From Klebsiella oxytoca (GTDB lineage Bacteria > Pseudomonadota > Gammaproteobacteria > Enterobacterales > Enterobacteriaceae): a stretch of 64,000 bases of DNA. The position numbers were made by a program, and so were the translations under genes. Of the stretch, positions 1 through 64,000 are shown piece after piece. A model generated the notes under the pieces. That model searched no databases and was not told the DNA's origin. It was given only the letters and a program-made list of their open reading frames with translations. The stretch is from NCBI RefSeq assembly GCF_009707385.1, contig NZ_CP046115.1:5208001-5272000 (forward strand), read 5' to 3'. Each line of letters begins with the position of its first letter. Position 1 is the first letter of the stretch.

Positions 1-1383
1 ACGTTCGGCGTCCGGACGATGAGCCTGTTCCAGCGGGAGCTGCGGCAGCAAATCGGAGAAAGCGACGTTTTGATGCAACGCCAGCTGCGCCAGCCGCGCC
101 GCGCCAAGGGCTGGTCCGACATCGCCACCGGTGCGAAAATCAAGCTGCTGGCCGCTAATATCCGCCAGCATTTGCCGCCAGTACGCGCTTCGCGCACCGC
201 CGCCGATCAACGTTACGCTTTGCGGTTTGACGCCGCAGGCGTGAACCACATCCATACCGTCCGCCAGAGCATAGCCAACCCCCTCCAGCACAGCCCGCGC
301 CAGTTCCGCCGGACCATGTTGATGAGTCAGGCCGAAAAAGACGCCTTTCGCCTGCGGATTATTATGCGGCGTACGTTCGCCGGAGAGATAAGGCAGAAAC
401 CAGACCGGATCGGCATTGTCGTTGGCTGATTCCGCCGCTGCAATCAGCGCCGGAACCGTGCCGAGACCGGTTAATGTCGCAGCCCAATCGAGACAGGAAG
501 CCGCGCTCAGCATCACCGACATCAGGTGCCAGCGGCCAGGCAGGGCGTGGCAAAAACTGTGAACAGCGCTTTCCGGTTTGCTAAGAAAGCCGTCGCTAAC
601 GGCAAAATAGACGCCCGAAGTCCCCAGCGACAGCATCGCCTGGCCAGCATCCGCCATGCCCACGCCCACCGCGCCCGCCGCGTTATCACCGCCGCCAGCG
701 ACCACCAGCGCTTCCGGCATATTCCACGCCTGGGCAACGGCCGGGCGCAGCGAGCCCGTCACTTCGCAGCCTTCGAACAGCGCGGGCATATTATCGCGGC
801 TCAGACCGCAGGCGGCCAGCATCTCATCACTCCAGTCGCGCCGCGCCACGTCCATCCACATCGTTCCGGCGGCATCTGACATATCGCTGGCAAATTCGCC
901 AGTCATACGTAAACGTAAATAATCCTTTGGCAACAGTACTTTATCAACCTGACTGAAAGTCTCGGGCTCATGACGTTGCACCCACAGCAGCTTCGGCGCG
1001 GTAAATCCCGGCATCATCAGGTTACCGGTGATCTGCCGCGAACGGCTAACTTTCTCTTCCAGCAGCGCGCACTCTTCGCCGCAGCGACCATCGTTCCACA
1101 AAATCGCCGGACGCAGGACGCGCTGTTGCTTATCGAGCAGCGTCGCGCCGTGCATCTGTCCAGCAATACCCAGTGCTTTCACTGCGCGCAGAGAGTGCTG
1201 TGCGCCCAGCGCTTTCATCGCGCTGTCCGTCGCCAACCACCAGTGCTCTGGGTCTTGTTCAGACCATAAAGGATGCGGACGCGACACGTTGAGCTTTTCG
1301 GTATGCGAAGCCACTACCTCACCCTGCTCGTTGAGCAGAATGGCCTTAACGCCCGAAGTACCCAGATCAATCCCGATATACAT
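1..1383 (-). CDS. xylB: Xylulokinase XylB, 3' end cut by the window edge
   Basis: Phosphorylates D-xylulose to D-xylulose 5-phosphate in the cytoplasm, the second step of xylose use before the pentose phosphate pathway. The frame opens at the ATG at 1381-1383 and stays open for 461 codons to base 1. It starts MYIGIDLGTSGVKAILLN, the FGGY-kinase phosphate-1 motif, and carries the ATP-site motif GGGARSAYW near the visible C-terminus. E. coli XylB has 484 residues, so about 23 residues and the stop lie outside the window. It follows xylA by 61 bp on the same strand, with a GC-rich hairpin between. The identification is secure; only the C-terminus is unseen. Confidence 0.97.
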   Translation of the reverse strand, partial: MYIGIDLGTSGVKAILLNEQGEVVASHTEKLNVSRPHPLWSEQDPEHWWLATDSAMKALGAQHSLRAVKALGIAGQMHGATLLDKQQRVLRPAILWNDGRCGEECALLEEKVSRSRQITGNLMMPGFTAPKLLWVQRHEPETFSQVDKVLLPKDYLRLRMTGEFASDMSDAAGTMWMDVARRDWSDEMLAACGLSRDNMPALFEGCEVTGSLRPAVAQAWNMPEALVVAGGGDNAAGAVGVGMADAGQAMLSLGTSGVYFAVSDGFLSKPESAVHSFCHALPGRWHLMSVMLSAASCLDWAATLTGLGTVPALIAAAESANDNADPVWFLPYLSGERTPHNNPQAKGVFFGLTHQHGPAELARAVLEGVGYALADGMDVVHACGVKPQSVTLIGGGARSAYWRQMLADISGQQLDFRTGGDVGPALGAARLAQLALHQNVAFSDLLPQLPLEQAHRPDAER

Positions 1384-1418
1384 TCAGCCTCTCCTTACTG
1401 GCGCCTCTGTTAGAGTTA

Positions 1419-1439
1419 ATGCCCGGGCCAGCCGGGCAT
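1419..1439 (-). other. Hairpin in the xylA-xylB spacer
   Basis: Inverted repeat ATGCCCGG / CCGGGCAT with a 5-nt loop between the xylA stop and the xylB start. No T-run follows on the minus strand, so it is more likely an RNA-processing or stability stem that sets xylA above xylB than a full terminator. That role is inferred. Confidence 0.5.
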
Positions 1440-1444
1440 CATCA

Positions 1445-2767
1445 TTAGTTATCAAAGAGGTAGCGGTTCACTACGTTTTCAAGCAGTTCCTGATGGCCGC
1501 TCTGGTGCTGCGGTGCCAGATTATGCTGTGTGGCATACTGAGCTATGTCTGCCAGATTCATCTGGCCTTTGAGGATTTGCTGACCTAACTCGCCGTTCCA
1601 CCCGGCATAGCGTTTGGCAACGCGCTTATCCAGCTCACCGCCTTCAATCATACGAGCAGCGACTTTCAACGCCAGCGCCATAGTATCCATCGCGCCGATA
1701 TGGCCGTAAAACAGGTCGTATTTGTCGGTACTCTGACGACGCACTTTAGCATCAAAGTTCAGGCCGCCGGTGGTGAAACCGCCCGCTTTAAGGATTTCAT
1801 ACATTACCAGCGCGTTCTCTTCAACGCTGTTCGGGAACTGGTCGGTATCCCAGCCCAGCTGCGGGTCGCCGCGGTTCGCATCAACGGAACCAAACAAGCC
1901 GAGGGCGATCGCGGTAGCAATTTCGTGATGGAACGTGTGGCCAGCCAGCGTCGCGTGGTTCGCTTCGATATTCAGCTTGATCTCTTTTTCCAGACCGAAC
2001 TGTTTCAGGAAGCCATACACGGTAGATGCGTCGTAATCGTACTGGTGCTTGGTTGGCTCCTGCGGTTTTGGTTCAATCAACAGCGTGCCCTGGAAACCAA
2101 TTTTGTGCTTATGCTCAACGACCAGCTGCATAAAGCGGCCAATCTGTTCGCGCTCCTGACGCAGGTCGGTATTCAGCAGGGTTTCATAACCTTCACGACC
2201 GCCCCACAGGACATAGTTTTCACCCCCCAGTCTGTGGGTCGCATCCATCGCGGTGACTACCTGAGTCGCCGCCCAGCTGAACACTTCCGGATCCGGATTA
2301 GTCGCCGCACCCGCACCGTAACGCGGGTTAGTGAAGCAGTTCGCGGTACCCCACAGCAGCTTGACGCCGCTCTGCTGCTGTTTTTCCGCCAGTACATCAA
2401 CCATTTGTGCGAAGTTATTAGCATATTCTTTCAACGATGCCCCTTCAGGAGAAACGTCAACATCGTGGAAGCAGTAGTACGGCACATTCAGTTTGTGGAA
2501 AAACTCAAACGCAACGTCGGCTTTACGTTTCGCCATTTCCATCGCTTCGCCCGGTTGCTGCCATGGGCGATTAAAGGATCCCACGCCAAACATATCAGCA
2601 CCATTCCAGCAGAAGGTGTGCCAGTAGCAGGCCGCAAAGCGCAAGTGGTCTTCCATTCGTTTGCCCAGAACCAGCTCATCCGGATTGTAATGACGGAAAG
2701 CCAATGGGTTAGCGGATTTCGGGCCTTCATAACGAACGCGATCGAGCTGATCAAAATAGGTCTGCAT
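1445..2767 (-). CDS. xylA: Xylose isomerase XylA
   Basis: Interconverts D-xylose and D-xylulose, the entry step of the pathway; a cytoplasmic, metal-dependent TIM-barrel enzyme. The chosen ATG at 2765-2767 gives 440 residues starting [18 protein letters not shown], the same length as E. coli XylA. A longer frame starting 14 codons upstream lacks family support and crosses the promoter. The family segments [22 protein letters not shown] and [14 protein letters not shown], which carry active-site and metal-binding residues, are present. It is first in the leftward xylAB operon, divergent from xylF, with shared XylR/CRP control likely. Confidence 0.98.
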
Positions 2768-3142
2768 AATGAACTCCATATTCAGGGATGCGGCGAGTAA
2801 ATAAGTCATGACCCAATATAGAATTCTCTTTTTAGTTTCCTCAATTACGTTATTTCACACCGTGATTGAGAGAATCCACAAACGTGCGCCAGGTCGCAAA
2901 AATAATACATCAAAGTAACCATTGCTCTGCTTACGCCTCGAAAAATCAATGAAATACGATGATAAATAATTATTAAAGTACGATCGCGGTCATAAATTAA
3001 CAAATAAACAAAATTTCATAACAGCAAAATAAGCATAGATAATTGCCAGCGCTCGTTTCCCTGTTAAAAATCTGCTACGTATCAGGCTGTTTATTTTTAT
3101 CGTTCGTCTTATCCTGCACTTTACAATAAAGGTGTTATTATT
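2768..3142. promoter_or_regulatory. Divergent xylA / xylF control region
   Basis: AT-rich 375-bp spacer with no gene. The layout resembles the E. coli xyl divergon, where XylR binds both promoters and CRP sits between. A CRP-like site and a xylA promoter can be placed (separate entry). The xylF ribosome site AAAGGTG is at 3128-3134. XylR half-sites are probably in the A/T-rich blocks at about 2945-3000 and 3060-3110, but I cannot place them base by base. Confidence 0.7.
2815..2859 (-). promoter_or_regulatory. Candidate xylA promoter with CRP site
   Basis: On the minus strand a -35-like TTGAGG (2839-2844) is followed after 18 bp by TATATT (2815-2820). The CRP-like sequence TGTGAAATAACGTAAT lies at 2844-2859 and abuts the -35, a class II arrangement. 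It resembles the E. coli xylA upstream region. The left half-site is perfect and the right half is weak. Confidence 0.55.
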
Positions 3143-4135
3143 ATGAAGATAAAGAACCTTTGCCTAACGCTCTGCGCTTCACTCCTCCTCACCAGTCTCT
3201 CGGGCATGGCTAAAGAAGTTAAAATTGGCATGGCGATTGACGACCTGCGACTGGAACGCTGGCAAAAAGATCGCGATATTTTTGTCAATAAAGCTGAATC
3301 ATTAGGTGCAAAAGTATTCGTTCAGTCTGCCAACGGCAACGAAGAAACACAAATGTCGCAAATCGAAAATATGATCAATCGCGGCGTCGACGTTTTGGTG
3401 ATTATTCCCTATAACGGCCAGGTACTGAGCAATGTTATCAAAGAGGCCAAACAGGAGGGAATTAAAGTTCTCGCCTACGATCGTCTTATCAATAACGCTG
3501 ATATTGATTTTTATATTTCTTTTAATAATGAAAAAGTCGGTGAAATGCAGGCACAAAGCCTGGTCGATAAAGTACCTCAGGGTAACTATTTCCTGATGGG
3601 CGGCTCGCCAGTAGATAATAACGCCAAGCTTTTCCGCGCCGGACAAATGAAAGTCCTTAAGCCCTATATTGATGACGGAAAAATTAAAGTCGTCGGCGAT
3701 CAGTGGGTCGACGGATGGTTACCAGAAAATGCGTTGAAAATTATGGAAAACGCCCTGACCGCCAACAATAACAAAATCGATGCGGTCGTCGCCTCCAACG
3801 ATGCCACCGCCGGTGGCGCTATTCAGGCCTTAAGCGCTCAGGGGCTCGCAGGCAAAGTGGCGATTTCCGGTCAGGATGCCGATCTTGCCGGCGTGAAACG
3901 TATTATCGCCGGCACCCAAACGATGACCGTTTATAAACCTATCACTACGCTTGCCACTACCGCGGCAGAGATCGCCGTTGAGCTGGGTAACGATAAGCAG
4001 CCGCAGTCCGACGCCACGCTCAACAACGGCCTTAAAGACGTGCCTTCCCGCCTGTTGACGCCTATCGAAGTCAATAAAGACAACATTGACCAGACGGTGA
4101 TCAAAGACGGTTTCCACAAAAAAAGCGAACTGTAA
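3143..4135 (+). CDS. xylF: D-xylose-binding periplasmic protein XylF
   Basis: Captures D-xylose in the periplasm and delivers it to the XylGH ABC transporter. The 330 residues begin with a signal peptide (basic MKIKN, hydrophobic core LCLTLCASLLLTSLS, likely cleavage after GMA near residue 23). The rest is a type I periplasmic-binding fold, with KIGMAIDDLRLERW at the mature start and VVASNDATAGGAIQAL in the second lobe. Length matches E. coli XylF. Start ATG has ribosome site AAAGGTG eight bases upstream. It is first in the rightward xylFGHR set, and a hairpin after its stop may keep it in excess over XylG and XylH. Confidence 0.98.
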   Translation: MKIKNLCLTLCASLLLTSLSGMAKEVKIGMAIDDLRLERWQKDRDIFVNKAESLGAKVFVQSANGNEETQMSQIENMINRGVDVLVIIPYNGQVLSNVIKEAKQEGIKVLAYDRLINNADIDFYISFNNEKVGEMQAQSLVDKVPQGNYFLMGGSPVDNNAKLFRAGQMKVLKPYIDDGKIKVVGDQWVDGWLPENALKIMENALTANNNKIDAVVASNDATAGGAIQALSAQGLAGKVAISGQDADLAGVKRIIAGTQTMTVYKPITTLATTAAEIAVELGNDKQPQSDATLNNGLKDVPSRLLTPIEVNKDNIDQTVIKDGFHKKSEL

Positions 4136-4142
4136 TTTCTGA

Positions 4143-4162
4143 CGCCCCCTCTTCCGGGGGCG
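4143..4162 (+). other. GC-rich hairpin between xylF and xylG
   Basis: Stem CGCCCCC / GGGGGCG with a 6-nt loop, 8 bases after the xylF stop and without a T-run. Such stems often stabilise the upstream binding-protein message in ABC operons; the role here is inferred. Confidence 0.5.
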
Positions 4163-4201
4163 TTACCCCATCCAGCCGGATATCGCTTATGCGGAGCCTC
4201 T

Positions 4202-5743
4202 ATGTCCTGGTTACTCGAAATGAAAAACATTACTAAAACCTTCGGCACGGTGAAGGCGATTGATAATGTCAGTCTGCGGCTTAACGCCGGTGAAGTGGTC
4301 TCGCTGTGCGGAGAAAACGGTTCCGGAAAATCGACTCTTATGAAGGTACTGTGCGGAATATACCCGCACGGTAGCTATGATGGAGAGATTATTTTTTCCG
4401 GGGAAACTTTGCAGCCTGGCCATATTCGCGATACCGAGCGTAAAGGGATTGCCATCATTCATCAGGAACTGGCGCTGGTAAAACATCTGACCGTTCTGGA
4501 GAATATTTTTCTCGGCACCGAGATCTCCCGCTACGGTCTGCTGGATTATGAAACCATGACCCTGCGCTGTGAGAAGCTGCTGGCTCAGGTTAATTTATCC
4601 ATTTCGCCAGATACTCGCGTTGGGGATTTGGGCCTCGGCCAGCAGCAGCTGGTTGAAATAGCCAAAGCGCTGAATAAACAGGTACGGCTGTTAATTCTCG
4701 ATGAACCCACCGCCTCATTAACGGAGCAAGAGACGGCAATTCTGCTGAACATCATTCGCGATCTGCAAAATCACGGTATTGCCTGCATTTACATTTCCCA
4801 CAAGCTCAATGAAGTCAAAGCTATCTCTGACACCGTCTGCGTAATCCGCGATGGGCAGCATATCGGTACCCGCAGCGCTGACGGCATGGATGAAGATGAC
4901 ATTATCACCATGATGGTAGGCCGCGAGCTAACCGCCCTCTATCCGAACGAAGCCCACAGCTGCGGCGATGAAATCCTGCGAGTAGAGAATCTAACTGCCT
5001 GGCACCCGGTGAATCGCCATATTAAGCGAGTCAATGACGTTTCATTCTCGCTGCGACGCGGCGAAATTCTGGGAATTGCCGGGCTGGTCGGCGCGGGCCG
5101 AACCGAGGCGGTACAGTGTCTTTTTGGCGTCTGGCCGGGCCGCTGGCAGGGTAAAATTTTTATTGATGGCCAGCAGGTGACGATTCAAAACTGCCAGCAG
5201 GCCATCGCGCAGGGCATCGCCATGGTGCCGGAAGACAGAAAAAAAGACGGTATCGTGCCGGTGATGGCGGTGGGTAAAAACATCACCCTCGCCGCGTTAA
5301 ATCAGTTTACCGGCCCGCTGAGCAGCCTTGACGATGCCGGAGAGCAGCACTGTATCCAGCAATCCATTCAGCGTTTGAAGATCAAAACCTCATCGCCGGA
5401 GCTGGCGATTGGTCGCCTGAGCGGCGGCAATCAGCAAAAGGCGATTCTCGCCCGCTGCCTGCTGCTGAATCCGCGCATCCTGATTCTTGATGAACCCACC
5501 CGCGGCATCGATATCGGTGCCAAATACGAAATCTATAAGTTAATTAACCAGCTGGTGCAGCAGGGGATCGCCGTCATTGTCATTTCATCCGAACTGCCCG
5601 AAGTCCTGGGGCTGAGCGACCGGGTGCTGGTAATGCATGAAGGAAAACTGAAGGCCAATTTGGTCAATCAGGGTCTGACCCAGGAAAAGGTGATGGAAGC
5701 CGCACTGAGGAGCGAACGCCATGTCGAAGAACACGTCGTCTGA
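4202..5743 (+). CDS. xylG: D-xylose ABC transporter ATP-binding protein XylG
   Basis: Cytoplasmic ATPase that powers xylose import through XylH. The 513 residues hold two tandem ABC domains, the rule for sugar CUT2 transporters. The first has Walker [10 protein letters not shown], signature [15 protein letters not shown] and Walker [11 protein letters not shown]. The second has the degenerate Walker [10 protein letters not shown], signature [13 protein letters not shown] and Walker [13 protein letters not shown]. Start ATG at 4202 gives [15 protein letters not shown], collinear with E. coli XylG. Its 3' end overlaps xylH by 23 bp, which suggests translational coupling. Confidence 0.97.
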
Positions 5744-6902
5744 AATGAAACTCACCCCACCAGCCCCTGGCGCGCTGACAGGGCTGAAAGGGATAAATCT
5801 CCAGGTATTTGTGATGATTGCCGCTATCGTGGCCATTATGCTGTTTTTCACCTGGACTACCGAAGGCGCTTACCTGAGCGCGCGTAATATCTCCAACCTG
5901 CTGCGTCAGACCGCCATTACCGGCATTCTCGCGGTCGGTATGGTGTTTGTGATTATTTCCGCCGAGATCGACCTCTCCGTCGGCTCAATGATGGGCCTGC
6001 TCGGCGGCGCTGCGGCGATTTTTGACGTCTGGTTCGGCTGGCCGTTACCGCTGACGATTGTGGTTACGCTGGCCCTGGGTCTGCTGCTGGGGGCCTGGAA
6101 CGGTTGGTGGGTCGCCTACCGTAAAGTCCCGTCGTTTATCGTAACGCTTGCCGGCATGCTGGCATTTCGCGGCATTCTGATAGGCATCACTAATGGCACT
6201 ACCGTCTCCCCGACCAGTCCGGCTATGTCGCAAATTGGCCAAAGCTATCTGCCTGATGGTATTGGCTTTGGCATCGGCGTGGTGGGTATGGCGGCCTTTA
6301 TCGTCTGGCAATGGCGCGGCCGTATGCGACGCCAGTCCCTTGGGCTTTCCACGCCAGCATCCGCTTCAACCGTAGGGCGCCAGACGATTACCGCCGTTAT
6401 TGTGCTGGGAGCCATCTGGCTGTTAAACGACTATCGCGGCGTTCCAACGCCGGTACTTATTCTCGCAGCACTGCTGCTGGCAGGCATGTTCATGGCCACC
6501 CGTACCGCCTTTGGGCGACGCATCTACGCCATCGGCGGCAATCTGGAAGCCGCGCGTTTATCCGGCATCAGCGTGGAACGCACCAAGCTGGCGGTGTTTG
6601 CCATTAACGGCCTGATGGTGGCTATCGCCGGGCTAATTCTCAGCTCACGCCTGGGAGCTGGCTCCCCTTCCGCCGGTAACATTGCCGAACTGGACGCTAT
6701 CGCCGCCTGCGTGATCGGTGGTACCAGCCTTGCCGGCGGTATAGGCAGCGTCGCGGGCGCAGTAATGGGCGCTTTTATCATGTCCGCGCTGGACAACGGC
6801 ATGAGCATGATGGACGTCGCCACCTTCTGGCAGTACATCGTTAAAGGAGTCATTTTATTGCTGGCGGTGTGGATGGATTCAGCAACTAAACGTCGAAACT
6901 GA
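5721..6902 (+). CDS. xylH: D-xylose ABC transporter permease XylH
   Basis: Inner-membrane channel of the XylFGH importer. It has 393 residues, as in E. coli, mostly hydrophobic with about ten predicted membrane segments. The family segments [18 protein letters not shown] and [15 protein letters not shown] are present; the latter lies near the EAA-like loop that contacts XylG. The start at 5721 lies inside the xylG 3' end and gives [17 protein letters not shown], matching the family N-terminus. The gene is followed by a 122-bp spacer before xylR. Confidence 0.97.
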
Positions 6903-7024
6903 GGACCGTGAAAAAAAATGCCCGAATTATTTGCGCTACCGCCAAACTTAGACACAAGTAGCTTGAAATAAACCGGGCATTGGCCGGTATTGTATGGCCT
7001 GCCAGAAAGACCAGGAACAACACT

Positions 7025-8203
7025 ATGTTTGAAAAGCGTCACCGTATTACGCTGTTATTTAACGCCAACAAGGCCTACGACCGTCAGGTCGTTGAGGGCG
7101 TTGGCGAATATCTACAAGCATCGCAATTGGAATGGGATATCTTCATCGAGGAAGATTTTCGGGCGCGAATTGAAAACATCAAGGACTGGTTAGGCGACGG
7201 CGTTATTGCCGATTACGACGATCCGGAAATTGAAAACCTGCTGATCGACGTTAATGTTCCGATTGTCGGCGTCGGTGGCTCTTTCCATCGCCCTGAATGC
7301 TATCCCCCAGTACACTATATCGCCACCGATAACGCCGCTCTGGTTGAGAGCGCTTTCCTGCATCTGAAGGAAAAAGGCATCAACCGCTTCGCTTTTTACG
7401 GCCTGCCAACTTCCAGCTGTAAGGGCTGGGCCGCCGAGCGCGAACATGCGTTTTGCCAGCTGGTCGCCAGAGAGAAGTATCGCGGCGTGGTGTATCAGGG
7501 CCTCGAGACGGCGCCAGAAAACTGGCAGCATGCGCAAAATCGCCTTGCCGACTGGCTGCAAACTCTGCCGCCGCAAACCGGCATTATCGCCGTCACCGAC
7601 GCCCGTGCGCGCCACGTCTTACAGGCCTGTGAGCTACTGCACATCCCGGTGCCGGAAAAACTGTGCGTTATCGGCATTGATAACGAAGAGCTCACCCGCT
7701 ACCTGTCGCGCGTGGCGCTGTCATCAGTTGCCCAGGGAACACGTCAGATGGGCTACCAGGCGGCAAAGCTGCTGCACCGCCTGCTGGAGAAAGAAGAGTT
7801 ACCGCTCCAGCGCCAGCTGATCCCACCGATGCGCGTGATAGAGCGCCGTTCCACCGACTACCGCTCGCTCACCGATCCATCGGTTATTCAGGCAATGCAC
7901 TATATTCGCAACCACGCCTGTAAAGGGATTAAAGTTGAACAGGTACTGGATGCCGTTGGCATTTCTCGCTCAAATCTGGAAAAGCGCTTTAAAGAGGAAG
8001 TGGGCGAGACCATACATACGGTAATTCATAGCGAGAAGCTGGAAAAAGCGCGCAGCCTGCTGGTCTCGACCACGCTATCGATTAACGAAATCTCCCAAAT
8101 GTGCGGTTATCCATCGCTGCAGTATTTCTATTCGGTGTTTAAGAAAGAGTACGACGTGACGCCGAAGGAGTACCGCGATCGGCACAGTGAAGTGATGATG
8201 TAA
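7025..8203 (+). CDS. xylR: Xylose operon activator XylR
   Basis: AraC-family activator that binds D-xylose and switches on xylAB and xylFGH. The 392 residues combine an N-terminal periplasmic-binding-like sensor (about 5-270, MFEKRHRITLLFNANKAYDR onward) with a C-terminal double helix-turn-helix (about 285-392, including VGISRSNLEKRFKEEVGETI and INEISQMCGYPSLQYFYSVF). I chose ATG 7025, preceded by AGGAA, over a longer in-frame start at 6980 because it gives the E. coli length. The 122 bp after xylH may hold its own weak promoter; read-through from xylH is also possible. Confidence 0.97.
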   Translation: MFEKRHRITLLFNANKAYDRQVVEGVGEYLQASQLEWDIFIEEDFRARIENIKDWLGDGVIADYDDPEIENLLIDVNVPIVGVGGSFHRPECYPPVHYIATDNAALVESAFLHLKEKGINRFAFYGLPTSSCKGWAAEREHAFCQLVAREKYRGVVYQGLETAPENWQHAQNRLADWLQTLPPQTGIIAVTDARARHVLQACELLHIPVPEKLCVIGIDNEELTRYLSRVALSSVAQGTRQMGYQAAKLLHRLLEKEELPLQRQLIPPMRVIERRSTDYRSLTDPSVIQAMHYIRNHACKGIKVEQVLDAVGISRSNLEKRFKEEVGETIHTVIHSEKLEKARSLLVSTTLSINEISQMCGYPSLQYFYSVFKKEYDVTPKEYRDRHSEVMM

Positions 8204-8212
8204 AGCGCAAAG

Positions 8213-8242
8213 AAAAATGCCCGGGCTTGCGCGCCGGGCATT
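8213..8242 (-). terminator. Intrinsic terminator after bax, shared hairpin with xylR
   Basis: Stem AATGCCCGG / CCGGGCATT in the 60-bp convergent spacer. On the minus strand it is followed by TTTTT, giving a good rho-independent terminator for bax. Read on the plus strand it lacks a strong T-run but can still act as a 3' stem for xylR. Confidence 0.75.
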
Positions 8243-8263
8243 CATAAAAACATGTATGAGCAA

Positions 8264-9091
8264 TTACATGTGTGCAGCAATCAACCGCTGGTTATCCTGA
8301 TACATCGCGAAGAGATAGTTGTTATAGCTCGACCCTTTGGTCGAATAGCCCTTCAGCTTATGAATCATTGTGCTGGCGGTCACTTCCTGATCGGCTTTAC
8401 GCAGCTGCGCACGCGATTTACGGAACGATGAATAGGCCGGATGCGTATTCAGGTTTCTCACGTAGGCCTGAACGGACTGTTCCACAGAATCAAACTGGGA
8501 GTAACCCTTCACCGCGCCGCGGCAGTTTCCACCGCCACACTTCATACCAAACAGATTGTTGTTAACGCGCGCCAGCTTTGACGTTCCCCAACCGCTTTCC
8601 GCCGCCGCCATGGTAGCTACCATGCTGTTCGGGATAATATCCACGCGCTCAAGCAACGAGTTCCATGGAATATGGCGAGTATTGCCGGACCATTTCACTT
8701 TGTAGCGAGAGGCGAGCTCTTTCAGGCGCGCACGCTCCGAAGGTGACCAACGCGCATCGTACTGCTTGGAAACCAGCCAGTTACGATCGGCAGTAATCAC
8801 CTGATTCTGTTTCGTAATATAAGGCATTACCGTCCGGAGAAACGCTTTTTTCCTTGGTGTCCCGGAAGGGTATTTTCGCAAATCAGGAAGTGAACTGCTC
8901 TTTACACTATTGCGAGAATACTCTTGTTTACTGCTTACCTTGCTTACTTTATCGGTACTTTTCTTTTTAACAATTGGGGCTTTATGACTCGTTGTTGCCG
9001 TGTGTGTTGTTGCCAGCACACTACCTGAAAATATACAGGTAAGTAACATGAGTATCGCGGCCCCATATCGTCGAATGGGAGTCGATATCAT
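8264..9091 (-). CDS. bax: Bax protein, glucosaminidase-domain family
   Basis: Probable envelope protein of the mannosyl-glycoprotein endo-beta-N-acetylglucosaminidase (peptidoglycan hydrolase-like) family; its physiological role is not well defined. The 275 residues start with a membrane/signal segment (YGAAILMLLTCIFSGSVLA), then a Lys/Ser-rich linker to about residue 65. The glucosaminidase domain follows, with the motif MVATMAAAESGWGTSKLA containing the likely catalytic Glu and then NNLFGMKCGGGNC. E. coli Bax has 274 residues and the same plan. The start ATG is at 9089-9091. It is monocistronic between xylR and malS. Confidence 0.95.
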   Translation of the reverse strand: MISTPIRRYGAAILMLLTCIFSGSVLATTHTATTSHKAPIVKKKSTDKVSKVSSKQEYSRNSVKSSSLPDLRKYPSGTPRKKAFLRTVMPYITKQNQVITADRNWLVSKQYDARWSPSERARLKELASRYKVKWSGNTRHIPWNSLLERVDIIPNSMVATMAAAESGWGTSKLARVNNNLFGMKCGGGNCRGAVKGYSQFDSVEQSVQAYVRNLNTHPAYSSFRKSRAQLRKADQEVTASTMIHKLKGYSTKGSSYNNYLFAMYQDNQRLIAAHM

Positions 9092-9406
9092 TAGGTCTCC
9101 TGGTCGGATGCAATCATTGCAACGCCTTGTTTTTCACAAAAAATCGATAGTTGAATCGCGAATAGTATCAAAAATACCCAGATGACGCACCCACAGAAAT
9201 AGTCCAATTCCGAAAAGCTGTCCTCTGAAATCGGTTTCTGCGGCATTACAACAGCTCAAAAATGCGACAAAAATCTCATTTCGCGCTCATTTTTTGAACG
9301 CGATCACTCACCCTTATTCATCCTCCCTCGAAAAGCGCAGCCGGGATGAGTTCATTAGAGGAGCAGACGCGCAAACTGAACAAAATACCGTACACAGGAC
9401 TCCGGA
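9092..9406. promoter_or_regulatory. bax / malS divergent spacer with candidate MalT and CRP sites
   Basis: No gene in these 315 bp. A CRP-like site TTTGAACGCGATCACT (9293-9308) lies upstream of two sequences resembling MalT boxes (consensus GGGGATGAGG). One is on the minus strand at about 9316-9325 and the other on the plus strand, CGGGATGAGT, at 9342-9351. MalT and CRP control of malS is established in E. coli; these exact boxes are my reading and score 7-8 of 10 bases. Confidence 0.45.
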
Positions 9407-11437
9407 ATGAAACTCGCTGCGCTTGCATCGCTGCTGTTGCCTGGGATGGCCTTCGCCGCCTGGACTACCGCAGATTTCCCCGCCTTTACCGAAGAAGGCA
9501 CCGGCAGATTTATCAGTCAGAACGAGGTGGCAAAGGGTACTCGCCCTCTGCGAATTAATTTTGACCAACAGTGCTGGCAGCCCGCTGGCGCGATCAAGCT
9601 TAACCAGATGCTATCTATGGAGCCCTGCCGCGACTCTGCGCCGCAGTGGCGCGTCTTCCGCGATGGCCGTTATAACCTGGAAGTCGATACCCGCTCGGGT
9701 ACGCCAACTCTGATGGTCTCCCTGGTAGAGACACAGACTGCCGCCGCCGCGCCGCAGATTCAGCAATGCCCGAAATGGGATGGCAAACCGCTGACCATTG
9801 ACGTCAGTAAATCATTTGCTGAAGGCAGTAAAGTTCGCGACTTCTACAGCGGCAATATTGCTACCGTAAGCGGCGGTAAAATTACCCTTCAACCGGCCTT
9901 TAACAGCAATGGTCTACTGCTGCTTGAGCGCGCGGAAACGCAGGCCGCCGCGCCCTTCGACTGGCATAACGCCACCGTCTATTTTGTCCTGACCGATCGC
10001 TTTGTTAACGGCAACCCGGCCAACGACAATAGCTATGGCCGCCATAAAGACGGCATGGAGGAAATCGGCACCTTCCACGGCGGCGACCTGCAGGGGCTGA
10101 CCAGTAAACTTGATTATCTTCAGCAGCTCGGGGTCAACGCGCTCTGGATCAGCTCACCGCTGGAGCAAATTCACGGCTGGGTTGGCGGCGGTACGAAAGG
10201 CGATTTTCCGCATTACGCCTATCACGGCTATTACACCCAGGACTGGACGAAGCTCGATGCCAATATGGGGACGGAAGACGATCTGCGTCGACTCGTGGAT
10301 GAAGCCCACAAGCGCGGGATCCGTATTCTGTTCGACATTGTAATGAACCATACCGGCTACGCGACCCTGGCCGATATGCAGGCGTTTCAGTTTGGTTCTC
10401 TGTACATTCAGGGCGATGAGCTGAAAAAGACCCTCGGAGAGCGCTGGACCGACTGGAAGCCCCGCGCCGGTCAGAGCTGGCACAGCTTTAACGACTACAT
10501 CAACTTCAGCGATAAAGCCGGTTGGGAGAAATGGTGGGGTAAAAAATGGATCCGCACCGACATTGGCGACTACGACAACCCCGGTTTTGACGACCTGACC
10601 ATGTCGCTGGCGTTCCTGCCGGATCTGAAAACTGAATCCACAGAGCCATCCGGTCTGCCGAACTTCTATCGCCATAAGCCGGATAGCGCGGCTAAAGAGA
10701 TCCCCGGCTACACGCCGCGCGATTATTTGACCCACTGGCTGAGCCAATGGGTGCGTGATTACGGCATCGACGGTTTCCGCGTCGATACCGCTAAGCACGT
10801 TGAGCAGGCCGCCTGGCTACAGTTAAAAACCCAGGCTACAGAAGCGCTGGCCGAATGGAAAAAAGCGAATCCGGATAAAGCGCTGGATAGCGCGCCTTTC
10901 TGGATGACCGGCGAAGCCTGGGGCCACGGCGTGATGCAGAGTGATTACTATCGCCACGGCTTTGATGCAATGCTCAACTTTGATTATCAGGACCAGGCGG
11001 CAAAAGCGACCAGTTGCCTGGCAAATATGGACCTGATCTGGCAACAAATGGCGGAGAAGCTCCAGGACTTCAACGTTTTAAGCTATCTCTCCTCACACGA
11101 CACCAGCCTGTTCCGTAAGGGCGGCAGTACGGCGGCGGAACTGCTGCTGCTCGCGCCTGGCGCAGTGCAGATCTTCTATGGCGACGAATCCTCACGACCG
11201 TTCGGCCCGACCGGCTCCGATCCGCTTCAGGGCACGCGTTCGGATATGAACTGGCAGGACGTCAACGGTAAAGCCGCGCATAACGTAACCCACTGGGAGA
11301 AACTGGGCCAGTTCCGCGCCCGTCATCCGGCCATTGGCATGGGTAAACAAACCACGCTATCGATGGCGAAAGGCTACGGCTTTATCCGCGAGAGCGGTGA
11401 TGACAAAGTGATGGTGGTATGGGCGGGACAGCAATAG
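9407..11437 (+). CDS. malS: Periplasmic alpha-amylase MalS
   Basis: Hydrolyses long maltodextrins in the periplasm to products that enter the maltose system. It has 676 residues, equal to E. coli MalS, with a signal peptide (MKLAALASLLLPGMAFA, cleavage near 17). The GH13 barrel shows all four conserved regions: DIVMNHTG, GFRVDTAKHV with nucleophile Asp460, MTGEAWGH with the acid/base Glu, and YLSSHDT. N-terminal cysteines (CWQPAG, EPC, QCPKWD) fit the known disulfide-stabilised N-domain. The start ATG follows AGGACTCCGG. A hairpin at 11453-11473 lies after the stop. MalT control is expected. Confidence 0.97.
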   Translation: MKLAALASLLLPGMAFAAWTTADFPAFTEEGTGRFISQNEVAKGTRPLRINFDQQCWQPAGAIKLNQMLSMEPCRDSAPQWRVFRDGRYNLEVDTRSGTPTLMVSLVETQTAAAAPQIQQCPKWDGKPLTIDVSKSFAEGSKVRDFYSGNIATVSGGKITLQPAFNSNGLLLLERAETQAAAPFDWHNATVYFVLTDRFVNGNPANDNSYGRHKDGMEEIGTFHGGDLQGLTSKLDYLQQLGVNALWISSPLEQIHGWVGGGTKGDFPHYAYHGYYTQDWTKLDANMGTEDDLRRLVDEAHKRGIRILFDIVMNHTGYATLADMQAFQFGSLYIQGDELKKTLGERWTDWKPRAGQSWHSFNDYINFSDKAGWEKWWGKKWIRTDIGDYDNPGFDDLTMSLAFLPDLKTESTEPSGLPNFYRHKPDSAAKEIPGYTPRDYLTHWLSQWVRDYGIDGFRVDTAKHVEQAAWLQLKTQATEALAEWKKANPDKALDSAPFWMTGEAWGHGVMQSDYYRHGFDAMLNFDYQDQAAKATSCLANMDLIWQQMAEKLQDFNVLSYLSSHDTSLFRKGGSTAAELLLLAPGAVQIFYGDESSRPFGPTGSDPLQGTRSDMNWQDVNGKAAHNVTHWEKLGQFRARHPAIGMGKQTTLSMAKGYGFIRESGDDKVMVVWAGQQ

Positions 11438-11452
11438 CTTTCTGACGCAAGG

Positions 11453-11473
11453 CTCCCCCGGCTTCCGGGGGAG
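11453..11473 (+). terminator. Hairpin after malS
   Basis: Stem CTCCCCCG / CGGGGGAG with a 5-nt loop, 15 bases after the malS stop. The T-run is absent, so it may stop transcription weakly or mainly protect the 3' end. Confidence 0.45.
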
Positions 11474-11611
11474 TCATATCAGGATAAACGTCCAAAAAAC
11501 CCACATCTTGCAGCATAAAAACAAAATTTCTTTCTGATACCTCGATTTGCACCCTGCCTGTGCTGGCGTTATGGTTACCCACTTTCCTGGGATACCGACA
11601 GACTAATCGCG

Positions 11612-12868
11612 ATGACATTTTCACTTTTTGGCGACAAATTTACCCGTCATTCGGGCATAACCCGCTTGATGGAAGACCTTAATGACGGCCTGCGCACGCC
11701 GGGCGCCATCATGCTGGGCGGCGGTAATCCCGCACAGATTCCTGAAATGAATGATTACTTTCATAACCTGCTGAACGATATGCTAAATAACGGCAAAGCC
11801 CTTGATGCGCTTTGCAATTATGATGGTCCGCAGGGTAAAAGCGAGCTGCTGAGCCTGCTGGCGCGAATGCTGCGCGAAGAACTGGGGTGGGAGATAGAAC
11901 CACAGAATATTGCACTGACAAACGGCAGCCAGAGCGCGTTTTTCTACTTGTTTAACCTCTTCGCAGGCCGTCGTGCGGATGGAACCACCCGTAAAGTGCT
12001 GTTTCCGTTGACACCCGAGTACATAGGCTACGCCGATTCCGGCCTCGAAGAAGACCTGTTTGTCGCCACTCGCCCGAACATCGAGCTGCTGCCTGAGGGC
12101 CAGTTTAAATACCACGTGGATTTCGAACATTTACAGGTAACGGACGAAACGGGCATGATCTGCGTTTCCCGTCCCACTAACCCCACCGGTAACGTGATAA
12201 CCGACGATGAGCTAATCAAGCTGGATGCGCTGGCTAACCAGCACGGCATCCCGCTGGTTATCGATAATGCCTATGGCGTTCCGTTCCCGGGGATTATTTT
12301 CAGCGACGCCCGACCGCTGTGGAATCCGAATATTGTCCTGTGTATGAGCCTCTCCAAGCTCGGCCTGCCGGGCAGCCGCTGCGGAATTATCGTCGCCAAT
12401 GAAAAAATCATCACCGCCATCAGTAATATGAACGGCATTATCAGCCTCGCTCCTGGAGGAATGGGGCCTGCGATAATGTGTGAGATGATTAAACGTAACG
12501 ACCTGCTGCGCCTGTCAGAAACGGTGATTAAGCCGTTCTATTTCCAGCGCGTACAGGAAACTATCGCCATTATTCGCCGCTATCTGCCGGAAGATCGCTG
12601 CCTGATTCATAAGCCGGAAGGGGCGATTTTCCTCTGGCTATGGTTTAAAGATCTGCCGATTTCTACCGAGCTGCTGTATCAGCGTCTGAAAAAACGCGGC
12701 GTACTGATGGTACCGGGCGATTATTTCTTTCCTGGACTGGATAAGCCGTGGCCGCACACGCATCAATGCATGCGTATGAACTACGTGCCGGATCCGCAGA
12801 AGATTGAAGCGGGCGTGAAGATTCTCGCCGAAGAAGTTGAACGCGCATGGAGTGAACAGCGCGCGTAA
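11612..12868 (+). CDS. avtA: Valine-pyruvate aminotransferase AvtA (transaminase C)
   Basis: PLP-dependent transfer of the amino group between alanine and 2-ketoisovalerate, giving valine and pyruvate; cytoplasmic. The 418 residues are collinear with E. coli AvtA (417). The fold-type I motifs are clear: NGSQSAFFYL (cofactor phosphate contact), CVSRPTNPTGNV, VIDNAYGVPFPG, and CMSLSKLGLPGSRCG with the Schiff-base Lys249. MTFSLFGDKFTRHSGI at the start matches the family, though no strong ribosome site precedes ATG 11612. The 174-bp gap from malS should hold its promoter. In E. coli expression is repressed by alanine and leucine. Confidence 0.96.
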   Translation: MTFSLFGDKFTRHSGITRLMEDLNDGLRTPGAIMLGGGNPAQIPEMNDYFHNLLNDMLNNGKALDALCNYDGPQGKSELLSLLARMLREELGWEIEPQNIALTNGSQSAFFYLFNLFAGRRADGTTRKVLFPLTPEYIGYADSGLEEDLFVATRPNIELLPEGQFKYHVDFEHLQVTDETGMICVSRPTNPTGNVITDDELIKLDALANQHGIPLVIDNAYGVPFPGIIFSDARPLWNPNIVLCMSLSKLGLPGSRCGIIVANEKIITAISNMNGIISLAPGGMGPAIMCEMIKRNDLLRLSETVIKPFYFQRVQETIAIIRRYLPEDRCLIHKPEGAIFLWLWFKDLPISTELLYQRLKKRGVLMVPGDYFFPGLDKPWPHTHQCMRMNYVPDPQKIEAGVKILAEEVERAWSEQRA

Positions 12869-12895
12869 TAAGCACGCGCCAGAGGCCCGAATAAG

Positions 12896-13447
12896 CCAGG
12901 GCTATTCCCGGCTCGCGCTGCGCTTAGCCGGGGAGATTCGGGGCCTGATGAACTGCTGCTGTTTTCTTCCCGGCTCGCGCTGCGCTTAGCCGGGCTACCA
13001 GGTCACAGCCCTCTGCGGGCCGGTAGCCCGGACAAGGCGCGTTAAGCGCCGCCTCCGGGGAGATACGGGGCCTGATGAACTGCTGCTGTTCTCTTCCCGG
13101 CTCGCGCTGCGCTTAGCGGGCTACCAGGTCACAGCCCTCTGCGGGCCAGTAGCCCGGACAAGGCGCGTTAAGCGCCACCTCCGGGGATATCCGGAGCCTG
13201 AAGAACTGCTGCTGTTTTCTTCCCGGCTCGCGCTGCGCTTAGCCGGGCTACCAGGTCACAGCCCTCTGCGGGCCGGTAGCCCGGACAAGGCGCGTTAAGC
13301 GCCGCCTCCGGGAAGATGCGGAGCCTGAAGAACTGCTGCTGTTTTCTTCCCGGCTCGCGCTGCGCTTAACCGTGCTACCAGGTCACAGCCCTCTGTGGGC
13401 CAGTAGCCCGGACAAGGCACGTTAAGCGCCGCCTCCGGGGAGACAGG
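12896..13447. repeat. Tandem array of four 127-bp BIME units
   Basis: The gene-free stretch between avtA and ysaA (12869-13447) is filled by a head-to-tail repeat. Units start with CCTGA(T/A)GAACTGCTGCTG at 12944, 13071, 13197 and 13324, so the period is 126-127 bp. Each unit holds two REP palindromes in opposite orientation: CCCGGCTCGCGCTGCGCTTA then GTAGCCCGGACAAGGCGCG. A deleted copy precedes at about 12905-12943. Copies differ at a few bases, and the last ends against the ysaA stop codon. No protein is likely coded here. Confidence 0.92.
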
Positions 13448-13936
13448 CTAGATCGCCAGCGCCATTCTCTGGCGACGTTCAGCGGCCATTCTCTCCAGCT
13501 CCATCGGCTCCATGCAGTACAGCGCCTGAGTCGGGCACGCCGCCACGCACGCCGGGCCTTCCTCGCGATGGCTGCACAAATCGCACTTCAGCGCCTGTAC
13601 CCCATCATCCACCAGCACCACGGTCATCGCGCCATAGGGACAGGCCACCATACAGCTTTTGCATCCGATGCAGCGCCGCTGATCTACGCGCCAGACTGAG
13701 TTTTCACGGCGGATAGCGCCCTCAGGACACACATTGGCGCAGGGAGCGTCCTCACACTGTCGGCACAGCGTTGCTGTTGAAAGATCATCGCTTTTCACCA
13801 CTCGTATCCGCGGCGCAAAGCGCGCAGCTGACACGCCAGAACAATCCTGACTCTGCTGATGGGACACCACGCAGGCGACTTCACAGGTACGGCAACCAAT
13901 GCACTTTTGCGCATCCGCGATAATAAACCGGTTCAT
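13448..13936 (-). CDS. ysaA: Putative 4Fe-4S electron-transfer protein YsaA
   Basis: HycB/DmsB-type ferredoxin-like subunit, probably cytoplasmic; its partner enzyme is unknown. The 162 residues from ATG 13934-13936 (MNRFIIADAQKCIGCRTCEV) carry four cysteine clusters: CIGCRTCEVAC, CRQCEDAPCANVCP, CIGCKSCMVACP and CDLCSHREEGPACVAACP. That is enough for four [4Fe-4S] centres. A longer upstream extension starting near 14026 has no family support. E. coli YsaA has 157 residues. No oxidoreductase catalytic subunit is nearby, so it may serve one encoded elsewhere. Confidence 0.9.
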   Translation of the reverse strand: MNRFIIADAQKCIGCRTCEVACVVSHQQSQDCSGVSAARFAPRIRVVKSDDLSTATLCRQCEDAPCANVCPEGAIRRENSVWRVDQRRCIGCKSCMVACPYGAMTVVLVDDGVQALKCDLCSHREEGPACVAACPTQALYCMEPMELERMAAERRQRMALAI

Positions 13937-13972
13937 CCTTGCTCCAATGGGGATAAAAACGCAGAGTGCCAG

Positions 13973-14021
13973 AAAAAACCGCTTCCGCGCCTTGATCCTG
14001 AATGGAGTCAGCGGCTTTTTT
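13973..14021 (-). terminator. Candidate terminator downstream of the AraC-type gene
   Basis: AAAAAACCGCT (13973-13983) pairs with AGCGGCTTTTTT (14010-14021), with one bulged C and a 26-nt loop. A run of six T follows the stem on either strand. It would end the leftward AraC-type transcript before ysaA. Confidence 0.5.
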
Positions 14022-14047
14022 GGCATATGCGGTACAAAATTTATTCC

Positions 14048-14803
14048 TTATACCGAATTAATATGTTCCTTGCAGTAACGGCGCTTCCACGCTGCAGGCG
14101 TCAGGCTGGTGTGCTTGCGGAAAATTTTACGGAAATAGCCCACGTCGTTAAAACCGCATTTCATCGCCACCTCGGTAAGCGACAGGAAATCGCTGATAAG
14201 CAGCTTTTCCGCCGCCCTCACCCGCTGGCGGTGCAGCGCTTCGGTTAGAGTTAGACGAAAAGCATGTCGATAAACCCGCCCCAGATAATCGGCGTTGCAG
14301 TGCAGTTCCCGCGCCAGCGTTGAGGCGGAAATAGGTAGATGAAACTGGGTATGAATGATTTGCTGTGCTCTCCACGCCAGCGCGTTGCCGGGGCTATCGG
14401 TAGGCTGTTCATTTGCCGCCGCCGAGATTTGCTGCAAAATCAGCAGCAGGATTAATTCCAGCGCTACGCTACGATGAATATTTTCCTGCTCACGTAAGAA
14501 CTGGCGAAACAGCGAAATAATATACTGCGGTTCATTAACTCGCGTGTGTTGTGGAATAGAAAGCAGCGAACCGCCTTCAGCAGAGGTCACTTCAAAATGC
14601 AGCCAGTAGAATTTTAAATCTGCCGGAAATTGTCCGATCCCAACGTGTAATCGCTGTGGCCAGAGCAGCAAACTTTCCCCGGCATTAACGCTAAAAACGT
14701 TGTTGTTTTCGCGAATCGTTAATGTCCCTTTTTCCACAAAGATTATTTCCCAGGAGTGAAGCTGGCGCGCTGGATGGCTACCGATACCACGAGAAATAAA
14801 CAA
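14048..14803 (-). CDS. AraC-family regulator of the GH127 sugar locus, N-terminus probably frameshifted
   Basis: Probable activator of the divergent symporter-GH127 operon. It has a cupin-like sensor (HSWEIIFVEKGTLTIRENN, SLLLWPQRLHVG) and a C-terminal double helix-turn-helix (about 155-245: ISASTLARELHCNADYLGRV, LTEVAMKCGFNDVGYFRKIF). The only in-frame start is TTG 14803, because a TAA lies six codons upstream. A second reading frame starts at ATG 14856 (MSMLELSMSLPIKVQNGG) and runs into a G5 tract at 14804-14808. One more G would fuse it to LFISRGIGSHPAR, a natural N-terminus. So this is either a real short form, a frameshift mutation or a base-call error. The ligand is unknown; an arabinose-containing sugar is inferred from the neighbours. 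Confidence 0.8.
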   Translation of the reverse strand: MFISRGIGSHPARQLHSWEIIFVEKGTLTIRENNNVFSVNAGESLLLWPQRLHVGIGQFPADLKFYWLHFEVTSAEGGSLLSIPQHTRVNEPQYIISLFRQFLREQENIHRSVALELILLLILQQISAAANEQPTDSPGNALAWRAQQIIHTQFHLPISASTLARELHCNADYLGRVYRHAFRLTLTEALHRQRVRAAEKLLISDFLSLTEVAMKCGFNDVGYFRKIFRKHTSLTPAAWKRRYCKEHINSV

Positions 14804-14856
14804 CCCCCATTTTGCACCTTAATCGGAAGTGACATGGACAATTCAAGCATAGACAT

Positions 14857-15102
14857 TCAATATTCCGCTTTTAATATCATTAATAACTCCTGTTAACTTT
14901 GATTATTCACGATAAAATAGCCGCCTGCTGGATCGAAATCACATTTTTACCATCAGGTCGGAATCGTCCTCTTTTTATACTTTTTCCTTCCCTTGTTGCC
15001 CCCAACATTTAGTGCAGAATAAATAACGTCATTTGCAAATAACACAATTAAAGCCCGCACTTCAGCGGGATATTATTCGCACATCATCTCCGGGAGTTAT
15101 TT
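14857..15102. promoter_or_regulatory. Divergent control region of the GH127 locus
   Basis: AT-rich 246 bp between the AraC-type gene and the symporter. A good CRP right half-site (AAATCACATTT, within 14928-14943) has only a weak left half. A small hairpin CCCGC / GCGGG (15054-15069) and ribosome site CGGGAG (15091-15096) precede the symporter ATG. AraC-type operator repeats probably lie at about 14980-15050, but I could not define them. Confidence 0.45.
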
Positions 15103-16503
15103 ATGACTTCGGCTCCGATTACCACAACTGATTTGGCACAGCGTGCCCAGGACGACAAATTATCCCTTCGGGAAAAAATAGGCTACGGACTGGGCGACGC
15201 GGGCGGGACGGTGATTACCTGCCTGATCATGAACTTTTTGACTTTTTTCTATACCGATGTCTTCGGCCTGACGCCCGCGCTGGTCGGGACCATGTTCCTG
15301 GCCCTGCGCGTTTTCGACGCCGTTTCCGACCCGATCATGGGCGTGCTCGCCGATCGTACCCAGAGCCGCTGGGGACGCTTTCGTCCCTGGCAGCTGTGGA
15401 TTGCCGTGCCGATCGGCGTTATCGGCGTCCTGACGTTTACCGTGCCCGATGCCAGCATGGGGATAAAAATCGCCTGGGCATTCGGCACCTATCTATTGCT
15501 GTCGGTGAGCTACACCGCGATAAACGTCCCCTACTGCGCGCTGATTAACACCATGACCACGCGTCATACCGAGGTTATCTCATGCCAGGCATGGCGTTTT
15601 GTGCTGTGCGGCGTGGCGGGTTTCTTAGTCTCCGTTGGGCTGCCGTGGATGGTAAAAGCGCTCGGCCAGGGCGATACCGCGCAGGGATATCAGTACGGCG
15701 TTGGCGTACTCTGCGCTATCGCGGTGGCGATGTTCCTGTGCTGTTTTTTCTGGGTTCGCGAACGCGTCTCGCTGGATGTGATGGGGAAATTTACCCTGCG
15801 CGAGCATATCGCCGGGCTGCGTAAAAACGACCAGCTGCTGCTGATGCTGGTGATGTCATTTCTGCTCATCAACGTCTTCAATATCCGCGGTGGCGGCTAC
15901 ATGTACTTCATTACCTACGTGCTGGGCGGTTCTACCGGCTACACATCGCTATTCTTCACTATGGTAACCTTCGCCTCCATTGGCGGTTCCGTCATCATTA
16001 ACCTGCTGTCGCACCGCTTCGATACCGTCAAACTCTACTACTACACCAACCTGACGCTGGCCGCGCTGGCCGTGACGATGTGGTTTTTGCCCACCGGGCA
16101 GGCGTACCAGATCCTGTGGCTGGTCGTCATCCTCGGCAACGGCATTATTCTTGGCTTCACCCTGCCGCTGCACTTTTCGCTGATGGCCTTCTCCGACGAT
16201 TACGGCGAATGGAAAACCGGGGTGCGCTCTTCCGGGATGAACTTCGCCTTTAACCTGTTCTTTATCAAGCTGGCGTGGGCCTCCAGCGCCGGGATTATTA
16301 GCCTCGTGTTTATCTACGTGGCTTATCTGCCGGGTGCGGAAAACCAGACTGCATCATCACTGGCGGGTATCACCTCCATGGAGACCCTGCTGCCCGCCCT
16401 GTTCCATCTGCTGCTGGCCTTTTCCATTCGCGCCTGCAAGCTCAACAATCCGATGATGGCGCGCATCGCCAGCGATCTGCGTACGCGTCATGTTCAGCCT
16501 TAA
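15103..16503 (+). CDS. GPH-family glycoside:cation symporter (YicJ/MelB-like)
   Basis: Probable inner-membrane Na+ or H+ coupled importer for an oligosaccharide or glycoside. The 466 residues hold about twelve membrane segments. They show GPH hallmarks: [15 protein letters not shown] at the start, [28 protein letters not shown] in the first loop (Asp residues for cation binding), [12 protein letters not shown] and [15 protein letters not shown]. Start ATG 15103 has ribosome site CGGGAG. The stop is 10 bp before the GH127 gene, so the two form an operon, and arabinofuranosyl oligosaccharides are the inferred cargo. The exact substrate cannot be told from sequence. Confidence 0.9.
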
Positions 16504-16513
16504 GGAGTCCGTC

Positions 16514-18469
16514 ATGTCTGTTATGGAAGTCGATCTGCACAAACTGAAAATCAACGACTCGTTCCTCGGCCAGTACCAGCAGCTGGTGCGCGATGTGGTG
16601 ATCCCTTATCAGTGGGATGCGCTTAACGACCGTATCGAGGAGGCGGACCCGAGCCATGCGATAGAGAACTTCCGCATCGCCGCCGGGCGACAGGAGGGCG
16701 AATTCTACGGCATGGTCTTTCAGGACAGCGACGTGGCGAAATGGCTGGAGGCGGTGGCCTGGTCGCTGTGTCAGAAGCCGGACGCCGGGCTGGAAAAAAC
16801 CGCCGATGAGGTGATTGAACTGGTCGCGGCCGCCCAGTGTGAAGATGGCTATCTGAATACATATTTCACGGTCAAAGCGCCAGAGGAGCGCTGGACCAAC
16901 CTCGCCGAATGCCACGAACTGTACTGCGCCGGGCACATGATTGAAGCGGGCGTCGCCTTCTTCCAGGCTACCGGCAAACGTCGTCTGCTGGATGTCGTCT
17001 GCCGCCTCGCTGACCACATTGATAGCGTGTTTGGCCCCGGAGATAACCAGCTGCACGGCTACCCTGGACACCCGGAAATTGAGCTGGCGTTAATGCGTCT
17101 GTACGAAGTGACGCAGGAACCGCGCTACCTGGCGTTAGTAAACTACTTCGTTGAGGCGCGCGGAACGCGGCCGCATTTTTACGATATCGAATATGAGAAG
17201 CGCGGCAAAACCTCTTACTGGAACACCTACGGTCCGGCGTGGATGGTCATGGATAAACCCTACAGTCAGGCGCATCAGCCGGTTTCCGAACAGCCGGTCG
17301 CCATCGGCCACGCGGTGCGTTTCGTCTATCTGATGACCGGCATCGCCCATCTTGCTCGCTTAAGCCAGGACGAGGGCAAGCGTCAGGACTGCCTGCGCCT
17401 GTGGAAAAACATGGCCCAGCGCCAGCTGTATATCACCGGCGGTATTGGTTCGCAGAGCAGCGGCGAGGCGTTCAGCAGCGACTACGATCTGCCAAACGAC
17501 ACGGTGTATGCCGAAAGCTGCGCTTCCATTGGGCTGATGATGTTTGCCCGTCGGATGCTGGAGATGGAAGCCGACAGCCAATATGCCGACGTGATGGAGC
17601 GCGCGCTGTATAACACCGTTCTGGGCGGTATGGCGCTGGACGGCAAGCACTTCTTCTACGTCAATCCGCTGGAAGTGCATCCCAAATCCTTAAAATTCAA
17701 CCATATTTACGATCACGTTAAACCCGTCCGTCAGCGCTGGTTCGGCTGCGCCTGCTGTCCGCCGAATATCGCCCGCGTGCTGACCTCGCTGGGGCACTAT
17801 ATCTACACGCCGCGCGATGACGCCCTGTACATCAACCTGTATGTCGGCAACAGCGTGGAGATCCCGGTGGGCAAGGAGACGCTACACCTGCGCATCAGCG
17901 GCAACTATCCGTGGCAGGAACAGGTGAAGATAGTCATCGATTCATCTTCACCGGTTAATCATACCCTGGCGCTGCGCCTGCCGGACTGGTGTGATAAGCC
18001 GCAGGTCACGCTCAACGGCGTACCGGCTACGCAGGATGTACGCAGAGGTTATCTGCATATTAGCCATCTCTGGCAGGAGGGCGACACGCTGCTGTTGACC
18101 CTACCGATGCCGGTACGCCGCATTTACGGCAACCCGCTGGTGCGCCATCAGGTCGGTCAGGTCGCCGTCCAGCGCGGCCCGCTGGTTTACTGCCTGGAGC
18201 AGGCGGATAACGGCGAGCAGCTGCATAACCTACAGTTGCCGCGCGATGCCCGGTTTACCGCCTTTGAAGGCAAAGGGATTTTTGCCCACAAGATACTTCT
18301 CCAGGCGCCGGGGTATAAGCAAACGGCGGAGGATGCTGAAAGCCAGACGCTGTGGAACTACGACCACGTCCCCTCCACCCGCCAGCCGCAAACGCTGACC
18401 TTTATTCCGTGGTTTAGCTGGGCCAACCGCGGCGAAGGCGAAATGCGTATCTGGGTGAAGGAAGCGTAA
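16514..18469 (+). CDS. GH127 beta-L-arabinofuranosidase
   Basis: Cytoplasmic glycosidase expected to release L-arabinose from beta-L-arabinofuranosides. The 651 residues, from ATG 16514 with ribosome site AAGGAG, form an (alpha/alpha)6 barrel followed by beta domains. The zinc-thiolate site known from Bifidobacterium HypBA1 is intact. Glu334 and Cys336 lie in YAESCASIG, and Cys414-Cys415 in WFGCACCPPN; the first of that pair corresponds to the catalytic nucleophile. There is no signal peptide, which fits uptake by the adjacent symporter before cleavage. L-arabinose release is inferred from family; related enzymes may accept other sugars. Regulation is probably by the divergent AraC-type gene. 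Confidence 0.92.
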   Translation: MSVMEVDLHKLKINDSFLGQYQQLVRDVVIPYQWDALNDRIEEADPSHAIENFRIAAGRQEGEFYGMVFQDSDVAKWLEAVAWSLCQKPDAGLEKTADEVIELVAAAQCEDGYLNTYFTVKAPEERWTNLAECHELYCAGHMIEAGVAFFQATGKRRLLDVVCRLADHIDSVFGPGDNQLHGYPGHPEIELALMRLYEVTQEPRYLALVNYFVEARGTRPHFYDIEYEKRGKTSYWNTYGPAWMVMDKPYSQAHQPVSEQPVAIGHAVRFVYLMTGIAHLARLSQDEGKRQDCLRLWKNMAQRQLYITGGIGSQSSGEAFSSDYDLPNDTVYAESCASIGLMMFARRMLEMEADSQYADVMERALYNTVLGGMALDGKHFFYVNPLEVHPKSLKFNHIYDHVKPVRQRWFGCACCPPNIARVLTSLGHYIYTPRDDALYINLYVGNSVEIPVGKETLHLRISGNYPWQEQVKIVIDSSSPVNHTLALRLPDWCDKPQVTLNGVPATQDVRRGYLHISHLWQEGDTLLLTLPMPVRRIYGNPLVRHQVGQVAVQRGPLVYCLEQADNGEQLHNLQLPRDARFTAFEGKGIFAHKILLQAPGYKQTAEDAESQTLWNYDHVPSTRQPQTLTFIPWFSWANRGEGEMRIWVKEA

Positions 18470-18477
18470 GTGTGAGC

Positions 18478-18572
18478 ATTCCCCGGTGGCGCTGCGCTTA
18501 CCGGGGCTACAAGGTTTGTGCGTTATCGTAGCCAGTAGCCCGGACAGGCGCGCCAGGCGCCGCCTCCGGGGG
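18478..18572. repeat. BIME (REP pair) between GH127 gene and selB
   Basis: Two REP palindromes in opposite orientation, about 18478-18510 and 18535-18572, fill the convergent spacer. They share the CCGG..GGCGCTGCGCTTA..CCGG and GTAGCCCGGACAGGCGCG cores seen in the other repeats of this window. They may act as a shared 3' stem. Confidence 0.85.
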
Positions 18573-18578
18573 ATTATT

Positions 18579-20426
18579 TTATTCTTTAATAAACAATGCC
18601 TTATCGCGCAGAATATGGTCATTTCCACGGCGGCGGGTGAAGCCGATACGGTCGAAATACTCGAGGATCTGAATCGCCAGCTTGCGCCCAACGTTCAGCG
18701 TATCGCGAAAATCGGCCGCGCAGGTTGATCCTCTCTCCTGGTCCAGCTCGCGGATCATTTTAGCGAAGGCGATAATCCGATCGTTACGATAGTAGCGATC
18801 TTTCACGATCGCGGTAATCATCCCCTGCTGTGCCGCCTGGCGTAGTACCGCACGCATCAACGACTCTTCCACGTTGGCTTCCCGCGCCAGATCGCGCACC
18901 CACCACGGCTCATCGGCAAACAGCCCGGCAACCCTCAGCCAGATTGCCTGCTGCTCATCGGTAAAACCCGCTTTATGCTCCGGCAGGTGCAGCCAGCCAT
19001 GGTGACTATGAACAATACCGCTTTCGCGCATCTGTTCAATCAGCAGCAGCACCAGCGCTTCATCTTCCATCGGCAGCGCGATACGCCGCAGGCGTTCGCG
19101 TCCCGGTCCCGGCTCATCGCGATGCTGATCGTGATAGCGCGCAAGGGCATCAAGCAGCTTTCGCTGCCAGCGCGCGGCCAGCGGGGCGCTAAGCAGGCTA
19201 TTTCCCGCCTGGAGATAGTCAGGACGGTTAATCAGCGCTTTCAGGCCCTCATCGCTGAGCTGACGCGCCCAGGCGAAATCATTGAGACGCACCGCATCGC
19301 GCTGGAGATGAATATCTAACGCCCGGGCATCATCACCCTGCGCAGCGGCCAGCGCGTGCAGCCACTGTAGATACTCCGGCTTACGCTTGCCCCGGCGCGG
19401 GGGATTAAGCGCAACTACCCGCGCGCCGGCGAGCGTCAGGCGCGCGGAAATATCGCGCAGCACCAGGCGGTCGTTATCCGCCAGCCGCAGCGGCGTATCA
19501 AAAACCAGCTCCGCCAGCGAACCTTCCAGCAGCGACACGCGGCCGGTGATATGGCTGGCGGCATGGTGGATATGCAGCGGCTGCCACTGGCTAAGCGGCG
19601 TGTGGCACTGGAGTTCGACAATGACCCGTTCAGAGGCTTCCGGCGGCGGCACCGCCAGCAGCCAGTCGCCGCGGTTGAGATCCTCTTTTTGCGCATCGCC
19701 GGCAATATTCAGGGCAATACGCTGGCCGGCGCAGGCCTGCTCAACCGCCTGATTTTGCGCGTGCAGACCGCGCACGCGCATCGGTTTATCGACGCCGGTC
19801 AGCCACAGCGTATCGCCAACGTTAACTTCGCCGGATAACGCCGTCCCGGTAACCACCAGCCCCGCGCCTTTAACGGTAAACGCCCGGTCGATCGCCAGAC
19901 GGAAGCGTTGATGCTGCGGATGCGCGCGTGCTGCAAGCTGCAGTAGATGTTCCCGCAGCTCGGCGATACCCCGTCCTTCCGTCGCCGCAACGACAAACAG
20001 GGTCGCTCCGGTAAAACCGAACTCCGCCAGTACCGCGTCGATTTCCGCCTTTACTTCTTCGATCCGCGTTGCTTCTACGCGGTCCGCTTTAGTCAACGCA
20101 ACGGTTAACGTCGGGCTCCCGGTAAGCTGGAGGATCGCCAGGTGCTCGCGCGTCTGCGCCATGACCCCATCATCGCAGGCCACCACCAGCAGCGCATGAT
20201 CGATACCGCCAACGCCGGCCAGCATATTGGACAAGAACTTTTCGTGGCCGGGAACGTCGATAAAACCCAGCACCCGCCCATCGGGCTGCGGCCAGTAGGC
20301 GTAGCCGAGGTCGATGGTCATCCCGCGCGCTTTCTCTTCCGGCAGGCGATCGGCATTGATGCCGGTAATCGCCTGTAGCAGCGTAGTTTTGCCGTGGTCA
20401 ACGTGACCAGCGGTGGCAATAATCAT
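18579..20426 (-). CDS. selB: Selenocysteine-specific elongation factor SelB
   Basis: GTPase that carries Sec-tRNA(Sec) to UGA codons marked by a SECIS stem-loop. The 615 residues match E. coli (614). Motifs are G1 GHVDHGKT at 7-14, DVPGHEKF (G3) and TKAD (G4), then EF-Tu-like beta-barrel domains. The C-terminal winged helices (about 380-615) bind SECIS RNA. ATG 20424-20426 overlaps the selA stop by 4 bp, so the two are translated as a coupled pair. selC is not in the window. Presence of selAB implies that selenoproteins such as formate dehydrogenase occur in this genome. Confidence 0.98.
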
Positions 20427-21811
20427 CTCAATAACATCTCCATAAACCGGGTTTCATCCTCAAGACAGCGCAGATCGAGCCACAGACGGCCATCGTAGAT
20501 CCTACCGATAACCGGCACGGGCAACAGACGCCAGCGGGCCGCCAGGGCCTCCAGCTGGCTACCGCGGCCATCGCGCGGAGTAAACGTCAGCGCCGCGCTG
20601 GGTAGCCGGTCCACCGGCAGCGAACCGCTGCCGATCTGCGACAGGCACGGCTCAACCCGCAGCTCAAAATCAGCATAATGCTCAGCCAGCGTGGCCTGAA
20701 TGCGCTCGCCTTGCTGAGTGATCTCATCCGCCTGGCGGGTCAGCAGACGCAGGGTCGGCAGTTCAGCGGCCAGTTTTTCCGGGTGCAGATAGAGGCGCAG
20801 CGTAGCCTCCAGCGCCGCGAGGGTCATTTTATCCGCCCGCAGGGCGCGCTTGAGCGGATGACTCTGCAAACGAGCGATCTGCGCTTTTTTGCCAACGATG
20901 ATCCCCGCCTGCGGGCCGCCCAGCAGTTTATCGCCGGAGAAGCTCACCAGGCTCACGCCGGCGGCAATCATCTCCTGCGGCATCGGCTCTTTCGGCAGGC
21001 CGTACTGGCTTAAATCAACCAGCGAGCCGCTGCCGAGATCGGCAACCACCGGAATATTCAGCTCGCGGCCAATCTCCGCCAGCTCCGCCTCATCCACAGC
21101 TTTAGTAAAACCCTCAATGCTGTAGTTGCTGGTATGAACCTTCATGAGCAGGCCGGTATTCTCATTAACAGCCTGACGATAATCTTTCGCGTGGGTACGG
21201 TTGGTGGTCCCCACTTCATGCAGGACGCAGCCGGCCTGGCGCATCACATCGGGAATACGGAACGCGCCGCCGATCTCTACCAGTTCGCCGCGCGAAACCA
21301 CCACCTCTTTACCGCCAGCGGTAGCCGCCAGCATCAACAGCACCGCCGCCGCGTTGTTGTTAACGATACAGGCGTCTTCCGCACCGGTGAGCTGGCAAAG
21401 CAGATCGGCCAGCGCGCGGTCGCGGTGACCGCGTCCGGCATCGTCAAGATCGTATTCCAGCGTCACCGGCGCACGCATCGCCTGAGCCACCGCCTTCACC
21501 GCAGCTTCCGCCTGAATCGCGCGGCCAAGATTGGTATGCAGCACGGTGCCGGTAAGATTGAAAACCGGGCGCAGAGCGCTTTGCTGCGTCAGCTCCAGGC
21601 GTCGTAGAGTTTCCTGTTGCCACTCTTCGCACCACGTCGGCAGCGCCAGGTTCAGGCGGATAAATTCCCGCGCTTCGTCCAGCATCTGACGCAGCAGCGC
21701 TACCGTCTGGGAGTGACCGTATTGCGTCAGCAGCGGTGAAAATGCGGGATCGCGGAGTAGACGGTCGATGGCCGGAAGCCGGGTATAAAGCGCACGAATT
21801 TCGGTAGTCAT
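20423..21811 (-). CDS. selA: L-seryl-tRNA(Sec) selenium transferase SelA
   Basis: PLP enzyme that converts seryl-tRNA(Sec) to selenocysteyl-tRNA(Sec) using selenophosphate. The 462 residues show the family N-terminus ([12 protein letters not shown]), [28 protein letters not shown] and the PLP Lys295 in [16 protein letters not shown] 21809-21811 starts [16 protein letters not shown]. It is the first gene of the selAB operon, read leftwards. A short inverted repeat (CTCCCG / CGGGAG, about 21832-21845) lies just upstream, in the spacer to yibF. Confidence 0.98.
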
Positions 21812-21906
21812 GAATGAACCTATTTTCCCCCCTCCCGACGGGAGAGGGAGTCAACAAATGAGCGGCAATTGTAATGCTTCCGCGCAAAAACTGTTACCTG
21901 CCTGAG

Positions 21907-22515
21907 TCAACTCACCGGCGGTTCGGTACGTGCAAAGCTGGGACGCTGAAAGAGCGAGTCCACCAGGCGAACCAGTTTGGGTCGGGTGGCGCACCAGCCG
22001 GGCGCAACGCGGCGAAAATTAAGATAAGCAATAGCGCAGGCGGTTGAAATGCCCGCCAGGTTGAGTTCATCGGGTCGTAGCGTTCCATCGCCCGCATATC
22101 CTTCCAGCGCATCAAGACCGCGCGCGACCTTTTCTCTCTGGCGTAGCAGTTCGCTTTCCGATTGCTGGGCTGCCGGGCGCGTTTTCTCTCTTACCAGCGT
22201 TTGCGCGGCCTCCATCACCCCATCAGCCAGCGCTTCAATTTGACGTAGTTTCAGCGCCGCTTTCGGTTCCGCTGGCAGCATATCCGGCGCGATGCCGAGC
22301 AGCTCCAGATATTGAGCAATAATGGACGAGTCATACCAGCATTCGCCGTCGTCGGTAACCAGCGCAGGGACTTTACCTAACGGGTTGTACTGCGCCACGC
22401 CGCTGGCATCGGTATAAGGGGATTCGTTGACGAACTCGAAGGGGATCGCTTTTTCCAGCAGTATGACGGAAATTTTGCGCACAAAGGGACTGGTGTAGCT
22501 GCCGATCAGTTTCAT
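21907..22515 (-). CDS. yibF: Glutathione S-transferase-like protein YibF
   Basis: Cytoplasmic GST homologue of unknown substrate. The 202 residues have an N-terminal thioredoxin-like half ([20 protein letters not shown], then [10 protein letters not shown] with the conserved cis-Pro) and an all-helical C-terminal half. Length equals E. coli YibF. The start ATG at 22513-22515 is preceded by AGGAGC in the spacer. In E. coli K-12 the rhsA element separates yibF from yibH; here only 91 bp do. Confidence 0.92.
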
Positions 22516-22606
22516 TGCCTGCTCCTTTCGCCAACAAAGTAGTCAGTATGGCGCAGGAGCAGGTAAAAAGCAGAGAGCAAAATCACCTCAGGATAAAACG
22601 TTCACG

Positions 22607-23743
22607 CTAATGATCCAGATAGAGATAGTGCATCCAGCTGGTCATGCGCAGTAGCACTTTGCGCATCACTGAGACGTGGGTGAAATGATCGGAATAGACC
22701 GCCACCTGGGCATAAATCCCGTCCGGCAGAGCGTCTACGGCGGCATTGGGCTCCAGCTCGATAGTCGCCAGCACGCCGTCGCTACCCGGCGTAACCGTCA
22801 ATGCTTGCAGCGTGCCCTGAGCCTGATACGTTCCGCCCGGCACTACCGGTAGAATACTCACCAGTTTGCCGCGAAAGACCTGTCCCGGCAGCGCGTTGAA
22901 AACCGCTTCAGCATCGTCGCCCTTCTCCAGCCTGAGCAGCGAATTTTGCCGGAACTGGGCCACTATCAGCCGTTTTTGCTGCGGGATAAACACCATCACC
23001 GGACGCAGCGGTAGCGAGGCGGCATAGGTTCCAGGGCGAATTAAAACCTGGGTGATATAGCCGTCGCTGGGCGCACGCACCGTGGTTTGATCGAGGTTAT
23101 ATTTCGCCTCCGCCAGCTGCGCGCGCAGGCTCACCACCTGCGACTGCTCGCCGTTAACCATGCTGTCGAGCTGACTCTGGATTTGCGCCTGCTCGGCGAC
23201 CGAGCCCTTTACCATCGCATCCTGAGCGAGATAGTTTTGCCGGGCATTATCGATATCGCTTTCAGAAAAGGGATTAACCCGTGCCTGGCTTCCCTTCAGA
23301 TACCGCTGATAGTCCTTATAGAGACGGTCGCGCTCCGCGGAAACGCGCGTGGTGTTTGCCTGGGCCTCAGAAAGTTGCGCCTTAAGATTGTTAATACCGT
23401 GAAGCGCGGTAACAAGGTCAGCCTGCAGCCTGTCTACCCGCGCCTGATAACGTGCAGGATCGATAGTAAACAGGATCTCCCCTTTTTTAACTCGTTGATT
23501 TGCTTTATCCGTGACGCTGCTGACCACGCCGGTAACCTGCGGAGTAACAGGAATAGAAATCACCGCTTTTTGTGCGGTAAATGTATATGGATGGTTGTAA
23601 TTCATTAATAAAATAAGCGCGCTAACAATAAATACGCCGCCCAGCGCCGCGGTGGGAACCGTCCATTTATTTACCGGGATCTTAAATATTTTAAATATCG
23701 ACCAGGCAATTGCCACGTAGGTTAAAATAATCAGCAAATCCAT
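22607..23743 (-). CDS. yibH: HlyD-family membrane fusion protein YibH
   Basis: Probable periplasmic adaptor of an efflux or export system. The 378 residues have one N-terminal membrane anchor ([21 protein letters not shown]), a biotinyl-lipoyl half ([21 protein letters not shown]), a long coiled-coil hairpin (about 100-210, rich in Gln/Ala/Leu) and the matching half ([20 protein letters not shown]) followed by beta-barrel segments. It is collinear with E. coli YibH. The gene lies 3 bp after yibI on the same strand, so the pair is one operon. No transporter partner is encoded beside it. Confidence 0.93.
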
Positions 23744-23746
23744 GAT

Positions 23747-24118
23747 TTATTTCTCCACCGAAGGTGGTTGGACTGATGGCTGTAGCGCAGTGATTTGTTG
23801 TTCAAGTACGCTGACTCGCTGGCGTAACTGACTGATTTCGTCCTCATCTTCCTGCGCTTCCGCCGGCATCCCATCCCGTCGGTGCTGCATTCCCCAACCG
23901 CGCTCGGGCTGGTAAAGCGTGGCCCAAATCCATAAAAACGGCCAGATAACGTGCAGAGTAAACAGACTCACCCAGCCCGCAACGTGAATGGCATCGGCAT
24001 GCGGATGGTTACGTTTCTTAGCAATCAGGTAAGGAATATCATGGAGAATGATGATTCCATAAAAAATCACCAGAAAGACAAAGATCAAAACGCCGAGCGC
24101 AAAATAATTGAGAAACAT
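23747..24118 (-). CDS. yibI: DUF3302 inner-membrane protein YibI
   Basis: Small membrane protein of unknown function. The 123 residues have two predicted membrane segments (about 5-27, YFALGVLIFVFLVIFYGIII, and 48-68, WVSLFTLHVIWPFLWIWATL) and a charged C-terminal tail with a short heptad-like helix (ISQLRQRVSVLEQQITALQ). It is co-transcribed with yibH and probably works with it. ATG 24116-24118 faces the mtlA control region. Confidence 0.9.
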   Translation of the reverse strand: MFLNYFALGVLIFVFLVIFYGIIILHDIPYLIAKKRNHPHADAIHVAGWVSLFTLHVIWPFLWIWATLYQPERGWGMQHRRDGMPAEAQEDEDEISQLRQRVSVLEQQITALQPSVQPPSVEK

Positions 24119-24332
24119 AATTTCCTCGAATTTACGCTAATTATTTATGGGATATGCGTCGGACCCAATGCAAAAACGGTCGACAAACTGAGCATAATTC
24201 ACCCGTTTCATTTTCGCCATTGACGACTAAAATCTTCTTCAGCGGAACGAGTTATTGAGTTACACATCTTCAAGTTGAACACGGCATAATCTGCCCGAGA
24301 TCACATCAGGGAAAATCCAGGTCAAAATATTT

Positions 24333-24348
24333 TGTGATGCAAATCACA
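24333..24348 (+). promoter_or_regulatory. CRP site 1 of mtlA
   Basis: TGTGATGCAAATCACA, both half-sites perfect (TGTGA-N6-TCACA). Confidence 0.85.
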
Positions 24349-24376
24349 AACAAACAACAAAACGTCAATTTATATT

Positions 24377-24392
24377 TGTGATATTAATCACA
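24377..24392 (+). promoter_or_regulatory. CRP site 2 of mtlA
   Basis: TGTGATATTAATCACA, both half-sites perfect; centre 44 bp from site 1. Confidence 0.85.
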
Positions 24393-24449
24393 TAAAACCG
24401 TATTCTTACCCCTTAAGCGCAGCGCTGTTGTTTTTTTACACATCATTTT

Positions 24450-24465
24450 TGTGACGCAAATCACT
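24450..24465 (+). promoter_or_regulatory. CRP site 3 of mtlA
   Basis: TGTGACGCAAATCACT, one mismatch in the right half; centre 73 bp from site 2. Confidence 0.8.
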
Positions 24466-24493
24466 ACAAATGACCATTTACGCCCTATATTAA

Positions 24494-24509
24494 TGTGACA
24501 TATATCACA
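24494..24509 (+). promoter_or_regulatory. CRP site 4 of mtlA
   Basis: TGTGACATATATCACA, both half-sites perfect; centre 44 bp from site 3. It is the site nearest the gene and the likeliest to act directly on the promoter. Confidence 0.85.
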
Positions 24510-24653
24510 CAAAGACCCACCGACTGGACAGCTTAACGATTCAGTGCCAGATTTCGCTCTATCACTCAGGGCCCGGCTACCTCTGCCGCCTTATTAACAA
24601 CAAGCCTCGGGCTTTCAGCCTGCCGATAGCAAAAACAGAAGAAGGGGTGTTTT

Positions 24654-26564
24654 ATGTCATCCGATATCAAGATCAAAGTGCAAAGCTTTGGTCGTTTCCT
24701 CAGCAATATGGTGATGCCAAATATCGGCGCGTTTATCGCGTGGGGTATTATCACCGCATTATTCATTCCGACAGGCTGGTTACCGAACGAAACGCTGGCG
24801 AAGCTGGTCGGTCCGATGATCACCTATCTGCTGCCTCTGCTGATCGGTTATACCGGCGGTAAGCTGGTTGGCGGCGAGCGCGGCGGCGTGGTCGGCGCAA
24901 TCACCACCATGGGCGTGATCGTCGGCGCGGATATGCCGATGTTCCTCGGCTCCATGATCGCCGGTCCACTGGGCGGCTGGGCTATTAAAAAATTCGACGT
25001 GTGGGTAGACGGTAAGATCAAGTCCGGTTTTGAGATGCTGGTGAATAACTTCTCCGCCGGCATCATCGGTATGATCCTCGCTATCCTGGCGTTCCTCGGC
25101 ATTGGCCCGGCGGTTGAAGTTCTGTCGAAAATCCTCGCCGCTGGCGTTAACTTCATGGTGGCGCACGACATGCTGCCGCTGGCGTCTATCTTTGTTGAAC
25201 CGGCTAAAATCCTGTTCCTCAACAACGCCATCAACCACGGTATTTTCTCGCCGCTGGGTATTCAGCAATCTCACGATCTCGGCAAGTCTATCTTCTTCCT
25301 GATTGAAGCTAACCCGGGTCCGGGTATGGGCGTCCTGCTGGCGTACATGTTCTTCGGTCGCGGTAGCGCGAAACAGTCTGCGGGCGGTGCGGCAATCATC
25401 CACTTCCTCGGCGGTATTCACGAGATTTACTTCCCGTACGTGCTGATGAACCCGCGTCTGATTCTGGCGGTTATTCTTGGCGGTATGACCGGCGTGTTCA
25501 CCCTGACCCTCCTTAACGGCGGTCTGGTTTCTCCGGCCTCTCCGGGTTCTATCCTCGCCGTGCTGGCGATGACGCCGAAAGGTGCCTACTTCGCTAACAT
25601 CGCCGCGATTGTTGCCGCGATGGCCGTCTCCTTCGTGGTCTCAGCCATTCTGCTGAAAACCAGCAAAGTGAAAGAAGAAGATGATATCGAAGCCGCGACC
25701 CGCCGCATGCACGATATGAAAGCCGAATCCAAAGGCGGCGCCACTCCGCTGGCCGCTGGTGATGTCGCAAACGATCTGAGCCACGTACGCAAAATCATCG
25801 TCGCCTGCGACGCTGGTATGGGCTCCAGCGCCATGGGCGCAGGCGTGCTGCGTAAGAAAGTGCAGGATGCCGGACTAGGCAATATCTCCGTTACCAACTG
25901 TGCGATTAACAATCTGCCGCCGGATGTTGACCTGGTCATCACCCACCGCGACCTGACCGAACGTGCAATGCGTCAGGTGCCGCAGGCGCAGCATATTTCG
26001 CTGACCAACTTCCTCGACAGCGGCCTGTATACCAGCCTGACCGAACGTCTGGTTGCGGCACAGCGCCATAATGAGAACGAAGAAAAAGTCCGCGATAGCC
26101 TGAAAGACAGCTTCGACGAGGCTGACACCAACCTGTTCAAACTCGGTGCGGAGAACATCTTCCTTGGCCGCAAAGCCGCCACCAAAGAAGAAGCGATTCT
26201 GTTTGCTGGCGAGCAGCTGGTAAAAGGTGGCTACGTTGAGCCGGAATATGTCCAGGCGATGCTGGATCGTGAAAAGCTGACCTCCACCTATCTGGGTGAG
26301 TCCATCGCGGTTCCGCACGGCACCATCGAAGCTAAAGATCGCGTCCTGAAAACCGGCATCGTCTTCTGCCAGTATCCGGAAGGCGTACGCTTCGGTGAAG
26401 AAGCGGATGACGTTGCTCGTCTGGTTATCGGTATCGCCGCGCGTAATAACGAGCATATTCAGGTAATTACCAGCCTGACCAACGCGCTGGACGATGAATC
26501 GGTGATTGAGCGTCTGGCGAAAACCACCAGCGTTGAAGAAGTGCTGACGCTGCTGAAAGCGTAA
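24654..26564 (+). CDS. mtlA: Mannitol PTS permease MtlA (EIICBA)
   Basis: Imports D-mannitol and phosphorylates it to mannitol 1-phosphate. The 636 residues are three fused units: membrane EIIC (about 1-340), EIIB (about 378-470) with phospho-Cys385 in VACDAGMGSS, and EIIA (about 495-636) with phospho-His555 in AVPHGT. The EIIC substrate motif GGIHEIYFPYVLM is present. Collinear with E. coli MtlA (637). ATG 24654 has ribosome site AAGGGG. First gene of mtlADR; CRP sites upstream indicate catabolite control. Three hairpins lie in the spacer to mtlD. Confidence 0.98.
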   Translation: MSSDIKIKVQSFGRFLSNMVMPNIGAFIAWGIITALFIPTGWLPNETLAKLVGPMITYLLPLLIGYTGGKLVGGERGGVVGAITTMGVIVGADMPMFLGSMIAGPLGGWAIKKFDVWVDGKIKSGFEMLVNNFSAGIIGMILAILAFLGIGPAVEVLSKILAAGVNFMVAHDMLPLASIFVEPAKILFLNNAINHGIFSPLGIQQSHDLGKSIFFLIEANPGPGMGVLLAYMFFGRGSAKQSAGGAAIIHFLGGIHEIYFPYVLMNPRLILAVILGGMTGVFTLTLLNGGLVSPASPGSILAVLAMTPKGAYFANIAAIVAAMAVSFVVSAILLKTSKVKEEDDIEAATRRMHDMKAESKGGATPLAAGDVANDLSHVRKIIVACDAGMGSSAMGAGVLRKKVQDAGLGNISVTNCAINNLPPDVDLVITHRDLTERAMRQVPQAQHISLTNFLDSGLYTSLTERLVAAQRHNENEEKVRDSLKDSFDEADTNLFKLGAENIFLGRKAATKEEAILFAGEQLVKGGYVEPEYVQAMLDREKLTSTYLGESIAVPHGTIEAKDRVLKTGIVFCQYPEGVRFGEEADDVARLVIGIAARNNEHIQVITSLTNALDDESVIERLAKTTSVEEVLTLLKA

Positions 26565-26567
26565 CCT

Positions 26568-26648
26568 GTTGCCCGGCTGTACGCCGGGCAACGCCTCCTC
26601 TCTCCCCATGCGTGGGGAGAGGGTTAGGGTGAGGGAAAAGCCTCACCC
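26568..26648 (+). other. Three consecutive stem-loops in the mtlA-mtlD spacer
   Basis: Stem 1 GTTGCCCGGC / GCCGGGCAAC (26568-26592), stem 2 CTCTCCCCA / TGGGGAGAG (26600-26621), stem 3 GGGTGAGG / CCTCACCC (26627-26648). None is followed by a T-run. The CTCTCCCC/GGGTGAGG type recurs beside lldD, so it is an interspersed palindrome. It probably lowers or tunes mtlD relative to mtlA. Confidence 0.7.
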
Positions 26649-26688
26649 CAGCCCTCTCAGGTAAAAACATTAATTGAAGGTTAATACT

Positions 26689-27837
26689 ATGAAAGCATTA
26701 CATTTTGGCGCAGGTAATATCGGTCGTGGCTTTATCGGCAAACTGCTGGCAGACGCGGGGATACAGCTGACGTTTGCGGATGTAAATCAGGTCGTACTTG
26801 ATGCCCTGAATGCCCGTCATAGCTATCAGGTTCACGTAGTAGGCGAAAATGAGCAGGTCGATACCGTTTCCGGCGTCGATGCCGTCAGCAGCATTGGTGA
26901 CGACGTTATTGACCTGATCTCTCGCGTTGACCTGGTGACCACCGCCGTCGGCCCGGTCGTGCTGGAGCGTATCGCCCCGGCAATTGCCAAAGGCCTGGCC
27001 AAACGTAAGGCGCAGGGCGTTACGGCCCCGCTAAATATTATCGCCTGCGAGAACATGGTCCGCGGTACGACTCAGCTGAAAGGCCACGTTTTCAATGCAC
27101 TGGCGGAAGAAGATAAAGCCTGGGTTGAAACCAACGTCGGCTTCGTTGATTCCGCCGTTGACCGCATTGTTCCACCGTCTGCTTCCGCCACTCACGATCC
27201 GCTGGAAGTCACCGTAGAAACCTTCAGCGAGTGGATTGTCGACAAGACCCAGTTCAAGGGCGAGCTGCCAAACATCCCGGGTATGGAATTAACCGATAAC
27301 CTGATGGCATTTGTCGAACGTAAGCTATTCACCTTAAACACTGGACATGCTATAACCGCCTACCTCGGAAAACTGGCGGGTCACCAGACGATTCGTGACG
27401 CGATTCTCGATGAGAAAATTCGCGCGGTGGTCAAAGGTGCTATGGAAGAAAGCGGCGCGGTACTGATTAAACGCTATGCCTTTGATGCGCAAAAGCACGC
27501 CGCTTACATCCAGAAAATTATTGGTCGTTTTGAAAACCCGTACCTGAAAGATGACGTTGAACGCGTTGGCCGCCAGCCGCTGCGCAAACTGAGCGCGGGC
27601 GATCGCTTAATTAAGCCGCTGCTGGGTACGCTGGAATATGGCCTGCCGCATCTGAACCTGGTGAAAGGTATCGCCGCTGCCATGCACTTCCGCAGCGAAG
27701 AAGACCCGCAGGCTCAGGAGCTGGTGGCGCTGATTGCCGAGAAAGGCCCTCAGGCCGCGCTGGCGCAGATTTCTGGTCTGGACGCGGCAAGCGCCGTGGT
27801 GGCGGAAGCCGTTAACGATTACAACGCCGTTAAATGA
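26689..27837 (+). CDS. mtlD: Mannitol-1-phosphate 5-dehydrogenase MtlD
   Basis: NAD-dependent oxidation of mannitol 1-phosphate to fructose 6-phosphate. The 382 residues equal E. coli MtlD. The Rossmann motif [12 protein letters not shown] is at 5-16. The long-chain polyol dehydrogenase signature follows as [20 protein letters not shown], with the catalytic Lys/Asn/His set. I start at ATG 26689 (MKALHFGAG) rather than the in-frame start five codons earlier, by family length; GAAGG lies nine bases before it. The stop overlaps the mtlR start by 4 bp. Confidence 0.98.
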
Positions 27838-28433
27838 GACAAGACCTGGCGCGGCTCGAGTCGCGCCCATTACTACTCCTGTCAGATATGCAGGCAATAA
27901 TGGAAGAAACACAGGCATTTGAAAACCGTGTGCTTGAACGTCTGAATGCTGGCAAAACCGTAAGAAGCTTCCTGATCGCCACCGTTGAACTGCTGACGGA
28001 GGCAGTCAATATCCTGGTGCTTCAGGTGTTCCGTAAAGACGACTACGCGGTAAAATACGCAGTGGAACCGTTGCTGGATGGCGACGGGCCGCTTGGCGAC
28101 CTTTCTGTACGCCTGAAGCTGATCTACGGCCTTGGGGTGATTAGCCGTGCCGAATATGAAGATGCCGAGCTGCTGATGGCCCTGCGCGAAGAGTTGAATC
28201 ACGATGGTAATGAGTACAGCTTTACCGATGATGAGATTCTTGGACCGTTTGGCGAACTGCACTGCGTCGCCGCTCTGCCGCCAACGCCGCAGTTCGATGA
28301 GAGCGATGCAGACCTGCTGGCAATGCAAAAGCTGCGCTACCAGCAGGTTGTTCGTTCAACAATGATGCTATCTCTGACCGAGCTGATTTCTAAAATCAGC
28401 TTAAAAAAAGCCTTTCAAAAATCAACGCCCTGA
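27834..28433 (+). CDS. mtlR: Mannitol operon repressor MtlR
   Basis: Represses mtl expression in E. coli; it is an all-helical protein without a classical DNA-binding domain, so it probably acts through a partner. The 199 residues keep the family core from [20 protein letters not shown] to [16 protein letters not shown]. The first 17 residues differ from E. coli MtlR (195), and three residues are added at the C-terminus. The ATGA overlap with mtlD suggests coupling. The last 12 bp overlap the convergent yibT gene. Confidence 0.95.
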
Positions 28434-28646
28434 TTCCGTCTCTTGCTGTTCGCACGTCGGCCGATAAAGCTGACGATAGTACTCGAGACGACGCAGATAT
28501 AGCTCTTCTTTTTCAGTCGGAATATCCGGCGGTATCTGCTTTAAACGTGGACATTTTTTTAGATATTCCATAAAAGCCTGGCTTGAAGCCATAAAGTCTA
28601 CGGCTTTATCAATAATACGCGGTACACCGTCGCCGATTTTCGCCAT
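28422..28646 (-). CDS. yibT: Small conserved protein YibT
   Basis: Function unknown. ATG 28644-28646 gives 74 residues ([20 protein letters not shown]), with the family segments [14 protein letters not shown] and [16 protein letters not shown]. coli YibT has 69 residues in the same convergent position after mtlR. A GTG one codon upstream is possible. It is soluble, highly charged and probably helical. The 12-bp overlap with mtlR at the 3' ends means the two transcripts are antisense there. Confidence 0.85.
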
Positions 28647-28922
28647 CACGCTCTCCTCTGCTCGGGAATGATCCTATTTAGAATTAGCTAAAAAAACGCA
28701 ATACAGATGAGGAAAACGTGCTTAATGCCCGACAGACTTCACAGAAATGAACATTAGCTCACTATTAATAAAAATAGTCACTATATTCAATTAATTATAA
28801 TTAATCTCGGTGACTGTTATTCGCAAAAAATCCGCGGCGTTTTGATAAATAACTACCCACAACACCCGCAACAGCACATACTATAGTCTGATAATGCCCC
28901 TTTCTTAATAGATTAAGCCACC

Positions 28923-29285
28923 ATGAAAGAAGTCGAAAAAAATGAAATTAAGCGTCTGAGCGATCGTCTCGACGCCATCCGTCACCAGCAGGCTGACCTG
29001 TCTCTGGTTGAAGCCGCAGACAAGTATGCCGAGCTGGAAAAAGAGAAAACCACTATTGAGACAGAGCTTGTGCGGCTGCGTGAAGTTCAGGGCCAGAAGC
29101 TGAGCAAAGAAGCGCAAAAGCTGATGAGCATGCCGCACCGTCGCGCCATCACCAAAAAAGAACAGGCCGATATGGGCAAGCTCAAGAAAAGCGTGCGCGG
29201 TCTGGTTGTTGTCCATCCGATGACCGCCCTGGGCCGCGAAATGGGCCTGAAAGAAATGACCGGCTTCTCAAAAACCGAGTTCTGA
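28923..29285 (+). CDS. yibL: Ribosome-associated protein YibL (DUF2810)
   Basis: Reported in E. coli to co-sediment with ribosomal particles; exact role unknown. The 120 residues match E. coli in length. The N-terminal 60 residues are a charged coiled coil ([20 protein letters not shown] on), and the C-terminal part is basic ([19 protein letters not shown]). It stands alone; the 276 bp between it and yibT must hold both promoters, with a -10-like TATAGT near 28881. Confidence 0.93.
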
Positions 29286-29303
29286 TATTTTCATCCCGTG
29301 AAT

Positions 29304-29394
29304 CTCCCGGCTCGCGCTACGCTTAGCCGGGCTACGGGTTCGCTGCCCTCTGCGAGAGGGTAGCCCGGACAGATGCGCAGCATCGCCTCCGGGA
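29304..29394. repeat. BIME after yibL
   Basis: Two inverted REP palindromes (29304-29334, TCCCGGCTCGCGCTACGC...; 29360-29394, GTAGCCCGGACAGATGCGC...). It fills the first third of the 354-bp yibL-lldP gap; the rest is the lld control region. Confidence 0.88.
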
Positions 29395-29639
29395 TCTATT
29401 CTGGTTCTAACGCTGTTCACCTCCCTCAATTGGCCCTACCAATTATTTCTTAAAGCGCCCAATGGTTCACATATCTATCATTTTTGGTCACAAATATATT
29501 GCTCATTGATAACATCTGATTAACCATTCGTTGTCGTTAACCCTACATCGCAATTTGGCTGGGCCAATTTTACAAATGATGTGACCTGCAAAGAGCATAA
29601 GACTCAGCGCTACATCATCAAGGCCCGATGGAGACCTGC
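29395..29639 (+). promoter_or_regulatory. lldPRD promoter region with two LldR operators
   Basis: Operator O1 AATTGGCCCTACCAATT (29428-29444) is a perfect dyad. O2 ATTTGGCTGGGCCAATT (29553-29569) has the same spacing and one mismatch. They lie 125 bp apart, as expected for the E. coli arrangement in which LldR bound at both sites loops the promoter between. Several GTTAA-like elements between them (29518-29550) fit ArcA control. Ribosome site GGAGA precedes ATG 29640. Confidence 0.8.
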
Positions 29640-31295
29640 ATGAACCTCTGGCAACAAAATTACGATCCGGCCGGTAACATCTGGCTTTCAAGTCTCATCG
29701 CATCGCTACCGATTCTGTTTTTCTTCTTTGCCCTGATTAAGCTCAAGCTAAAAGGATACGTTGCTGCAACCTGGACCGTGGTCATCGCGCTATCCGTCGC
29801 CCTGCTGTTCTACAAAATGCCGGTTGACCACGCGCTGGCCTCGGTCGTCTACGGTTTCTTCTACGGCCTGTGGCCCATCGCGTGGATTATTATCGCTGCG
29901 GTCTTCGTCTATAAAATCTCGGTCAAGACCGGACAGTTCGATATTATCCGCTCATCGATTTTATCGATTACCCCAGACCAGCGTCTGCAAATGCTGATCG
30001 TCGGTTTCTCCTTCGGTGCGTTTCTCGAAGGTGCCGCCGGTTTTGGCGCACCGGTCGCCATCACCGCAGCATTGCTGGTAGGGCTCGGCTTTAACCCGCT
30101 GTATGCAGCAGGCCTGTGTCTAATCGTCAACACCGCTCCGGTAGCGTTCGGCGCAATGGGTATTCCGATTCTGGTCGCCGGACAGGTGACGGGACTCGAT
30201 AGCTTCGAAATCGGTCAGATGGTTGGCCGGCAGCTCCCCTTTCTGACCATCATCGTCCTGTTCTGGATCATGGCGATTATGGACGGCTGGCGCGGCATTA
30301 AAGAGACCTGGCCTGCGGTTATGGTCGCCGGCGGCTCTTTTGCTATCGCTCAGTACCTCAGCTCTAACTTCCTCGGCCCGGAACTGCCGGATATTATCTC
30401 TTCGCTGGTGTCGCTGGTCTGCCTGACGCTGTTCCTCAAACGCTGGCAGCCGGTACGTATCTTCCGCTTCGGCGATATGGGCGCGTCGCAGGTCGACATG
30501 AGTCTGGCCCGAACTCACTACACGGCGGGTCAGGTGATTCGCGCCTGGTCTCCGTTCCTGTTCCTCACCGCGACCGTGACTCTGTGGAGCGTACCGCCGT
30601 TTAAAGCGCTGTTCGCTCCAGGCGGCGCAATGTACGACTTTGTCATTAATATTTCCGTGCCGTTCCTCGACAAGATGGTGGCTCGCATGCCGCCGGTGGT
30701 TAACGAAGCCACGCCGTATGCTGCGATCTACAAATTTGACTGGCTCTCAGCGACCGGTACCGCCATTCTGTTCGCCGCGCTGCTCTCTATCGTCTGGCTG
30801 CGCATGAAGCCAAAAGACGCGATCTCCACCTTCGGCAGCACGCTGAAAGAGCTGGCGCTGCCGATTTACTCCATCGGTATGGTGCTGGCGTTCGCCTTTA
30901 TTTCCAACTATTCCGGACTATCCTCAACTCTGGCGCTTGCGCTGGCGCACACCGGCCATGCGTTTACCTTCTTCTCGCCGTTCCTCGGCTGGCTGGGGGT
31001 ATTTCTGACCGGTTCGGATACATCGTCTAACGCGCTGTTTGCCGCGCTGCAGGCGACGGCGGCCCAGCAGATTGGCGTCTCCGATATCCTGCTGGTCGCG
31101 GCGAACACCACCGGCGGCGTAACCGGAAAAATGATCTCCCCTCAGTCCATCGCTATCGCCTGCGCGGCGGTTGGTCTGGTGGGCAGGGAGTCCGATCTGT
31201 TCCGCTTTACCGTAAAACACAGCCTGATTTTTACCTGTATGGTCGGCGCGATCACCACGCTGCAGGCGTACGTCTTAACCTGGATGATCCCGTGA
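29640..31295 (+). CDS. lldP: L-lactate permease LldP
   Basis: Proton-coupled uptake of L-lactate (also D-lactate and glycolate in E. coli). The 551 residues have the same length as E. coli LldP and 12-14 membrane segments. Family segments are [22 protein letters not shown] and [17 protein letters not shown] near the C-terminus. ATG 29640 ([12 protein letters not shown]) has ribosome site GGAGA at spacing 5. An in-frame ATG 12 bases upstream cannot be fully excluded. The stop overlaps the lldR GTG start by 4 bp. Confidence 0.97.
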
Positions 31296-32065
31296 TAGTG
31301 ATGCCTAAACGCCTTGCCGACGACGTAGCCCGTCGCGTGCGGGCGCTGATTGAAGAACAACAACTGGAGGCGGGCATGCGATTGCCCGCCGAGCGCCAGC
31401 TGGCAATGCAGCTTGGCGTATCGCGCAATTCGCTGCGTGAAGCGCTGGCGATGTTAGTCAACGAAGGGGTGCTGCTCAGCCGTCGCGGCGGCGGCACCTT
31501 CGTGCGCTGGCAGCACGAAGCGTGGTCGGAGCAAAATATCGTTCAGCCGCTGAAAACGCTGCTCTCCGACGATCCTGATTACAGTTTCGATATCCTCGAA
31601 GCCCGCCACGCCATCGAGGCCAGCACAGCCTGGCACGCGGCGATGCGGGCAACCGATGCCGAAAAAGAGAAAATCCGCCTCTGCTTTGAAGCCACCCAAA
31701 GTGAAGACCCGGACCTGGCCTCGCAGGCCGACGTCCGTTTCCATCTGGCGATTGCCGAAGCCTCGCACAACGTAGTACTGCTGCAAACCATGCGCGGTTT
31801 TTTCGACCTCTTACAATCCTCGGTCAAGGAGAGCCGCCAGCGGATGTACCTCGTTCCGCCGGTGTTCGCTCGCCTGACCGAACAGCACCAGGCGGTCATG
31901 GAGGCGATTATCGCCGGCGATCCCGATGGTGCCAGACAGGCGATGATGGCCCATTTGGGCTTTGTCCACGCCACTATCAAACGCTTTGATGAAGACCAGG
32001 CCCGCCAGGCGCGAATTACCCGCCTGCCCGGAGACCATAACGACAATTCCAGGGAGAACTTGTGA
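31292..32065 (+). CDS. lldR: GntR-family lactate regulator LldR
   Basis: Controls lldPRD in response to L-lactate. The 257 residues start at GTG 31292 ([13 protein letters not shown]), matching the E. coli start. The N-terminal winged helix shows [20 protein letters not shown]. The C-terminal FadR-type FCD domain (about 95-230) has metal-site residues in [12 protein letters not shown] and [15 protein letters not shown]. It overlaps lldP by 4 bp and its TGA shares a base with the lldD ATG, so the three genes are tightly coupled. Two matching operators lie upstream of lldP. Confidence 0.97.
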
Positions 32066-33306
32066 TGATTATTTCCGCCGCCAGCGACTACCGCGCCGCC
32101 GCACAGCGTATCCTGCCACCGTTCCTGTTCCACTATATCGACGGCGGCGCTTACGCCGAGCACACTTTACGCCGCAACGTTGAAGACCTGTCCGACGTGG
32201 CCCTGCGTCAGCGTATTCTGCGCAATATGTCAGACCTGAGCCTGGAAACCACCTTATTCAACGAGAAGCTGGCGATGCCAACGGCGCTGGCCCCTGTCGG
32301 CCTATGCGGCATGTACGCCCGCCGCGGTGAAGTCCAGGCTGCAGGCGCAGCGGATGAAAAAGGCATCCCTTTCACTCTCTCTACCGTTTCCGTTTGTCCG
32401 ATTGAAGAAGTCGCCCCAACCATCAAGCGCCCGATGTGGTTCCAGCTCTACGTTCTGCGTGACCGCGGTTTTATGCGCAACGCGCTGGAGCGGGCTAAGG
32501 CGGCGGGCTGCTCCACGCTGGTCTTTACCGTCGATATGCCAACGCCCGGTGCACGCTATCGTGATGCCCACTCCGGGATGAGCGGCCCGAATGCGGCAAT
32601 GCGCCGCTACTGGCAGGCAATGACCCATCCGCAGTGGTCATGGGACGTCGGATTAAACGGTCGTCCGCACGATTTAGGCAATATCTCCGCCTACCTCGGC
32701 AAACCAACCGGCCTGGAAGATTACATCGGCTGGCTGGCGAATAACTTCGATCCGTCGATCTCCTGGAAAGACCTTGAGTGGATCCGCGAGTTCTGGGACG
32801 GGCCGATGGTGATCAAGGGGATCCTCGATCCGGATGATGCCCGCGACGCGGTGCGCTTCGGCGCAGATGGCATCGTGGTTTCTAACCACGGCGGCCGCCA
32901 GCTTGATGGCGTTCTCTCTTCCGCCCGTGCTCTGCCCGCGATTGCCGATGCGGTTAAAGGCGACATTACCATCCTCGCCGACAGCGGCATCCGCAACGGC
33001 CTCGATGTCGTGCGCATGATTGCCCTCGGCGCCGATAGCGTGCTGCTTGGCCGCGCCTATCTGTATGCGTTAGCCACTCACGGCAAGCAGGGAGTGGCCA
33101 ATCTGTTGAACCTGATCGAGAAAGAGATGAAGGTGGCAATGACGCTGACCGGCGCGAAAACCATCGGAGAAATCAGCCGCGACTCTCTGGTACAAAACGC
33201 CGATGCGCTGCGGACTTTTGATACGATCAAAGCGGGAAACGCAGCGGTTACTCCCCACACTGGCCCTCTCCCACAAGGGGAGGAAACCGTCCGGCAGGCA
33301 GGTTAG
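32065..33306 (+). CDS. lldD: L-lactate dehydrogenase LldD with extended C-terminus
   Basis: FMN-dependent, membrane-associated oxidation of L-lactate to pyruvate feeding quinones. ATG 32065 ([17 protein letters not shown]) gives 413 residues. FMN and substrate motifs are intact: [14 protein letters not shown] with catalytic His275, [13 protein letters not shown] and [11 protein letters not shown]. Up to residue 394 it is collinear with E. coli LldD (396), which ends in KGNAA. Here KAGNAA is followed by a further 19 residues ([19 protein letters not shown]) read from an interspersed palindrome (33247-33306). The tail is far from the active-site motifs, so activity is probably kept. Confidence 0.95.
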
Positions 33307-33317
33307 CGGTGGTTTTC

Positions 33318-33344
33318 CCCTCACCCTCTACCACGGGGTGAGGG
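33318..33344 (+). other. Palindrome after lldD
   Basis: Stem CCCTCACCC / GGGTGAGGG with a 9-nt loop, no T-run. Same repeat type as in the mtlA-mtlD spacer. It could act as a 3' stabilising stem of the lld message. Confidence 0.5.
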
Positions 33345-33364
33345 TTCACCAAATATCTGCTATT

Positions 33365-33389
33365 CTGCCCCCCGCTATCAAGGGGGCAG
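33365..33389 (+). promoter_or_regulatory. Hairpin masking the trmL ribosome site
   Basis: CTGCCCCC (33365-33372) pairs with GGGGGCAG (33382-33389), ending two bases before the trmL ATG. The only Shine-Dalgarno-like purines (AGGGGG) are in the 3' arm, so the stem would restrict translation unless opened. Confidence 0.5.
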
Positions 33390-33390
33390 C

Positions 33391-33864
33391 ATGCTTAACA
33401 TCGTCTTATTCGAACCAGAAATCCCACCAAATACCGGGAATATTATCCGACTGTGCGCCAACACCGGTTTCAATCTGCATATTATTGAGCCCATGGGCTT
33501 CACCTGGGACGATAAACGACTGCGCCGCGCCGGGCTGGATTATCACGAATTCGCCGCCGTCCAACGCTATCATGATTACGCCGCGTTTATTGAAAACGCA
33601 AAGCCGCAGCGCCTGTTCGCCCTGACCACCAAAGGAACCCCGGCGCACAGCGCGGTCAGCTATCAGGACGGCGATTATCTGATGTTTGGCCCGGAAACTC
33701 GCGGACTGCCAGGCAGCATTCTGGATGCCCTGCCGCCGGAGCAAAAAATCCGTATTCCAATGATGCCGGACAGCCGCAGCATGAACCTGTCAAACGCGGT
33801 GTCGGTGGTGGTGTATGAAGCCTGGCGTCAGCTGGGGTATCCCGGCGCGGTGCTGCGCAGCTAG
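33391..33864 (+). CDS. trmL: tRNA (cytidine/uridine-2'-O-)-methyltransferase TrmL
   Basis: Methylates the ribose of wobble nucleotide 34 in two tRNA(Leu) isoacceptors with S-adenosylmethionine. The 157 residues equal E. coli TrmL (YibK). It is a minimal SPOUT trefoil-knot protein: [18 protein letters not shown] at the N-terminus, [12 protein letters not shown], and the knot segment [23 protein letters not shown] 33391. It is a dimer in the family. It lies 84 bp after lldD and probably has its own promoter. Confidence 0.97.
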
Positions 33865-33875
33865 CCTGAGCGATT

Positions 33876-34011
33876 CCCGGATTGCGGCGCACAGCGCCTT
33901 ATCCGGGCTACATGCTGGCTTTCTCCCGGAGGCGGCGCGTAGCGCCTGTCCGGGCCACCAGACAACACTCTGTTTTGTAGCCCGGACAGATGCGCAGCAT
34001 CGCCTCCGGGA
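33876..34011. repeat. Cluster of three REP palindromes between trmL and cysE
   Basis: REP elements at about 33876-33911, 33923-33956 and 33977-34011, with the third in the same orientation as the 3' element of the other BIMEs here. They occupy almost the entire convergent spacer. Confidence 0.85.
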
Positions 34012-34017
34012 AATCAA

Positions 34018-34839
34018 TTAAATCCCGTCGCCGTACTCAAAAGTGTGGTGTATCCCGTTAAAGTGCTGATCCATATCCATCGCCGGCTTATCGCTCTCCG
34101 GCTTGCCGACGATGCGCGCAGGAACACCTGCTGCGGTGGTATGCGGCGGCACTGGCTGCAGCACCACTGAGCCTGCGCCGATTTTTGCTCCGCGCCCGAC
34201 TTCGATGTTGCCGAGGATCTTCGCCCCGGCGCCAATCATCACGCCTTCGCGAATTTTCGGGTGACGGTCGCCGCTGGTTTTACCGGTACCGCCAAGGGTA
34301 ACCGATTGCAGAATGGATACATCATCTTCAATCACCGCCGTTTCACCGACCACGATACCGGTGGCGTGGTCGAGCATGATCCCGCGGCCAATCTTCGCTG
34401 CCGGGTGGATATCGACCTGGAACGAGACGGAAACCTGGTTTTGCAGGAAGATAGCCAGCGCCCGGCGCCCCTGATTCCACAGCCAGTGGCCGATACGATA
34501 GGCCTGCAGGGCATGAAAGCCCTTCAGGTAGAGCAGCGGCGTTGAGTATTTATCAACCGCAGGGTCGCGGGTGCGCACCGCCTGAATATCGCAGGCGGCG
34601 GAGGCAATCATTTCCGGGTCGGCGGCATAGGCCTCTTCCACCACTTCACGAATGGCGATGGCGGGCATAATCGGCGAGGCAAGCTTGTTTGCCAGCATAT
34701 AGCTCAGGGCGCTGCCGAGATTTTCGTGCTTGAGTAGCGTGGCGTGGTAAAAACTGGCGAGCATCGGCTCACAGTCAGCTAAAGCCCGAGCTTCGGCTTT
34801 GATGTTATTCCAGACGATATCCAGTTCTTCACACGGCAT
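34018..34839 (-). CDS. cysE: Serine acetyltransferase CysE
   Basis: Makes O-acetylserine from serine and acetyl-CoA, the committed and cysteine-inhibited step of cysteine synthesis. The 273 residues equal E. coli CysE. The N-terminal helical domain (1-140) is followed by a left-handed beta helix of hexapeptide repeats (IHPAAKIGRGIMLDHATGIV, IGAGAKILGNIEVGRGAKIG). The catalytic His lies in LDHATG. The C-terminal tail (FEYGDGI) ends in Ile, as needed to dock into the CysK active site. Last gene of the leftward yibN-grxC-secB-gpsA-cysE run. Confidence 0.98.
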   Translation of the reverse strand: MPCEELDIVWNNIKAEARALADCEPMLASFYHATLLKHENLGSALSYMLANKLASPIMPAIAIREVVEEAYAADPEMIASAACDIQAVRTRDPAVDKYSTPLLYLKGFHALQAYRIGHWLWNQGRRALAIFLQNQVSVSFQVDIHPAAKIGRGIMLDHATGIVVGETAVIEDDVSILQSVTLGGTGKTSGDRHPKIREGVMIGAGAKILGNIEVGRGAKIGAGSVVLQPVPPHTTAAGVPARIVGKPESDKPAMDMDQHFNGIHHTFEYGDGI

Positions 34840-34864
34840 TGCTGACTCCAGGCGATATAATAAT

Positions 34865-34892
34865 GACCGGCCAGTTCTTTGCTGGCCGGGTC
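34865..34892 (-). other. Hairpin between gpsA and cysE
   Basis: GACCGGCCAG (34865-34874) pairs with CTGGCCGGGTC (34882-34892) with one bulge. Read leftwards it is followed by the T/A-rich ATTATTATATCG, so partial termination between gpsA and cysE is possible. Confidence 0.45.
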
Positions 34893-34919
34893 ATTCAGGT
34901 GATCCAGGTTCCATCTCAG

Positions 34920-35936
34920 TTAGTTGCTACGCTCATCCTTGCGAGCACGACCTAATAAGGTCAATGCTGCCTCGCGCGCAATTTTTCCGCAATACAATAC
35001 CTGATAAATTTCCTCGGTTATTGGCATTTCGACGCCTAAACGCTGCGCCAGAACGCGAACCTCTTTGGTATTGCGGTAACCTTCGACCACCTGGCCAATT
35101 TTATCCTGCGCGCTTTGCACATCCATGCCCTGACCGAGCATCATGCCAAAGCGGCGGTTACGCGACTGATTATCGGTGCAGGTCAGCACCAGATCGCCCA
35201 GGCCCGCCATGCCCATAAAGGTCTCGGGATCGGCGCCAAGGGCCTCCCCAAGACGAGACATCTCGACCAGCCCGCGAGTAATCAGCGCAGTTCTCGCGTT
35301 AGCGCCAAAACCGATACCGTCAGACATGCCGGCGCCGATAGCGATAACGTTTTTCACCGCGCCGCCGAGCTGAACGCCGATGAAGTCCGGATTGATATAG
35401 ACGCGGAAACTCTTACCGCAGTGCAGCAGGCTTTGCAGATCGTCCGCGAACTGCGGATCCGTAGACGCCAGCGAGATAGCCGTCGGCAGGCCTGCCGCCA
35501 ACTCTTTCGCGAAGGTCGGGCCGGAAATCACCGCCAGCGGGATATCATCGCCCAGCGCTTCGCGCGCCACGTCCTGCAGCAGACGTCCGGTTTCCGCTTC
35601 GAGGCCTTTTGTCGCCCAAACCAGGCGAGCGTCAGGACGCATCAGCGGTTTAATCTGCCGCAGCACTTCGCCAAACACGTGGCTCGGCACGACAACCAGG
35701 ATATCGCGGCTGGCAGCCAGCGCGGTCGCCAGATCGCTCTCCAGATGCAACGTATCTGGGAAAGGAACATCAGGAAGAAATGCGGCGTTACAGCGATCGT
35801 GCTGCAGCGTCGCAATATGTTTCGGGTCATGGCCCCACAGCACAACGTGGTGGCCATTTCTTGCCAGGGTGATGGCAAGAGCGGTGCCGTAAGAGCCGGC
35901 ACCGATCACAGTCATTGCAGCGTTAAGCGCGTTCAT
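34920..35936 (-). CDS. gpsA: Glycerol-3-phosphate dehydrogenase GpsA
   Basis: NAD(P)H-dependent reduction of dihydroxyacetone phosphate to sn-glycerol 3-phosphate for phospholipid synthesis; cytoplasmic. The 338 residues (E. coli 339) show the Rossmann motif [20 protein letters not shown] at 11-30. The catalytic Lys lies in [17 protein letters not shown], and [14 protein letters not shown] is present. Its ATG shares one base with the secB stop (TGATG), so translation is coupled. Tail ARKDERSN is species-variable. Confidence 0.98.
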
Positions 35937-36403
35937 CAGGCATCCTGATGTTGTTCAGCACCTTCGCCAGCCTGCTGCTGCAGATAGTTCATAAACAGCG
36001 CATCGAAGTTCACTGGCGCAAGGTTCAGTTGCGGGAAGGTACCGCGAGAAACCAGGCTGGTGATGCACTCACGCGCGTACGGGAACAGAATGGTCGGGCA
36101 GTATGCGCCGAGGCAGTGCGCCATCTGGGTGCCTTCAATGCCTTCGATGGAGAAAATACCGCCCTGCTGTACTTCGCACAGGAATGCGGTTTCTTCGCCC
36201 AGTGAGGCAGTAACGGTCACGCGCAGCACCACTTCATACACGCCTTCAGCCAGCTGGCTGGAAGCAGTATCCAGATCAAGTTTAACTTCCGGCTGCCAAT
36301 CTTTCTGGAAAACTTGCGGAGCGTTCGGCGCTTCGAAAGAAATATCCTTCGTGTAGATGCGCTGAATCTGGAAAGTCATTTCGGTGCTGTTTTGTTCTGA
36401 CAT
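35936..36403 (-). CDS. secB: Protein-export chaperone SecB
   Basis: Tetrameric cytoplasmic chaperone that holds preproteins unfolded and hands them to SecA. The 155 residues equal E. coli SecB. Family segments are [40 protein letters not shown] and [20 protein letters not shown]. The acidic/Gln-rich C-terminus has the usual variable tail. ATG 36401-36403 lies 59 bp after grxC. Confidence 0.98.
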
Positions 36404-36462
36404 AGTAAAACCCTTTCGTGTTGTCCTTAAGTACGCCCGTCCAATGGGGATGAGCGCAAAAA

Positions 36463-36714
36463 TTAGCGCAGGAGGGGATCGAGTCCACCACGTGAATCAA
36501 GCGCATACAAGTCGTCACAGCCGCCAATGTGCTGCGCATCAATAAAAATCTGCGGAACCGTCGTTCTACCGCTGCGCTGAATCATCTCTTCGCGTTTCGC
36601 AGCATCGCCATCGATAGGCAACTCGTTGAACGTCACGCCCTTGCTGTTCAGCAGCGCTTTCGCACGCACGCAAAACGGGCAGGTCGCTTTGGTATAGATA
36701 TCAATATTGGCCAT
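36463..36714 (-). CDS. grxC: Glutaredoxin 3 GrxC
   Basis: Glutathione-dependent thiol-disulfide oxidoreductase; can reduce ribonucleotide reductase. The 83 residues equal E. coli GrxC. Active site Cys12-Pro-Phe-Cys15, where E. coli has CPYC; then [20 protein letters not shown] with the cis-Pro and glutathione-binding residues. The Tyr-to-Phe change is common in the family and should not remove activity. It sits between yibN and secB in the same operon. Confidence 0.97.
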
Positions 36715-36825
36715 GACTTCACTCCTGTTTTTACCCGTGAGGGTTTTACAACGCAGGCATTATTCTCCCGCTGGCGAATAGCCGCCATAAAGGAAACTGC
36801 GCTGCGCCATAAAGACGCGGGTAAA

Positions 36826-37257
36826 TTATTTACCGCGTACCAGCGGAAGGTTCTCGCCGCTCCAGCCAGCGATGCCTTCCTTCAGTACGAAGACCTTTTC
36901 AAAACCGGCTTTGTTCAGCGCGCTGGCGGGTTCTTGCGCCTGCATACCTGAGCCGTCTACCACTATAATGGGTTGTGCTTTGTACTTTTCCAACTCGCCG
37001 ACGTTATTTGCTTTGATATCGCTCGGCAGCAGGTTAACGGAACCCGCAATATGGCCTTTGCGGAAATCGTCACGCTGACGCAGGTCGACAACCACGGCAT
37101 CTTCTTTGTTGATCAGGCGCGTCGCTTCACCACGGGTGATGACTTTAACTTTTGACATCAGCCCTTTAAACGTAGTGAACAGCACCGCCGCCAGCAGCGC
37201 GACCCACGCGATGCTCAGAACGGGGTGACGGCTGATGAATTGCATAATTTCTTGCAT
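36826..37257 (-). CDS. yibN: Membrane-anchored rhodanese-fold protein YibN, no cysteine
   Basis: The 143 residues have one N-terminal membrane helix (about 10-28, [19 protein letters not shown]) and a rhodanese domain ([42 protein letters not shown]). The active-site loop reads [12 protein letters not shown]. The canonical catalytic Cys is absent, and the whole protein contains no Cys, so sulfurtransferase chemistry is ruled out. A scaffold or membrane-biogenesis role is more likely. It heads the operon to grxC, secB, gpsA and cysE. E. coli YibN has the same length. Confidence 0.94.
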
Positions 37258-37502
37258 GGGGGGTTACAACTCCCGACTAAGTGATAAAAAAACCAGGGAA
37301 GGAGTATACCTGTGCATTGCGGCAAATACAGCCAGTGAGCGTGATGTAATGTATTTTCTGCGGTCCGTCACGAAAAAAATCCGCTCTTATCGTAGCAATG
37401 CGCTCGGGCCGCCCTCTTTCTTTGATCTTTTACGGTGATTTGATCGATTCAGCTGTAGTAAAATTACGCAAATTTTCTGTCTTTGAGCATGAGGTTGTCG
37501 CA

Positions 37503-39047
37503 ATGTCGGTTTCTAAAAAACCTATGGTACTGGTGATCCTGGATGGCTACGGCTACCGTGAAGACCAGCAGGATAACGCTATTTACAGCGCTAAAACCCC
37601 CGTAATGGACGCACTGTGGGCGAAACGCCCGCATACCCTGATTGATGCCTCAGGCCTGGAAGTTGGTCTGCCGGATCGGCAAATGGGTAACTCCGAAGTG
37701 GGCCACGTCAACCTCGGCGCGGGCCGCATCGTGTATCAGGATCTGACCCGTCTGGACGTTGAAATCAAAGAACGTACCTTCTTCGCAAACCCGGTACTAA
37801 CCGGCGCAGTCGATAAAGCCATTGCAGCGGGCAAAGCCGTGCATATTATGGGCCTGATGTCTCCGGGCGGCGTCCACAGCCACGAAGATCACATCATGGC
37901 AATGGTTGAGCTGGCAGCCGAGCGCGGCGCGGAAAAAATCTATCTGCACGCCTTCCTTGACGGCCGCGATACCCCGCCGCGCAGCGCTGAAAAGACGCTG
38001 GCGAAATTTGAAGAAAAATTTGCCGCGCTGGGTAAAGGCCGCGTTGCCTCCATCATTGGCCGCTACTACGCTATGGACCGCGACAACCGTTGGGATCGCG
38101 TTGAGCAGGCTTACGATCTGATGACCCTGGCAAAAGGCGAGTTCCAGGCCGATACCGCCGTTGCGGGCCTGCAGGCTGCCTATGCGCGCGATGAAAACGA
38201 TGAATTCGTGAAAGCGACCGTTATCCGCGCTGCAGGCCAGGCCGATGCGGCTATGGAAGACGGCGACGCCCTGATTTTCATGAACTTCCGTGCCGACCGC
38301 GCACGCGAAATCACCCGCGCCTTCGTTAACGCCGATTTCGACGGTTTTGCCCGTAAGAAAGTGGTGAATCTCGATTTCGTTATGCTCACCGAATACGCCG
38401 CCGATATCAAAGTCGCCTGTGCTTACCCACCGGCTTCTCTGGTGAATACCTTCGGCGAATGGATGGCGAAAAAAGACAAAACCCAGCTGCGTATCTCCGA
38501 AACCGAAAAATACGCTCACGTGACCTTCTTCTTTAACGGCGGCGTTGAAGAACCGTTCAAAGGTGAAGAGCGCATTCTGATCAATTCGCCGAAAGTGGCG
38601 ACCTACGATCTGCAGCCGGAAATGAGCTCCGCTGAGCTGACCGAAAAACTGGTTGCAGCCATCAAAGGCGGCCAGTTCGACACCATCATTTGTAACTACC
38701 CGAACGGCGATATGGTTGGCCACACCGGGGTGATGGAAGCCGCCGTTAAAGCGGTGGAAGCGCTGGATCACTGTATCGACCAGGTCAGCAAAGCCGTTGA
38801 ATCCGTTGGCGGACAGCTGCTTATCACCGCAGACCACGGCAACGCCGAGCAGATGCGTGACCCGGCCACCGGTCAGGCGCATACCGCTCACACCAACCTG
38901 CCGGTTCCGCTGATTTATGTTGGCGATAAAAACGTCAAAGCGGTCAACGGCGGCAAACTTTCCGACATCGCGCCGACCATGCTGACGCTGATGGGAATGG
39001 AAATCCCGCAAGAGATGACTGGCAAGCCGCTGTTCATCGTGGAATAA
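37503..39047 (+). CDS. gpmI: Cofactor-independent phosphoglycerate mutase GpmI
   Basis: Interconverts 3- and 2-phosphoglycerate in glycolysis, Mn-dependent. The 514 residues equal E. coli GpmI (GpmM). Metal-site LVILDGYG near residue 14, phospho-Ser64 in [12 protein letters not shown], and the second metal set in [12 protein letters not shown] start at ATG 37503 ([15 protein letters not shown]); the frame is open for 35 more codons upstream but without similarity. It begins the gpmI-envC-yibQ run, with only 9 bp to envC. Confidence 0.98.
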
Positions 39048-39056
39048 TCCTTCCCC

Positions 39057-40328
39057 ATGAGGGGAAAGGCGACTTATTCAACTACATGGATCGCAACGGC
39101 AGTTCGATCCGTTCTTTACGCCAGCGCGCTTAGCGCTGGCGTATTGCTGTGCGCCGCATCTGCTCACGCCGACGAGCGCGACCAGCTAAAATCCATTCAG
39201 GCCGATATCGCCGCTAAGCAGCGGGCGATTAAGCAACAGCAGCAGCAGCGTGCCTCCCTGGTCGCTCAGCTTAAAGCGCAGGAGGAGGCTATTTCCGCCG
39301 CCGCGCGCAAGCTGCGTGAAACCCAAGAAACGTTGAATCAGCTGAATAAGCAGATCGATGAAATGAACGCAGCCCTTGCGAAGCTGGAGCGTCAGCGCGC
39401 CTCGCAGGAACGCAATCTTTCTGCACAGCTTGATGCCGCGTTTCGTCAGGGGCCGCATACCGGTATCCAGATGATCCTTAGCGGCGAAGAGGGGCAGCGT
39501 AACCAGCGCATGCAGGCCTACTTCGGCTATCTGAACCAGGCGCGTCAGGAAACCATTGCCGAGCTTAAGAAGACCCGCGAAGACGTAGCGGTGCAAAAAA
39601 GCATGCTGGAAGAGAAACAGAGCCAGCAGCAAACCCTGGTTTACGAACAGCGTGCCCAGCAGAGCAAGCTGGAACAGGCGCGTAACGAACGTAAAAAGAC
39701 CCTCGCTGGCCTGGAATCCTCTATCCAGAAAGGTCAGCAGCAGCTCAGCGAAATGCGGGCTAACGAATCACGTCTGCGCGGTCGCATCGCCCAGGCGGCG
39801 GCGGCGGCCAAAGCGCGCGCCGATCGTGAAGCCAGAGAAGCTCAGGACGTGCGCGATCGCCAACAGGAAGCTTCACGTAAAGGCACCACCTACAAACCGA
39901 CCGAAAGCGAACGCTCGCTGATGTCCCGAACCGGCGGACTAGGCTCACCTCGCGGCCAGGCATTCTGGCCGGTTCGCGGCTCAATTCTCCATCGCTATGG
40001 CGAACAGCTGCAAGGTGAACTACGTTGGAAGGGGATGGTTATCGCTGCGTCTGAAGGCACTGAGGTCAAAGCCGTTGCCGATGGTCGGGTTATTCTCGCC
40101 GACTGGCTGCAGGGCTATGGCCTGGTGGTGGTCGTTGAACACGGCAAAGGCGACATGAGTCTTTACGGCTATAACCAAAGCGCGCTGGTCAGCGTCGGCA
40201 CTCAGGTCCGGGCGGGCCAGCCGATTGCTCTCGTAGGCAGCAGCGGCGGTCAAGGCCGTCCGTCGCTCTATTTCGAAATTCGCCGCCAGGGTCAGGCGGT
40301 CAATCCACAGCCGTGGTTGGGAAGATAA
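39057..40328 (+). CDS. envC: Murein hydrolase activator EnvC
   Basis: Periplasmic divisome factor that activates amidases AmiA and AmiB at the septum through FtsEX. The 423 residues have a signal sequence (SVLYASALSAGVLLCAASAHA, cleavage near 39) and a long coiled coil (about 40-275, Gln/Lys/Glu-rich). The C-terminal LytM domain (about 318-423) lacks the zinc ligands of active LytM peptidases. The conserved ends FWPVRGSILHRYGEQLQGEL and SLYFEIRRQGQAVNPQPWLG are intact. E. coli EnvC has 419 residues. It ends 3 bp before yibQ. Confidence 0.97.
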   Translation: MRGKATYSTTWIATAVRSVLYASALSAGVLLCAASAHADERDQLKSIQADIAAKQRAIKQQQQQRASLVAQLKAQEEAISAAARKLRETQETLNQLNKQIDEMNAALAKLERQRASQERNLSAQLDAAFRQGPHTGIQMILSGEEGQRNQRMQAYFGYLNQARQETIAELKKTREDVAVQKSMLEEKQSQQQTLVYEQRAQQSKLEQARNERKKTLAGLESSIQKGQQQLSEMRANESRLRGRIAQAAAAAKARADREAREAQDVRDRQQEASRKGTTYKPTESERSLMSRTGGLGSPRGQAFWPVRGSILHRYGEQLQGELRWKGMVIAASEGTEVKAVADGRVILADWLQGYGLVVVVEHGKGDMSLYGYNQSALVSVGTQVRAGQPIALVGSSGGQGRPSLYFEIRRQGQAVNPQPWLGR

Positions 40329-40331
40329 GTT

Positions 40332-41267
40332 TTGCTTCAATTTCGCAGAATTGCACTCGCGGTAACCAGTACGCTGGTTATGGCGTCGCCGGTTTTTGCC
40401 GGCAAACTCTCCATTGTTATTGACGACTTTGGCTATCGTCCTCAAACGGAAAACCAGGTGCTGGCGCTGCCAGCGACGATCTCCGTTGCCGTACTCCCTA
40501 ATGCGCCCCACGCTCGAGAAATGGCGACTAAAGCGCATAATCTCGGCCACGAAGTGCTGATTCACCTGCCGATGGCGCCGCTGAGCAAGCAGCCGCTGGA
40601 AAAAGACACGCTCCGCCCGGATATGAACAGCAGCGAGATTGAGCGCATTATCCGCGAAGCCTACGGCAAGGTTCCGTACGCCGTGGGGCTGAATAACCAT
40701 ATGGGCAGCGCCATGACGTCGAATCTCTTCGGTATGCAGAAGGTGATGCAGGCACTTGAACGCTACAATCTTTACTTCCTTGATAGCGTCACGATTGGCA
40801 ACACCCAGGCCATGCGCGCGGCGCAGGGCACCGGAGTGAAGGTGATTAAGCGCAAGGTGTTCCTTGACGATACCCAGAACGAAGCGGATATACGCTATCA
40901 GTTTAACCGCGCCATCGCTTTGGCACGGCGCAACGGCTCTGCGATTGCTATCGGGCACCCGCACCCGACAACGGTGCGCGTGCTGCAGCAGATGGTATAT
41001 AGCCTGCCGCCGGATATCACGCTGGTACGCCCGAGCAGCCTGCTAAACGAGCCGCAGGTGGATACCTCAACGCCGAATAGTGCACCGCCGCCACAACAGC
41101 CGCCGCGCAACCCGTTCCGGGGCGTGAAGCTATGTAAACCGAAGCATCCGCCGCAGCCGGTTAATGCCAGCCGCTTCTTTACTATTCTGAGCGAAAGCAT
41201 CAGCCAGAGCGCCCTGGTACAGTACTACCAGCTGAAGTGGCAGGGCTGGGATAAACCCACCAACTAA
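40332..41267 (+). CDS. yibQ: Divergent polysaccharide deacetylase YibQ
   Basis: Exported member of the divergent polysaccharide deacetylase 2 family; substrate unknown. A TTG start at 40332 gives 311 residues with a signal peptide (IALAVTSTLVMASPVFA) and the domain KLSIVIDDFGYRP, LIHLPMAPLSKQPLEKDTL, AVGLNNHMGSAMTS and AIGHPHPTTVRVLQ. The last has the His residues expected near the active site. No ATG lies at the family N-terminus, so TTG is the best start. It follows envC by 3 bp and is probably co-transcribed. The stop overlaps the convergent glycosyltransferase by 4 bp. Confidence 0.93.
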   Translation: MLQFRRIALAVTSTLVMASPVFAGKLSIVIDDFGYRPQTENQVLALPATISVAVLPNAPHAREMATKAHNLGHEVLIHLPMAPLSKQPLEKDTLRPDMNSSEIERIIREAYGKVPYAVGLNNHMGSAMTSNLFGMQKVMQALERYNLYFLDSVTIGNTQAMRAAQGTGVKVIKRKVFLDDTQNEADIRYQFNRAIALARRNGSAIAIGHPHPTTVRVLQQMVYSLPPDITLVRPSSLLNEPQVDTSTPNSAPPPQQPPRNPFRGVKLCKPKHPPQPVNASRFFTILSESISQSALVQYYQLKWQGWDKPTN

Positions 41268-42061
41268 ATCGTTCGTGAATCCGTGTGCTTATCCGCCGCG
41301 GATTTCGGCTTATCCTGATGGGCATACCAGGCTTTAAAATATTTAAGAAAGCTGTAAAAAGTCGCGTAAAGGCCGGTAACTACCCCAACCTTGCCCTTTC
41401 GCCACGCTCCGCTGAACAGATACCACTTAAAGAATGCGCCAATGGCGCTAATCACCCCTCGTCCGATTGATGGCCTGATCTTCTGATATTTCACCAGCCG
41501 TGTCGTGTAGCTATTGAGCTTACTGAACACTTCATGCAGGGAGTAGAAGGTATCGTGGCGCACGAAGCCCGGGAGCCTGGTGGAGTGCGTAAAACCGATA
41601 ACCTGATCGTCTACAGGCCGATCGTTGAACCTGGCAGCGGAACGATTAAACAGGCGAACCGGGAAATCCGGCGATGATACCGGATAGATGGTTCGTACCT
41701 GTTCTCCCAGCACGAACCAGTAGCGCGGCAGACGCCATGCGCAGTCTGGAGCCGGCTCATCGCCCGCCTTCAAAGCCAGAATAGCTGCCACCACGTCATC
41801 ATCAAGGATCTCATCGCTATCCATGCACAGAACCCAGTCGTGGCTGGCCAGGGAGGTGGCATAATTCATTTGTGCACCGTGAGCGGTATAGGGATGGTGA
41901 TGTACCGTGAGAGCGAATTGTTGGCAAATCTGCAGCGTGGCATCCGTGCTGCCTGAGTCGATGACGATAAATTCATCGGCTACCTTCATCAATGGGGGTA
42001 ATACCTCCCGTAATAAGCGGGATGAATTACAGGTCAATAAGCATACAGATAGTTTAATCAT
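41264..42061 (-). CDS. WaaE-like GT2 glycosyltransferase
   Basis: Probable cytoplasmic-face glycosyltransferase for LPS or a related glycan. The 265 residues start with a GT-A fold (KLSVCLLTCNSSRLLREVLP, FIVIDSGSTDATL) and the DxD-type MDSDEILDDDV. This is the plan of WaaE/KdtX, the core beta-1,4-glucosyltransferase. It is a distant paralogue of waaE at 58295 in this window. E. coli has waaH (yibD) at this position between yibQ and tdh. A C-terminal amphipathic or membrane-peripheral part (GVISAIGAFFKWYLFSGAW) is seen. Acceptor and sugar cannot be deduced. Confidence 0.8.
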   Translation of the reverse strand: MIKLSVCLLTCNSSRLLREVLPPLMKVADEFIVIDSGSTDATLQICQQFALTVHHHPYTAHGAQMNYATSLASHDWVLCMDSDEILDDDVVAAILALKAGDEPAPDCAWRLPRYWFVLGEQVRTIYPVSSPDFPVRLFNRSAARFNDRPVDDQVIGFTHSTRLPGFVRHDTFYSLHEVFSKLNSYTTRLVKYQKIRPSIGRGVISAIGAFFKWYLFSGAWRKGKVGVVTGLYATFYSFLKYFKAWYAHQDKPKSAADKHTDSRTI

Positions 42062-42175
42062 AGTCTTAACAGGGTTAAATCATGGTTAACCCGACTGTAT
42101 AAACGAAAAGCTGAAAAAGCGATTTAGAAAATGTGCGGAGTGGATTAAGGATCGCAAAAATGTAGGATAACTCTC

Positions 42176-42200
42176 AAAAAAGCGCCCGCAGGCGCTTTTT
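42176..42200. terminator. Terminator downstream of tdh
   Basis: AAAAAAGCGCC / GGCGCTTTTT flanks a short loop. Read leftwards the stem ends in TTTTTT, giving a good rho-independent terminator for kbl-tdh; it may also work rightwards. Confidence 0.85.
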
Positions 42201-42220
42201 AAATGCCAGCCAGGATGGAA

Positions 42221-43246
42221 TTAATCCCAGCTCAGGATGACTTTCCCGGACTGGCCGGAGCGCATAGCGTCAAAGCCCTGCTGGAAGTCATCAATGCCAA
42301 AGCGATGCGTGATAATCGGCGACAAATCGAGACCGGACTGGATGAGCGCGGCCATCTTGTACCAGGTTTCAAACATTTCGCGGCCATAAATCCCTTTGAT
42401 AAACAGCCCTTTGAAAATGACTTTGGTCCAGTCGATCGACATATCCGACGGCGGAATACCAAGCATAGCGATGCGCCCACCGTGGTTCATGGTATCCAGC
42501 ATAGTGCGGAAGGCTGGCGGCGCGCCGGACATCTCCAGCCCCACGTCGAAACCTTCAGTCATGCCCAGCTCAGCCATCACATCGTTAAGGTTCTCTTGCG
42601 AAACGTTTACCGCCCGGGTGACGCCCATTTTACGCGCCAGCTCCAGACGATATTCATTAACGTCGGTGATCACGACGTTACGCGCGCCGACGTGCTTCGC
42701 CACCGCGGCTGCCATCACGCCGATTGGACCCGCGCCGGAAACCAGCACGTCCTCGCCGACGAGATCGAAAGAGAGCGCGGTATGCACTGCGTTGCCAAAC
42801 GGGTCGAAAATCGACGCCAGATCGTCAGAGATATTGTCCGGGATTTTAAAAGCGTTAAATGCCGGGATCACCAGATACTCGGCAAAGCAGCCTGGACGGT
42901 TGACGCCAACGCCCGTCGTATTGCGGCACAGGTGCGTACGCCCGGCACGGCAATTACGACAGTGGCCGCAGGTAATATGCCCTTCGCCGGAAACGCGGTC
43001 GCCAAGCTTAAAACCGCGCACTTCCTGACCGATACCCACGACTTCGCCGACGTATTCATGACCTACCACCATCGGAACCGGAATAGTCTTTTGCGACCAC
43101 TCGTCCCAGTTATAGATATGCACATCGGTACCGCAAATCGCGGTCTTGCGGATTTTAATCAGCAAATCATTGTGGCCGACTTCCGGTTCCGGTACATCGG
43201 TCATCCAGATGCCTTCTTCCGCCTTCAGTTTGGATAACGCTTTCAT
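42221..43246 (-). CDS. tdh: L-threonine 3-dehydrogenase Tdh
   Basis: NAD-dependent oxidation of threonine to 2-amino-3-ketobutyrate, which Kbl then cleaves. The 341 residues equal E. coli Tdh. Zinc medium-chain dehydrogenase: catalytic Zn ligands Cys38 (AICGTDVH) and His63-Glu64 (GHEYVG). Structural Zn comes from [15 protein letters not shown], and the NAD motif is [12 protein letters not shown]. The start ATG at 43244-43246 lies 9 bp after kbl, forming the kbl-tdh operon, which in E. coli responds to Lrp and leucine. Confidence 0.98.
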
Positions 43247-43255
43247 CTCACACCC

Positions 43256-44449
43256 TCAGGCAATCACGCCCAGTTGTTTACCGATGCGGGTAAAGGCTTC
43301 CACCGCACGTTCAATTTGTTCAGGGGTATGCGCCGCAGACATCTGGGTACGGATACGCGCCTGGCCTTTTGGTACCACCGGATAGAAGAATCCGGTGACG
43401 TAAATACCCTCTTTTTGCAGCTCGCTGGCAAACTTCTGCGCCACGGTGGCCTCGCCGAGCATCACCGGGATAATGGCGTGATCGGCGCCCGCCAGTGTGA
43501 ATCCTGCGGCGGACATTTTTTCGCGGAACAGGCGCGCGTTAGACCACAGGCGGTCGCGCAGCTCGCTGCCGGCTTCCACCATCTCCAGAACTTTGATGGA
43601 GGCGGCGACAATTGCCGGCGCCAGCGAGTTGGAGAACAAATATGGGCGCGAGCGCTGACGCAGCCACTCGACAACTTCTTTACGTGCTGCCGTATAGCCG
43701 CCGGACGCGCCGCCCAGCGCTTTACCAAGCGTACCGGTGATAATATCGACGCGGCCCATCACGTCGCAGTATTCATGGGAACCGCGACCGTTTTCGCCGA
43801 CAAAACCAACGGCGTGTGAGTCGTCAACCATCACCAGCGCATCATATTTATCCGCGAGATCGCAGACGCCTTTCAGGTTGGCAATCACGCCATCCATTGA
43901 GAACACGCCGTCGGTGGCGATCAGCACATGACGCGCGCCGGCTTCGCGGGCCTCTTTCAGGCGAGCTTCGAGCTCCTGCATGTCGTTGTTGGCATAGCGG
44001 AAACGCTTCGCTTTACACAGGCGCACGCCATCGATGATAGAAGCGTGGTTCAGAGCATCGGAGATAATCGCGTCTTCCGCACCAAGCAGGGTTTCAAACA
44101 GGCCGCCGTTGGCATCAAAGCAGGAAGAGTACAGAATCGCATCTTCCATACCGAGAAAATCGGCCAGTTTCTTCTCAAGCGCCTTATGGCTGTCCTGAGT
44201 ACCGCAGATAAAGCGCACGGAGGCCATGCCGAAACCGTGGCTATCCATCCCGCTTTTCGCTGCGGCAATCAGCTCCGGGTGGTTCGCGAGGCCCAGATAG
44301 TTATTGGCGCAGAAGTTAATTACCTGGCTACCGCCGACGGTGATATCCGCCTGCTGAGCCGAAGTGATAATACGTTCTTCTTTGAACAACCCTTCCGCAC
44401 GCGCGGTATTAAGGTCATTGGTTAACTGTTTGTAAAAATCACCACGCAT
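43256..44449 (-). CDS. kbl: 2-amino-3-ketobutyrate CoA ligase Kbl
   Basis: PLP enzyme that cleaves 2-amino-3-ketobutyrate with CoA to glycine and acetyl-CoA. The 397 residues (E. coli 398) show [45 protein letters not shown] and the PLP lysine in [17 protein letters not shown] 44447-44449. It is the first gene of the leftward threonine-degradation operon. The region upstream is occupied by an ERIC-type repeat rather than the htrL (yibB) gene of E. coli. Confidence 0.98.
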
Positions 44450-44485
44450 TACAACTCTCCAGATTCGGCAAAATTTGGCACATAT

Positions 44486-44615
44486 TACCCTAAATAATTC
44501 GAGTTGCAGGAAGGCGGTGACGCAGCGAATCCCCAGGAGCTTACTCTGGTAAGTGACTGGGGTGAGCGAGGAAAACCAACGTACCTGTAACTTGATGTAT
44601 GACGGGTATATTACC
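44486..44615. repeat. ERIC-type intergenic repeat between kbl and hldD
   Basis: About 125 bp with the ERIC core: GAATCCCCAGGAGCTTAC (44527-44544) facing GTAAGTGACTGGGGTGAGCG (44549-44568) around a central dyad. Imperfect terminal inverted repeats contain CGAGTTGCAGG and CCTGTAACTTGATG. The remaining bases of the 339-bp spacer (44616-44744) hold the hldD promoter region and a short ORF. Confidence 0.88.
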
Positions 44616-44744
44616 TAAAGATATACGCTGATACGAGATGATGCATTACTGCATGAATTATTTGCAGCATAAATCACGAGCTACATCCCCCTTATCGGCG
44701 AATGGCTGAAGCCTCGTCGATGTGGTGATATGATAGGAGTATTC

Positions 44745-44792
44745 ATGTCCGGATTGTCTCTGGACTCCCAACTTCAAAGGCTACAGTTATGA
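44745..44792 (+). CDS. Candidate 15-residue leader ORF overlapping the hldD start
   Basis: ATG 44745 with ribosome site AGGAG (44735-44739, spacing 5) opens [15 protein letters not shown]. The TGA at 44790-44792 overlaps the hldD ATG (44789-44791) as ATGA. That geometry would couple hldD translation to the leader. It is too short to judge by composition; the strong ribosome site is the main support. Confidence 0.4.
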
Positions 44793-45733
44793 TCATCGTT
44801 ACCGGCGGCGCAGGCTTTATCGGCAGCAATATCGTTAAGGCGCTGAATGACCAGGGCATTACCGACATTCTGGTCGTTGACAACCTGAAAGACGGCACCA
44901 AATTCGTTAATCTTGTGGACCTGAACATTGCCGACTACATGGATAAAGAAGATTTTCTGATCCAGATAATGGCGGGCGAAGAGTTCGGCGATATCGACGC
45001 TATTTTCCATGAAGGCGCCTGCTCTTCCACCACCGAGTGGGACGGCAAGTACATGATGGACAACAACTATCAGTATTCAAAAGAGGTTCTGCACTACTGC
45101 CTGGAGCGCGAAATTCCGTTCCTGTACGCCTCTTCTGCGGCGACCTACGGCGGACGCACCAGCGATTTTATCGAATCCCGCGAATACGAGCAGCCGCTCA
45201 ACGTTTATGGCTACTCCAAGTTTCTGTTTGATGAATATGTCCGCCAGATCCTGCCGGAAGCGAATTCGCAGATCGTCGGCTTCCGCTATTTTAACGTCTA
45301 CGGGCCGCGCGAAGGCCATAAAGGCAGCATGGCCAGCGTTGCTTTCCATCTCAATACCCAGCTGAACAACGGCGAAAGCCCGAAACTGTTTGAAGGCAGC
45401 GATGGCTTTAAGCGTGACTTCGTCTACGTCGGCGATGTGGCGGCAGTGAACCTGTGGTTCTGGGAAAACGGCGTTTCCGGCATCTTTAACCTCGGCACCG
45501 GCCGCGCGGAGTCTTTCCAGGCCGTTGCAGACGCGACGCTGGCTTATCATAAGAAAGGCAGCATCGAATACATTCCGTTCCCGGACAAGCTGAAAGGCCG
45601 CTATCAGGCGTTTACCCAGGCGGATCTCACTAACCTGCGCGCTGCGGGCTACGACAAACCGTTCAAGACCGTCGCCGAAGGCGTAACGGAATATATGGCC
45701 TGGCTCAACCGCGACAATCATGCGAATTCATAA
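44789..45733 (+). CDS. hldD: ADP-L-glycero-D-manno-heptose 6-epimerase HldD
   Basis: Converts ADP-D-glycero- to ADP-L-glycero-D-manno-heptose, the donor for WaaC, WaaF and WaaQ. The 314 residues (E. coli 310) show the short-chain dehydrogenase NADP motif [12 protein letters not shown], the catalytic Tyr140 and Lys144 in VYGYSKF, and [12 protein letters not shown]. The extra residues are the C-terminal tail (DNHANS). ATG 44789 has AAAGG nine bases upstream and overlaps the short leader ORF. It starts the rightward hldD-waaF-waaC series. Confidence 0.98.
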
Positions 45734-45735
45734 AA

Positions 45736-45846
45736 TCATTCGGGCGGTATTAAGGCGGCAACTGAGTGAATCTTCAGGAACATAGGATAACTATGTGACT
45801 GAAGTGAACGAAGGCAGCCAACGCAGAGACAGCTTGAAGGATGAAA
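45736..45846. repeat. ERIC-related element in the hldD-waaF spacer
   Basis: About 110 bp (GTGAATCTTCAGGAACATAG / CTATGTGACTGAAGTGAACG around a central dyad, ending CAGCTTGAAGGATGAAATG). It follows the ERIC layout but has diverged in the core. Its right end supplies GAAGGA, the ribosome site of waaF. Confidence 0.7.
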
Positions 45847-45849
45847 TGA

Positions 45850-46908
45850 ATGAAGATACTGGTGGTGGGCCCATCATGGGTGGGCGACATGATGATGTCG
45901 CAAAGTCTCTATCGTACGCTCAGGGCGCGCTATCCCCAGGCGATAATTGACGTGATGGCGCCCGCGTGGTGCCGTCCGCTGCTGTCGCGCATGCCGGAAG
46001 TTAACGAAGCGATTGCCATGCCGCTCGGCCACGGCGCGCTGGAACTCGGCGAACGACGTAAGCTCGGACACAGCCTGCGCGAGCGTCGCTACGATCGCGC
46101 TTACGTGCTGCCGAACTCGTTTAAATCGGCCCTGGTACCGTTCTTCGCGGGGATACCGCATCGTACCGGCTGGCTCGGCGAGATGCGTTACGGGCTGCTG
46201 AACGATGCCCGCAAGCTCGATAAAGACGCCTGGCCGCTGATGGTCGAACGCTACGTTGGTCTGGCGTACGACAAAGGGGTGATGCGCTGCGCTAAAGACC
46301 TGCCGCAGCCTCTGCTCTGGCCGCAGCTGCAGGTTCATGAAGGCGAAAAATCTCAGGCCTGTAGCGCATTTAATATCTCAGCCGATCGCCCGATCGTCGG
46401 CTTCTGCCCCGGCGCAGAGTTTGGCCCGGCTAAGCGCTGGCCGCACTATCACTACGCCGAGCTGGCGAAGCAGCTTATTGACGACGGTTATCAGATAGTC
46501 CTCTTCGGTTCCGCCAAGGATAATGAAGCGGGCAAAGAGATCGTTGCTACGCTGAATACCGAACAGCAGGCGTGGTGCCGCAATCTTGCCGGGGAAACCC
46601 AGCTTGAACAGGCCGTTATTCTGATTGCCGCCTGTAAAGCAGTCGTCAGCAACGACTCCGGCCTGATGCACGTCGCCGCGGCGCTGGACCGCCCGCTGGT
46701 CGCGCTCTACGGCCCAAGCAGCCCGGACTTCACTCCGCCGCTGTCGCATAAAGCGCGGGTTATTCGCCTGATTAGCGGTTACCACAAAGTACGTAAAGGC
46801 GATGCCGCCGAAGGCTATCATCAGAGCCTGATTGATATTACCCCACAGCGAGTACTCGAAGAGCTGAACGCGCTGTTGACGGAAAAAACGGAAACAGAGG
46901 AAGCCTGA
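45850..46908 (+). CDS. waaF: ADP-heptose:LPS heptosyltransferase II WaaF
   Basis: Adds the second heptose to the LPS inner core at the cytoplasmic face. The 352 residues (E. coli 348) are a GT9, GT-B fold: MKILVVGPSWVGDMMMSQSL with the catalytic Asp near 13, CPGAEFGPAKRWPHYHYAEL, and the ADP-heptose site NDSGLMHVAAALDRPLVALYG. ATG 45850 is set by family length and GAAGGA at 45835-45840. The stop lies 2 bp before the waaC GTG. Confidence 0.98.
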   Translation: MKILVVGPSWVGDMMMSQSLYRTLRARYPQAIIDVMAPAWCRPLLSRMPEVNEAIAMPLGHGALELGERRKLGHSLRERRYDRAYVLPNSFKSALVPFFAGIPHRTGWLGEMRYGLLNDARKLDKDAWPLMVERYVGLAYDKGVMRCAKDLPQPLLWPQLQVHEGEKSQACSAFNISADRPIVGFCPGAEFGPAKRWPHYHYAELAKQLIDDGYQIVLFGSAKDNEAGKEIVATLNTEQQAWCRNLAGETQLEQAVILIAACKAVVSNDSGLMHVAAALDRPLVALYGPSSPDFTPPLSHKARVIRLISGYHKVRKGDAAEGYHQSLIDITPQRVLEELNALLTEKTETEEA

Positions 46909-46910
46909 CT

Positions 46911-47918
46911 GTGCGGGTCCTGATCGTAAAAACTTCGTCCATGGGCGACGTATTGCATACTCTACCCGCGCTGACCGACGCCGCGCAGGCCTTTCCCAAC
47001 ATTCGTTTCGACTGGGTCGTTGAGGAGGGTTTCGCCCAGATCCCTTCCTGGCATGAAGCCGTTGACCGGGTCATCCCGGTAGCGATCCGCCGTTGGCGCA
47101 AAGCGTGGTTTTCCGCGCCGATTAAAGCCGAGCGCAAAATATTTCGCCAGGCTATCCAGGCGGAAAAGTACGATGCCATCATTGATGCTCAGGGGCTGGT
47201 GAAAAGCGCCGCGCTGGTAACAAGACTGGCCCACGGCGTTAAGCACGGCATGGACTGGCAAACCGCCCGCGAACCGCTGGCCAGCCTGTTCTACAATCGC
47301 CGCCATCATATCGCTAAACAGCAGCACGCCGTTGAGCGCACCCGCGAACTGTTCGCTAAAAGCCTTGGCTACGCCAAGCCGGAAACCCAGGGCGACTACG
47401 CTATCGCCCGTCATTTTTTGCGCCAGAATGACACGCCCGCCGAGCCATATCTGGTATTCCTGCATGCCACCACCCGTGATGACAAACACTGGCCGGAAGC
47501 GAACTGGCGGGAGCTTATCGACCTGCTGGCCAACAGCGGCGTACGCATTAAACTGCCGTGGGGTGCGCCGCATGAAGAGGCGCGAGCCAAACGGCTGGCG
47601 GAAGGGCACGATTTTGTCGACGTCCTGGCGCGTATGAGTCTGGAGCAGGTTGCTCAGGTGCTGGCTGGCGCGCGCGGGGTGGTTTCCGTCGACACGGGGT
47701 TGAGCCACTTAACCGCCGCGCTCGATAAACCCAACTTCACGCTCTACGGCCCGACCGATCCGGGGCTGATTGGCGGCTACGGTAAAAATCAGCACGTCGT
47801 GCGTCCGGAAAGTGGCAACAGCACGGGGGATATTTCTGCTCAGCATGTATGCAACCTGCTGGAAACATCCCATCTTACGGACCTGAGTTCTTTTCGCGAG
47901 AGTCCAGAAACAAAATGA
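46911..47918 (+). CDS. waaC: ADP-heptose:LPS heptosyltransferase I WaaC
   Basis: Adds the first heptose to Kdo2-lipid A. GTG start 46911 (MRVLIVKTSSMGDVLHTLPA). Motifs: catalytic Asp13 in SSMGDVLHTLP, RRWRKAWFSAPIKAERK, FLHATTRDDKHWPE and VSVDTGLSHLTAALDKPN. With 335 residues it is longer than E. coli WaaC (319); the extra part is a weakly conserved C-terminal tail (DISAQHVCNLLETSHLTD on). The stop overlaps the next gene by 4 bp (ATGA), so the GT9 gene is coupled to waaC. Confidence 0.97.
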   Translation: MRVLIVKTSSMGDVLHTLPALTDAAQAFPNIRFDWVVEEGFAQIPSWHEAVDRVIPVAIRRWRKAWFSAPIKAERKIFRQAIQAEKYDAIIDAQGLVKSAALVTRLAHGVKHGMDWQTAREPLASLFYNRRHHIAKQQHAVERTRELFAKSLGYAKPETQGDYAIARHFLRQNDTPAEPYLVFLHATTRDDKHWPEANWRELIDLLANSGVRIKLPWGAPHEEARAKRLAEGHDFVDVLARMSLEQVAQVLAGARGVVSVDTGLSHLTAALDKPNFTLYGPTDPGLIGGYGKNQHVVRPESGNSTGDISAQHVCNLLETSHLTDLSSFRESPETK

Positions 47919-48991
47919 AAGCTCATCACCAGAAAAAATTTGCGACATTACGGGCCTGGAACAGAAAACGGAATTATTTTTTTAAAGCGCTACGAATGAC
48001 CCTTGCTCGTTGGACATGGGACCATCGAGTTAAAAAAGAGTTTGCATTAAAGAAAGATGCAAAAATCCTGCTTTTACGTGATGACGGGAAAATTGGAGAT
48101 ATGATCGTCTCCACTTCGCTGATACGAGAAATGTATAACAATGGTTATACCGTTGATATATTAGCGACGGCGAACAATATCATCGCTATTAAGCACAACC
48201 CTTACATCCACAAAATTCACCTTTACGATCGGCACGGCAATGCGCCAAGCCTGGCCAACGAGAGTTACGATCTTGTTATCGATATGGGCGATAAAATATC
48301 GCCTGCCAGCCTGCGGTTTTTACTGAAAATTAACACCCGGAATGTTATTGGTTTTAATAAAGAAAAGTATAATGTTTATAATAAATCGATAACTTTCTCT
48401 GGCTTTCAGCAGCATATTACTAATCGTTATGCATTATTAATGTCTGAGCTGGGCTTTACGCATATTGATACTTCATACGACCTTTTTTATCCTGAAGAGA
48501 TTGATGTCGAGGTTGCCGACTTTTTGCAAGGCCTGCCTGAAGCTAAAAACATAGTCATCAATCCTTTTGCTGCCGATAGCAAACGTGAGCTATCACTCCA
48601 TCAACTTCAACAGCTTTGCCAGGAAATAATAAAGCGCCTTCCTGGTTATAATATAATTATCCTTGATCCAAACAATAAAATTACTACCGAACTTCCTCCC
48701 GGAGTATATAAAAACCCGTACAGTTCATTGTTTAGCGCAATGTCACTTGTCAAACATGCCGATCTTGTCATCACACCAGATACCTCTATCGTGCATATCG
48801 CAGCAGCGTACCGTAAGCCTCTGATTGCTCTTTATGGCAATGACATGCACGGTAAATTTCAGAATAACCTGACCTGGGGTCCTGGCTATCCGGAAGCAGT
48901 GCAAATCTTGACGCGCGATAAGTATCATCCTATCTCCACTATAGAGGTGGAGGAAATTATCGATGTGGCTCAACGCATCATTAGAAAGTAA
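47915..48991 (+). CDS. GT9-family heptosyltransferase-like protein of the variable core cassette
   Basis: Probable LPS core glycosyltransferase, donor not determined. The 358 residues have a basic N-terminal extension of about 48 residues (MKAHHQKKFATLRAWNRKRN...), then a GT9 domain: KILLLRDDGKIGDMIVSTSL with an Asp at the usual catalytic place, VINPFAADSKRELS, and the donor-site TPDTSIVHIAAAYRKPLIALYG. Start ATG 47915 overlaps the waaC stop. Base use turns clearly more A+T-rich from here on, unlike waaC, which suggests later acquisition. It converges on waaL with a hairpin between. Confidence 0.85.
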   Translation: MKAHHQKKFATLRAWNRKRNYFFKALRMTLARWTWDHRVKKEFALKKDAKILLLRDDGKIGDMIVSTSLIREMYNNGYTVDILATANNIIAIKHNPYIHKIHLYDRHGNAPSLANESYDLVIDMGDKISPASLRFLLKINTRNVIGFNKEKYNVYNKSITFSGFQQHITNRYALLMSELGFTHIDTSYDLFYPEEIDVEVADFLQGLPEAKNIVINPFAADSKRELSLHQLQQLCQEIIKRLPGYNIIILDPNNKITTELPPGVYKNPYSSLFSAMSLVKHADLVITPDTSIVHIAAAYRKPLIALYGNDMHGKFQNNLTWGPGYPEAVQILTRDKYHPISTIEVEEIIDVAQRIIRK

Positions 48992-48997
48992 TTTTCA

Positions 48998-49018
48998 ATG
49001 GGGAGCCTCGCTCCCCAT
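48998..49018. terminator. Bidirectional hairpin between the GT9 gene and waaL
   Basis: ATGGGGAG / CTCCCCAT with loop CCTCG. Weak T stretches follow (ATCTTTACTT rightwards), so termination is plausible for both converging genes. Confidence 0.55.
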
Positions 49019-49020
49019 CT

Positions 49021-50286
49021 TTACTTATTAGATACAGGTAACGAGGCTGAAATAATAACTGATATTAAAAATAGCATCACCGTTTGAGAATTTATTAATA
49101 CTGAATCAGTTAACCCACAAACAAAAAGCACAAATAATGGCAATAACACCGAAGTCATGATTCGGTGACGAATTGCCACAATAGCAAAAGCGATATAAAT
49201 AAAAGCTAAGGAAATAACACCTATTATACCCTGCAGCGTTAACGTTTCAAGAAAGTCATTATGCATATTATATTTGACGTTATTATATCCCTCCGTATTC
49301 CCCGGATGATTTTCTTTAATAAACGCCTGTGCATACGCTGTTCTTTCCTGCGGAGTGCTAAACCCGTAGTGTTTATCAATGTATGTTAATCCACTATCCC
49401 AAATTGCCACTCTGGCGCCTAAAGAGGTGGAGCTATCGGTTTTGTAGTTCTGGATATTATGGATACCATCTATCCAGCGGTTTCCGGTTAAAGAAATAAC
49501 TACGATAATTAGTCCAACAAAGCCACCCACAAAAAACTTATTGCGAACACAGGAGCGTAAGCTTTTATTATATAAACAATATATGGTTGTCACGCCAATA
49601 AAAGCCAGAATCGAGACTCTGGTGTCACATAACATCAAAAGTGCAAATGTGATTACCGCTGCAAAAATATCGACAATAAGATTCTTGCTACGTACAGCGT
49701 CCTTTGACAACGTCAGATAGGTAGTGTACATAAATAAAACCATATATGATGAGCTACTTGCAGCATCCGCGGTTAACTTTATCCTCTCATGCGTCACGTA
49801 GTAGAACTCATACATGCCATACACTAAGGAAATAACTAAACCAGCAAGAACAATAATTCTTCCTGACGCGATAACTTTATCAGTTAAATGTTTTGAGAAA
49901 ACTATCGCTACGCTTAAAATAAATGCCGATAGTAAAAACCGTTTACCACCGAGATCGTAATTCCTTAAATTATTGAGGTCGAACTCACTGAACTGTGAAG
50001 TATCCGTTTTCGCATACAAAAACCAACCATACCGAACCAGCCCGATAATAAACAATGCCATCAAAAATGGTAAGGCTGGCCTCAGTGTACTTAACAGCTG
50101 CCTATTTTTAATAAGCGCGTACGCAATAAAAATAACAGATATATAGCCAGAAAAATAAAATAATTTTTGCGCCAGGCCATTAGTGTATAGCTCTATCGAC
50201 ATAGCTATAAGAAGTAAAAAGAAAAATGCTCCAACACCCTTTTCTGGCGTTAGCGAGCGAGATATAGCGCTTTTTATCTTAGACAT
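49021..50286 (-). CDS. waaL: O-antigen ligase WaaL
   Basis: Transfers O-antigen from undecaprenyl diphosphate to lipid A-core at the periplasmic face of the inner membrane. The 421 residues have about 11-12 membrane segments and one large periplasmic loop (about 265-340). Key family residues can be placed: Arg223 in LCDTRVSILAF and His342 in NMHNDFLETLTLQGIIG. Sequence identity across WaaL proteins is low, so the call rests on topology, these motifs and locus. A+T-rich. It is read opposite to the flanking waa genes, 2 bp after the upstream GT4 gene. Confidence 0.9.
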   Translation of the reverse strand: MSKIKSAISRSLTPEKGVGAFFFLLLIAMSIELYTNGLAQKLFYFSGYISVIFIAYALIKNRQLLSTLRPALPFLMALFIIGLVRYGWFLYAKTDTSQFSEFDLNNLRNYDLGGKRFLLSAFILSVAIVFSKHLTDKVIASGRIIVLAGLVISLVYGMYEFYYVTHERIKLTADAASSSSYMVLFMYTTYLTLSKDAVRSKNLIVDIFAAVITFALLMLCDTRVSILAFIGVTTIYCLYNKSLRSCVRNKFFVGGFVGLIIVVISLTGNRWIDGIHNIQNYKTDSSTSLGARVAIWDSGLTYIDKHYGFSTPQERTAYAQAFIKENHPGNTEGYNNVKYNMHNDFLETLTLQGIIGVISLAFIYIAFAIVAIRHRIMTSVLLPLFVLFVCGLTDSVLINSQTVMLFLISVIISASLPVSNK

Positions 50287-50288
50287 TT

Positions 50289-51359
50289 TTATTTTTCCAA
50301 AAAGTCTTTGAACCTTGACATATAGGCATCCTCATAAAAATCACAGATGCTATTTTTTATAACATCATGCTCAGGAAGACGTTCTCCAGAACCGATAGCA
50401 GTGAGATTATTTACCAGTTCGCCTACATTTCCCGGCTCATATAAATATCCATTTACACCATTTACAATGATATCAGACGGACCGCTGACACAATTTGAAG
50501 ATATGCAATAAATCCCCCGGGATATTGCCTCTAATAACACTAAAGGTAGCCCCTCCTGAGTAGAGGTCAGCACTAAACAAGAGGCTTCCCGGATATTATC
50601 TTCAATATACTGCCAGGCATTTTCATGCCAGCCGTGCCAGGTGATATTCTGCTGCAATCCCAAAGTCTCAACGTAACTCTTGCATTGCGGCAGATCTTCG
50701 CCATCGCCAACAATATCAAGCGACCAGGGGATTTCAAGCCGACTGAGCGCGTCGAAAAGTTCTTTAAGGTTCTTCTGGCCAGCAAAATGAACTCGTCCTA
50801 CATAGAGCAATTTCAACGCCTGTGGTCGCGTGATAACCGCTGTGCTTTTTTTCACTGGGTTGAAAACCACGTCAATTGACTCTGGCGTAGCCCCCAGCGT
50901 TAAAAACTGCTCGGCAATATCCCGGCTAATAGCAAAATGATGCTCGGCAAGTAAAAGGTATTGTGGACGATACCGATCTCGTGGCGGTAAATGCATCCAG
51001 GTTGATAATTTTGCCTTTACTGCAGATAGTGTCATTGCGCGGCGGGTTATCAAACAGGGAATAGTATTCAGGACAATGATTCGATCGGGGCGATTCGTCA
51101 GCATAAAAAATGCCAGCTGCAAAATATGAAACAATCTTGATATTTTATGATTACCCGTCACCCTCCGGCTTTGTCCCCAGACAATGCCTTCACGCCATGC
51201 TGCGGAAGCATAACGACCACCATCATTCAGAATAAAAAGCCCCGCTGAATACTGCGGCGCAGAATTTAACTGTAAAATAAGCTGCCGGGTAACATTTTCC
51301 ATGCCCCCTCTACCGCTAAGCATGTCAACAACGAACAGGATTTTTTGCTTTTTAGACAT
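50289..51359 (-). CDS. WaaB-like GT4 core glycosyltransferase
   Basis: Probable outer-core hexosyltransferase. The 356 residues follow the WaaB (UDP-galactose:LPS galactosyltransferase) plan: MLSGRGGMENVTRQLI at the start, AISRDIAEQFLTLGA, LLYVGRVHFAGQKNLKELFD and ITWHGWHENAWQYI. The C-terminal segment CISSNCVSGPSDIIVNGVNG follows the nucleotide-sugar EX7E site at EGLPLVLLEA. It lies 2 bp before waaL, so the two form an operon. A+T-rich like its neighbours. The transferred sugar may not be galactose in this core. Confidence 0.82.
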   Translation of the reverse strand: MSKKQKILFVVDMLSGRGGMENVTRQLILQLNSAPQYSAGLFILNDGGRYASAAWREGIVWGQSRRVTGNHKISRLFHILQLAFFMLTNRPDRIIVLNTIPCLITRRAMTLSAVKAKLSTWMHLPPRDRYRPQYLLLAEHHFAISRDIAEQFLTLGATPESIDVVFNPVKKSTAVITRPQALKLLYVGRVHFAGQKNLKELFDALSRLEIPWSLDIVGDGEDLPQCKSYVETLGLQQNITWHGWHENAWQYIEDNIREASCLVLTSTQEGLPLVLLEAISRGIYCISSNCVSGPSDIIVNGVNGYLYEPGNVGELVNNLTAIGSGERLPEHDVIKNSICDFYEDAYMSRFKDFLEK

Positions 51360-51542
51360 AGGTTTTTTCTGATTGTTGTGACTTTGTTAGTTTAAATATT
51401 TTATCATAAATATCGGAAATACGCTTAAACCTAACATAAACTCCTTCTGTCAGGTTTAAGATGATAGCTATAATTTTATTACCCTGATAAGAATCAAAGT
51501 CCATTATAATAAGAACGCTAAGTTCACATAAAAATGAACCGC
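51360..51542. other. A+T-rich spacer before wabN, right end of the low-GC cassette
   Basis: 183 bp with no open frame of note and no JUMPstart/ops element that I can see. Promoter for the leftward GT4-waaL pair is expected here. Confidence 0.5.
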
Positions 51543-52532
51543 TTATCTCTTTTTAATATTATAGTAATCCGCCAGCGTCATTCCTTTCACCTGTGGAGCC
51601 AGCCAGCTGAAAAAGGCCTCCAGATCGGCATATAAGCGCTCAATATCCTGCTCATTTTTAAAGGTAGGGCTGCCGCCGGGCATGTACTCAGAAGAGTGGA
51701 GCATATATTCGACGTAGTCATTACCCTGAGTCAACGTCTGCTCCACGACTTTCTTCATCGTCTCAACGTTGCCGCCCATCGGACGCAGCCAGTGAACGGA
51801 CGGCGAGCGCACTTTTCCCCGCAGACGGTCGTAACCCTGTTTCAGACCGTTCATCCACGCGGAATGCTTGTACTGAATGCTCATCGGCACTTCCAGAAGT
51901 GGGGAATGCCCTTCGCGGCTGATATCATTTTCATCAATGAAATAGGCATGCTGCGGGAAGCGGCGATAATCGGTGCCGCCGTCGCCCTGCGGCGCGCCCT
52001 TGGCCGTTTTCCAGTTGACCCGAGGGGTAACCGAGCAGTCGACCAGATAGCCATACTCCACCAGCAGACGCGCGTAGCGCTCATCGAACGCCCAGCGCCC
52101 GGCCCGGTGGCTGACCATTTTGGTCTGGAAGGTATCCTCCAGCAAACGGGTCATATAGTCGACTTTGTTACGCATCGCCGCATCGCTATATTCGATCAGA
52201 TACGGTTTATGCCGCCAGTCATCGTCCGTCAGCGGGTCGGTTGGCGGGCTGTTCCAGGCATGCAGATGCATACCAACTTCCGCCGTTCCCCGGGCAATCA
52301 CGTCTTTAGCGAATTCGATATAGACCGGGTCGATGGCCATTTCATAGTTGGTCAAATAAACCGGTTTGAAGCCATACTTTTCGCAAAGCTGCTGAAAACG
52401 CGGTAAATAGCGCGCATTCTCGGTGGTGATGCTGTCATGTTTTTGCCAGAGGTTATCGCCCTCTGTATCAATCGTGATGAGAAATGCGGGTTTGTGCACG
52501 AAAACGTCCTCAGGCCATACGTATCGGGTCAT
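51543..52532 (-). CDS. wabN: LPS core polysaccharide deacetylase WabN
   Basis: In Klebsiella WabN deacetylates the core GlcNAc to glucosamine so that further sugars can be added. The 329 residues from ATG 52532 (MTRYVWPEDVFVHKPAFLIT) form a NodB-like barrel. Asp22 is in ITIDTEGDN, His89 and His91 are in GMHLHAWNSPP, and an SHRAGRW motif follows. The open frame extends 50 codons further upstream, into the start of divergent waaQ, but without domain content. GC returns to the genome norm here. Gene name assigned from family and locus. Confidence 0.88.
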   Translation of the reverse strand: MTRYVWPEDVFVHKPAFLITIDTEGDNLWQKHDSITTENARYLPRFQQLCEKYGFKPVYLTNYEMAIDPVYIEFAKDVIARGTAEVGMHLHAWNSPPTDPLTDDDWRHKPYLIEYSDAAMRNKVDYMTRLLEDTFQTKMVSHRAGRWAFDERYARLLVEYGYLVDCSVTPRVNWKTAKGAPQGDGGTDYRRFPQHAYFIDENDISREGHSPLLEVPMSIQYKHSAWMNGLKQGYDRLRGKVRSPSVHWLRPMGGNVETMKKVVEQTLTQGNDYVEYMLHSSEYMPGGSPTFKNEQDIERLYADLEAFFSWLAPQVKGMTLADYYNIKKR

Positions 52533-52610
52533 GGTAGAGCAAGACAACGCTTCTCTCAATCTATCTGATCCCCTAGAATCGGAACCCGGATCCTGAATGA
52601 AGAACAGAGT

Positions 52611-53687
52611 ATGACGCCTGAAAACCGCACTTCCGGCCGCGTGAACCCGGCGCGAATCCTGGTCATCAAGCTTCGTCATCATGGCGACATGTTGTTGATA
52701 ACCCCGCTTATTTATGCGCTAAAGCAGCAATATCCCGCCGCCATTGTGGATGTGCTGCTTTATGAAGAAACCCGGGATATGCTCGCAGCAAATACTGATA
52801 TCAGCCATATTTACGGCATTGACCGACGCTGGAAAAAACAGGGAACAGGTCATCAGCTTAAAATGGAGTGGCAGTTGATTCGTACGCTCCGCCAGCAGCG
52901 CTATGATATGGTGCTTAACCTTGCTGACCAGTGGCCCAGCGCGATCATCACTAAGTTAACCGGCGCGGCCACCCGTATCGGCTTTGATTTTCCGAAACGT
53001 CGTCACCCGGCGTGGCGTTTTTGCCATACCGCTCTCGCCTCAACGCAGCAGCATCATTATCTACACACCGTGCAGCAGAATCTGTCGATTCTGGCGCCGT
53101 TAGGGCTGGATATTAACGACGCGCCGGCGAAAATGGGCTACAGCGAACAGGACTGGCTCGCCAGCCGTGCGCTGCTGCCGGAAGGATTTCAGGACAACTA
53201 TATCGTCATTCAGCCGACCTCCCGCTGGTTCTTTAAATGCTGGCGCGAAGAGCGGATGAGCGCCCTGATTAACGCTCTCTCCGCAGCGGGCTATCCGGTC
53301 ATACTAACCTCCGGCCCTGACGCCAAAGAGAAGCAGATGATAGACACTATTATGGCGGGCTGCCCCAATGCTCGCCTGCACTCCCTCTCCGGGCAGCTCA
53401 CTCTGCGCCAGCTGGCATCCGTCATCGATCATGCCCGTCTGTTTATCGGCGTCGACTCGGTGCCAATGCACATGGCCGCTGCGCTGGGTACGCCGCTGGT
53501 TGCGCTTTTCGGCCCCTCGAAGCTCACCTTCTGGCGTCCCTGGCAGGCGCAAGGCGAGGTTATCTGGGCAGGGGATTTCGGCTCGATTCCCGACCCTGAT
53601 GATATCGATACCGGCACGGACGAACGTTATCTCGATTTAATTCCCACCGACGCGGTTATCGCGGCGGCGAAAAAGGTACTGGCATGA
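52611..53687 (+). CDS. waaQ: LPS heptosyltransferase III WaaQ
   Basis: Adds the side-branch heptose III to heptose II. The 358 residues are GT9: ILVIKLRHHGDMLLITPLIY with a catalytic Asp, VIQPTSRWFFKCWREERMSA and FIGVDSVPMHMAAALGTPLVALFGP. ATG 52611 gives a short Pro/Arg-rich leader (MTPENRTSGRVNPA). It is first of the rightward waaQ-wabG-wabH-...-coaD series, overlaps wabG by 4 bp, and is divergent from wabN across 78 bp that must hold both promoters. Confidence 0.95.
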   Translation: MTPENRTSGRVNPARILVIKLRHHGDMLLITPLIYALKQQYPAAIVDVLLYEETRDMLAANTDISHIYGIDRRWKKQGTGHQLKMEWQLIRTLRQQRYDMVLNLADQWPSAIITKLTGAATRIGFDFPKRRHPAWRFCHTALASTQQHHYLHTVQQNLSILAPLGLDINDAPAKMGYSEQDWLASRALLPEGFQDNYIVIQPTSRWFFKCWREERMSALINALSAAGYPVILTSGPDAKEKQMIDTIMAGCPNARLHSLSGQLTLRQLASVIDHARLFIGVDSVPMHMAAALGTPLVALFGPSKLTFWRPWQAQGEVIWAGDFGSIPDPDDIDTGTDERYLDLIPTDAVIAAAKKVLA

Positions 53688-54811
53688 GTAAATTCAGGCT
53701 GGCTCTGGTACGCCAGAAGTATCGCCCGGACGGCGGCGCGGAACGCTTTGTCTCCCGAGCGCTGGAGGCCCTCGACGACAGCGACCTTGAACTGAACGTC
53801 ATCACCCGCGAGTGGCAGGGCCCGGTGAAGCCCGAGTGGAACATCCATATCTGTAATCCGCGCAAGTGGGGGCGGATCAGCCGCGAGCGAGGATTTGCCA
53901 ATGCCGCCCGCCAGCTGTGGCAGCGCGAATCATTTGACCTGGTGCAAAGCCATGAGCGTATCCCCGGCTGCGACCTGTACCGCGCCGGAGACGGCGTGCA
54001 TCGTCGCTGGCTACAGCAGCGCTCGCGCATTTTGCCCGGCTGGAAAAGCCGCCTGCTGTTTGCCGACCGCTACCATCGCTATGTGATGCAGGCTGAACGC
54101 GAAATGTACCAGGACTCGCACCTGCGCGGCGTCATTTGTAACGCGGAGATGATTAAACGCGAGATCGTTGAAGACTTCGGCCTGCCGGCGGAAAAAATTC
54201 ACGTTATCTACAACGCTATCGATAACCAGCGCTTTCTGCCGCCAACGGAAGACGCTTTTGTTGCGCTACGCAGCAAATGGAATCTGCCGCTGCAGGCGAC
54301 CTGCCTGATCTACGTCGGCTCCGGCTTTGAGCGTAAGGGGCTGGATGCGGCAATCCGCGCCATCGCACCGACTAACCGCTATCTGCTGGTGGTAGGTAAA
54401 GATAAAGAGCAGGGTCGATACCAGCAGCTGGCGAAAACGCTGAACTGCGAGGATCGGGTGCGCTTTTTCGGCATGCAGTCGGAAACCCTGCCGTTTTATC
54501 AGATGGCCGACGGCCTGCTGCTGCCGACGCTGTACGATCCGTTCCCCAACGTCATTCTTGAGGCGATGGCCTGCGGCCTGCCGGTCATTACCACCACCGG
54601 CTGCGGCGGCGCGGAGTTTATCGTTCAGGGCAGTAACGGCTACGTTTGCGACACGCTGGATATCCCCGCCCTGCAGGAATCAGTCAACGCCCTGCCCGCC
54701 CGGGCGTTAGGCTCGGCGGAAGGCGAACGCGCCCGTGAGCGGATCATGACCTGCACCAGCGAACGCCTCTCGACGCAGCTGCTCTCCCTTTATCAGGATT
54801 TGGTGAAATAA
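53684..54811 (+). CDS. wabG: Core galacturonosyltransferase WabG
   Basis: In Klebsiella WabG transfers galacturonic acid to heptose II, replacing the E. coli WaaG glucosyl step. The 375 residues are GT4/GT-B: MSKFRLALVRQKYRPDGGAE with the N-terminal Gly loop, IYVGSGFERKGLDAAIRA, and the donor site YDPFPNVILEAMACGLPVI. The gene overlaps waaQ by 4 bp and is 2 bp before wabH, so it is within one operon. Choice of WabG over WaaG rests on the N-terminus and on the surrounding wabH and wabN genes. Confidence 0.93.
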   Translation: MSKFRLALVRQKYRPDGGAERFVSRALEALDDSDLELNVITREWQGPVKPEWNIHICNPRKWGRISRERGFANAARQLWQRESFDLVQSHERIPGCDLYRAGDGVHRRWLQQRSRILPGWKSRLLFADRYHRYVMQAEREMYQDSHLRGVICNAEMIKREIVEDFGLPAEKIHVIYNAIDNQRFLPPTEDAFVALRSKWNLPLQATCLIYVGSGFERKGLDAAIRAIAPTNRYLLVVGKDKEQGRYQQLAKTLNCEDRVRFFGMQSETLPFYQMADGLLLPTLYDPFPNVILEAMACGLPVITTTGCGGAEFIVQGSNGYVCDTLDIPALQESVNALPARALGSAEGERARERIMTCTSERLSTQLLSLYQDLVK

Positions 54812-54813
54812 CG

Positions 54814-55908
54814 ATGCGCATACTGTTTGTTATCGACGGCCTGCCCGGCGGCGGCGCGGAAAAAGTGGTGCTGACGCTGGCGGAACAGTTTCTTAAAGAA
54901 GGCGAGCAGGTGTCGCTTTTTTCCCTGCGCGACGTCTGCGATTACCCGCTACCGGAAGGGCTGGATTATCAGGTTATCGCCGACCGCTGTCGCAAACCGT
55001 GGCGCAAGCTGACCGAGCTATCCCGGCGCGCGCGCCAGCTTGATGCAGCTATCAATCAAGCGGAGCAGCAGGGCCGTTTCGATCTGGTGCTCTCGAATCT
55101 GCATAAAACTGACCGCATTGTCTCCCGCTGCCGCCTGCTGAACGGGCGTAACGTCTGGTTCTGCCTGCACGGCGTGTTCTCCACCTCTTATCTCGGCCAT
55201 CGCACCGGTTTTGACCGCTGGATGAAGCAGCAGAAGATCAAGCGCGTTTACCAGGGACGCAACGTCGTGACCGTCTCCGATGCGGTCGGCAGAGACCTGG
55301 TTGAACAGTTTGCGATTCGCCCGGCCCAGCTAAAAACCATCTATAACCCGTTTGATATCGCTGCCCTGCGCGCCGCGGCTGAAGAGCCCAGCGAGCGCCC
55401 CGACGGCGACTATATTATCCACGTGGGCCGCTTTCATCCCGGTAAACGCCATGACCGCCTGATTGAGGCTTACGCGCAAAGCGGCATCGAGGCGCCGCTG
55501 GTGCTGCTGGGACAGGGAAAACCGGAACAAGAGCAGCGCCTGCGCCAGCTGGCGCAGCAGCTACAGGTTGGCGATCGCGTGCTGTTTAAAGGCTTCCAGA
55601 AAAACCCGCTGCCGTGGATTAAAGGCGCGCGGATGCTGGTCCTGAGCTCCGATAGCGAAGGTTTTGGCAACGTGGTGGTGGAGGCGTTGCTGCTGGATAC
55701 GCCGGTGGCCAGCACCCGCTGCCCCGGCGGCGTGACCGAGATTCTGACCGGTGAGCTGTCGCGCGGCCTGGCGGACCTGAACAGCCCGGCGCTGGCTCAG
55801 ACGATGCAAAGCATTTACCATAGCCCGCCTGCTATTGATGCATCGGCGCTGGAAAAGTTCAGCGTCGCGTCGATTTGTCAGCAGTATCGTCAGTTGCGCA
55901 GCGCCTGA
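54814..55908 (+). CDS. wabH: Core N-acetylglucosaminyltransferase WabH
   Basis: In Klebsiella WabH adds GlcNAc to the galacturonic acid set by WabG; WabN then deacetylates it. The 364 residues are a GT4 with FVIDGLPGGGAEKVVLTLAE at the N-terminus, HVGRFHPGKRHDRLIEAYA, and the donor-site SSDSEGFGNVVVEALLLDTP. ATG 54814. The next gene follows after 30 bp. Identification is by family and gene order; the sugar assignment is inherited from Klebsiella work. Confidence 0.92.
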   Translation: MRILFVIDGLPGGGAEKVVLTLAEQFLKEGEQVSLFSLRDVCDYPLPEGLDYQVIADRCRKPWRKLTELSRRARQLDAAINQAEQQGRFDLVLSNLHKTDRIVSRCRLLNGRNVWFCLHGVFSTSYLGHRTGFDRWMKQQKIKRVYQGRNVVTVSDAVGRDLVEQFAIRPAQLKTIYNPFDIAALRAAAEEPSERPDGDYIIHVGRFHPGKRHDRLIEAYAQSGIEAPLVLLGQGKPEQEQRLRQLAQQLQVGDRVLFKGFQKNPLPWIKGARMLVLSSDSEGFGNVVVEALLLDTPVASTRCPGGVTEILTGELSRGLADLNSPALAQTMQSIYHSPPAIDASALEKFSVASICQQYRQLRSA

Positions 55909-55938
55909 CGCCGTTATTCAACCAGGATCGAATGATTT

Positions 55939-56928
55939 ATGAGTCAAACGCCTTTACTAAGCATCGTAGCCGCCGTCTATAACGGCGAAAAATTCCTTGC
56001 GCAGTTCTTCGAATGCCTTGAGCAACAGCAGCTGGAAAGCTATGAACTGATCCTGGTGAACGACGGGTCGACGGACGGCAGCCTGGCCATCATCGACCAG
56101 TGGAAAGACCGCCTGCAAAACGTGCTCGTGCTGGAGCAGGAAAACCAGGGCGTGTCGGTGGCGCGCAATACCGGTCTTGCCGTGGCTACGGGTAAATACC
56201 TGACTTTCCCGGACATCGACGACAAGCTTTATCCCGGTATGTACCGCACTCTTCTGGAAATGGCGGAAAAAGGCAACCTTGACGTCGCTACCTGCAACGG
56301 CCGCTACGTCTACGAGACGAAAAAAGATATCCATCCTATTTTTCCGCTCGATCGGCTGCAGTCGACCGGCGTATTGCCCGGCCACGTCTGGTTAAAAAAG
56401 GCGCTGGATTCTCGTAAGTTCCTGCATGTCACCTGGCTGAATATTTACCGCCGCGAGTTTATCGCCGGTCACCAGTTCCATTTCGAGCCTGGCCTGCGTC
56501 ATCAGGATATTCCGTGGACCACGGAAGTGCTGCTGGCGGCAGAACGCGTGCAGTACACCAGCGAGCAGTTCTACGATTACTACATCCATTCGGAATCGGT
56601 GTCGCATAAGCCGGACAACGACGATACGCTGATGCGCTCGGCGCGCCACTATATGAAGATTCTCGAGATGCTGGAGGCCATCAACCAGCGCTATCCGGAT
56701 AAGGTTCGCGATATTTCCGCCTGCCGCTGGCAAATAGCCAAAGAGGGGCTCGGAATTATTCATACTTTCGATAGCATGAAAGATGAGTCAAAAAAGCATA
56801 TTATTATTAAAGAGTTCTTTGACCGCGGTATCTGGAGTCTGATCTGGAAAAACGCCCGTACATTCCGCCTACGCTGGCGTCTTGGACGCCGCTATCTGCG
56901 CATCAAGCGCTATCGCGACGCGGCTTAA
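55939..56928 (+). CDS. WaaH-like GT2 glycosyltransferase (Klebsiella waa orf10 position)
   Basis: The 329 residues resemble E. coli WaaH (YibD), which adds glucuronic acid to heptose III. The GT-A core is LLSIVAAVYNGEKFLAQFF, VNDGSTDGSL, ENQGVSVARNTGLAVATGKY and the D-x-D-like FPDIDDKLYPGMY. Shared later segments are LDRLQSTGVLPGHVWL and GLRHQDIPWTTEVLL. It lies between wabH and waaA, where Klebsiella has orf10. A role in uronic acid decoration is inferred, not shown. No PhoB box is apparent in the 30 bp upstream; in E. coli waaH is phosphate-regulated. Confidence 0.82.
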   Translation: MSQTPLLSIVAAVYNGEKFLAQFFECLEQQQLESYELILVNDGSTDGSLAIIDQWKDRLQNVLVLEQENQGVSVARNTGLAVATGKYLTFPDIDDKLYPGMYRTLLEMAEKGNLDVATCNGRYVYETKKDIHPIFPLDRLQSTGVLPGHVWLKKALDSRKFLHVTWLNIYRREFIAGHQFHFEPGLRHQDIPWTTEVLLAAERVQYTSEQFYDYYIHSESVSHKPDNDDTLMRSARHYMKILEMLEAINQRYPDKVRDISACRWQIAKEGLGIIHTFDSMKDESKKHIIIKEFFDRGIWSLIWKNARTFRLRWRLGRRYLRIKRYRDAA

Positions 56929-57020
56929 TACTGAATCCCGTAGTTTCCGCCAAAGAGATAGCTTTACGCGGGTTAAATGCTTAGAATTTGCCCGCAAAAA
57001 CATAAATACGGATAAATCGC

Positions 57021-58294
57021 TTGGAATTGCTTTATACCGCTCTACTTTACCTTATTCAGCCGCTGGTGTGGCTGCGGCTGCTTTTACGCAGTCGTAAGGC
57101 CCCTGCCTATCGCAAACGCTGGGCGGAACGTTATGGCTTCTGTCAGAACAAGGTAGAACCAGATGGTATTCTGCTGCATTCCGTTTCCGTAGGCGAAACC
57201 CTGGCGGCTATCCCGCTGGTACGCGCGTTACGCCACCGTTACCCTTATCTGCCGATCACCGTCACTACCATGACGCCAACCGGCTCTGAACGCGCAATGT
57301 CCGCTTTCGGCAAAGACGTGCATCACGTCTACCTGCCTTACGATCTCCCCGGCGCGATGAATCGCTTCTTCAATACCGTCCAGCCAAAGCTGGTTATCGT
57401 GATGGAAACCGAACTGTGGCCGAATATGGTCGCTACGCTGCATAAGCGTAAAATCCCGCTGGTTATCGCCAACGCCCGCCTGTCCGAACGCTCGGCGAAA
57501 GGTTATGCCAAACTGGGTAAATTTATGAGTCGGCTGCTGAGCCGCATTACGCTTATCGCCGCGCAGAATGAAGAAGACGCCAACCGCTTTATCGCTCTCG
57601 GTCTGAAACGTAATCAGCTGGCGGTGACCGGTAGCCTGAAGTTTGATATCTCAGTGACGCCTGAACTGGCCGCTCGCGCCATCACCCTGCGCCGCCAGTG
57701 GGCGCCGCACCGCCAGGTATGGATTGCCACCAGCACCCACGACGGCGAGGAACAAATTATTCTTCAGGCGCATAAAAAGCTGCTTGAGCGTTTCCCCAAT
57801 CTGCTGCTGATCCTTGTCCCTCGCCATCCGGAACGCTTCGGCGACGCCCGCGAGATGGTGCAGAAAGCGGGAATGAGCTACACCCTGCGCAGCACCGGCG
57901 AAATCCCTTCGAGCAGCACCCAGGTGGTAATTGGCGATACCATGGGTGAGCTGATGCTGCTGTACGGCATTGCCGATCTCGCGTTTGTCGGCGGTAGCCT
58001 GGTGGAGCGCGGCGGCCATAATCCGCTCGAACCCGCAGCTCACGCTATTCCGGTGCTGATGGGACCACACACTTTCAACTTCAAAGATATCTGCGCCAAG
58101 CTGCAGCAGGACGATGGGCTCATTACCGTGACCGACGCCGCCTCGCTGGTGACGCAGGTATCCAACCTGCTGACCGATGAAGATTACCGTCTGTGGTACG
58201 GTCGTCACGCGGTGGAAGTTCTGCACCAAAACCAGGGCGCGCTCTCCCGCCTGCTACAGTTACTGCAACCTTATCTGCCGCAGCGGAGCCACTA

Positions 58295-58295
<1 letters not shown>
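57021..58295 (+). CDS. waaA: Kdo transferase WaaA
   Basis: Transfers two Kdo residues to lipid IVA at the inner membrane; essential. The 424 residues (E. coli 425) start at TTG 57021 ([20 protein letters not shown]), a membrane-anchor helix. Catalytic Glu59 lies in [18 protein letters not shown]. Further motifs are [34 protein letters not shown] and [11 protein letters not shown]. No ATG matches the family start, so TTG is chosen despite a weak ribosome site. The 92-bp spacer before it may hold its own promoter. It shares one base of the stop with the waaE ATG. Confidence 0.97.
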
Positions 58296-59544
<1,249 letters not shown>

Positions 59545-59550
59545 AGAACG

Positions 59551-59644
59551 ACCCCGGGTCGCGGCGTAAACGCCTTACCCGGGCTACCAGTCCGCAGACA
59601 ACGGGAAACCTGTAGCCCGACTAAGCGCAGCGCGAGCCGGGATC
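59551..59644. repeat. BIME between coaD and mutM
   Basis: Two inverted REP palindromes, 59551-59587 and 59612-59644 (GTAGCCCGACTAAGCGCAGC...), in the convergent spacer. Confidence 0.85.
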
Positions 59645-59661
59645 AAGGTAACCACCGCCCA

Positions 59662-60471
59662 CTACTTCTGGCACTGGCGGCAATAAAACGTCGCCCGCTG
59701 GGCGTGTTTACTGCCAATAACCGGCGTCCCGCAAATGCGGCACGGTTCGCCCTTACGACCATAAACCTGTAGCTCCTGGGCAAAATAGCCCGGTTTACCG
59801 TCACTTTGCAGGAAATCTTTCAGCGTCGTCCCTCCCTGTTCAATTGAACGCAGCAGTACCAGCTTGATGACCTTCACCAGCTGTTCGCACTCCTCTCGCG
59901 ATAAAGAAGACGCCAGCCGATCGGGATGGATACCCGCCGAGAACAGCGATTCGCTGGCGTAGATATTGCCAACGCCAACCACCAGCTTGTTATCCATCAG
60001 CCAGGGCTTAATCGCGGTTTTCTTCTTCGCGCACCGCTGCTGGAGATAATCGGCGTTGAACTCATCGCTCAGCGGCTCCGGCCCCAGATGCGCCAGCACC
60101 GGATGGCCTTCCAGCTCTTTAGTCCACAGCCAGGCGCCAAAACGACGCGGATCGGTATAACGCAGAACCTTACCGTTACTCATCACGAGGTCTACGTGAT
60201 CGTGCTTCTCTGCGGGCAGCTCTTCACTCAGGATCCGCAGGCTTCCCGACATCCCAAGGTGGACGATAATCCAGCCGTCCGGCAGCTCCAGCAGCAGATA
60301 TTTCGCGCGGCGACGCACGCTAAGAACCGGTACGTCGCTGAGGCGGTAGATCTCTTCGGAAACCGGCCAGCGCAAACGTCCGTTGCGCACAACAGCATGC
60401 AGGATGGTGGCACCAACCAGATGCGGCTCAATACCGCGACGGCTGGTTTCAACTTCTGGTAATTCAGGCAT
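59662..60471 (-). CDS. mutM: Formamidopyrimidine-DNA glycosylase MutM (Fpg)
   Basis: Removes 8-oxoguanine and formamidopyrimidines from DNA and nicks the AP site. The 269 residues equal E. coli MutM. Catalytic N-terminal Pro in [16 protein letters not shown], Lys in [11 protein letters not shown], the H2TH segment [20 protein letters not shown], and the zinc finger [10 protein letters not shown] / FYCRQCQK. In E. coli it is preceded by radC-rpmB-rpmG; here rpmG does not occur upstream within the window. Confidence 0.98.
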
Positions 60472-60534
60472 ATTTTTCTCATGTTAAAACAGCAGGCGCC
60501 CCTATTTTACCTCTTTCAGGAGGTAACGACGCGT

Positions 60535-62865
60535 TTAGTGCTGAAAATTCACTCTGATAGTTATTCTCCTGCCGTCAGGCTGCGGCTTAAATTTCCAGCG
60601 CCAAAGCATATCGACCGCCCGCGCATCATACTCTTCCACTTCGCTGCTTTTGCTTACCAGCACCAGCGTCGGAGCGCCATTTTTATCAATATCAACGCTC
60701 AGCTCAGCCTGTTTATCTCCCTGCGCCTGCGGTCTCTTCCACTCAACGTTGAAGAAAGGCGCGTTTAACACCTCATTCCGATCGATATCAACCGTCATAC
60801 TCACTGACGAGTCATTGGGAACAATAGTTTCATAACGCTCCAGTATTTTGCTCACCGGCAGGATATCCCCGGCCTTTGCGGTATCTTCACCTTTCGCTCT
60901 TTCCCCGAGGATATCGACATAATCCGCATATACTTTTGCCGAAAGAATCGCATTACGTTCACCCATGCCAACCCGCATCAGCAGCTTAGTTTTGATATTG
61001 GCTATTTTCTGCTCGGTATCCGCGGCGAGGGGCTGTAGCAGCAGGGAATAGATCATCGCGCCGATATACAGTTCAGGATCGCGCTCGGCCCACAGGCTAC
61101 CCCAGGCCATCCATACCTGCGGGTCTTCCGGAGCCAGCGCCAGCAGCTGCGCCCACGTTGCCCGATTCTCTTCAAAAGAAGCAAAGCTTTTTCGCAGCGC
61201 CAGATCCTTCAATAACGGCGCATAGTACGGATGCGTATCGACCAGGGCTTCCATCGCCTCTGTCATTTCGGTGAAGGCTTCCATTCTGCCTTTGGTACTT
61301 TTATCCCGCTTTTTAAGGTAGATAAGCTGTAAATTTCGCGCCTCTTCCGCGCTGAGCTTCTTCTGCGGAAACAGCGCTTTCATCCGGGTGAATTGCGCGG
61401 TCATCTCTTGCGCGGCAGTTTCCATCCCGGCGTTATTATGCCGGGCCGCCAGTCGGGCGATACGCATCGCCCGTGCCTCCATCTCCCGATAGTGTTCCTC
61501 TGGCGCCAGACGATCGCTGATAAACGTCACCGGCACCAACAAGCGCTTTCCCTGCGGGTTAGAGTGAAAACGCCACTGCTGCGCATAATGCAGCGCCGCT
61601 TTGTCAAACTCCGGAACGCCGCTACTGCATTCGACCACCACGTTTAATAGATCGCCGCTAACGTGCGTATCGACCGAGAGCACCGTTGTCGCCGACTTGA
61701 TAAATTTATTTATCGTCGGATAGAACATTGGAGACACCGACTCTTTCGCAATCCCATATCTTTCGGCCTCAATGCTTACGTGCCCTGGAAAGCGCTCGTT
61801 AATCGGGCTGGCGCTACGCACGGAGCCTTGTTTAAACACGATCGATCGCGCCAGGGGTAAGACCTTTTCGGCGTCCCCATTTTCATTCTCTGCCAGCGGT
61901 GAATCGCAGGAGCGGGCCTGCATTCTGGCCCGCAGAATTTGCAGGATTTGCCGATCTTCAGGCGGCATTTGAGCAATATATGCCTCTAACCGCTGCTGTA
62001 GGGCTGGCTGGCGCGGGCTATCCTTCAGGCCCTCTGCCATCAATAATCCGCTGGTGATGCTTTGCGTGAGCGGCTGAAACTGCGAATTTCGCACCCGCTC
62101 ATCATCACGAGACTGGATCAGCGCTAATGCCCAGCCCAGCCAGGCGTCAGGGTTTTCCGGCGCAATGGCGATTGCCTGGCGAAATGCTCTTTCCGCCAGC
62201 GCTTTATTGGCATCCGTGGTCAGCGTCAGGACGGCCGCAGCCAGCGTCAGATCGCCACGGTCCGGCATCCAGGACAAATAATCCTCCATCTTCGGAAGGG
62301 CCTTTGCCTCTTGCTCACGATAGCCCAATGCCTGCTGCCAGAGCGCATCAGCGGCAGCGGCATCGTCTTTATTCCAGCCAAGCGGCAGCTCCGCCAGAGG
62401 CCTTTTCTGCGCGAGAAATTGCTCGATAATGTTGTGTTGATTAAACGGCTCCCCGCGCAGGGTTATCTGAATAAAACGGGCATGGCGGTCATAGAGAAAA
62501 TCCTGCCAGGCGGGTAACTCCAGCTGATTCATACTCTGCCAGCGCCGCTGGTTCTGCTCGCCGATGGGGACATTGAATAACGTGATACCGATGACGAAAA
62601 CAATCTGCGCCACGGCGGCGGCCAGATAGCCTTTATTACGCCGGGTGACTGCGACCCACATCAGCGCGGAAAAGTAGAGAGCGCCCCCCAGCCACAGGCC
62701 GTAGAGCAATAAACGCTGGGGAGCATTCAGCGCCGCCGGTAAAAGCGAAAGCTTATCCACCAACATAAAGGGGACAGACCAGAGAAAGAGCACCATATTC
62801 GGCGCGACAAAAAGCACAATCAAAGACAAGATGACCAGCAGGTGCTTTAACTTCGGCGTAATCAT
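60535..62865 (-). CDS. Membrane protein with two TonB-C-like domains and helical repeats
   Basis: Not a family I can name. The 776 residues have three N-terminal membrane helices (about 9-29, 52-73, 80-99). TPR-like stretches follow (AERAFRQAIAIAPENPDAWL near 225 and ENRATWAQLLALAPEDPQVW near 566). Two segments resemble the C-terminal domain of TonB: about 392-448 (NVVVECSSGVPEFDKAALHY) and about 720-775 (PTLVLVSKSSEVEEYDARAV, then WRWKFKPQPDGRRITIRVNF). Both keep the SS...D.AA....W.F.P pattern. The ATG directly abuts the kinase stop, so the two are one operon. The bulk is probably periplasmic. Envelope sensing or energy coupling is a guess. Confidence 0.8.
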   Translation of the reverse strand: MITPKLKHLLVILSLIVLFVAPNMVLFLWSVPFMLVDKLSLLPAALNAPQRLLLYGLWLGGALYFSALMWVAVTRRNKGYLAAAVAQIVFVIGITLFNVPIGEQNQRRWQSMNQLELPAWQDFLYDRHARFIQITLRGEPFNQHNIIEQFLAQKRPLAELPLGWNKDDAAAADALWQQALGYREQEAKALPKMEDYLSWMPDRGDLTLAAAVLTLTTDANKALAERAFRQAIAIAPENPDAWLGWALALIQSRDDERVRNSQFQPLTQSITSGLLMAEGLKDSPRQPALQQRLEAYIAQMPPEDRQILQILRARMQARSCDSPLAENENGDAEKVLPLARSIVFKQGSVRSASPINERFPGHVSIEAERYGIAKESVSPMFYPTINKFIKSATTVLSVDTHVSGDLLNVVVECSSGVPEFDKAALHYAQQWRFHSNPQGKRLLVPVTFISDRLAPEEHYREMEARAMRIARLAARHNNAGMETAAQEMTAQFTRMKALFPQKKLSAEEARNLQLIYLKKRDKSTKGRMEAFTEMTEAMEALVDTHPYYAPLLKDLALRKSFASFEENRATWAQLLALAPEDPQVWMAWGSLWAERDPELYIGAMIYSLLLQPLAADTEQKIANIKTKLLMRVGMGERNAILSAKVYADYVDILGERAKGEDTAKAGDILPVSKILERYETIVPNDSSVSMTVDIDRNEVLNAPFFNVEWKRPQAQGDKQAELSVDIDKNGAPTLVLVSKSSEVEEYDARAVDMLWRWKFKPQPDGRRITIRVNFQH

Positions 62866-64000
62866 TTATGGCTTACTCCGAAGAATCGCCAGCAGCCCCA
62901 TCACGGCTATCCAGACAAAAATCAGGATTAACGCCGCGTTATCGTACCAGGCATGCCAGGGACCACTCAGTTGGGTAAAATTACGCGCTAATATGGCCAT
63001 CACCAGCGTACTAATCACAGCCAGTGCGCCATGCCATACAAATGCAGGAACTTTGCTGCGCATATTGCGCCACAGCAGCGTTAACGGCCCTGGCCCGGTT
63101 GGCTGACGAGGTATCGCAGCGGCTGGCGCAACGCGAGGCTGGCGCTTGATGGGCGCAGGACGCTGGCGAACAGTTTGCGTTTGCTTATGCTGCTTCGCCT
63201 GCTTTACGCCTTCTACAACCTTTTTTTCACGTGCGCAGACCAGGCACGGCATCCCGGCGAAATGCTGATGCTTCTGACTACAGAGTATAATTTTTTGCGT
63301 GCTGCGTAGCGCATAAGGACGCAGTACCTGCGCCCATTCATCAGCGGAAGGGCGTCGGGCTGGTGAACCGCTAAACGCGCGGTCAAACAGTTCACGCAGC
63401 TCAGCCGGTAGCAGATGGTGGGTACTGGCCGGTACCGGGGCGATATTTTTTGCGGCATTGATACCGTAGGCGTAGCAGCCTGCGGCAATACGCCCTGATA
63501 AATCATCAGGCACCTTCGCCGTTTGTGAACGGCCGCTATAGGGATGGATACCGTGGTTAAGCAGCTGGAAAATAATGACTGCCAGCGAAAAGCGATCCTG
63601 AGCCTCTTCCTGTTCTCCGGGTACCTGCCCGATGCGCTGAAACTCCGGCGCCAGGTAATCCGGCGTAAACTGCCCGGCCGGGAAACGTTCACCTACACCC
63701 TGGATGCTAAAGCCATCGCAGTCCAGCAGCGCGATATACAGGCTGTCGCGATAAAAGCGCAGGTTGACCGGCTTCATGTCGATAACCCGGTGCTGACGCG
63801 CGTGCAGCGCCGAAACCAGGGTGGCGAGATTACAGGCGAGGCTCACTTTTGCGCCGATACCTTCCGGAAGATTCTGCGCCTTCGCCTGCCGCGCCTGTAA
63901 AATATACTCCAGCTCAATGGTGCGCTGAGTATCCAGGACAGGCATAACAAAACCAACGACGCGCCTGCGCTCATCGAAAAGCAAATAATCAGGCCATGCC
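62866..64000 (-). CDS. YegI-like Ser/Thr protein kinase, 5' end off the window
   Basis: The frame is open to base 64000, so the N-terminus (glycine loop and VAIK lysine) is unseen; 377 residues are visible. Kinase motifs are intact: catalytic loop HRVIDMKPVNL, the DFG-equivalent DCDGF, and FTPDYLAPEF for APE. These and the AWPDYLLFDERRRVVGFVMP segment fit bacterial YegI-type kinases. After the kinase come a Cys/His cluster (CSQKHQHFAGMPCLVC), a basic Pro/Gln linker and two C-terminal membrane helices (about 316-338 and 350-370). Its TAA touches the ATG of the TonB-C-like gene. Substrate unknown. Confidence 0.88.
   Translation of the reverse strand, partial: AWPDYLLFDERRRVVGFVMPVLDTQRTIELEYILQARQAKAQNLPEGIGAKVSLACNLATLVSALHARQHRVIDMKPVNLRFYRDSLYIALLDCDGFSIQGVGERFPAGQFTPDYLAPEFQRIGQVPGEQEEAQDRFSLAVIIFQLLNHGIHPYSGRSQTAKVPDDLSGRIAAGCYAYGINAAKNIAPVPASTHHLLPAELRELFDRAFSGSPARRPSADEWAQVLRPYALRSTQKIILCSQKHQHFAGMPCLVCAREKKVVEGVKQAKQHKQTQTVRQRPAPIKRQPRVAPAAAIPRQPTGPGPLTLLWRNMRSKVPAFVWHGALAVISTLVMAILARNFTQLSGPWHAWYDNAALILIFVWIAVMGLLAILRSKP

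Follow-up and report, generated by a model that had tools for sequence, protein, structure and literature searches.

Gene arrangement at the rpmG–mutM junction

Four same-strand genes, encoding in order a VWA protein, a PP2C phosphatase, a kinase, and a membrane protein henceforth called TON, form an operon that lies partly in the analysed stretch of Klebsiella oxytoca DNA (64,000 nucleotides, henceforth the window) and partly beyond its end. The spacing is tight, with a 4-bp gap between VWA and PP2C, an 11-bp overlap between PP2C and kinase, and a 0-bp gap between kinase and TON, the kinase frame ending at 62866 such that its stop abuts the TON start. A first-pass annotation of the window had described this 776-codon frame directly abutted by a kinase (confirmed here at 60535-62865, minus strand), and had guessed that a PP2C or VWA gene might lie upstream. 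Both were found once the flank beyond 64000 was taken from the genome (locus L002), which also placed the kinase N-terminus at window-equivalent position 64239 (ATG; full length 457 aa; L002:4866-6239) and completed the operon at four genes. The features are as follows.

59662..60471, minus strand: mutM, downstream flank, marking the insertion site together with rpmG on the other side
60535..62865, minus strand: TON, fourth operon gene, a 776-aa membrane protein with three likely transmembrane (TM) helices followed twice by a TPR solenoid plus a TonB_C domain
60541..60801, minus strand: second TonB_C domain of TON, residues 689-775 (Pfam/NCBIfam, AlphaFold2)
60868..61503, minus strand: second helical solenoid of TON, residues 455-666 (AlphaFold2; half-to-half profile match)
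61516..61785, minus strand: first TonB_C domain of TON, residues 361-450 (Pfam/NCBIfam, AlphaFold2)
61915..62559, minus strand: first TPR-type helical solenoid of TON, residues 103-317
62566..62865, minus strand: TON residues 1-100, with likely TM1 (about 9-29), TM2 (48-75), and TM3 (78-98) (AlphaFold2 helices and hydropathy)
62866..64000, minus strand: gene of the YegI/TerY-P-type kinase, truncated at the end of the window
62878..63045, minus strand: C-terminal membrane hairpin of the kinase, residues 399-454 (hydropathy; model helices 399-424 and 430-454, pLDDT 51-75 there)
63235..63282, minus strand: zinc-type motif C320-x3-H324 ... C332-x2-C335, immediately following the kinase domain (alignment and model)
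63712..63723, minus strand: kinase metal-binding motif D173-C-D175-G176 (alignment)
63763..63792, minus strand: kinase catalytic loop H150-x3-D154-x-K156-P-x-N159 (alignment)
L002:6229-6954 (window-equivalent 64229-64954), same strand as the kinase: PP2C phosphatase, upstream off the window
L002:6959-7636 (window-equivalent 64959-65636), same strand as the kinase: VWA protein, upstream off the window

Because dN/dS against five relatives was low for both TON (0.17-0.22) and the kinase (0.07-0.13), neither is a chance open reading frame. The operon begins immediately past the rpmG terminator and resembles the window in base composition. A promoter scan returned one weak match only, equal to the number in shuffles.

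The three-gene core

No kinase-domain match was obtained for the window kinase with Pfam at E-values up to 1, and its assignment rests on the fold of its model (PknB was among the best Foldseek matches), on weak similarity in sequence to phosphorylase kinase (E 0.002), and on residue conservation. K43, D154, K156, N159, D173, and D175 were invariant in the seven aligned clade members, in agreement with the earlier remark that the active-site residues are intact. The zinc-type motif residues C320, H324, C332, and C335 were invariant in 11 of 11 kinases, and zinc binding is predicted; the model has strands at 317-320 and 324-327 followed by a helix at 333-355, and past residue 327 contains helices and a disordered stretch only. 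PASTA domains were matched by Pfam in neither the kinase nor TON. The VWA protein matched PF00092 (E 1.3e-7), with the DxSxS, T, and (S/T)DG motifs of the MIDAS site in 10 of 10 aligned VWAs, and the phosphatase matched PF13672 (E 2.2e-43), with the DGAGS, GDG, (S/T)DG, and DDK metal motifs likewise in all 10 aligned sequences.

The TerY-P triad is described as a TerY-like VWA protein, a PP2C, and a Ser/Thr kinase that carries a zinc-ribbon-like motif at its C-terminus (PMC11090510, PMC4978471). The operon holds a TerY-like VWA with MIDAS, a PP2C with metal residues, and a kinase with a C-terminal zinc-type motif; judged by sequence and models, these genes form a triad of TerY-P type, akin to yegL-pphC-yegI of E. 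coli. The initial view that no described system matches stands for one part only: the three-gene core is already known (PMC11090510), and what is new is the fourth gene, for which a literature search yielded no description and no paper linking TerY-P with TonB.

Domains and topology of TON

Two TonB_C stretches were recognised in TON by Pfam and NCBIfam (PF03544, E 1.9e-14; TIGR01352, E 1.4e-18), and TPR matches in the same databases were below cut-off. The AlphaFold2 model (mean pLDDT 84.5) consists of two helical solenoids and two TonB_C domains, which bears out the TPR-like and TonB-C-like parts noted at first pass. A solved TonB (9ddz) was matched by the TON sequence profile at residues 376-448 (E 1.8e-7), and a fold search with the whole model, in which the TonB_C parts were barely tested, listed generic TPR proteins, among them the periplasmic LbcA and LpoP as common TPR folds only. 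Within TON, the TM2-TM3 hairpin (regional identity 33.7%) and the TonB_C domains are best conserved, at 32-34% identity versus 23-25% for the solenoids.

The two TonB_C domains might suggest a TonB-like energy transducer for uptake under control of the kinase. This is very improbable, as TON has more than one TM helix and lacks a proline-rich spacer (no scanned 40-residue stretch held 6 or more Pro), and no ExbB/ExbD was seen by eye among the L002 open reading frames listed.

TonB_C domains normally face the periplasm, and the K/R-rich N-terminus and TM2-TM3 loop of TON suggest that its C-terminus is outside, so that sequence and model together make TON probably a mostly periplasmic protein. 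This topology hinges on TM2, without which the C-terminus would be predicted to be cytoplasmic: 19-residue hydropathy is 2.74 for TM1, 2.24 for TM3, and 1.52 for TM2, the last being under the 1.6 threshold in the window protein and reaching it in several relatives. The TM1 region has low confidence in the model (pLDDT 51-61), and the first 40 residues are poor. The predicted cytoplasmic parts comprise about 8 residues and a loop of few residues, none with a conserved Ser/Thr; in two relatives, both from G002, the longest reading frame gives a more extended N-terminal tail. Phosphorylation of N-terminal cytoplasmic loops of TON by the kinase, as the first-pass annotation had proposed, hence becomes less likely if the three-helix topology is right.

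Distribution and genomic context

TON was found in 6 of 246 family genomes and the kinase profile matched in nine, six of them at E < 1e-220 and exactly the six with TON; in the other three (E 1e-29 to 1e-35, reading frames 655-734 aa long) TON was not matched, in searches that scored few candidates per genome and may have missed some kinases or TONs. TON thus goes strictly with a close kinase clade, the pairing is real, and homologues mostly apart from each other were not seen. Nor is the pair a fixed core feature of the genus: it occurs in 7 of 20 species, adjacent each time and between rpmG and mutM, as had been stated for the window, and the site is empty in the other 13. The four-gene order is kept in four further genera at other sites (Rhs/luxR-type; treR/carbamoyltransferase; dmsD/luxI-luxR-type; recR/cstA-type), i.e., at five unrelated sites in all, with TON only 23-29% identical between genera. 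The remaining genes are more similar between genera (VWA 69-78%, PP2C 45-56%, kinase 46-58%), and conservation falls from inside to outside, from VWA to TON. Kinase and TON identities are correlated (Spearman 0.89 over 21 non-independent pairs of seven operons; other gene pairs 0.66-0.84), which is weak evidence for a link. Neutral hitchhiking of adjacent genes without a functional tie would leave the order at five sites in five genera and the exact co-occurrence unexplained, and is strongly disfavoured.

Protein-database searches with TON, the TON alignment, and a G078 relative gave 24, 24, and 3 matches, all close relatives; as scoring in each search was confined to the 7996-7998 candidates with most words in common, absence beyond the family is not proven. 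In a class-wide search with the TON profile, limited to two scored candidates per genome, 88 of 369 genomes were matched, outside the own genome only in short stretches, nearly all of them TonB_C. No TON was found in plasmid records, 55 of which carried distant kinases (nine inspected, two of these without gene annotation in the stretch), and E. coli genomes gave no DNA match in distant mode.

Patchy presence, several unrelated insertion sites, and the outward gene TON changing fastest speak for an anti-phage or anti-bacteriocin defence, with the operon as a membrane-anchored TerY-P variant: TON would sense a phage or colicin crossing the envelope, and shutdown would be triggered by the kinase. 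Some TerY-P triads, among them stand-alone systems, are anti-phage and defend against T7-like phages/Autographiviridae (PMC7699616, PMC10889362). In PADLOC, the kinase matched PD-T4-6 (E 2.9e-8) and mad6 (E 1.2e-4), possibly through generic kinase similarity, the PP2C matched PDC-M21C (E 5.7e-5), and neither VWA nor TON gave a match. The operon of G078 is preceded by two genes, one for Rhs and one of NADAR type that weakly matches an anti-phage family; the window's genome has a gene for a phage-type integrase some 7 kb away from its operon (L002:14597-15820). However, radC-, coaBC-, slmA-, and rph-type genes separate the two, and the immediate neighbours are ordinary chromosomal genes, mutM and radC included, that are also present at empty sites. 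No signs of a mobile element were seen at the junction in a comparison of both ends with six of the 13 empty sites. The Klebsiella copies, moreover, share one site and show purifying selection, and the kinase tail is a zinc motif plus TM hairpin without the OB fold of stand-alone anti-phage TerY-P. On balance, a defence role is regarded as unlikely, though it deserves serious attention.

Partners of related triads and proposed function of TON

VWA, PP2C, and kinase were recognised together in 11 of 24 loci scanned for kinase context; the remaining 13 had a kinase with a TM helix in three cases (L118, L124, L125), a kinase without one in seven, and no recognised kinase in three. In two species of the more distant genus g166, which belongs to another bacterial family, a separate protein with a single TM helix (551 or 558 aa) comes after the triad, and in a third (G297) a region homologous to it (phmmer E 3e-9, 3e-8) is fused to the kinase after a TM helix, giving one chain of 931 aa. 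As far as seen, this partner is not a TON relative. The kinase of an Azospirillum triad likewise has a TM helix and 200 further residues.

TPR and TonB_C domains are protein-binding, and TON is the last gene, directly abutting the kinase. Together with the LbcA and LpoP matches, if only as common folds, this could fit TON as an output, i.e., an effector for envelope remodelling or scaffolding that depends on the triad for its assembly or stability, perhaps by way of phosphorylation at its short cytoplasmic parts. The small size of those parts in most copies, their lack of a conserved Ser/Thr, and the fusion to the kinase itself of the domain in the equivalent place elsewhere make such a role rather improbable.

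We lean, with modest confidence, towards TON being the receptor (sensor) subunit, outside the membrane, of a membrane-bound TerY-P kinase, i.e., a split receptor kinase in which TON is not mainly a substrate. This is supported by the exact co-occurrence, the kept gene order, the inside-to-outside conservation, the partner-kinase fusion, and the predicted C-out topology, and is tempered by the weakness of TM2 and by the integrase gene about 7 kb away. Kinase and TON would pair through their membrane hairpins, and the TPR and TonB_C units would bind an envelope ligand; candidates are a short peptide stretch within an outer-membrane receptor, a misfolded protein, and peptidoglycan. Binding would change kinase activity across the membrane; the kinase would then phosphorylate itself and cytoplasmic targets, PP2C would reset the phosphorylation, and VWA may read a divalent metal via its MIDAS site and scaffold or gate kinase and PP2C. 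A transmembrane signalling unit, one option offered at first pass, is supported as a possibility.

TonB-dependent transporters are doors for many phages, colicins, and siderophores. As a speculative extension to which we give little weight, the two TonB_C domains might dock on TonB-box segments of outer-membrane receptors, with the kinase monitoring these transporters; if true, the operon would be a Ser/Thr kinase tripwire reading the outer membrane from the periplasm. To our knowledge, it would be the first case in which TonB_C domains act as sensors for a phosphorylation switch.

TerY-P triads are present in several phyla, and nothing was found in the literature that settles what they sense. 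Some Klebsiella carry a cassette joining a known phosphorylation switch to a large, fast-evolving, probably periplasmic protein with two TonB_C domains, through which the switch may read the cell envelope. It represents a TerY-P sub-clade whose modular partner is constant and probably lies outside the membrane; a related lineage fuses a different partner to its kinase. Because the partner is constant and separate here and fused elsewhere, the input side of TerY-P becomes testable. If the sensor reading is true, TonB_C would have a role beyond energy transduction in a clinically common genus.

Comparison with known systems

The operon shares with the TerY-P triad, reportedly described by Anantharaman et al. 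in 2012, the TerY-like VWA, the PP2C, and the kinase with C-terminal zinc-type motif. It differs in that the kinase ends in a predicted membrane hairpin, that a fourth gene with duplicated TPR and TonB_C parts is constant, and that no restriction or ter (tellurite) genes were noticed among the L002 open reading frames around it (by eye, in part also by Pfam). Such genes, and others for DNA processing, are common though not defining neighbours of TerY-P triads; mutM and radC flank the operon and the empty sites alike.

The same order of VWA, PP2C, and membrane kinase is found in E. coli YegL-PphC(YegK)-YegI and in the corresponding set of the genus (L076 in G248, a genome that also has the TON operon). 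The L076 kinase is 32% identical to the window kinase over residues 7-300, in line with the YegI-likeness first noted. At 655 aa, it contains a helix-hairpin-helix stretch (HHH_5, E 1.5e-4, below the cut-off; absent from the Pfam matches of the window kinase up to E 1), lacks the Lys of the catalytic loop (GDVNQNS), and comes without TON. YegI is described as phosphorylating itself, with PphC removing the phosphate, in a passage that names no TON-like partner (PMC13232886); such a partner is therefore not needed for activity in YegI, which counts against the sensor reading of TON.

With the anti-phage TerY-P system, which is said to come from Gao et al. 2020, the operon has VWA, PP2C, and kinase in common. 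The stand-alone anti-phage kinase ends in an OB fold (PMC11090510), whereas the kinase model here has none, and zinc motif, TM hairpin, and partner stand in its place. TON resembles TonB energy transducers in the TonB_C fold and the profile match to a solved TonB, and differs from them in having two TonB_C copies, TPR solenoids, and about three TM helices (two or three). With PknB-type receptor kinases, finally, the operon would share a kinase fold tied to a sensor outside the membrane (presumed for TON); in these, kinase, TM helix, and ectodomain are one chain, whereas kinase and presumed sensor here are two.

Operon structure and gene starts

The window covers positions 5208001–5272000 of a 5.39 Mb single-contig genome, and the kinase gene and the gene encoding the 776-aa protein (TON) were both found where the first-pass annotation had placed them. 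In the 16 kb locus retrieved across the window edge (L002), rpmG, the genes for the VWA protein, the PP2C phosphatase, the kinase and TON, and mutM follow one another on one strand in order of transcription.

Genes of the operon
VWA protein, 225 aa, same strand as TON, first gene after rpmG
PP2C phosphatase, 241 aa, same strand as TON, second gene
Kinase, 457 aa, same strand as TON, third gene
TON, 776 aa, window 60535–62865, minus strand, fourth gene, followed by mutM

With 4 bp between the VWA and PP2C genes, an 11-bp overlap of the PP2C and kinase genes, and kinase and TON genes that abut, the operon is tightly packed. As listed, the kinase frame has 468 codons and opens with GTG; since the six relatives in the genus carry a TAG inside the matched stretch and three Klebsiella relatives have ORFs that start at residue 12 of the listed frame, the ATG at that residue is likely the kinase start. 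Elsewhere in the window (53684–58295), two group-1 glycosyltransferase genes and a Kdo transferase gene lie next to a coaD-type gene and mutM, an arrangement resembling lipopolysaccharide core loci.

Domains of the three-gene core

Pfam assigned the VWA protein to PF00092 (E 1.3e-7) and the PP2C phosphatase to PF13672 (E 2.2e-43), with the MIDAS residues of the former and the metal residues of the latter kept in 10/10 aligned relatives. The kinase had no kinase match in Pfam; its sequence matched phosphorylase kinase (E 0.002), and its AlphaFold2 model (mean pLDDT 81.6) was assigned a protein kinase fold by Foldseek, with PknB among the top matches (best PknB row E 1.2e-11, TM by target 0.61). 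Catalytic residues were invariant across seven aligned clade members, and C320, H324, C332, and C335, just past the kinase domain, were invariant in all 11 kinases compared, from three phyla.

Co-occurrence and insertion sites

The named species with TON relatives were K. michiganensis (88%), Klebsiella grimontii (86%), and K. spallanzanii (86%), which very likely puts the window's genome in Klebsiella near the oxytoca group and hence its family as Enterobacteriaceae. With only the best few candidates scored per genome, TON was present in 6/246 sampled genomes of the family and the kinase profile matched nine of the same 246; the six kinase matches at E < 1e-220 were exactly the six TON genomes, and the other three (E 1e-29 to 1e-35, frames of 655–734 aa) had no TON match. 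Within the genus, represented by one genome per species, kinase and TON occurred in 7/20 genomes and were adjacent every time; in the remaining 13, rpmG and mutM lie side by side, about 100–220 bp apart. The four-gene order is preserved in four other genera at four other sites (read from a scan of 16 neighbours), and the set has therefore been kept, or moved, as a unit.

Sites in the other genera
Downstream of Rhs- and NADAR-type genes, adjoining a luxR-type gene (genome G078)
Flanked by treR and a carbamoyltransferase gene
A dmsD-type gene on one side, luxI/luxR-type genes on the other
In the interval from recR to a cstA-type gene

The luxI/luxR-type or luxR-type genes (L017:11390–12787, L015:11735–12475), adjoining the operon in two of these four genera, could be there by chance. 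In G078, the Rhs and NADAR-type genes span L015:40–5736, and the latter matched TIGR02464 (E 6e-49) and, weakly, an anti-phage NADAR family. A genome from one of these four genera (G002, L016:8671–13891) carries two tandem TON paralogues behind one kinase, with 29 and 24% identity to the window TON.

No mobility gene was seen directly beside the window's operon. A phage-type integrase gene (L002:14597–15820, window-equivalent 72597–73820; PF00589 E 1.3e-14, also PF13356 and PF22022) lies about 7 kb upstream, with radC, coaBC-, slmA-, and rph-type genes in between, and an integrated element may lie beyond it. A yicC-like ORF, recognised by eye, adjoins the integrase gene.

Partner exchange in distant relatives

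An order-wide kinase search matched 6/345 genomes and pointed to a genus of another family (g166). Downstream of the triad, two of its species encode a separate partner of 551 or 558 aa that has a single N-terminal TM helix and no significant Pfam match. In a third (G297, L072:8674–11469), the kinase itself (931 aa) continues past a TM helix into a fused region homologous to this partner; that region matches the separate partners in L070 and L071 by blastp (E 4e-8 and 1e-7) and phmmer (3e-9 and 3e-8). A class-wide search (15/369 genomes matched) and plasmid records added kinases with other tails. VWA, PP2C, and kinase were all recognised at 11/24 scanned loci, with the kinase on the opposite strand at L119; a TM helix was predicted past the kinase domain in ten of these triads, the eleventh kinase being cut by a contig end. 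Kinase tails included one annotated as WD-40 (Trichormus), a TM followed by 200 aa (Azospirillum), and several TMs (Granulicella). Given the differing tails, the separate partners, and the fusion, parts are swapped at the C-terminal side of this kinase. One 682-aa TM kinase of the clade (G910, L118:4225–6273) has a formylglycine-generating-enzyme-type tail (PF03781 E 6e-45), with no VWA or PP2C gene recognised beside it on its short contig.

Selection and proposed mechanism

Between genera (18 pairs), identity was 69–78% for VWA, 45–56% for PP2C, 46–58% for the kinase, and 23–29% for TON. In five Klebsiella comparisons, dN/dS was 0.02–0.05, 0.11–0.14, 0.07–0.13, and 0.17–0.22, respectively (MutM, about 0.01), and all four genes are under purifying selection. 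The hairpin of the predicted second and third membrane helices and the TonB_C domains are the best-conserved parts of TON. This pattern, in which the switch stays constant while the outer part changes quickly, would suit a role in sensing or recognition; it would also suit defence, and proves neither.

The sequences establish the membership of the core, the operon layout, and the co-occurrence, and the topology is predicted; beyond that, we infer sensing, kinase–TON contact, and a direction of signalling. In this model, kinase and TON would form a split receptor kinase with TON as its receptor subunit: the TPR and TonB_C units of TON would bind something in the envelope, and membrane hairpins would relay the state to the kinase, with PP2C resetting the switch and the VWA protein gating it in a metal-dependent manner. 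As the predicted topology leaves very little of TON on the cytoplasmic side, phosphorylation of cytoplasmic TON loops by the kinase, an option raised in the first-pass annotation, is less likely.

Comparison with known systems

We class the core as a TerY-P-type triad, a kind already known: PMC11090510 describes a TerY-like VWA protein, a PP2C-like enzyme, and a zinc ribbon-fused kinase, and this core likewise has VWA, PP2C, and a kinase with a Cys/His motif after its kinase domain. No paper linking a TerY-P triad to a TonB-type protein was found in the open-access collection searched. The operon may instead be a defence system, as PMC7699616 and PMC10889362 describe TerY-P systems as guarding against T7-like phages and Rhs- and NADAR-type genes are found close to the operon in G078; however, PMC11090510, where it treats stand-alone anti-phage TerY-P, ties it to an OB-fold kinase tail, which the window kinase lacks. 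A YegL-PphC-YegI-like set is present separately in a genome of the genus (G248; kinase identity 32%); in PMC13232886, YegI is a kinase bound to the membrane and PphC the phosphatase that acts on it.
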